Part shown: one piece after another, positions 1-22,338 of the stretch
Layout: each line of letters starts with the position of its first letter
Position numbering within the stretch: position 1 is the stretch's first letter
DNA from: a virus
Direction: 5' to 3' (one strand)
Virus record (IMG/VR): IMGVR_UViG_3300013132_005829
Coordinates: 1-22,338 of that record
Length of the DNA: 22,338 bases
Notes under the pieces: model-generated
Databases searched by the model: none
What the model was told of the DNA's origin: nothing
The model's input: the letters and a program-made list of their open reading frames with translations, nothing else
Program-made: the position numbers and the translations under genes

Positions 1-19
1 GGCGGGGGTTTCGTCATTT

Positions 20-544
20 ATGGCAAAGATTACCAAGACACAACCGTTCACTCGGTATGACACCTATGACCACATAGGCGAACTTGTCTCCGACGTTGCC
101 TCACTGTCAGATGAGGAGTGGGAACGGTTCACTCACCGACAAAAGAACATAATTGGGCACAGGGATACCAGAACAATACCGTTGTTGTTTGATCCCGTTC
201 GACTGAGCCGACACATTGAGCACCCGCTTTACAACATGTTTAGTCATCACATCTCTGCTATTGCTTCCATTGTCGGCGGTTCCGCCAAGAGGGCAAACCT
301 TGTCGCTCTATTGGCGAAGTCCGAGATAGCACCACACTACGACAAAGGGGACTTTCTGGAGTCAACTAGGCGCATTCACGTTCCGGTAGAAACAAATGAG
401 GGATGTTTATTTACCGTCGGAAACGAAATACGGCACATACCGTTTGGTGAAGTGTGGGAGATAAACAACACGGGCATGGAACATAGTGTCGCAAATAAGG
501 GTCATTCTCGTCGTATTCATCTGATTATTGACGTTCGGCACTGA
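20..544 (+). CDS. Asp/Asn beta-hydroxylase-like 2-oxoglutarate oxygenase
   Basis: A 174-residue protein resembling the aspartyl/asparaginyl beta-hydroxylase family, which are Fe(II)/2-oxoglutarate dioxygenases that hydroxylate protein side chains. The cupin core runs from about residue 95 to 174. It shows H106-Y-D-K-G, R118-I-H120-V-P, a G-E-V-W-E-I-N-N block at 143-150, H155-S-V-x-N and a closing R164-x-I-H-L-I-I-D. H106 and H155 are the likely iron ligands and R164 the likely 2-oxoglutarate anchor. The first 95 residues show no known motif. No strong ribosome site precedes the ATG, only a G-rich tract. It is followed after 14 bases by the sigma-like gene on the same strand. The substrate is unknown; phage members of this fold have been proposed to modify virion or host proteins. 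The family call is firm, the role is not. Confidence 0.8.
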   Translation: MAKITKTQPFTRYDTYDHIGELVSDVASLSDEEWERFTHRQKNIIGHRDTRTIPLLFDPVRLSRHIEHPLYNMFSHHISAIASIVGGSAKRANLVALLAKSEIAPHYDKGDFLESTRRIHVPVETNEGCLFTVGNEIRHIPFGEVWEINNTGMEHSVANKGHSRRIHLIIDVRH

Positions 545-558
545 TGTAATCTATACAT

Positions 559-2217
559 ATGCCGAAAAGAGTTGTTTTTGATCCAGATGCGAGGGATGCG
601 GATGGGGATTTGACTGTGCAGGACGGCACGATTTTTGAGCGACCCGACAAACCCAAAATTCCAACACCTGATGTTTCGATTACAAGACCGAAGCGAAATT
701 TGTCGGTGGTGGGTAGATATAAAAGAACAAGTCCGATACGGCCGACCAGCGTTTCGGAAAGAGATATCTCCACCGGCGGACCGCTCAAAACCGCGGAAAT
801 TCTCAAGCAGGACCTGCTCAAAGGGTTGACAGATGACGAAAAGAAGTCGTTCCTCGGTATAGATGACGGAACGCTGAAGAAAATGAAAAAACAGAATGCT
901 TCGATCAATTCTTTTGCCGCGGACAACATAGCAATCAACGCTTTTGGTTATCACCCGATGGAGATTTGGGGTGATGCATACCTGGACGAGGAAATTTTGT
1001 TTCCCAAGAAAAGCCAGATCCCGCCGCGACGATTGACTGACTTGGAAAACAGATATCTTGAGCTGCGGGCGCAGGGAAAAAATGATTCAGAAATAGCGAG
1101 AAAATTCGGCGTTTCAAGAGAGAGAGTCAGGCAGATAAAAATCAACTCCTTGAAGAAACGGGATCAAGAATCGCTACTCGAGGACGAAGAGCTTGAAAAA
1201 CAAACTCGGACAGAAACAGGACTCAGGATCGCCGACGCGGTTTTTCTGGATACGGGAAATAGTCCCACTGGCCTGATAGGAAGAATGACCGGCGACGTTC
1301 CAGATGACCACCCGGTTTTCGAAACCCCGCAAGAAAGAGAAAACCGCGAACAAGCATTCGCCGACTTTATTTACGAGGCTTATATCGAGCCTTTCCAATA
1401 CGACTTTTGGGAGCAGCAGGGGGTTACCCCAACAGATGATGATCTGTTCGAATTCATGAACACAATCGACGAAGACGAACTTCGTCAACGTTTCGAGACA
1501 GAAAAAGAAATCAGCTCATGGGGTCTTGAGTACGATGAAGAGGGAAACGTCTCGATAACGGAATGGGCTGAGCAGGGGTTCCTTTCAGAGGATGATTGGG
1601 ATGGTTGGTTTGACGGCCCCATGGCGGACACGGTTTCAAGGACAAGTCGCGACGGCGGAAACAACCAGGGTTCATTATTTGACCCGAACCAATGGTCGAA
1701 TTACACGCAAAGCGATGAATACACCACCTATGGCGGAACAGATGATTTGATGGTGCGCAATACAGAGCAACACCAAAAATTCAGCTCCTGGGCGACAGCA
1801 AGGGATTGGAAAAAATTCCACCATGAGCATTTCGACTGGTGGGCATTTCCGATTGACGAGGTTTCCAACACTTACGGTGAAAGATTCCGTGTCCCCGAAG
1901 ACGAAATCAAAAAACTCAGATCAGACCAGGAATTCTTGAAGCGCCTTGACGAAAATCTACAAAATGCCGCTTCCGCCTATGGGTGGGACATCAAACAGGG
2001 GCGTTGGGTACCCGACGACGTGCGAGACCAAGATCAGGTCCCACAAACACTTTCCCAAATTCGTTTATACAAAATGGCAAGATCCGCCATGGTGTTCGGA
2101 AGATGCTCGCACTTCAGGTCGCTTCAGCGAATGTACGACAATCTTTCATCGTTTGGTTGGTACAAAGGCCAGGACGAAGGGTTCTGGGCAAAAGACCACC
2201 CATGTAAACAAAGTTAG
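559..2217 (+). CDS. Sigma-70 region 4-like HTH protein with a Trp-rich C-terminal module
   Basis: A 552-residue acidic protein of unknown function. Residues about 157-200 form a helix-turn-helix of the sigma-70 region 4.2 / LuxR type, with the recognition-helix block G-V-S-R-E-R-V-R-Q-I-K. No region 2 (core-binding) is visible, so this is not a complete sigma factor. Residues 210-400 are acidic and tryptophan-rich with no recognisable motif. Residues about 420-552 look like a separate module opening with H-E-H-F-D-W-W-A-F-P-I-D, followed by a helical stretch ending in a W-Y-K-G-Q-D-E-G-F-W segment. I recall similar FDWW-FPI modules in other phage and bacterial proteins but cannot name the family. 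A TAATCT box lies 6 bases before the ATG and there is no clear ribosome site, so a leaderless transcript is possible. Its stop codon overlaps the ribosome site of the nuclease gene. Confidence 0.75.
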   Translation: MPKRVVFDPDARDADGDLTVQDGTIFERPDKPKIPTPDVSITRPKRNLSVVGRYKRTSPIRPTSVSERDISTGGPLKTAEILKQDLLKGLTDDEKKSFLGIDDGTLKKMKKQNASINSFAADNIAINAFGYHPMEIWGDAYLDEEILFPKKSQIPPRRLTDLENRYLELRAQGKNDSEIARKFGVSRERVRQIKINSLKKRDQESLLEDEELEKQTRTETGLRIADAVFLDTGNSPTGLIGRMTGDVPDDHPVFETPQERENREQAFADFIYEAYIEPFQYDFWEQQGVTPTDDDLFEFMNTIDEDELRQRFETEKEISSWGLEYDEEGNVSITEWAEQGFLSEDDWDGWFDGPMADTVSRTSRDGGNNQGSLFDPNQWSNYTQSDEYTTYGGTDDLMVRNTEQHQKFSSWATARDWKKFHHEHFDWWAFPIDEVSNTYGERFRVPEDEIKKLRSDQEFLKRLDENLQNAASAYGWDIKQGRWVPDDVRDQDQVPQTLSQIRLYKMARSAMVFGRCSHFRSLQRMYDNLSSFGWYKGQDEGFWAKDHPCKQS

Positions 2218-2225
2218 GAGTTTTT

Positions 2226-2630
2226 ATGGATAACAGATTCTTTTATTCGGCCGAGGTCAAAAGGGTTGTTGATGGCGACACCTTTGATTGTGTTATCGAC
2301 CTTGGCTTTGACGTGCTGATTAAGGCGCGAGTTCGTCTTTACGGTATAAACACGCCCGAGTCAAGAACGAAGGACGCCGCAGAAAAGGAAATGGGTCTGA
2401 AGGCAAAGGCGTTTACTGCGGATTGGCTTGACCGCCACAAGATCGTCTACATCAAGACCGTCCTCAATAAAAACGAGAAGTACGGCCGGGTGCTCGCCAA
2501 CGTCTATTCATCCCCGCAAATAGGAGAAAAGACAACGGCATGCCTGAACGATGACATCATTGGTGCCGGCTATGCCAGGGCCTATTTTGGGGTCGGCGAT
2601 AAAACGTGGACGGAATTCAGGACGAAATAA
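2226..2630 (+). CDS. Staphylococcal nuclease-like (thermonuclease) protein
   Basis: A 134-residue SNase-fold enzyme, expected to be a Ca2+-dependent phosphodiesterase on single-stranded DNA or RNA. The family signature is present: V-D-G-D-T at 15-19 (metal-binding aspartates), R37-L-Y-G-I-N-T-P-E45, and K-Y-G-R88. R37, E45 and R88 match the catalytic Arg35, Glu43 and Arg87 of staphylococcal nuclease. There is no signal peptide, so it probably acts in the cytoplasm, unlike secreted thermonucleases. The length is close to the minimal domain. An AGGAG site at 2216-2220, five bases before the ATG, overlaps the upstream stop codon and indicates coupled translation with the sigma-like gene. It may degrade host nucleic acid or take part in DNA processing; the context does not decide. 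Confidence 0.88.
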   Translation: MDNRFFYSAEVKRVVDGDTFDCVIDLGFDVLIKARVRLYGINTPESRTKDAAEKEMGLKAKAFTADWLDRHKIVYIKTVLNKNEKYGRVLANVYSSPQIGEKTTACLNDDIIGAGYARAYFGVGDKTWTEFRTK

Positions 2631-2645
2631 CGATAGGCTGGGACC

Positions 2646-2876
2646 ATGAACATGAACAGTTACACCAACGAGGATGAACTCCGCGAAATCAAAACGACTC
2701 TCGACTCTCTTGCCGTATTGGTAAAAGCGCTCGGTGAACAATTGAACAGGGTTGAGGCAATGATGCAGAAATCCTTGCCCACGGTCAGCGAACGGCTCCA
2801 GGCCGTGTCCGGTTCAAAGTCGAGCGCAATAGCAAACATCCCGAACATAGGTTCCTTGACGACCAAAACTAAGTAA
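2646..2876 (+). CDS. Small coiled-coil protein, function unknown
   Basis: A 76-residue protein I do not recognise. Residues about 8-45 have heptad-like hydrophobic spacing (I-x-x-x-L-x-x-L-x-x-L-x-x-x-L-x-x-x-L) typical of a short coiled coil; the tail is Ser/Lys/Ile-rich. A second ATG two codons in is an alternative start. TAGGCT lies 6 bases before the first ATG, which fits the leaderless -10 pattern seen elsewhere here. Its end overlaps by 8 bases the end of the convergent PAPS reductase gene, so the two transcription units meet here without a spacer. Confidence 0.55.
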   Translation: MNMNSYTNEDELREIKTTLDSLAVLVKALGEQLNRVEAMMQKSLPTVSERLQAVSGSKSSAIANIPNIGSLTTKTK

Positions 2877-4026
2877 GGTCGTCCTTGGCGTCCAACATAT
2901 TGGCGTCAGTTTGCTCAACTGCTTGCTGAATCGAATACGCCTTTGTTCCCGGACCGATCGGGTTGACTGCCGTTATATGGAATTCGTGCATCAGGATGTT
3001 CCGAATCAGCCAATGAACCGGGTAAGAACGCGGATCTCTGGCGTGCTTTTTACGAAACTCGGCCGCAAAAGCCATCGCCCGTCTATGAAGACCTGGGGTG
3101 ACTACGTTGTCGTCAATGCACATCTTCACCCCATCCCAACCGTAGGTTGAGTACCTTCGGATGCAAGCCTCAATATCAAAATCTTTCCACCACAACCGTT
3201 GGGCGTCGATGTGCGGAAAGCACTCGACAAGACGGTCATAGAACTCGGGCTCTGTCGCAATAACATCCCCGATCCGGCGTATTGCAACCGCGTGTAAGGG
3301 TATTCCGACACGGGAATTGCTTCCCGTGATAGCCGCATAGTCGTAATACTCGCAGTATGTTGCTTTATGTTCGTCGATTATGAACTTGAGTACGTCGTCG
3401 GTTGTCCAGTCGTAGATGACCTTGGCAAACCTGAGCGGGATTGAGCGTTTCATTTTGTATGGGGCGACGATGTAGTTTTCGTGAAGTTTTTGAACGCAAG
3501 ATCGGTATCGCATCATTGACTCATTTGCCCGTACCCCCATAACGAAAGCCGTACGACCCTTTTTGCCTTGCAGCGTGTAGTAGTCGATCGAGTCAGGCAC
3601 GGCCTTGGACGGATCTAGCCCGAAATGTTTAGCCGTGATTGCGTGGGAAGGCATATCTCTAACCAACCGGCCGTCTTTGCGCCGTTGCTCCGACCAAAGA
3701 AGGCAATACTCACGGCGACCCAAAACCCATATCTCCTGCCCCTGAGGAAGGCAATACCACTCCATGTCAACCCAGTCATAGTCACGCACTTCTTCCATAA
3801 AGCGCACAACTGCCGGACTCACCATTTCTTCGTCTCGGAAAATTACCTTCACCGGGCCGAGTTTGCGCTCCTCGTGAATCTCTTTGGCCAGATAAAGGAC
3901 TGCCGTCGAATCTTTACCACCGGAAAATTGAACACAGACCGTGTCGAATGTGTCGTATACGTGTCGCATTCGTGCGCGAGCAGCTTCAACACAGGAAACG
4001 TCGAGAAATAGCCTCTGTCTAGTCAC
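2869..4026 (-). CDS. PAPS reductase-fold protein, DUF3440/IbrA-like
   Basis: A 385-residue member of the adenine nucleotide alpha-hydrolase / phosphoadenosine phosphosulfate reductase superfamily. The N-terminal R-L-F-L-D-V, then A-A-R-A-R, then Q-F-S-G-G-K-D-S (PP-loop at residues about 35-40) follow the layout of DUF3440 proteins such as IbrA. The C-terminus (W-L-I-R-N-I-L-M-H-E-F) also fits that family. The PP-loop binds ATP or PAPS. Family members are mostly uncharacterised, and some relatives (DndC) act in DNA sulfur modification. I chose the GTG at 4026: its GTGACTAG overlaps the stop of the upstream zinc-ribbon gene by 8 bases, and the conserved homology begins just after it. An open frame extending to 4146 only reads the upstream gene out of frame. 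It is last in the leftward block, downstream of a ParB-domain gene and a methyltransferase gene. Confidence 0.85.
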   Translation of the reverse strand: MTRQRLFLDVSCVEAARARMRHVYDTFDTVCVQFSGGKDSTAVLYLAKEIHEERKLGPVKVIFRDEEMVSPAVVRFMEEVRDYDWVDMEWYCLPQGQEIWVLGRREYCLLWSEQRRKDGRLVRDMPSHAITAKHFGLDPSKAVPDSIDYYTLQGKKGRTAFVMGVRANESMMRYRSCVQKLHENYIVAPYKMKRSIPLRFAKVIYDWTTDDVLKFIIDEHKATYCEYYDYAAITGSNSRVGIPLHAVAIRRIGDVIATEPEFYDRLVECFPHIDAQRLWWKDFDIEACIRRYSTYGWDGVKMCIDDNVVTPGLHRRAMAFAAEFRKKHARDPRSYPVHWLIRNILMHEFHITAVNPIGPGTKAYSIQQAVEQTDANMLDAKDDLT

Positions 4027-4375
4027 CAGTGCACAGCTTGCACGTGGTCTTGAACCTACCTGAGTTTCTCTTGAGTGTTGCACCCATTTGTCCGCAGAGC
4101 TCACACTTGTAGGAAGAAACGGACTCGTACACCCCCACGATTTCATTCATTTTTCTGCGGAAGTGCTCCATGCCTTTTGATGGGGAAAAGTAAAATCGCA
4201 GGGTTCCGAACTTTTCCTTTATCTGAAAAACTTCGTAATCTGGGTCGATTGCGGCAAGCTCGAGGTCGCAGTCGATTATCAACTGATACCAACCACGGTC
4301 ACAGCGTATTTCAACTGGATAACCGGCGGCGAATCTTGACTTTACTGCTACCAACTGATGAGTCTTATCAATCAT
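4019..4375 (-). CDS. Zinc-ribbon phage protein, function unknown
   Basis: A 118-residue protein with two C-terminal CxxC pairs (C91/C94 and C112/C115) likely to bind one zinc. The middle (R-G-W-Y-Q-L-I at 27-33 and I-K-E-K-F-G-T-L-R-F-Y at 52-62) matches a layout I recognise from many phage hypothetical proteins, in which a gW..li segment is followed by a KEKFG-LRFY segment and a cysteine pair. No function is established. The start is the ATG at 4375, because ATGA overlaps the stop of the glycosylase-like gene by four bases; longer starts would run back through that gene. Its own stop overlaps the GTG of the PAPS reductase gene, so the three genes are probably translated as a coupled set. Confidence 0.72.
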   Translation of the reverse strand: MIDKTHQLVAVKSRFAAGYPVEIRCDRGWYQLIIDCDLELAAIDPDYEVFQIKEKFGTLRFYFSPSKGMEHFRRKMNEIVGVYESVSSYKCELCGQMGATLKRNSGRFKTTCKLCTGD

Positions 4376-4782
4376 GCTGGCCAATAATAGCCGAGATCGT
4401 CCGCCACCTCCCAGTTGAATTGCGAATAGTGGATCGGGTCTTTTCGCAACAGGTTGGACTTGTGGCTGTTGTGGAAGGTCTCGTCCCCGAACCACTCGGG
4501 TAGGTCTTTCGAGTCAGGCGACACGAGTGCCTGGATTTTGTGCATACAGGTGTCGTGGAAACCGTGCATTTGCCAGACTTGACACATAACAATGCCGTAC
4601 GAGCTCAGGCCGGCTTCGTGGCCACGCCACATTTTGGTGGCTGGGTGCGAGACCCAACCTTTTGATTTCCCCGTCAGGGCGTTCAAGATTTGCAGGGTTT
4701 CAACTCGCTGCTTACCGAGTCGCTTGACATCGAGGCAGGTGGCCGATCTTATAAAACTGTCATAGGGTAAAAATGTTTGCAT
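4372..4782 (-). CDS. Pyrimidine dimer DNA glycosylase-like protein (MSMEG_6728 type)
   Basis: A 136-residue protein with the layout of the MSMEG_6728 / pyrimidine-dimer-glycosylase-like family: an N-terminal M-Q-T-F-L-P-Y, then L-D-x-K-R-L-G-K-Q-R-V-E at 17-28, then H-P-A-T-K-M-W-R-G-H at about 46-55, and a C-terminal S-N-L-L-R-K-D-P-x-H-Y before Y-Y-W-P. Related proteins include T4 endonuclease V, but a DNA-repair activity for this subgroup is presumed rather than shown. TAGAAT lies 7 bases before the ATG with no ribosome site, so a leaderless transcript is likely. A perfect 8-base inverted repeat covers that promoter and the start codon, which suggests its own regulation. It overlaps the zinc-ribbon gene by four bases. 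Confidence 0.78.
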   Translation of the reverse strand: MQTFLPYDSFIRSATCLDVKRLGKQRVETLQILNALTGKSKGWVSHPATKMWRGHEAGLSSYGIVMCQVWQMHGFHDTCMHKIQALVSPDSKDLPEWFGDETFHNSHKSNLLRKDPIHYSQFNWEVADDLGYYWPA

Positions 4783-4801
4783 GTCAATAATTCTATTGAC
4801 A
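4782..4801. promoter_or_regulatory. 8-bp inverted repeat over the -10 box and start of the glycosylase-like gene
   Basis: The arms TGTCAATA and TATTGACA are perfect inverted complements separated by ATTC. Read leftward, the element contains the -10-like TAGAAT (4790-4795), seven bases before the ATG whose first base is 4782. It lies in the 30-base gap between the ParB-domain gene and the glycosylase-like gene. The symmetry, size and position fit an operator for a dimeric repressor; a hairpin at the mRNA 5' end is the alternative. No clear -35 is present at 17 bases. Confidence 0.5.
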
Positions 4802-4812
4802 ATAAATCGGAA

Positions 4813-5556
4813 TCAAAACTCTGCGTGTGCCTCAATAAATTCAATAAGTTTTGACGCCGTGGTATCCCCTTCGTAAACCGGGGATGCGCGCAAGAACCTG
4901 ACAAACTCATACCACCGACGCTGTTGCTCTGCATTATCAAACACCAGGGTGTACTGAACCACGGCTTTTTGACCCAGGCTTGCCGTGGCCGCACCCATCA
5001 CGGCAGCTTTATTTTGGTCGAGCTCTACTGGATTTCGCGCCTCGGTTTCCGTGGTTTGCGCCGAGGAAACAGATATTGGCAACGGATCAACGATCGTGGG
5101 AGCGACATATCCCCTTTCGTCGTCCGCGTTGATGTAGGCGACTTCTTCCATCGCCGCCATCTCAAATTCATCCCACCCAAGATCGCTAATAAGGTCCTGG
5201 AAATTTATTGACACATCCTGAATCATCTGAATTAACGACGCCGCATCAACCGACCCGAGTTCGCTCGTCCTGTTGTCGGCAAGGGCGAAGGCGATAGCCG
5301 TGTCATTATCTTCATCCATTTGTACGGCCGCAATTGAATCCCAACCCAAAGACTTTGCAGCCTGAAGCTGGTGATTGCCGGCAATCACAGTAAATGTACC
5401 GTCATCATTTGGCCTTACGACGATGGGCTTTACTTGCCCAAACTCCGCATAAGACGCGGTGATTGCGTCAACATTGCCGCGACGCGGATTCGATTCCAAC
5501 GGAACGAGTTTTTCTATTGGAAGAAGGAGTGATTTGAGCGATGGATTAATCTTCAT
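4813..5556 (-). CDS. ParB N-terminal domain (ParB/Srx-like) protein
   Basis: A 247-residue protein. The ParB/sulfiredoxin-like domain covers about residues 9-100, with I-E-K-L-V-P-L-E-S-N-P-R at 14-25, G-N-H-Q-L-Q-A-A at 60-67 (the GxxRxxA box, with Q in place of R), and A-D-N-R-T-S-E at 93-99. No DNA-binding HTH like that of chromosomal ParB is present. The C-terminal 60 residues form a separate conserved-looking helical region (V-Q-Y-T-L-V-F then W-Y-E-F-V-R-F-L). Phage proteins of this type are often fused to, or lie next to, DNA methyltransferases and are sometimes annotated as nucleases or chromatin proteins. Here the methyltransferase gene lies upstream on the same strand and a DUF3440 PAPS reductase downstream, which recalls IbrB/IbrA pairs. 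Confidence 0.82.
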   Translation of the reverse strand: MKINPSLKSLLLPIEKLVPLESNPRRGNVDAITASYAEFGQVKPIVVRPNDDGTFTVIAGNHQLQAAKSLGWDSIAAVQMDEDNDTAIAFALADNRTSELGSVDAASLIQMIQDVSINFQDLISDLGWDEFEMAAMEEVAYINADDERGYVAPTIVDPLPISVSSAQTTETEARNPVELDQNKAAVMGAATASLGQKAVVQYTLVFDNAEQQRRWYEFVRFLRASPVYEGDTTASKLIEFIEAHAEF

Positions 5557-5761
5557 CTGAAATGTTTTTGGTTACGTTGCGTCGTTTTGTCTTGCCCACA
5601 GGACCGTGAAGGTCGTGTGTCCTCAGCTCGTGGCCGATCGGTAAACGCTGACGTTTTCTTCCAGCCTTGGTTCCCGGAATCATCTCAACAACCTTCGTAA
5701 TCGGATGGATTCGCCTTCGTTGCTGAGCGCCTTTTGCGGTTGATTTCTTGCCTTTTGCCAT
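5546..5761 (-). CDS. Small highly basic protein
   Basis: A 71-residue, strongly Lys/Arg-rich protein (opening M-A-K-G-K-K-S-T-A-K-G, later G-R-K-R-Q-R) with no family I recognise. The charge suggests nucleic-acid or ribosome binding; that is inference. The ATG at 5761 is preferred over an upstream TTG (5782) because TATTCT lies 6 bases before it, matching the leaderless pattern of the window, and because the protein then starts at the basic segment. The gene overlaps the ParB-domain gene by 11 bases and follows the methyltransferase gene after 40 bases. Confidence 0.5.
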   Translation of the reverse strand: MAKGKKSTAKGAQQRRRIHPITKVVEMIPGTKAGRKRQRLPIGHELRTHDLHGPVGKTKRRNVTKNISDED

Positions 5762-5801
5762 GGGCAAAGAATAGTTGCGCAAGAGCGTTTCTGGCGGATG
5801 A

Positions 5802-6389
5802 CTACCTCAGGGATTTGAGCCGTTCGGCGGCGATTTCGCAATATGTCTTGTCGATCTCCACGCCTATTGCCCTTCGACCGGTCTGTTTTGCGGCCAGCAA
5901 CGTTGTTCCACTGCCACAAAACGGGTCAATGATTACCTGGTTTGGAGTGGTGTGATTAAGAATCAAACGTTTCATTAGAGAAAAGGGTTTTTCATATGGA
6001 TGTACAGTCTCACCCTCAACCAGGTCGGTAAATACATTTGTGTACTGACTCCAGTGCCGATCCGTGTTCCACGCAAGATTGCCACCGAAGAAAATCATTT
6101 CCACGAACCGCGAATACCTTCGCGAAGTATTTTTCGTGCTGATCGGTTTCACCCAAAAGCCGAATTGATTTGAATTTACCCACTGATTTTCCGGAGGCAT
6201 GAACACAATTTTTCCTTTGGCTATTCGTGTAAATTGCTGGTCCAAGGACTCAATCTTTTCACCGTCCAGGTCATATGGCGGGTCCGTTATGACGGCGGCC
6301 GCAAAACCGGCCGAGAGCGAAGGCAAGAACTCAAACGCACTTCCCTTTACAAGAACGACCGAGCCGTCCTCATAAAAAGTCTTGAACAT
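5802..6389 (-). CDS. DNA N4/N6-methyltransferase (beta class)
   Basis: A 195-residue S-adenosylmethionine-dependent DNA methyltransferase. Catalytic motif IV is D-P-P-Y at 36-39 and the AdoMet-binding motif I is D-P-F-C-G-S-G-T-T at about 155-163. Motif IV before motif I defines the beta group. It would methylate the exocyclic amine of adenine or cytosine. An M-P-P-E-N-Q-W box follows motif IV. At 195 residues it is short, with little room for a target-recognition domain; this is typical of phage orphan methylases. No restriction endonuclease gene is apparent nearby. A TGATG junction couples it to the membrane protein gene upstream. Protection from host restriction or marking of phage DNA is the likely role, perhaps together with the ParB-domain protein two genes downstream. 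Confidence 0.88.
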   Translation of the reverse strand: MFKTFYEDGSVVLVKGSAFEFLPSLSAGFAAAVITDPPYDLDGEKIESLDQQFTRIAKGKIVFMPPENQWVNSNQFGFWVKPISTKNTSRRYSRFVEMIFFGGNLAWNTDRHWSQYTNVFTDLVEGETVHPYEKPFSLMKRLILNHTTPNQVIIDPFCGSGTTLLAAKQTGRRAIGVEIDKTYCEIAAERLKSLR

Positions 6390-6649
6390 CAGAATGGCTC
6401 AGGATTCAGCCAAATACTGCACCAATTGCGGCATCGTTTTACATCATAAAACAGAAGAGTCAAATACGGAATTATGAAACCCCAATAACCCAAAACTATT
6501 ATTGTGTAAAACACGACCGGGTATTTTATGAAAATGAGAATCCATCCTGCCCACATTTGGCGGTTGGTGTGTCGGTAGCCGTACAGCGCAACAACCTCAA
6601 AAAGGGCCAGCATGATGCCGGAGATTATTTCGTTCCACCCAACGGCCAT
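6389..6649 (-). CDS. Small integral membrane protein
   Basis: An 86-residue hydrophobic protein with two or three predicted membrane segments (roughly residues 8-25, 34-57 and 58-70) and a short basic, tryptophan-containing tail. I do not recognise a family. The ATG at 6649 lies two bases after the upstream stop (TGAGTATG), with an AGGGA site about 12 bases before it. An in-frame TTG three codons earlier is less likely. It overlaps the methyltransferase start by one base. A membrane protein inside a DNA-modification block is unexpected; superinfection exclusion or envelope effects are possible but unsupported. Confidence 0.6.
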   Translation of the reverse strand: MAVGWNEIISGIMLALFEVVALYGYRHTNRQMWAGWILIFIKYPVVFYTIIVLGYWGFIIPYLTLLFYDVKRCRNWCSIWLNPEPF

Positions 6650-6651
6650 AC

Positions 6652-7173
6652 TCAGCAAATTTCCCTAATATCGAGCAAGTCTGACTGTGGGACCGCGTAC
6701 GCAGCCGGCCGATCAGAATTTCCCATGTTGTCGAGATACTTGGGGTCTTTGGCCTGAACACCCTGCACGTACCCATGGATAACGTAGTTCGGACACCTGC
6801 CGGTGACCAGAACAAACCGGTGATAATCATCGTCTTCCGGCCTCACGATGAGTTTTCCGTTCTTGTAGGCGGTCCATCTGATTTGCATCAACCCAGAAAG
6901 ATCTGGCAATTTGTACGTGCCGTTTGAGCCATCCCAATAAATGTCGAAGTGTTTTGCGACAGCCATTTCCGCACATGCGCCCTCAATGTGAATTTCCCAT
7001 CCATGGCCATTGGAAAATCCATGCTTGTTTTTGTTACCTCGAAAAATCGATGTGGTGACGCGCCGTGCACCGACGCTTGCGGCCGTCTGGTATTCGTGCG
7101 GCTCCAAGACGACGGCTACCGCGTACTTGAAATTGCCTTGGTCAACTACGGAGTCAGTAACTATTTTTGTCAT
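6652..7173 (-). CDS. Conserved phage-type protein, possible PD-(D/E)XK-like fold
   Basis: A 173-residue protein. It has the acidic and basic spacing E-G-A-C-A-E-M-A-V-A-K (about 64-74), then D-L-S-G-L-M-Q-I-R-W-T (91-101), then L-I-V-R-P-E-D-D-D, L-V-T-G, V-I-H-G-Y, and a C-terminal P-A-A-Y-A-V-P. This order resembles phage hypothetical proteins I know of, and the E...E...D...xIR pattern is compatible with a restriction-endonuclease-like fold. I cannot show catalytic competence. Its ATGA start overlaps the upstream stop by four bases, and its stop lies two bases before the membrane protein gene. If it is a nuclease, it would be a natural partner for the nearby methyltransferase, but that is a hypothesis only. 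Confidence 0.6.
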   Translation of the reverse strand: MTKIVTDSVVDQGNFKYAVAVVLEPHEYQTAASVGARRVTTSIFRGNKNKHGFSNGHGWEIHIEGACAEMAVAKHFDIYWDGSNGTYKLPDLSGLMQIRWTAYKNGKLIVRPEDDDYHRFVLVTGRCPNYVIHGYVQGVQAKDPKYLDNMGNSDRPAAYAVPQSDLLDIREIC

Positions 7174-7451
7174 GCGACCGACATTACTTCTGAAAGCGCT
7201 TCGCGCGCAAGTGTTCGTTCAAAAGAGACCTGCAGCTGAGCGTGCCAGCGCGCAATGTCCATCATCTGATCTCTGACCTTCAGCATAAGCGGCGACGGCT
7301 CATAGGGGATCACCGCGAGAGGGGATTTGTTCGCGAACAGACAGGGCTCCGACTCGGCCATCAGCTTGATAAGCATGCCCGGCTGTATGTTCGTGCCGGT
7401 CTTCTTCTCCCTCTCATACTCCTCTATGTCGTGGGTGTCCCTGCTCGTCAC
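7170..7451 (-). CDS. Hypothetical 93-residue protein
   Basis: A 93-residue soluble protein with no motif I recognise: an acidic, charged N-terminus (D-I-E-E-Y-E-R-E-K-K), a middle with one cysteine, and a helical C-terminal half. The start is set by context. The GTG at 7451 forms a GTGA overlap with the stop of the 35-residue peptide gene, whereas the longer reading from a TTG at 7487 would overlap that gene's membrane segment. It is part of the chain of genes joined by four-base overlaps between 8114 and 6649. Confidence 0.55.
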   Translation of the reverse strand: MTSRDTHDIEEYEREKKTGTNIQPGMLIKLMAESEPCLFANKSPLAVIPYEPSPLMLKVRDQMMDIARWHAQLQVSFERTLAREALSEVMSVA

Positions 7452-7555
7452 AACGAACCGCGACTTACGAACATAGAAAAAATCCAAAGCACAACGACAA
7501 AAGTTACGCCGACCAAAACGATTGTGGATTTGGTGCCTGATTCGTTTTCGGTCAT
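7448..7555 (-). CDS. 35-residue single-pass membrane peptide
   Basis: A short gene of 35 codons. The peptide has a polar N-terminus (M-T-E-N-E-S-G-T-K), one hydrophobic segment at about residues 11-30 (I-V-L-V-G-V-T-F-V-V-V-L-W-I-F) and a short tail with one arginine. It is supported by context rather than homology. Its ATG overlaps the upstream stop by four bases (ATGA), and its TGA overlaps the GTG of the next gene by four bases (GTGA), exactly like its neighbours. A small membrane modulator or a holin-like peptide is possible; nothing more can be said. Confidence 0.6.
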   Translation of the reverse strand: MTENESGTKSTIVLVGVTFVVVLWIFSMFVSRGSL

Positions 7556-7770
7556 GCGGTATCTCCGTTTCGGTCGGGCCGCGAGCGGATCGTTGAAACC
7601 CAACGATGATATTCCTCGGAAGACATATCGTTTACGTCCGGAAGCGACTCAGCCCATTTTTCGAATTCTTCATCTGGCATTTCGGCAACCGAATCCGGAT
7701 TCCCCTTCATCAGGCGAGGGAACGGGATCTCTCCCGTCGGGTCGTAGTATTGCCCTACTGGTTCTTTCAT
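7552..7770 (-). CDS. Small acidic protein
   Basis: A 72-residue acidic protein, mostly helical in the second half (P-D-E-E-F-E-K-W-A-E-S-L-P), with no family I recognise. The ATG at 7770 overlaps the stop of the lysine-rich gene by four bases (ATGA), and an AGGA element lies about 9 bases upstream. Its stop overlaps the ATG of the 35-residue membrane peptide. It could be a partner or antagonist of the very basic protein encoded just before it; opposite charge is the only basis for that idea. Confidence 0.55.
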   Translation of the reverse strand: MKEPVGQYYDPTGEIPFPRLMKGNPDSVAEMPDEEFEKWAESLPDVNDMSSEEYHRWVSTIRSRPDRNGDTA

Positions 7771-8114
7771 TTTCCTGTCCTACTGGTGCGACGAGGTATT
7801 TGGTTGGTTTCGTGATGAATTTCGCCTTGCTTTATCGTCGTATGGACAGCCTTAATATGCGGCCTGGTTCCCCTGCTGACGAGATCATCCAGATACGCCC
7901 AGTCAGGGTCGCGTGTGCCTGCGCGAACAGATTGTTTTGATTGGGTGCGCTTTGTTCTATTGGTTTTGCTCTTGGCTATTTTTTTTAGGGACGAGTTTTT
8001 TTTCGTCGCCTGTTTCTTGGCCGGCTTCTTTTTCTTTGCCGGCTTCTTCTTGGTCGCCGGCTTTTTGTTTGCTACCGGCTTTTTTGTTGTTGGTTTTTTC
8101 TTATTTGTTGCCAT
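7767..8114 (-). CDS. Lysine-rich, histone H1-like tail protein
   Basis: A 115-residue, very basic protein. Residues 4-65 are built from repeated K-K-P, K-P-A and T-K-K units resembling histone H1 or the tails of actinobacterial HU proteins. The C-terminal part (D-P-D-W-A-Y-L-D-D-L and onward) is less biased. Non-specific DNA binding or compaction is likely. The start is the ATG at 8114, which has an AAGGAG ribosome site six bases upstream; a longer frame to 8192 would overlap the preceding gene. It is second in the leftward block and leads the chain of ATGA overlaps. Confidence 0.68.
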   Translation of the reverse strand: MATNKKKPTTKKPVANKKPATKKKPAKKKKPAKKQATKKNSSLKKIAKSKTNRTKRTQSKQSVRAGTRDPDWAYLDDLVSRGTRPHIKAVHTTIKQGEIHHETNQIPRRTSRTGK

Positions 8115-8124
8115 GTTCTTCTCC

Positions 8125-8376
8125 TTATTTCGTTGATTCTTCGTTGAGAAACGTTTGCTCAGCAGCATACAGGGCGGCATATTCTTCTGCATACCGATGT
8201 TGCAGCACCATCAACGCGCGACGGCGGGCTTCCTGACGCAAGCGATTCTTGCGCTGCTGTTCTTCGGTCTTCTTGGCAGCCTCGGCGGCGGTCATTTTCT
8301 TTTTGCGACCTCGGCCGATCCCTGTTGAAATCAATTTTGCATATTCGCTGGATTGTTTGGTTGGTGTTTTTGGCAT
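8125..8376 (-). CDS. Small basic helical protein, first gene of the leftward block
   Basis: An 83-residue protein with a basic N-terminal half (G-R-G-R-K-K-K) followed by an A/E/R-rich helix (A-A-E-A-A-K-K-T-E-E-Q-Q-R-K-N-R). No family is recognised; nucleic-acid binding is plausible. The ATG at 8376 has an AGGGAG site five bases upstream, and a promoter-like TTGCGT-17-TACCAT lies 36-65 bases upstream. It is the first gene of the leftward block that ends at 2869. Confidence 0.6.
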   Translation of the reverse strand: MPKTPTKQSSEYAKLISTGIGRGRKKKMTAAEAAKKTEEQQRKNRLRQEARRRALMVLQHRYAEEYAALYAAEQTFLNEESTK

Positions 8377-8412
8377 GTTTACTCCCTGTTAGGTAACTAA
8401 TCGACGAACAGC

Positions 8413-8441
8413 ATGGTATAGCATCAATTGCAAATACGCAA
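8413..8441 (-). promoter_or_regulatory. Promoter of the leftward block (TTGCGT-17-TACCAT)
   Basis: Read leftward, -35 TTGCGT (8441-8436), a 17-base spacer and -10 TACCAT (8418-8413) precede the first gene of the leftward block. The implied leader is about 30 bases and carries an AGGGAG ribosome site. It lies in the 174-base gap between divergent genes, back to back with the rightward promoter at 8479-8507. It matches the TTG-17-TANNNT form seen at other positions here. Confidence 0.55.
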
Positions 8442-8478
8442 CCCCAAACTCCCCCTGCTTTATTAGCCTAGCTATGGG

Positions 8479-8507
8479 TTGCTATTTGCCACTGTAGGGT
8501 GTAGCTT
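8479..8507 (+). promoter_or_regulatory. Rightward promoter (TTGCTA-17-TAGCTT)
   Basis: TTGCTA at 8479-8484, a 17-base spacer and TAGCTT at 8502-8507 lie 44 bases before the HicA-like gene, whose leader carries an AAGGAGG ribosome site. It is divergent from the leftward promoter 38 bases away, so one regulator could control both blocks. Confidence 0.5.
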
Positions 8508-8550
8508 GCAGCTGACATAACCTAACCGCTCCAACAAGGAGGAGTCGAAT

Positions 8551-8772
8551 ATGGCAAGGCAACACGGAAGTAAAGTGATCAAACGGTTGTTCAAAGAGTT
8601 GGCAAGGATGGGGTTTGTTGTGGTTCAAAAAAACAACAAGTTCCAAATTCACCCGCCACGACACATCCCCGGCCCGATTTATTTCACCCATGGAACACCC
8701 AAATCAGTCAAGCCAATCGTGGCCGATATCAAGAAAATCTATGGTGTTGAGGTTCCAGTCAAAGACCTCTGA
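8551..8772 (+). CDS. HicA-like fold protein
   Basis: A 73-residue protein resembling HicA, a small dsRBD-like fold known as an mRNA interferase toxin. It shows G-S-K-V-I-K-R-L-F-K-E-L at 6-17, then A-R-M-G-F-V-V-V-Q at 18-26, and a C-terminal helix (V-K-P-I-V-A-D-I-K-K-I-Y). The G-S-H segment that carries the catalytic histidine in HicA is here N-N-K, so toxin activity is doubtful and RNA binding alone may remain. No HicB antitoxin gene follows. A strong AAGGAGG site precedes the ATG. Such solo HicA-like proteins are common in phages. Confidence 0.68.
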   Translation: MARQHGSKVIKRLFKELARMGFVVVQKNNKFQIHPPRHIPGPIYFTHGTPKSVKPIVADIKKIYGVEVPVKDL

Positions 8773-8842
8773 CCTATTCGGCGAGTGCTAAACTTGTTGG
8801 GGTAACTCCGTAACCGGACGCCCGCGAGAAGTGCGGTATTTG

Positions 8843-9037
8843 ATGAAAAGACTAATTCTTGTTGCGATTTTGGCGTTTGCCATGGCCGCATGTGGATTCG
8901 ATGGAAGTTACCGCTATTCGTGCCAGGACCCAAATAACTGGGATAATGAGGATTGTCACCCGCCGGTGTGCCTGGTTGACGGAAACTGTACGGAAACATT
9001 ATTGGGCTTTGACCCGACGGAGACGACAACGCCATGA
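8843..9037 (+). CDS. Small phage lipoprotein
   Basis: A 64-residue predicted lipoprotein. It has a basic start (M-K-R), a hydrophobic segment (L-I-L-V-A-I-L-A-F-A) and a lipobox A-M-A-A-C at about 13-17, giving a mature protein that starts at Cys17. The mature part, Y-R-Y-S-C-Q-D-P-N-N-W then C-H-P-P-V-C then G-N-C-T, follows a pattern I recognise from phage lipoproteins of unknown role. The four later cysteines may form disulfides outside the membrane. The ATG at 8843 is chosen because it begins the signal peptide; an in-frame GTG at 8831 only adds four residues. It overlaps the following membrane protein gene, which suggests joint action at the envelope, for example in lysis or exclusion. 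Confidence 0.72.
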   Translation: MKRLILVAILAFAMAACGFDGSYRYSCQDPNNWDNEDCHPPVCLVDGNCTETLLGFDPTETTTP

Positions 9038-9345
9038 TGAACAAACCCAGCGACCGTCCAAGACTTTCCCCCGATGAACTCGACGCGCGACTGAAGTTCG
9101 TGGTCGGGTGCGTGCTCGCAAGCGTCCTAATGGTTACGACGGTATTCATTCTTTACGCACTTGTATTCGTCACTCAACCGATCGGTGCTCAAGCGGAAAA
9201 CGACAAAATGTTCTTCGGTGTCCTATCGAGCGTCGCCACGTTCATTACCGGAACCCTTGCCGGTTTGATGATCTCGACCGGCCGCAGTTCGACGAAGAAA
9301 GAAGATGCAAACAAGACGGAACAAAACGAAGGCGTCAGTGAGTAA
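9034..9345 (+). CDS. Two-segment membrane protein, holin-like
   Basis: A 103-residue protein with two hydrophobic segments at about residues 22-47 (V-V-G-C-V-L-A-S-V-L-M-V-T-T-V-F-I-L-Y) and 61-82 (F-F-G-V-L-S-S-V-A-T-F-I-T-G-T-L-A-G-L), and a charged, Lys/Glu-rich C-terminal tail. This shape fits holins or small phage membrane proteins, but no family signature is seen and no endolysin gene is adjacent. The ATG overlaps the lipoprotein stop (ATGATGA); a second ATG one codon later is equally possible. Confidence 0.62.
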   Translation: MMNKPSDRPRLSPDELDARLKFVVGCVLASVLMVTTVFILYALVFVTQPIGAQAENDKMFFGVLSSVATFITGTLAGLMISTGRSSTKKEDANKTEQNEGVSE

Positions 9346-9347
9346 AG

Positions 9348-9542
9348 ATGGGGGACTGGTACTCCGGAAACGCTTCGTTCGTCATTGAAGGATGGTTTGC
9401 TGAAAGCAACGAGGAAGCTCAGGTGGCCGTAAACAAGTTGCGTGATGAACTCGTCGATTGGATCAACACCAAGAAGAAGTCAGAACTTGTCATTTCCCAC
9501 ATCGAAGTAAATCTCGATCCCCAAAACATAGAGACTCCGTGA
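9348..9542 (+). CDS. Hypothetical 64-residue protein
   Basis: A small acidic protein. Its alternating pattern (F-V-I-E-G-W-F, then a helix E-E-A-Q-V-A-V-N-K-L-R-D-E-L, then I-S-H-I-E-V-N-L) suggests a compact beta-alpha-beta fold. No family is recognised. The ATG lies two bases after the previous stop, and the next gene follows one base after its own stop, so it is part of the rightward operon. Confidence 0.55.
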   Translation: MGDWYSGNASFVIEGWFAESNEEAQVAVNKLRDELVDWINTKKKSELVISHIEVNLDPQNIETP

Positions 9543-9543
9543 T

Positions 9544-9912
9544 ATGACCGATACCTGGAAAGACTACGGCGGAGAAATCAGGGGCGTAAGAGTCGAAAAG
9601 AAAGCGGCCGACCCAACTTCGACAAAAACACCGTACCACCCACCGGCAGAAAAAGAATTTATTTCTGCAATGCAGTCGATCGCCGCCAAATTCGGAAAAC
9701 TTGCCGATAATGATAAAAACGGTATTTGGGTCGGCTATGTACCGAAAGCCAATAACGACAATTACAGCATCGGCGTCCGTTGCGCCAACTGCGCTCACTA
9801 TCAATCGGAAAACGTCTGCAAAATTGTAAAAGCCAAAATTGAGCCGGGCGGCTATTGCAGGCTGGCTGCCATTCCGTCGGAATTGGTCAATAAAACACGG
9901 AAAACCAAATAA
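9544..9912 (+). CDS. Phage protein with a four-cysteine motif
   Basis: A 122-residue protein. The C-terminal part has C80-A-N-C83-A-H-Y, C92-K-I-V and P-G-G-Y-C105-R-L, after V-G-Y-V-P-K-A. This CxxC...C...C pattern with surrounding Y/I-V/G-Y is one I recognise from phage proteins; it resembles a small metal or iron-sulfur binding module, but the metal is not established. The N-terminal 60 residues are polar, with a short helix at 37-53. It starts one base after the previous stop and its stop overlaps the next short ORF (TAATG). Confidence 0.65.
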   Translation: MTDTWKDYGGEIRGVRVEKKAADPTSTKTPYHPPAEKEFISAMQSIAAKFGKLADNDKNGIWVGYVPKANNDNYSIGVRCANCAHYQSENVCKIVKAKIEPGGYCRLAAIPSELVNKTRKTK

Positions 9913-10010
9913 TGACCGACCCTAATTTGTACGACCCCGAAAATCCGCAGGAACATATTTACGACCCAGAGATAACAAATAAGTGGTATTGGGATGAAAG
10001 TTTGGATTGA
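9912..10010 (+). CDS. Possible 32-residue acidic ORF
   Basis: A short open frame joined to the previous gene by a TAATG overlap. The peptide contains two copies of Y-D-P-E (about residues 7-10 and 17-20) and a W-Y-W segment. Coding is supported by the overlap and the operon position only. It ends inside the ferredoxin-like fragment, which uses a different frame. Confidence 0.35.
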   Translation: MTDPNLYDPENPQEHIYDPEITNKWYWDESLD

Positions 10011-10041
10011 CCAAGATTTATGTACTGGCGATGGCCTATGA
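9994..10041 (+). pseudogene. Ferredoxin N-terminus-like fragment
   Basis: The ATG at 9994 opens a 15-residue frame reading MKVWIDQDLCTGDGL, then stop. This matches the first strand and first cluster cysteine of actinobacterial ferredoxins (M-K-V-x-V-D-x-D-L-C-x-G-x-G-x-C) up to the residue before the second cysteine. At CTA-TGA the frame ends. A +1 shift there would continue E-A-C-N-G-P-K-P-P-K-P-K-E to the TAA at 10079-10081. It could be a decayed gene, a shifted short gene or a chance match. The overlap with the preceding short ORF and the lack of a ribosome site weigh against a working gene. Confidence 0.35.
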
Positions 10042-10100
10042 GGCGTGCAACGGGCCGAAACCACCGAAACCAAAGGAATAACACGGCGATCGGCTGTCAT

Positions 10101-10129
10101 TTGACATTTGCCAGCTACAGCAATATGCT
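10101..10129 (+). promoter_or_regulatory. Near-consensus promoter TTGACA-17-TATGCT
   Basis: A perfect -35 TTGACA (10101-10106), a 17-base spacer and -10 TATGCT (10124-10129). The ATG of the 43-residue membrane peptide begins six bases after the -10 box, so transcription would start at or next to that ATG (leaderless). It would drive the membrane peptide, MazG and the second PAPS-reductase-fold gene. It is the best sigma-A-type promoter I see in the window. Confidence 0.72.
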
Positions 10130-10135
10130 TACGAC

Positions 10136-10267
10136 ATGGCTAAATTTATGCGAATATCGATTACCGTATTTACATTCATCGTCACCCTTGGAATAGTTTT
10201 TTCGCAAGTACAGAAAAAAATAGTCTCCAAACGATTTCTACATATTCCGGAGGGTATGTGGAAATGA
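10136..10267 (+). CDS. 43-residue membrane peptide, leaderless
   Basis: A short gene encoding a peptide with a basic start (M-A-K-F-M-R), a hydrophobic segment at about residues 7-22 (I-S-I-T-V-F-T-F-I-V-T-L-G-I-V-F) and a basic tail (K-K-I-V-S-K-R). It may be a single-pass membrane peptide or an uncleaved signal anchor. Support comes from the near-consensus promoter six bases upstream and the ATGA overlap of its stop with the MazG start. No homology is claimed. Confidence 0.6.
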   Translation: MAKFMRISITVFTFIVTLGIVFSQVQKKIVSKRFLHIPEGMWK

Positions 10268-10590
10268 CGTTTGACGAATACCAGCTGCGTGCATGTAAAA
10301 CCGCCGTATACCCCGAAAAGGATGCAATCAATTATTTGGTGCTCGGCCTAGTTTCAGAGGCGGGAGAAATCGCTGGCAAACTGAAGAAAGTGCTCCGTGA
10401 CAGGGAAGGCGTCATCGGGGTTTACGAAAAACAAATGATTGCCGAAGAAATAGGTGATGTATTGTGGTATGCCGCCATGCTGGCCGTCGAATTGGACACA
10501 ACGCTGTCGTCAATCGCGCGTGATAATGTTGAAAAACTCCAATCGCGCCAAACAAGGGGCGTCCTGGGGGGATCGGGAGACAACAGGTGA
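10264..10590 (+). CDS. MazG-like nucleoside triphosphate pyrophosphohydrolase
   Basis: A 108-residue all-alpha NTP pyrophosphatase of the MazG-like family, expected to hydrolyse (d)NTPs to NMP and pyrophosphate with Mg2+. Metal-binding residues are visible in S-E32-A-G-E35-I and E61-E62-I-G-D65-V. The C-terminal K-L-x-x-R-x-x-R-G-V-L-G-G-S-G-D-N-R is typical of the phage and bacterial single-domain form. The ATG at 10264 gives a four-base overlap with the membrane peptide and has CGGAGGG about nine bases upstream; a GTG at 10258 is an alternative. Phage MazG proteins have been linked to nucleotide-pool or alarmone control. It overlaps the next gene by GTGA. Confidence 0.85.
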   Translation: MTFDEYQLRACKTAVYPEKDAINYLVLGLVSEAGEIAGKLKKVLRDREGVIGVYEKQMIAEEIGDVLWYAAMLAVELDTTLSSIARDNVEKLQSRQTRGVLGGSGDNR

Positions 10591-11414
10591 CAGAGAGACA
10601 CAACAGGATTCTTTCCTACGGGGGCGGGGTTCAAAGCTCGGCACTAATCATCCTTGCGGCACTTGGTGAAGTCCCACCGATCGACTACGCACTATTCGCA
10701 AACACCGGAGACGACAGCGAACATCCGGGAACATTGACGTATGTCCGCGAAATAATGATTCCGTGGGCCGCCAAGCATGGCATCGAAGTAAAAGAACTTC
10801 GCCGATACCTCAGAGATGGCACAGAGCAAACCCTTTGGGGGCGCATGATGGACCACAAGGGAGACACGCTCCGCGAACCAATCCCCATTTACGGCTACAC
10901 CGGGAAACCGATGCGCCGTTCCTGCACCGCAGACCACAAAATCAAAGTCGTCGGAAAATGGATTGAAAAAAACTACGACAAATCCGTACTACCGATCGAG
11001 GTCTGCGTAGGCATTTCGGTCGACGAAATAGAGCGCGCCGGCCGCGGCAGAGACGAGCGGTGGGAAAAACGCATCTACCCGCTACTCGACATCGGCTTCC
11101 ACCGAAGCCACTGCGTCAGCGTTTTCGACCGGGTCGGTCTGCCCGTGCCACCAAAATCATCGTGTTTCTTCTGCCCATTCCACTCGATACCCACCTGGCG
11201 AAAACTTCGCCGCGACGAACCGGAGCTTTTCGAAAAAGCGGCCCAACTCGAAGACAAACTTCTCGAGCGACGACGCAACCGCGACAAAGGCGAGGTGTAT
11301 CTCACAGGCAAAGGAGCCCCACTCAGGGACGTCATAACAGCCGAACAAGACGAACTATTCGGCCCGGACGCCTTCAACCAGGGCAAATGTGACGAGGGAT
11401 ACTGCTGGACCTGA
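10587..11414 (+). CDS. Phage-type PAPS reductase-fold protein
   Basis: A 275-residue adenine nucleotide alpha-hydrolase superfamily protein of the phage type in which the PP-loop reads S-Y-G-G-G-V-Q-S-S (10-18). Other marks are F-A-N-T-G at about 37-41, R-R-S-C113-T-A-D-H-K, S-S-C193-F-F-C196-P-F-H and a C-terminal C-D-E-G-Y-C pair. The cysteines could bind metal or a cluster. Such genes are common in actinobacteriophages and usually called phosphoadenosine phosphosulfate reductase, but sulfate assimilation has not been shown; thiolation or modification chemistry on another substrate is possible. The GTG start overlaps the MazG stop by four bases. It is distinct from the DUF3440-type protein at 2869-4026, so this window carries two branches of the superfamily. 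Confidence 0.83.
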   Translation: MTERHNRILSYGGGVQSSALIILAALGEVPPIDYALFANTGDDSEHPGTLTYVREIMIPWAAKHGIEVKELRRYLRDGTEQTLWGRMMDHKGDTLREPIPIYGYTGKPMRRSCTADHKIKVVGKWIEKNYDKSVLPIEVCVGISVDEIERAGRGRDERWEKRIYPLLDIGFHRSHCVSVFDRVGLPVPPKSSCFFCPFHSIPTWRKLRRDEPELFEKAAQLEDKLLERRRNRDKGEVYLTGKGAPLRDVITAEQDELFGPDAFNQGKCDEGYCWT

Positions 11415-11477
11415 TATCATCAGAAACCGGCCTCAAACCCGTTTAGCGTTGTCGACGCCCGCGAAGGGGAAATAAGT

Positions 11478-11639
11478 ATGGAATTTGACCGTAGCAAACT
11501 GCGCTTCAAAACAGGTGAACTCGTCCATCCGCCATGCGACATCGCAAACATCAAAGAAACTAAGATCAAAATATGGGCATTGAAATTCACGAAATTGAGA
11601 TCGGGGAAATTCCGCAAACCCCAACAAGCGGCAGCATAA
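11478..11639 (+). CDS. Possible 53-residue basic ORF overlapping the oxygenase gene
   Basis: An open frame with a good ribosome site (AAGGGG about nine bases before the ATG). The peptide is basic towards the C-terminus, with no family recognised. It overlaps the next gene by 67 bases in another frame, so either only its first 30 codons are constrained or it is not a real gene. The overlap could instead provide translational coupling to the oxygenase, which lacks its own ribosome site. Confidence 0.35.
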   Translation: MEFDRSKLRFKTGELVHPPCDIANIKETKIKIWALKFTKLRSGKFRKPQQAAA

Positions 11640-12340
11640 ACGACCCCCAGGTCAAACGCGCATCAGACGCCCTAATCGACCACGCCAAAAAATACGGGTT
11701 CCCGGTCGCCTACAAACAGGAACAAAACGGCCGCCTGGTCCACAACCTCATCCCCAACAAACAACAAGAAGACCAACAAATCTCCGGATCATCCAGAACC
11801 CAACTCCAATTCCACACCGAATCAGCCTTCCACCCCTACAAGCCCTCCCACGTCCACCTGCTCTGCCTCAGGGGCGACGAACAAGCCGCAACAACCTACG
11901 CCGAACTCGAGAACATCCTCGACGACTTGAGCCCGCTCGCCATCGAAACCCTCCAAAAACCCTGGTATCAAACTGGTATCGACAAAAGCTTCCGGATCGG
12001 CGGAGCGGCCGACAACAAAATGATCATCACCCCGCTACGCCGAACACACTACGGATGGGAACTCTGCTACGACGAAGAACTCACAACCGGAACAAACCCG
12101 CCGGCCCAAGAATCCCTAAAAGCCCTGCAACGCGCCATCCACGACGTCAAAAAAGAAATAACCCTCAAAACAGGTCAACTACTCACCATCGACAACAAAA
12201 CAACAGTCCACGGTCGCAAACCATTTCAAGCCCGCTACGACGGAACAGACAGATGGCTCCAAAGAGTCCTCAGCATCAAACCACTACCACCCCAAAGCCA
12301 CCTAGACGGCAACATCATCACGACGCAATTCTCGGGATGA
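11573..12340 (+). CDS. Clavaminate synthase/AsnO-like Fe(II)/2-oxoglutarate oxygenase, N-terminally short
   Basis: A 255-residue protein resembling the clavaminate synthase-like branch of the TauD superfamily, which includes free amino-acid beta-hydroxylases (asparagine oxygenase, VioC). It has the H81-x-E83 motif in F-H-T-E-S-A-F-H-P-Y, distal H213 in V-H-G-R-K-P-F and R227 in G-T-D-R-W-L-Q-R. Spacing of 14 between H213 and R227 agrees with the known enzymes. K-Q-E-Q-N-G-R-L-V at 48-56 matches the region before the active site. About 75 N-terminal residues found in full-length relatives are absent, and an in-frame TAA at 11561 excludes a longer start. TAAGAT lies six bases before the ATG and no ribosome site is seen. 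Its 3' end overlaps the convergent gene by 23 bases. Base composition is strongly A/C-rich on this strand. Confidence 0.8.
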   Translation: MGIEIHEIEIGEIPQTPTSGSINDPQVKRASDALIDHAKKYGFPVAYKQEQNGRLVHNLIPNKQQEDQQISGSSRTQLQFHTESAFHPYKPSHVHLLCLRGDEQAATTYAELENILDDLSPLAIETLQKPWYQTGIDKSFRIGGAADNKMIITPLRRTHYGWELCYDEELTTGTNPPAQESLKALQRAIHDVKKEITLKTGQLLTIDNKTTVHGRKPFQARYDGTDRWLQRVLSIKPLPPQSHLDGNIITTQFSG

Positions 12341-12800
12341 AATCCCGCACACAACACGGCCCAAGCCAGACAATCATCAAACCTGGACCAGCCTGAAACC
12401 TCACCTGGGTAAGCTCCCCAACCGACTCCTTACCGCACAAATCACAACAATGATCATTGGACTCAAGTAAGCCCAAAAAATCGTCGGCACAAACCAAACA
12501 AGTCGTAACATTCACCGCCGGAATCAATAAATGCGGCCGAGAAAACGGGATCGTGTCAACATGCGGACAATAATTATTGCACTCACCCTGCAAAAGCAGG
12601 AAATTCCCCTCCTGACGCATATAAACATCCAGAGCCTCATTTCCCTCAACCAAATTGAACCCGGCATCCAAACCGTCACGAACATGATTCACACGAAACT
12701 TCTCCGTGTGCTCAGTCGCCTCAGCGACGAACTTCTCAAAAACAGAATCGTCAGATAAATCTAACTCAACAGGAGCAGCTTTTCGCCATCTAGGTCTCAT
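12318..12800 (-). CDS. Cysteine-rich protein, probable zinc binding
   Basis: A 160-residue protein I cannot assign. Cysteines are paired as C101-x-x-C104, C118-C119-x-x-C122 and C149-C150, enough for one or two zinc sites, in a region resembling phage zinc-finger hypothetical proteins (C-D-L-C-G-K, then G-P, then C-C-V-R-D-F). The first 100 residues have no motif I know. The ATG at 12800 follows the upstream gene after 11 bases. Despite being on the - strand, its DNA keeps the + strand A/C bias of the preceding gene, so its codons are G/T-rich. Confidence 0.6.
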   Translation of the reverse strand: MRPRWRKAAPVELDLSDDSVFEKFVAEATEHTEKFRVNHVRDGLDAGFNLVEGNEALDVYMRQEGNFLLLQGECNNYCPHVDTIPFSRPHLLIPAVNVTTCLVCADDFLGLLESNDHCCDLCGKESVGELTQVRFQAGPGLMIVWLGPCCVRDFIPRIAS

Positions 12801-12811
12801 GACGCCACACC

Positions 12812-13276
12812 CTACCTATTCGCAACCTCAAACACACCCCGCTTCACCTTCACAAACAAACGCGAAATCCGCAAATAATCCAACAACGACACACGCGAAA
12901 AACCCGAAACCTCAATCAACTGATCCGTCGAAAACTGCTCACCACGATGCTTCACAGCCCAATCCTCAAACGCACGCAAACGCGCCTTCCGAGAACCAAC
13001 CGGCCCATCCTGCTTCGCCTCACCCTTCACATAACCATCCCGAACCAAACCCTCAACACACCCATCAGAAATCCCATACGACCTCAAAAACGAAACAACA
13101 GACCCAGCCCCACCATTCCGACGAAACGTCTGCAAAACACACAAACCCCTCACATACTCAGAAATCGACCACATCACATCATCCGGAACCTTGAACCTCG
13201 AACCAAAACGCTCACTGGCCTCAGCCCACAAACGCCTATGAACACCATCAATCACATCATCACTCAGAGCTGGCAT
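12812..13276 (-). CDS. Hypothetical protein with a C-terminal winged-helix-like segment
   Basis: A 154-residue protein. The C-terminal part (S-T-D-Q-L-I-E-V-S-G-F-S-R-V-S-L-L-D-Y-L-R-I-S, then F-V-K-V-K-R-G-V-F-E-V) looks like a helix-turn-helix followed by a beta wing, so DNA binding is plausible. The N-terminal part is helical with no known motif. The ATG at 13276 is chosen over a TTG at 13312 because TATAGT lies seven bases upstream, with TTGTTT 17 bases before that, giving a leaderless transcript. It is the first gene of a two-gene leftward unit. Confidence 0.6.
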   Translation of the reverse strand: MPALSDDVIDGVHRRLWAEASERFGSRFKVPDDVMWSISEYVRGLCVLQTFRRNGGAGSVVSFLRSYGISDGCVEGLVRDGYVKGEAKQDGPVGSRKARLRAFEDWAVKHRGEQFSTDQLIEVSGFSRVSLLDYLRISRLFVKVKRGVFEVANR

Positions 13277-13283
13277 ACGATCA

Positions 13284-13312
13284 ACTATAACCAGCAAGCC
13301 ACAACAAAACAA
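13284..13312 (-). promoter_or_regulatory. Leaderless promoter TTGTTT-17-TATAGT
   Basis: Read leftward, -35 TTGTTT (13312-13307), a 17-base spacer and -10 TATAGT (13289-13284). The ATG of the winged-helix-like gene follows seven bases after the -10 box. No ribosome site is present, which supports a leaderless start. Confidence 0.58.
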
Positions 13313-13328
13313 CCCCAGATAAATCTAT

Positions 13329-13451
13329 TTGAAAACCAGCAGCCAAACACTGACACATGCCTGCACCCACTGCTGCGGGCCTGCCGGAAAGTTTTCGGGG
13401 CTTAAGAATACTGGCTGCCCGACGACGAACCCTTGTTCGCCTCATACATAG
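13329..13451 (+). CDS. Possible 40-residue cysteine-rich ORF
   Basis: A short frame from a TTG contains A-C-T-H-C-C-G-P-A-G-K-F-S-G-L, then T-G-C, then P-C-S-P-H, with five cysteines in a zinc-knuckle-like order. There is no ribosome site or ATG. The frame just upstream (…L-F-E-N-Q-Q-P-N-T-D-T-C) joins it if one base is removed near 13360, so it may be the end of a frameshifted gene. Coding is uncertain. The rest of the 13277-13536 gap holds the two promoters described here and nothing else I can support. Confidence 0.3.
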   Translation: MKTSSQTLTHACTHCCGPAGKFSGLKNTGCPTTNPCSPHT

Positions 13452-13499
13452 CTTTTGCTTGCCTCACAGCTGACGCTGCAACCCCCGGCCAAAACGCTA

Positions 13500-13528
13500 T
13501 TGCGCCCCATGCCGTTGGTGCTTAGACT
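13500..13528 (+). promoter_or_regulatory. Leaderless promoter TTGCGC-17-TAGACT
   Basis: -35 TTGCGC (13500-13505), a 17-base spacer and -10 TAGACT (13523-13528) lie eight bases before the ATG at 13537. No ribosome site is seen, so translation probably begins at the mRNA 5' end. Confidence 0.6.
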
Positions 13529-13536
13529 AACCACAT

Positions 13537-13743
13537 ATGCCTAGCTACAACACCTACATTGAGAATCGAATGAGAGAACGTCGTCGTATCGCAGCATTTG
13601 CCTACATGACTGTTTGGTTGATCGCTTTATTCTTGCTCGACGTCGCATCGCCTGCCCCATTTCTCGTGACCACGTCAGGTTGGTTCCTGTATCTCACTGT
13701 CGTGTTCACGTGGCTGAGTCGCACATCAAAGACTCGGAGGTAG
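13537..13743 (+). CDS. Small two-segment membrane protein
   Basis: A 68-residue protein with a basic N-terminus (M-R-E-R-R-R), hydrophobic segments at about 18-36 (A-A-F-A-Y-M-T-V-W-L-I-A-L-F-L-L) and 41-60 (F-L-V-T-T-S-G-W-F-L-Y-L-T-V-V-F), and a basic tail. It is a predicted hairpin in the membrane with both ends in the cytoplasm. No family is recognised. It is expressed from the promoter eight bases upstream, and the ART-like gene follows after 36 bases. Confidence 0.6.
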   Translation: MPSYNTYIENRMRERRRIAAFAYMTVWLIALFLLDVASPAPFLVTTSGWFLYLTVVFTWLSRTSKTRR

Positions 13744-13779
13744 TCGCATCGTGAGCCAAGTCGTGAGCCGAGGTTGTGT

Positions 13780-14241
13780 ATGACCGGGGAGTTCCCTGAA
13801 GCGCCTGTGTTGCCGACTGCGACGCACGACTTCTTGTACCACGCCACGTTCCCTGATTGCGAGCCGTTCATTCGTCAGGCTGGCATCATCCCCAGTGTCG
13901 ACCGCGTCGTGTACCTGGCCAACAAGTCCGAGTATGCAGCAGGGTTCATCCGGATACGCAACGGTTTCAGGTTGCTCGGTGTCGTCGACGTCGCAACGCC
14001 CACGGGTGGCACGGAGACGACGTACGACATCCACAAGTCGAACACTGCTGTCGTGTGCACGATACTCGCAGGTCTGCTCGAACAGAGTTGGCTTGCCCCA
14101 CACTCCGAAGAGGATGAGCCAAGTGGTTTCTACCCATCAGACCTGAAGTCGTTCGCCTACTCAGGCATCATCTCGCCTAGTGCGATCCTGTCGTTCGACG
14201 TCGTGACGCTCAGACCGTTCGTAGGCGACAGCTTCCTGTAG
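13780..14241 (+). CDS. ADP-ribosyltransferase-fold-like protein
   Basis: A 153-residue protein whose first half resembles the ART superfamily (Tpt1/KptA, DarT and related): F-L-Y-H21-A-T, then F-I-R-Q-A-G-I-I-P, then V-V-Y45-L-A-N-K-S-E-Y-A. The histidine in the LYHAT box and the tyrosine in V-Y-L-A match the NAD-binding His and Tyr of that fold. The C-terminal S-G-I-I-S-P-S-A-I-L-S-F resembles the last strand region. The third catalytic residue cannot be fixed by eye. If active it could transfer ADP-ribose or remove a 2'-phosphate; phages use such enzymes on host proteins or nucleic acids. The ATG at 13780 has GAGG about six bases upstream; a TTG two codons earlier is less likely. It is convergent with the next gene. 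Confidence 0.5.
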   Translation: MTGEFPEAPVLPTATHDFLYHATFPDCEPFIRQAGIIPSVDRVVYLANKSEYAAGFIRIRNGFRLLGVVDVATPTGGTETTYDIHKSNTAVVCTILAGLLEQSWLAPHSEEDEPSGFYPSDLKSFAYSGIISPSAILSFDVVTLRPFVGDSFL

Positions 14242-14265
14242 GTCGCGCTAGGTGCCTACGGGTTA

Positions 14266-14301
14266 CCTACAGCCATGTGATGTTGCCTACAGCCATGTGA
14301 T
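14266..14301. repeat. 16-base tandem direct repeat, period 20
   Basis: CCTACAGCCATGTGAT occurs at 14266-14281 and again at 14286-14301, separated by GTTG. The second copy contains the last codons and stop of the leftward gene; the first lies in the gap between two convergent genes. GTAGGC (14221) and GCCTAC (14254) nearby could form a weak stem. It looks like a local duplication of a gene end; a terminator role is unproven. Confidence 0.7.
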
Positions 14302-14916
14302 CTCGAAGCCCAACTGTCTTAGGCCGAACGCAATCGTTTCGAGATACACCTGGTTGTCCTCAGGTGGTTCGTCTGAGTTGACCTCTCTTAGTACCTTGCT
14401 GAACATGAGGGGGTACTTGCCGTTACCACCCCTCATGATTGTCTGACCTGGCGTAAATACCTCGTCCTCCCAGATGACCGACCTTGGCACTGTGTACCTG
14501 TAAGGCTTGGTCATGAACAGCACGTTCTCTTCGAATACATGTGTGAAGGTGATGCACTCTTTGACGACGTCTGGCATCGAGACGAACGCTGACGCAAGCG
14601 GCAGGTTCTCCGTGCTTCTTGGATCCATACTAAGGTAGCCCTCTGCGATCATCGTGATTGCGTCGATACCGAGCGTCTGGCGAATGATGACCGATGCGTC
14701 TACGACTCGGCCGAACCTTTTCTCGTGCGATTCGCACATGAGTTGCGACGACATCTGGCAGATTGCAGCCAGTCTCGCGCCCTTCCATGTGTACAGGTTG
14801 ATGTTGATGTCCTCGCCAATTCCATATTCCTTGACTGTTTGTTCCTTTACCTCAACTGCCGACGACACTGCCAGTGCGAGTTTGTCTAGTGCAGAAGGAA
14901 AAGGCGTATCGACCAT
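14287..14916 (-). CDS. Hypothetical 209-residue protein
   Basis: A mixed alpha/beta soluble protein with no motif I recognise. The sequence is not repetitive and its codon use matches its neighbours, so coding is secure. Near the middle there is a segment M-P-D-V-V-K-E-C-I-T-F-T-H-V-F-E, and the C-terminus repeats beta-like hydrophobic patterns. The ATG at 14916 is preferred over the adjacent GTG because TACCAT lies six bases upstream, matching the leaderless pattern. It is a single-gene unit converging on the ART-like gene. Confidence 0.65.
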   Translation of the reverse strand: MVDTPFPSALDKLALAVSSAVEVKEQTVKEYGIGEDININLYTWKGARLAAICQMSSQLMCESHEKRFGRVVDASVIIRQTLGIDAITMIAEGYLSMDPRSTENLPLASAFVSMPDVVKECITFTHVFEENVLFMTKPYRYTVPRSVIWEDEVFTPGQTIMRGGNGKYPLMFSKVLREVNSDEPPEDNQVYLETIAFGLRQLGFEITWL

Positions 14917-15013
14917 CACTCAATGGTACGCAAAACGATGTGCCTAAAGGTAGATGTTCCGCCATGTAGCTACCTCATCGACTACTGTTGACGCAACAAC
15001 GTCAGGAGTCACA

Positions 15014-15223
15014 GTGGCACAAAGCAATCGCAAACCATCGAACAAGAAAACCCCGGCCAAGAAGCCCGCAGCCAAGAAGCCTGCAGCCAAGAAAGCGCTA
15101 AAGCGCTCCGACGCTGCCAAGAAGCCTGCCGCTTCAGGTTCGACGAACGTCGTCATTTATGCGAATGACATCAAGAAGCCGACGCTAAGAAAGCGTGTGA
15201 CTGCCTGGCTGCTCGGCAGCTAG
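15014..15223 (+). CDS. Histone H1-like Lys/Ala/Pro-rich protein
   Basis: A 69-residue basic protein. Residues 9-42 are made of P-A-K-K and P-A-A-K-K repeats, like histone H1 tails and the C-terminus of mycobacterial HU, followed by a short non-repetitive segment (V-V-I-Y-A-N-D-I-K-K) and a Leu/Trp-containing end. DNA binding or compaction is likely. The GTG at 15014 has an AGGAG site five bases upstream; the longer frame from 14954 has no such site. Its stop is two bases from the stop of the convergent gene. It is unrelated in detail to the lysine-rich protein at 7767-8114 but similar in kind. Confidence 0.65.
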   Translation: MAQSNRKPSNKKTPAKKPAAKKPAAKKALKRSDAAKKPAASGSTNVVIYANDIKKPTLRKRVTAWLLGS

Positions 15224-15225
15224 TT

Positions 15226-15606
15226 CTAGTAAACGTCGTAGCCTGATGGCTCGACAATCGACGGTTCCCTGATCTGTAACAGCTGAATCGCCAACTCGCC
15301 ACGGGTAGTGATGTACCACGTGCCGTTGTCTGATTGTGCGACCATGCCGTTGTTGCGCAACAAGAGAACCGCACGCCTGCATGCCGATTCGTTTGGAAAC
15401 AGAACCGGATTGATGCCCATCAATCCCTTTGGTTCGAATCCCCTGAAGCGCAGCATCCTCGCATAGTTCAGCGCAATTCGAGCAGGCGACACGCCTTTCG
15501 GAATGAACCTGACGATGTCTTTCATCTCCGGCGACAAAGGCCCGAACTTGCGTTTGACCTGGTCCTTCAGGCGTCGTTGACGACGCAACTCTGGCGACTC
15601 AGGCAT
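15226..15606 (-). CDS. Hypothetical basic protein, last gene of the replication unit
   Basis: A 126-residue protein with a basic N-terminus (R-R-Q-R-R-L-K-D-Q-V-K-R-K) and a C-terminal segment (A-V-L-L-L-R-N-N-G-M-V-A-Q-S-D-N-G-T-W-Y-I-T-T-R-G) that reads like the recognition helix and wing of a winged-helix domain. DNA binding is plausible; no family is named. The ATG at 15606 overlaps the previous stop by one base (TGATG). A longer frame to 15717 would overlap the ribbon-helix-helix gene. Confidence 0.62.
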   Translation of the reverse strand: MPESPELRRQRRLKDQVKRKFGPLSPEMKDIVRFIPKGVSPARIALNYARMLRFRGFEPKGLMGINPVLFPNESACRRAVLLLRNNGMVAQSDNGTWYITTRGELAIQLLQIREPSIVEPSGYDVY

Positions 15607-15932
15607 CAACCACGCAACCTGGTTCCACAGACGAGGCACGTTTCGCTCCACGGGTAACTGAGACGCATGCCCGAAGGATGCTGACACTCGAGCGTTCGAC
15701 TCGCCTCTTTGGTGCACAGCTCACGAATCCATTCGCTCATCGACTTGCCCGCCGCAGCAGCAGCCCGCTTCCAGCGTTCACGTTCGTCGTCGGTCGTGCG
15801 CACGATTACTTGCACAAGCGTCTTCTCTTCGTCTTCGACCTTTGGACCTATCCGTTTGGCGCGTGTTGGCTTCAGCGTTTCCGCGACTTTGTCCATCGCA
15901 GCATCCAGGTTGTCGACCGATTCGTCACTCAT
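15606..15932 (-). CDS. Ribbon-helix-helix protein with zinc-ribbon tail
   Basis: A 108-residue protein. Residues about 40-75 (V-Q-V-I-V-R-T-T-D-D-E-R-E-R-W-K-R-A-A) have the beta-strand plus two-helix layout of Arc/MetJ-type ribbon-helix-helix DNA-binding domains, ending in S-M-S-E-W-I-R-E-L. The tail carries C83-x-H85 and C99-x-x-C102, a likely zinc site. It is a candidate transcription regulator of this unit. Its start lies eight bases inside the preceding gene, and its stop overlaps the next start (TGATG). Confidence 0.66.
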   Translation of the reverse strand: MSDESVDNLDAAMDKVAETLKPTRAKRIGPKVEDEEKTLVQVIVRTTDDERERWKRAAAAAGKSMSEWIRELCTKEASRTLECQHPSGMRLSYPWSETCLVCGTRLRG

Positions 15933-16608
15933 TAGATGCCTCGTTTTCGTCCACGGGTAGCTGAGAGCCCAGGTTATCGTCCCCTAGCTGATTCGACACA
16001 GAGCTAACAGCCTCAATCGCCTTGACACCAGTCAGGGACGATATGACGTCCTGCGACAGGACACCTGTCTGCGTCATGAGCTGAATCAGCTTTTTGGCTT
16101 CCACCTCAGGCGTGAACGCGTTTACTCGCTCTTCGGCCTGCTGTGCGCCAGCCAATGTCGACCTGATTGTTTCACCACCCGAGGTGACGTCCATCTGAAT
16201 CGACACGTTGTTGCGTTCCATGCCCAACAGCCGCGACCTGCGGTCCATGATCGACAGAACGCGGTCAACAGCCTTGAGGTCGGGTTCGAGCATAATTTCG
16301 GAGCCATCGTCGGCGGTTTGCTTGCGATGTTGCGTCTGTGGCCAAATGTTCTGCTGTAACGAATCGAGACGCTCCAACTCCATGCGCAAAACCTCCGGAT
16401 ACGCGAGCATCGCCTCCCCATTGAGTTTCTCGAGCTGCCTACGAATCGCCGATCCGACAGCGCCAGTCGTCATGCTGAAACGACGAGCTATCTCTTGATG
16501 AGGGACACCTGCTTGTCGCAGCTTGAAGATGCGCAGGTCGCGTTCCGCCAGGAACTCACGGGTAAGCGATTTGCCACCCTTCTTCTCTTTGGGGGTCTCT
16601 TCTGACAT
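15925..16608 (-). CDS. HTH protein resembling a phage terminase small subunit
   Basis: A 227-residue protein. Residues about 20-60 form an HTH (L-R-Q-A-G-V-P-H-Q-E-I-A-R-R-F, then G-A-V-G-S-A-I-R-R). This is followed by a helical region L-R-M-E-L-E-R-L-D-S-L-Q-Q-N-I-W-P at 74-90 and D-L-K-A-V-D-R-V-L-S-I-M-D-R-R-S-R-L-L-G at 110-129. This order (HTH, then an LxxLWP-like helix, then a DxxAVxxVLxIxxRRxxLLG helix) is typical of one group of phage small terminases. No large terminase gene is adjacent, so the packaging role is unproven and a regulator is the alternative. The ATG directly follows the primase stop (TAAATG). Confidence 0.6.
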   Translation of the reverse strand: MSEETPKEKKGGKSLTREFLAERDLRIFKLRQAGVPHQEIARRFSMTTGAVGSAIRRQLEKLNGEAMLAYPEVLRMELERLDSLQQNIWPQTQHRKQTADDGSEIMLEPDLKAVDRVLSIMDRRSRLLGMERNNVSIQMDVTSGGETIRSTLAGAQQAEERVNAFTPEVEAKKLIQLMTQTGVLSQDVISSLTGVKAIEAVSSVSNQLGDDNLGSQLPVDENEASNE

Positions 16609-18408
16609 TTAGAAATCCTCGTCGGCACCCGGGGTCTTGCCCCCGAAATCTTCTTTCATAAATTCTAGTGTCTCGAAGGGGAACTGTACGCCACGCTTCA
16701 TCTTGAGCGGCCACGGGCGCCTATCGCGTGCACCCCTGAAATGTCGCACGTCATAAACGTACTCGGACCCACCCAACTGATCTGGGGACAACGCCAACCC
16801 GAACTCCGGCCAACGCGACCATACGGCTGACCCGAAGGGACGCAGTTCTCGTGATGTTTGCGACTGACCCAGCGGCGCGTGATGCTCAATCCACAGAGCG
16901 CAGTCATAGACGTCGCGTATGTAGTCGAAGAACTTGGCGACCTCGACGGCTAAAGCTTCACTCGTCAACGTCCCAGTATCGGCGTACGACTTGTACAGAG
17001 GACCCACGCACAGCAGCTGCGGGCGCACCTGGTCGACCGTTTGCTCGAAAAGCGCACGTCCAACCGGGGACATGAGGTCCAAACCGGAAGGCTTCATCAT
17101 CAGGTGCGAATCCGACCTGATTTCGGTTCCGTGCGGCGCGCGATCGCGGGCGAACCTCAAGGCTTTCTTCATTATCCAACGCGACGTGCGTCGAATGATG
17201 CGTTCCGGGTTTTCCAGGTCGATTGTCAGGGTCCTTATGGGCTTCATCGGCTGGAACGTGAACGGATGCAGCCCCACCGACGACAGAATCGCCACCTGGC
17301 GCAGGAGCATCGTTTTTCCTACGCCCTCGGCCGCGACGACGATTACACGCTCCTGCTTTTCGATCAGACCGGGAATCACCCACTCGTACGTGTCGTCAAC
17401 CGTTTCGTCGATGAACTGTTGCCATTCGACGAGGCGTCCCTGATCTCCGAAGTCCATGACGCCGATTCCGTCGAGATGCGCACGGGCTCGCGATATCTTC
17501 TGCTCCAGTTTGATGTTGCGACCGAAAATTTCGGTGATTGTGGCGAGTATGTCTTCCTCTTCGGTGCTGTCATCCTTGAGGTGCGCGATCTGTTCTTCTG
17601 TCGGCGTGAAGTCGAGTTCTATGAGTTCTTCCAACGCGTGCCCGGAGTTGACGTGATCGGTCACGTCTTTTCCGTACGGGCTGACATAGACACGAACGTC
17701 TGCGCATCCGGCGGCTTGCAGCACGCGTTGCACGCTGACTGCGTGAGTCTTGCCGGCTTCGTCGTTGTCTGCGACGATCATTACAGCAGCCGCGTCAGCC
17801 AAGACGTCGGTGAACTGCTGTTCCCATGTTCCGGCTCCGCCTGCTGTCGTCGCCATGATGTTGAGTTGTTCGAGCGTGTCGGCGTCTTTCTCGCCTTCGA
17901 CTAGCCACACGGGTTCGCCGTATTCGATCGCCTTGAGGATGATTGGCAGGTTGTACAGAACGCGCTGTTCTTTGGGGATGATGCTGTAGATGTATTTACC
18001 CGGTTGGTTCGGGTCCGGCCGACGTTGCGAGAAACCTTTGCTTCCGTCTTCGTATTTGTATCTGATTTTTTCGTACAGTGTTTGGAAGTCTTTGTCCGTG
18101 TACTGGTAGACCTTTTCGACTTTACGTGCGCCCCTGTTGTCCTTTTTGCTCACGGGTACGACTTTGTCTTCGTACAGGTCTTCCATCTTCATGTTCATGT
18201 ACCCGACGATTTGTTCGACGGTGCACGGGGAGCCGTTGTGGCATTTGATGAGGACTTGATCGTTCTTGCCGACGCCTACAGTGAGTGAAGGGTTGTTGTC
18301 GTCGTTCCTGCAGGGGCACTTCGCTGCCCAACCCATGCCGCTCCGCGTTACGCCATCCAGGCGATCCAGGAATTCCTGGACGTGCTGCGGAACGATTATC
18401 GAGCTCAT
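16609..18408 (-). CDS. Bifunctional primase-helicase (TOPRIM plus RecA-like ATPase)
   Basis: A 599-residue replication protein. An N-terminal CHC2-like zinc site (C31-P-C33 and C56-H-N-G-S-P-C62) is followed by a TOPRIM domain with V-E171-G-E-K-D and A-D214-N-D216-E-A-G, and from about residue 345 a RecA/RepA-like AAA ATPase with Walker A A-E-G-V-G-K-T at 360-366, then I-D-L-E-N, and a Walker B-like L-L-C-V-G-P about 110 residues later. It would make RNA primers and unwind DNA at the fork, like the T7 gp4 class but with a different helicase family. The ATG overlaps the WhiB stop by four bases (ATGA), so its expression is tied to WhiB. The downstream HTH gene starts directly after its stop. 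Confidence 0.87.
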   Translation of the reverse strand: MSSIIVPQHVQEFLDRLDGVTRSGMGWAAKCPCRNDDNNPSLTVGVGKNDQVLIKCHNGSPCTVEQIVGYMNMKMEDLYEDKVVPVSKKDNRGARKVEKVYQYTDKDFQTLYEKIRYKYEDGSKGFSQRRPDPNQPGKYIYSIIPKEQRVLYNLPIILKAIEYGEPVWLVEGEKDADTLEQLNIMATTAGGAGTWEQQFTDVLADAAAVMIVADNDEAGKTHAVSVQRVLQAAGCADVRVYVSPYGKDVTDHVNSGHALEELIELDFTPTEEQIAHLKDDSTEEEDILATITEIFGRNIKLEQKISRARAHLDGIGVMDFGDQGRLVEWQQFIDETVDDTYEWVIPGLIEKQERVIVVAAEGVGKTMLLRQVAILSSVGLHPFTFQPMKPIRTLTIDLENPERIIRRTSRWIMKKALRFARDRAPHGTEIRSDSHLMMKPSGLDLMSPVGRALFEQTVDQVRPQLLCVGPLYKSYADTGTLTSEALAVEVAKFFDYIRDVYDCALWIEHHAPLGQSQTSRELRPFGSAVWSRWPEFGLALSPDQLGGSEYVYDVRHFRGARDRRPWPLKMKRGVQFPFETLEFMKEDFGGKTPGADEDF

Positions 18409-18776
18409 TTATTTCCGCGTTGTTTCTTTACTGATGCGCCACGGCCGGCGCGTTTCAAAGATTGATTCCAGTTGATTTTCCACGTGTCCGCTTGTGATGT
18501 CAGAGATTGGAAGGGTATTCGCTCGCTGATTCGTATCATTCGTCGTTGTCGTGGTGACAAACCAGCCCAGAAGCCGAACTCCTCGTGTCGTATGGCGTGC
18601 GCGTAACAGTCTGTTTGGATCTTGCATGACTGGCATATGGTACGGGCGCGTGCGAGGTGTGCTTTGTCGTCCTCGAGCATTCGTGAAAGTGGATAGAACC
18701 ATTCGTTCGGCGTATTTGAGCACGCTGCATTTTTTATGACGCTGTAGAACCGTTCACTGTGTTCGCTCACTGGCAC
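18405..18776 (-). CDS. WhiB-like iron-sulfur transcription factor
   Basis: A 123-residue WhiB-family protein. The four cluster cysteines are C19, C48, C51 and C57 in the family spacing C-Xn-C-X2-C-X5-C, followed by G-F-W-A-G (the G-[VI]-W-G-G-like turn) and a basic segment R-Q-R-R-M-I-R. Such proteins bind a 4Fe-4S cluster and usually act through the principal sigma factor. WhiB is confined to actinobacteria and their phages, which fixes the host group. The start is GTG at 18776 (or GTG at 18770); a TTGACT-17-TACCCT promoter lies 23-51 bases upstream. It overlaps the primase gene by four bases. Confidence 0.9.
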   Translation of the reverse strand: MPVSEHSERFYSVIKNAACSNTPNEWFYPLSRMLEDDKAHLARARTICQSCKIQTDCYAHAIRHEEFGFWAGLSPRQRRMIRISERIPFQSLTSQADTWKINWNQSLKRAGRGASVKKQRGNK

Positions 18777-18798
18777 CCCCCGGTTGTTTGGTTCTAAG

Positions 18799-18827
18799 AG
18801 GGTAGTCGCTTAGGGCGAAAGAGTCAA
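18799..18827 (-). promoter_or_regulatory. Promoter of the WhiB-primase operon (TTGACT-17-TACCCT)
   Basis: Read leftward, -35 TTGACT (18827-18822), a 17-base spacer and -10 TACCCT (18804-18799) lie in the 58-base gap before WhiB. The leader would be about 16 bases, with a G-rich tract near the GTG start. As the first gene, WhiB could act on this promoter. Confidence 0.55.
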
Positions 18828-18834
18828 CGCCAAA

Positions 18835-19335
18835 TCAGTGCGATTGCAACTTTCTGTCAAAGTGTTGTATCAGCGACCACAAAAGCTCACGGGTGTACAA
18901 CATTATTCGGCCCTTGATCGGAAGACTCTTCTTGGCGACGGCGCGCGCGAACATCGCGGAGTGCATCACGCCGATGTGGTGCATGTCGTTACGAACTCGT
19001 TTCTCGAACCATGAGTTTCTAAAACGAAGCCACGCATCTGGCTCGTATATATCGTACCGGCGCAAAAGAATGTCGTCTATGGTTGCCCGATCGGTGACGC
19101 ATTCCAGCTGCCACTGCAGCCTGCGCTCGCACTGCGATACGACCTCGTTCAGCCCTTCTTCACCGGCCACGTTGGCATATTTGTCGAGTGCGACCAAAAA
19201 CTCGTGTCTCGCCCTCTTTAGTTTATAAAGCTGCTCCCTGTTGCGACGTTCCGGCGCCATTTGGTGCTGAGGTTCGTCTTCTTCCTCATCCCAGTCGAAC
19301 AGTTCGTCGTCCGATTCAAATTCCGAGTCTGCCAT
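18835..19335 (-). CDS. Hypothetical acidic-then-basic helical protein
   Basis: A 166-residue protein. Residues 1-30 are very acidic (D-W-D-E-E-E-D-E-P), and the rest is mostly helical and basic (R-R-N-R-E-Q-L-Y-K-L-K-R-A-R), with a W-F-E-K-R-V-R-N-D-M-H-H segment. No family is recognised. TATCGT lies six bases before the ATG and overlaps the end of the DUF932 gene, four bases upstream; no ribosome site is seen. Confidence 0.6.
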   Translation of the reverse strand: MADSEFESDDELFDWDEEEDEPQHQMAPERRNREQLYKLKRARHEFLVALDKYANVAGEEGLNEVVSQCERRLQWQLECVTDRATIDDILLRRYDIYEPDAWLRFRNSWFEKRVRNDMHHIGVMHSAMFARAVAKKSLPIKGRIMLYTRELLWSLIQHFDRKLQSH

Positions 19336-19339
19336 GCAA

Positions 19340-20359
19340 CTACGATAGCACAGCTGTTTGGGCTATCAGTTTTTTCTGCGTGACGCCGGATGCTTCATCC
19401 ATTGAGGCGATGGCGCGTTCGTCGGCCGATGTGCCACGGAAGTGATCCAAGTATTCGACGATTGCGTTGTAAAGCGACCAGCCGTTGTATCCGCACTTGC
19501 CGGCGTTGTTCGCATTGTTGTAAATGCTTTTCACGAGCCCGATCGTTTCTTCTCTGTTCTTGCGCTGACGACCCGTCGTCGAAACGTCGGGGAAGACCTT
19601 GCGTAGTACCTGATCTACCTTGGGTGACCCCAGCGGGATTTTGACCAACAGCATCTTTTCGGCAAGAACCTGGAACTGCTTGCCCCATTCGACCGAGATT
19701 CGCAGAACCTCACGGGCGTCTTCGAGGGCGAAATCGACGTTACGGGTGTGCCGAGCGGTAAATACTCGTTCGGCTTCCTTTATCCCCAGGGCGACGGTGT
19801 TGTGGCATACGGCGCGTACATCTGTATTGGCATATCGGATGGGCCAGACGCCATCATGACCCGAGGATACGACGAGATACCGGGCGATGCGGTCGTCGAT
19901 TCCTTTGGGGTCGATCACTAGGGCGCCAAGTTCGATGGTGGCGAAGAATCGTTTGCCGTTGCGCAACACGCCGACTGTGTCCATGACCGCTTCACCCATG
20001 GATGACCCGACCACGGCGAGAGCTCGTTCTAATACTTCCTTGTTTTGGCGCACCTCATACCTGGTACCAACAGTTGCCAGCGGGTCGAATGTTCCGTCAG
20101 GGTTCTGGCGTACGGTTGCCCTCGAATCCTGGATGATTACGGGTGAACCATCGATGTTGCGGATGACATTACCTTCGTCATCTACGGCGGCGACACGGGT
20201 GAGTATGACATCGAAGTCTGCTTTGGCGATCTCCAGCATCTTTTCGGCTGTCTGCAAGCCCTGAACGCTGGTTCCGAGCCGGTGCCAAGGGGCGATACCG
20301 GTGTCCCTGTAGGCAAACCTAGCGGTTCCGTCTCGGTTGTATTCCAGTTCATGTCCCAT
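19340..20359 (-). CDS. DUF932 phage/plasmid-like protein
   Basis: A 339-residue protein of the DUF932 (phage/plasmid-like TIGR03299) type. It shows W-H-R-L-G near 25-29, then R-Y-E-V (about 102-105), G-x-R-F-F-A-T-I-E-L (about 134-143), Y-L-V-V-S-S-G-H-D-G (about 161-170), C-H-N-T-V and a C-terminal helical region ending Y-N-A-I-V-E-Y-L-D-H. The family is widespread in phages and plasmids, often near replication genes, but its biochemical role is unknown. TATCCT lies six bases before the ATG at 20359, so a leaderless transcript is likely. It is divergent from the ParB-like gene at 20497. Confidence 0.82.
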   Translation of the reverse strand: MGHELEYNRDGTARFAYRDTGIAPWHRLGTSVQGLQTAEKMLEIAKADFDVILTRVAAVDDEGNVIRNIDGSPVIIQDSRATVRQNPDGTFDPLATVGTRYEVRQNKEVLERALAVVGSSMGEAVMDTVGVLRNGKRFFATIELGALVIDPKGIDDRIARYLVVSSGHDGVWPIRYANTDVRAVCHNTVALGIKEAERVFTARHTRNVDFALEDAREVLRISVEWGKQFQVLAEKMLLVKIPLGSPKVDQVLRKVFPDVSTTGRQRKNREETIGLVKSIYNNANNAGKCGYNGWSLYNAIVEYLDHFRGTSADERAIASMDEASGVTQKKLIAQTAVLS

Positions 20360-20421
20360 GGGTCAAGGATAACCCCGTTTGGGGCCCTAAAAAGCACCTC
20401 AAAAAATTTCTGAAATAAAGG

Positions 20422-20451
20422 TTGCTTTCTGCCCCACACCCCCCTTATAGT
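20422..20451 (+). promoter_or_regulatory. Rightward promoter TTGCTT-18-TATAGT
   Basis: TTGCTT (20422-20427), an 18-base C-rich spacer and TATAGT (20446-20451) precede the ParB-like gene, leaving a leader of about 40 bases with a CGGAGG ribosome site. It is divergent from the TATCCT box that serves DUF932 (20366-20371). CCCC-GTTT-GGGG between them is a short stem. Confidence 0.62.
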
Positions 20452-20496
20452 TCATGCACTGCCAATAACGGCATATCACTAACACGGAGGCACACC

Positions 20497-21522
20497 ATGC
20501 CAAAGAAAACCAAAGTGACACCGAAAAAGGTGTCGATCCCCTCAGTGGGAGCAACGACAACGCAGAAAGCGAAGAGCGCTCCGGTGACACCAGAGCTGCC
20601 ACGCAAGATGCAAACCGCTACAAAGCACCTGATTGCGAAAGCAAAGCTGGATGGTCTCAAGACCGTCATCACGCCGGACATCGCAGCAGACCTGCTGACG
20701 CTCAACAACAACAACCGACGAGTCAAGCGCGAGCGTGTCATCATGTACGCAAGCGCGATGAAGCGTGGTCAGTGGGCCTACACGGGTGATTCAATCCGCG
20801 TCGGCACCGACGACCAAGACAACCTCGTGCTGCTCGATGGTCAACACCGTCTGCTCGCCTGCGTGGAAGCCGGTGTGCCGTTCGATGCGATGCTCATCTC
20901 CGGTCTGCCCACATCCGTATTCACGGTCATCGACCGCGGAGTCGTGCGCTCCAACGGTGATGTCCTGAAGATCGCAGGCTTCGCCAACTCCACCTTCGTC
21001 GGCGCCATGGTGCGTCCGGTGATTGCGCTGGATGCCGGACTCAACCCAATGACCCACGGCTCGATGCAGTTGGTCACGGGTGACGACTTGGTGGCTTTCT
21101 GCACCGAGCACGGAGACATGGTCGAATGGGCGAAGAACCTCGGCACCAAAGCCAAGTACCACATCGGTTGTGTCAACTCGGCATGGGGCATCTTCTCCTT
21201 GTTGGCGGCGCAGAAACGCGGTCGTCGACTGATCGAGCAGTTCACCGACGAAACGTGCGCAGGAGTCGAGCTGAACGCCGGCGACCCGCGACTGGCGTTG
21301 CGTTCGTTCTTCTTGAAGACCGGCACGACGGTGGGCCCAGCGGCGCCAAACTTCCGCGAAGCCGGCACCATCATGAACGCTTTCAACGCGTACATCGACG
21401 GTCGCAAGATGAAGACCATCCGTCAGTGGGGTCTCAAAACGGACGCCGAATTCCCGAAGGTGTCGATGGCGACGCCGTTCGACTGGAAGCACGGCACGCC
21501 GTCGGAGTCCGACGAAAACTGA
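20497..21522 (+). CDS. ParB/sulfiredoxin-like phage protein
   Basis: A 341-residue protein. After a Lys/Thr-rich tail (1-45) comes a ParB/Srx-like domain: N-N-R-R-V-K-R-E-R-V at 72-81, Y-A-S-A-M-K-R-G-Q-W at 84-93, G-D-S-I-R-V-G, and L-L-D-G-Q-H-R-L-L-A at 112-121. V-I-D-R-G-V-V-R-S-N-G-D-V-L and two further helical blocks follow. This N-R...M-x-x-G-x-W...DGQHRL layout is common in phages and usually annotated as a ParB-like nuclease domain, although nuclease action is rarely shown. The ATG at 20497 is fixed by a CGGAGG site six bases upstream; a longer frame back to 20422 covers the promoter. A hairpin follows the stop. Confidence 0.8.
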   Translation: MPKKTKVTPKKVSIPSVGATTTQKAKSAPVTPELPRKMQTATKHLIAKAKLDGLKTVITPDIAADLLTLNNNNRRVKRERVIMYASAMKRGQWAYTGDSIRVGTDDQDNLVLLDGQHRLLACVEAGVPFDAMLISGLPTSVFTVIDRGVVRSNGDVLKIAGFANSTFVGAMVRPVIALDAGLNPMTHGSMQLVTGDDLVAFCTEHGDMVEWAKNLGTKAKYHIGCVNSAWGIFSLLAAQKRGRRLIEQFTDETCAGVELNAGDPRLALRSFFLKTGTTVGPAAPNFREAGTIMNAFNAYIDGRKMKTIRQWGLKTDAEFPKVSMATPFDWKHGTPSESDEN

Positions 21523-21523
21523 T

Positions 21524-21543
21524 TTTCGGTACCAACACCGAAA
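21524..21543 (+). terminator. Hairpin after the ParB-like gene
   Basis: A perfect 7-base stem, TTTCGGT and ACCGAAA with a six-base loop, starts two bases after the stop codon. There is no T-run after it, so it may be a weak terminator or a 3'-end stabiliser. A second imperfect stem follows (CCGACA at about 21577, TGTCGG at about 21598). The rest of the 141-base gap to the XRE gene shows no further feature. Confidence 0.42.
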
Positions 21544-21663
21544 GACGCTGAACACGCGTCGCCACCGACAATCCATCACCCCTTCTGTCGGCGGGTAGTT
21601 GTTCTGACCTGGGCACGTCATCAAACTGCCCATCCCAACCCATCTACTAGAAACGAGTTACTC

Positions 21664-21882
21664 ATGAACACAATGTCAACCACCGCCAAGCAGGTCGCCA
21701 AGCGACTCAAGGCTCAACGCGAAGCACTCGGCGTCAGTCAAAGCGCTGTCGCTGATGCGGCCGGGGTCGACCGCAAAACGGTCAACCGAATCGAAAACTG
21801 CCACTTTTCCCCATCGTTGGACACGTTCTTTCGGATTTGCGTAGCCCTCGACGTGGAGCCGGAGAAGGTAATCTCCGCCTGA
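21664..21882 (+). CDS. XRE-family helix-turn-helix regulator
   Basis: A 72-residue protein that is almost entirely one Cro/C1-type HTH domain: L-K-A-Q-R-E-A-L-G-V-S-Q-S-A-V-A-D-A-A-G-V-D-R-K-T-V-N-R-I-E, then P-S-L-D-T-F-F-R-I-C-V-A-L. It should bind a palindromic operator as a dimer. The targets are unknown; the divergent promoter gaps in this window are candidates. An ATG three codons later is an alternative start. Confidence 0.85.
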   Translation: MNTMSTTAKQVAKRLKAQREALGVSQSAVADAAGVDRKTVNRIENCHFSPSLDTFFRICVALDVEPEKVISA

Positions 21883-21883
21883 A

Positions 21884-22228
21884 ATGTCGGATCGTGACCT
21901 AGAAGCCTGGGAACAAGAATTTGATCCCGGCTACGACTACGGACTCGACCAAGCGATCATCCAAGACATCGGAGAATTTGTAGTGCAGATGATTGCCGGC
22001 ATGAACGTCTCGGAAACAATGTCGATCAGTTCGTGGGCTTCGGAGATACAGAAATCCGGCATACCCGACAGGTATATCCGTGATATCCACCATTGGTTCT
22101 TGGTTCACACCGGCGTTATCCTGGCCGACGAATTGGATGCAGACGACCGCAAGCGACTCGGTATCTTGATTCAACGATGCATACAACTTGCGCAACGGCG
22201 CAAAAGGGGTCAACAGAAAGGTTCGTAA
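21884..22228 (+). CDS. Hypothetical 114-residue acidic protein
   Basis: A helical protein with an acidic N-terminal half (D-L-E-A-W-E-Q-E-F-D-P-G-Y-D-Y-G-L-D) and a basic end (Q-R-R-K-R-G-Q-Q-K-G). No family is recognised. The ATG lies one base after the XRE stop, with GAGAAGG inside the end of the XRE gene as the ribosome site, so the two are co-translated. Confidence 0.6.
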   Translation: MSDRDLEAWEQEFDPGYDYGLDQAIIQDIGEFVVQMIAGMNVSETMSISSWASEIQKSGIPDRYIRDIHHWFLVHTGVILADELDADDRKRLGILIQRCIQLAQRRKRGQQKGS

Positions 22229-22230
22229 TC

Positions 22231-22338
22231 ATGGATCACAATATGTCACCAGGTGACGCGGTGAATGACGAGCTGGTTGAGGTGCTTGGCAAGTTGCCAG
22301 CCACCATTCTCGTTATGGTCAACGAAGCTTTGGAGAGA
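22231..22338 (+). CDS. Partial gene running off the right edge
   Basis: The first 36 codons of an open frame beginning M-D-H-N-M-S-P-G-D-A-V, with the ATG two bases after the previous stop and AAAGG about nine bases upstream. The visible part is helical (L-V-E-V-L-G-K-L-P). No function can be given from this fragment. Confidence 0.55.
   Translation, partial: MDHNMSPGDAVNDELVEVLGKLPATILVMVNEALER

Follow-up and report, generated by a model that had tools for sequence, protein, structure and literature searches.

A phage IbrA-like gene and a distinct ParB-family neighbour as putative members of a three-gene version of IbrA/IbrB

IbrA/IbrB-type gene pairs, present in E. coli and many prophages, are widespread and of unsolved chemistry: bacterial examples span Pseudomonadota, Bacillota and Bacteroidota, and IbrB was the constant partner of the PP-loop protein in bacteria, with both genes found in 78 of 80 retrieved genome loci. 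What is known of the cellular IbrAB pair is its influence on gene expression rather than any DNA modification. PP-loop enzymes in phages are reportedly discussed in a survey of base-modification systems of phages published in NAR in 2013. IbrA and IbrB have already been annotated as such in the mycobacteriophage Phlyer (gp4/gp5) and in Rhizobium phage L338C. ParB-family proteins also recur in DNA-modification pathways. Dnd phosphorothioation likewise combines a PP-loop ATPase (DndC) with a ParB-superfamily protein (DndB; PMC10853773), DpdB is a ParB-like ATPase acting in 7-deazaguanine DNA modification (PMC12839542), and in the CmoX/CmoY carboxymethylcytosine pathway of phage DNA hypermodification a ParBc gene lies near CmoX, beside a gene for an AMP-forming enzyme (PMC12783734).

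The window analysed in this study is a 22,338-nt fragment of IMG/VR record IMGVR_UViG_3300013132_005829 and not a whole phage genome. It contains a block of six co-directional genes on the minus strand (2869–6389; Table 1), and Pfam and NCBIfam profiles agreed with the domain types assigned to them in the original prediction for this DNA. The further claim that the block forms one system held for the PP-loop and ParB genes, which cluster beyond chance, and failed for the methyltransferase and Pyr_excise genes, which do not. Of the four gene types whose co-occurrence was to be checked (DUF3440, ParB, MTase and MSMEG_6728), the IbrA-like and ParB genes recur together; the other two are not part of the conserved set.

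Table 1. Genes of the six-gene block and its upstream flank in the 22,338-nt window
Feature	Position	Strand	Remarks
IbrA-like PP-loop enzyme of the N-type ATP pyrophosphatases, 'PAPS reductase' fold, 385 aa	2869..4026	-	GTG start; SGGKDS loop; core component
Zinc-ribbon protein, 118 aa	4019..4375	-	between ParB and PP-loop genes; variable
MSMEG_6728-family protein, Pyr_excise domain, 136 aa	4372..4782	-	accessory neighbour
ParBA, ParB/Srx superfamily, upstream type, own C-terminal domain, 247 aa	4813..5556	-	core; not IbrB
Small basic protein, 78 aa from TTG	5546..5782	-	ATG at 5761; overlaps start of ParBA
Compact beta-class N6/N4 DNA methyltransferase, 195 aa	5802..6389	-	TDPPYD and DPFCGSGTT motifs
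Flanking gene, 89 aa (p89)	6389-6658	-	clade-wide upstream context
Flanking gene, 173 aa, phrog_18407	6652-7173	-	clade-wide upstream context

Our preferred reading, a tentative one that we regard as quite possible, is that IbrA/IbrB has a phage-specific variant built on three core genes, perhaps one that modifies DNA, and that two of these three lie in the window. The usual phage order is ParBA-PAPSR-IbrB, with ParBA upstream of the IbrA-like gene and IbrB downstream. All three genes were linked in 27 of the 80 close loci from IMG/VR, in 53 of 65 loci seeded from IbrB and in five isolate phages, and the pairing of an IbrA-like gene with a ParB-family gene, as originally predicted, is thus conserved among phages. 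Phlyer and L338C have a PP-loop protein of the same phage lineage and the same ParBA-IbrA-IbrB order, although ParBA is not named there as a member of the set (Phlyer gp1 is a 'ParB-like partition protein' and L338C_088 a 'DNA methyltransferase'). Nearly all of 79 bacterial IbrAB loci were without ParBA.

The window itself carries ParBA and the IbrA-like gene, and a search for an IbrB-type ORF across its 22 kb found none. Its longest close relative (G002) has all three genes, with IbrB on the same contig at a distance of ~39 kb. All three genes were detected in 7/7 PAPSR-seeded records longer than 60 kb that were searched whole, as against 0/14 size-matched controls, with co-occurrence counts raised by the shared descent of the records. 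Among 21 control contigs, PAPSR was found in none, IbrB in one (a weak partial match) and a ParBA-like gene, clearly, in two. In G002, G007 and G009 the triad genes are all present and dispersed, and in G025 ParBA lies ~85 kb away; the triad genes thus stay together in genomes even after having been moved apart. In the 79-kb, IbrB-bearing record G023, neither PAPSR nor ParBA was detected. The window clade is nested within the linked triads in the phylogenetic tree (support 99/92), and the placement indicates that its arrangement derives from a linked triad which its own clade split. IbrB is predicted to lie elsewhere in the genome of the window's phage.

The ParB-family protein of the window had been taken for the IbrB partner of the pair. 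It matches PF02195 (ParB_N; 39 bits) and phrog_723 (E 2e-38), scored 247 bits with the ParBA family model and 91 bits with the IbrB model, and carries AGNHQ and ADNR motifs instead of the IIDGxHRW and RxNRAKG motifs of IbrB. By these sequence criteria it is a member of a second phage ParB family, here called ParBA, and not an IbrB orthologue. In fold, its AlphaFold model (pLDDT 83) most closely resembled the CTP-dependent clamps Noc and ParB.

The PP-loop protein matches PF01507 (PAPS_reduct; 38 bits) and phrog_2302 (E 9e-68), and is 27% identical to IbrA from a Streptococcus phage (E 5e-19). Its start is more likely the GTG at 4026 (385 aa) than the ATG at 4146, since the former is common to relatives in the alignment. 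The SGGKDS loop is intact in the window protein and invariant across 54 relatives, the full ATP site is kept, and the 20 residues invariant across the same 54 sequences include no cysteine. Its closest solved relatives by sequence profile are FAD synthase and CysD, and by fold CysH (the top match) and FAD synthase; FAD synthase and CysD, 13–18% identical to the window protein, adenylate their substrates as N-type ATP pyrophosphatases. The predicted ATP-activation chemistry fits the conserved residues. The protein had also been described as DUF3440/IbrA-like, in a system perhaps using ATP or sulfur activation as in the DndC branch. PF11922 (DUF3440), carried by 17 of the 54 aligned relatives, had no match anywhere in the window, and the DndC model TIGR03183 gave 25.1 bits against a cut-off of 290.4. 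Adenylation is favoured over sulfur chemistry because the ATP site is complete, no cysteine is invariant and DUF3440 is not matched.

The locus differs from its closest counterparts in several respects. Compared with IbrA/IbrB, the homologous window protein has no DUF3440 match, the phage set adds ParBA, and linkage to IbrB has been lost in the clade of the window. Unlike in Dnd systems, the PP-loop protein falls below the DndC cut-off and has no invariant cysteines, and DndA, DndD and DndE were not detected in the proteins scanned. In contrast to the DpdB system, no DpdA/TGT-like or preQ0 genes were found among the window proteins scanned, and the partner of the ParB-family protein is a PP-loop enzyme; CmoY, for its part, is an asparagine-synthetase homologue and not IbrA-like, and CmoA and a C5-methyltransferase were not found among the window proteins scanned.

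The remaining genes of the block have other histories. The methyltransferase (PF01555, N6_N4_Mtase; 90 bits) is shared only with L001 and L002, near-copies of the window, and is absent from the near relatives L004–L006; in L004 both of its neighbours, the p89 and small basic genes, are present and the gene between them is cleanly absent. PF01555 was present in one of 23 records searched and lacking in the other 22, and L264 and L265, whose methyltransferases are 80% identical, have neither PP-loop nor ParB genes. By gene content the methyltransferase is an insertion particular to this lineage, placed between the p89 and small basic genes, and it was rejected as a partner of the triad. The glycosylase-like Pyr_excise protein (NF038085, MSMEG_6728_fam, 174 bits with a cut-off of 100; PF03013, 72 bits) has its gene close to that of the PP-loop protein in roughly one in four close loci, at times overlapping the latter's start; among 80 loci seeded from it, only 3 had a PP-loop gene nearby, and its candidacy as a core partner was dropped. 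Comparison of these loci points to both the methyltransferase and the glycosylase-like gene as recent or independent neighbours outside the system to which they had been assigned. The zinc-ribbon gene, present in L001–L004 and absent from L005 and L006, is also outside the conserved set, and its product had no match in family libraries apart from weak PADLOC noise. The small basic gene lies directly upstream of ParBA in L001, L002, L004, L005 and L006 and is conserved in the window's clade only; profile and PHROG searches gave no family match for its product.

Under the preferred reading of a three-gene phage set, the PP-loop enzyme would split ATP and adenylate a substrate, its own cysteines not being used for sulfur, while the two ParB/Srx-fold proteins would bind nucleotide and DNA and so direct or gate the reaction. 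The product might then be decorated, in certain other phages, by an acetyltransferase or a SAM-dependent methyltransferase. The likeliest outcome would be that phage DNA or its nucleotides are chemically modified and thereby protected or marked. A DNA-marking role for the IbrA-like and ParB genes is possible. The more specific proposal of an unrecognised phage DNA hypermodification system, in which a PP-loop enzyme lacking catalytic cysteines adenylates a base or a handle on it, two ParB/Srx-fold NTPases direct the reaction on DNA and, in some phages, an interchangeable acetyltransferase or SAM-methyltransferase caps the product, we consider unlikely. A GNAT acetyltransferase was found in 19 viral loci and a phrog_11826 methyltransferase in eight, never both, an exclusivity which is weak evidence because the loci are few and related. 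We know of no modified base in any phage with ParBA-IbrA-IbrB, and none was reported for a triad-bearing phage in the literature searched. The original four-part version of DNA marking, which joined the PP-loop and ParB proteins to the methyltransferase and a dimer glycosylase, is largely refuted and now very improbable: these genes are adjacent in the window and its near-copies L001 and L002, but the methyltransferase is absent from 22 of 23 records and relatives of both added genes mostly occur without a PP-loop gene.

In a regulatory role, of the kind proposed for IbrAB as prophage co-activators, the ParB proteins would clamp DNA in a nucleotide-dependent way, and the IbrA-like enzyme would make or consume a nucleotide signal by which transcription in phage or host is switched. 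This is rather unlikely, though it draws on several observations. E. coli IbrA/IbrB are annotated as prophage gene-expression co-activators (IbrAB is discussed in PMC4541368), the ParBA model is closest in fold to CTP-dependent clamps, and the triad adjoins the terminase, at the boundary of the late region, in Arthrobacter phage Kovu and in Phlyer; regulation alone, however, leaves the full ATP-pyrophosphatase site and the extra acetyltransferase or methyltransferase unexplained. The patchy distribution of the set could instead suggest a counter-defence, exclusion or toxin-antitoxin-like module directed against host nucleotides or competing phages, and a Listeria DUF3440/ParB pair has been listed as a putative toxin-antitoxin system through guilt by association (PMC7020466), while nuclease activity and the degradation of nucleotides are described for ParB/Srx proteins (PMC10853773). 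We hold such a module to be improbable, as a PADLOC search gave no system match beyond shared PP-loop, ParB and methyltransferase domains and all three genes survive rearrangement rather than being lost as a cassette. The name PAPS_reduct, the PHROG annotation and CysH as top fold match would fit a true PAPS reductase, its gene serving assimilatory sulfate reduction as an auxiliary metabolic gene; with the ECGxH catalytic cysteine motif of CysH absent from the window sequence, no invariant cysteine in 54 relatives and constant partnering with ParB genes, this is highly improbable.

A second, distinct ParB and the retention of the set through rearrangement define a minimal unit for expression and assay that is free of the methyltransferase and glycosylase-like genes, both misleading as partners. 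Direct testing is feasible, since genetically tractable isolate phages have the triad. The hypermodification reading, if true, would give a biochemical role to the long-unexplained IbrAB, including E. coli YbdN/YbdM.

In prophi79-1 and in Bacillus phage 035JT001, the methyltransferase gene that adjoins the triad encodes a class I SAM-methyltransferase (phrog_11826) rather than a DNA amino-methyltransferase. Elsewhere in the window, a TerL label for 559–2217 was rejected, the sole feature detected there being a sigma/HTH motif. The window is plausibly actinophage DNA; the nearest proteins to its primase-helicase (16609–18408) come from Arthrobacter phage, at 28–30% identity.

The 22,338-base IMG/VR virus record is classed as linear and is therefore probably a fragment. 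All gene types originally predicted between 2869 and 6389 were recovered, several of them overlapping by a few bases in an operon-like manner. The most likely start of the PP-loop gene is the GTG listed below, because this start is common to its relatives. The original prediction had joined all of these genes into a single system; the conserved set is instead ParBA (the ParB family normally upstream of the PP-loop gene), the IbrA-like PP-loop gene itself and IbrB (the downstream ParB family), and the window holds a split, derived copy of it. Existing phage records label parts of this set IbrA and IbrB, and the set is a variant of the known IbrA/IbrB type.

Features of the window, with the 2869-6389 block in order of transcription
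Feature	Position	Strand	Length (aa)	Place in block
Beta-class DNA methyltransferase	5802-6389	minus	195	first
Small basic protein	within 2869-6389	minus		second, between methyltransferase and ParB-domain genes
ParB-domain protein	4813-5556	minus	247	third
MSMEG_6728-family protein with Pyr_excise domain	4372-4782	minus	136	fourth
Zinc-ribbon protein		minus	118	fifth, between Pyr_excise and PP-loop genes
PP-loop protein, PAPS-reductase fold	2869-4026 (GTG start 4026)	minus	385	last
Fe(II)/2-oxoglutarate oxygenase-type	2-544	plus		
Protein with sigma-region-4-like HTH	559-2217	plus	552	
MazG-like	10258-10590			
Second PP-loop protein	10587-11414	plus		
Fe(II)/2-oxoglutarate oxygenase-type	11573-12340	plus		

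Two kinds of ParB surround the closest PP-loop genes of isolate phages (Arthrobacter phage Kovu, Mycobacterium phage Phlyer, Bacillus phage 035JT001 and Rhizobium phage L338C) and that of the M. abscessus prophage prophi79-1. All-against-all comparison split them into the upstream ParBA and downstream IbrB families, the latter also being the partner in the IbrA-IbrB pairs of Streptococcus, Flavobacterium and Mycobacterium phage Gaia. The window ParB, previously taken as IbrB-like, scored 247 bits with the ParBA model versus 91 bits with the IbrB model, which assigns it to ParBA and not IbrB; no IbrB-type ORF was found in the 22,338-base window. Nor did the DUF3440 label hold for the window PP-loop protein, which gave no match to this domain (present in 17 of 54 relatives). 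A Rhizobium phage gene annotated 'DNA methyltransferase' (KF614509 L338C_088, L085:3685-4380) encodes a ParBA-type sequence without methyltransferase motifs, and is likely misannotated.

ParBA, PP-loop and IbrB genes were consecutive in 27 of 80 close IMG/VR loci. Five had ParBA and the PP-loop gene without nearby IbrB, all near the window, 31 had neither ParB nearby, and in the remaining 17 a contig end cut at least one side. The whole triad was present in 53 of the 65 IbrB-seeded loci with a full-length PP-loop gene. In bacterial genomes, IbrB adjoined IbrA in 78 of 80 loci, a stand-alone pair apart from two actinobacterial loci with ParBA (L182 and L183).

The methyltransferase, Pyr_excise and zinc-ribbon genes fall outside the conserved set. 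Membership of the methyltransferase was contradicted by its presence in only two near-copies of the window (L001 and L002) and absence from all 22 other records searched; in the flanks examined, its nearest other relatives (L264 and L265, 80%) were accompanied by neither a PP-loop nor a ParB gene. In L004, the two genes flanking it in the window lie only ~30 bases apart, pointing to insertion or loss at a single site. In 22-23 of the 80 close loci the glycosylase-like Pyr_excise gene lay near the PP-loop gene, in some cases overlapping the start of the latter; the proposed membership of the Pyr_excise gene failed in the reverse search, a PP-loop gene occurring in only 3 of 80 Pyr_excise-seeded loci, all near the window. 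The zinc-ribbon gene was absent from L005 and L006, and ParBA and the PP-loop gene are ~10 bases apart in L005. Separately, in a further group of viral contigs (L338-L344, e.g. L339:5600-6001 and 6001-6405) the Pyr_excise/MSMEG_6728 gene and an SNase-like gene overlap directly and recur as a pair that does not depend on the PP-loop system.

Whole-record searches revealed that loci without nearby IbrB still have it elsewhere. Within the window's clade, the longest record (G002, 54.8 kb) carries an intact IbrB at 8.5 kb amid late-region genes, and the PP-loop gene with ParBA at ~48-53 kb. G007 (137.8 kb) and G009 (105.7 kb) each carry the three genes at scattered positions; in G025 (128.6 kb) ParBA lies ~85 kb from the other two. 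All seven PP-loop-seeded records longer than 60 kb held the three genes, these phages being mutually related by shared descent, and the 14 control records of that size, picked by their Pyr_excise and methyltransferase genes, had no IbrB, no PP-loop gene of the window family and no clear ParBA. One IbrB-seeded record above 60 kb (G023, 79 kb), in which neither partner was found, may be a fragment. In a maximum-likelihood tree the window's clade (support 99/92) and the dispersed group were both nested within linked triads, indicating that the linked order came first and that the window carries a derived arrangement.

Among 54 PP-loop relatives, the SGGKDS loop, E67, the GxRxxESxxR motif and DW...D were invariant, D65 was kept in 53, and no cysteine was invariant. 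This pattern favours ATP pyrophosphatase or adenylyl-transfer activity and speaks against thiotransfer or reduction that would rely on cysteines of the protein itself. Of the ATP- or sulfur-activation originally proposed, only the former is supported. Among solved proteins, profile comparison placed FAD synthase and CysD nearest, and fold comparison (model pLDDT 90) CysH and FAD synthase. ParBA was modelled as a ParB/Noc-type domain with a separate C-terminal domain (pLDDT 83), its Foldseek list also reaching sulfiredoxin and free serine kinase.

A GNAT acetyltransferase was found in or beside the triad in 19 viral loci and a phrog_11826 SAM-methyltransferase in eight, never both in one locus, in a small and related sample. 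The ParB-superfamily proteins DpdB and DndB act in DNA-modification pathways (PMC12839542, PMC10853773), and ParBc occurs near CmoX in another (PMC12783734). From the residues, folds, neighbours and these precedents we infer that the triad may use an adenylated intermediate to modify phage DNA or nucleotides; the main rival reading is that it acts on transcription, as IbrAB is described to do. In L134-L169 the GNAT gene is small (e.g. L138:5498-5869, L150:4184-4570) and often accompanied by an HNH-like zinc protein.

Elsewhere in the window, the MazG-like gene is followed by that for the second PP-loop protein (phrog_424, E 2e-32; GGGVQSS loop), which is distinct from the first and whose cysteines (SCTADHK, SSCFFCPF) could hold an Fe-S cluster. 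Both oxygenase-type genes, unusual cargo for phage DNA, resemble hydroxylases of free amino acids (GntD/VioC-like at 164 bits, short of the equivalog cut-off; Asp/Arg hydroxylase domain). Within the window's clade the 552-aa protein, whose single HTH is its only link to a known family, is conserved next to the SNase gene.
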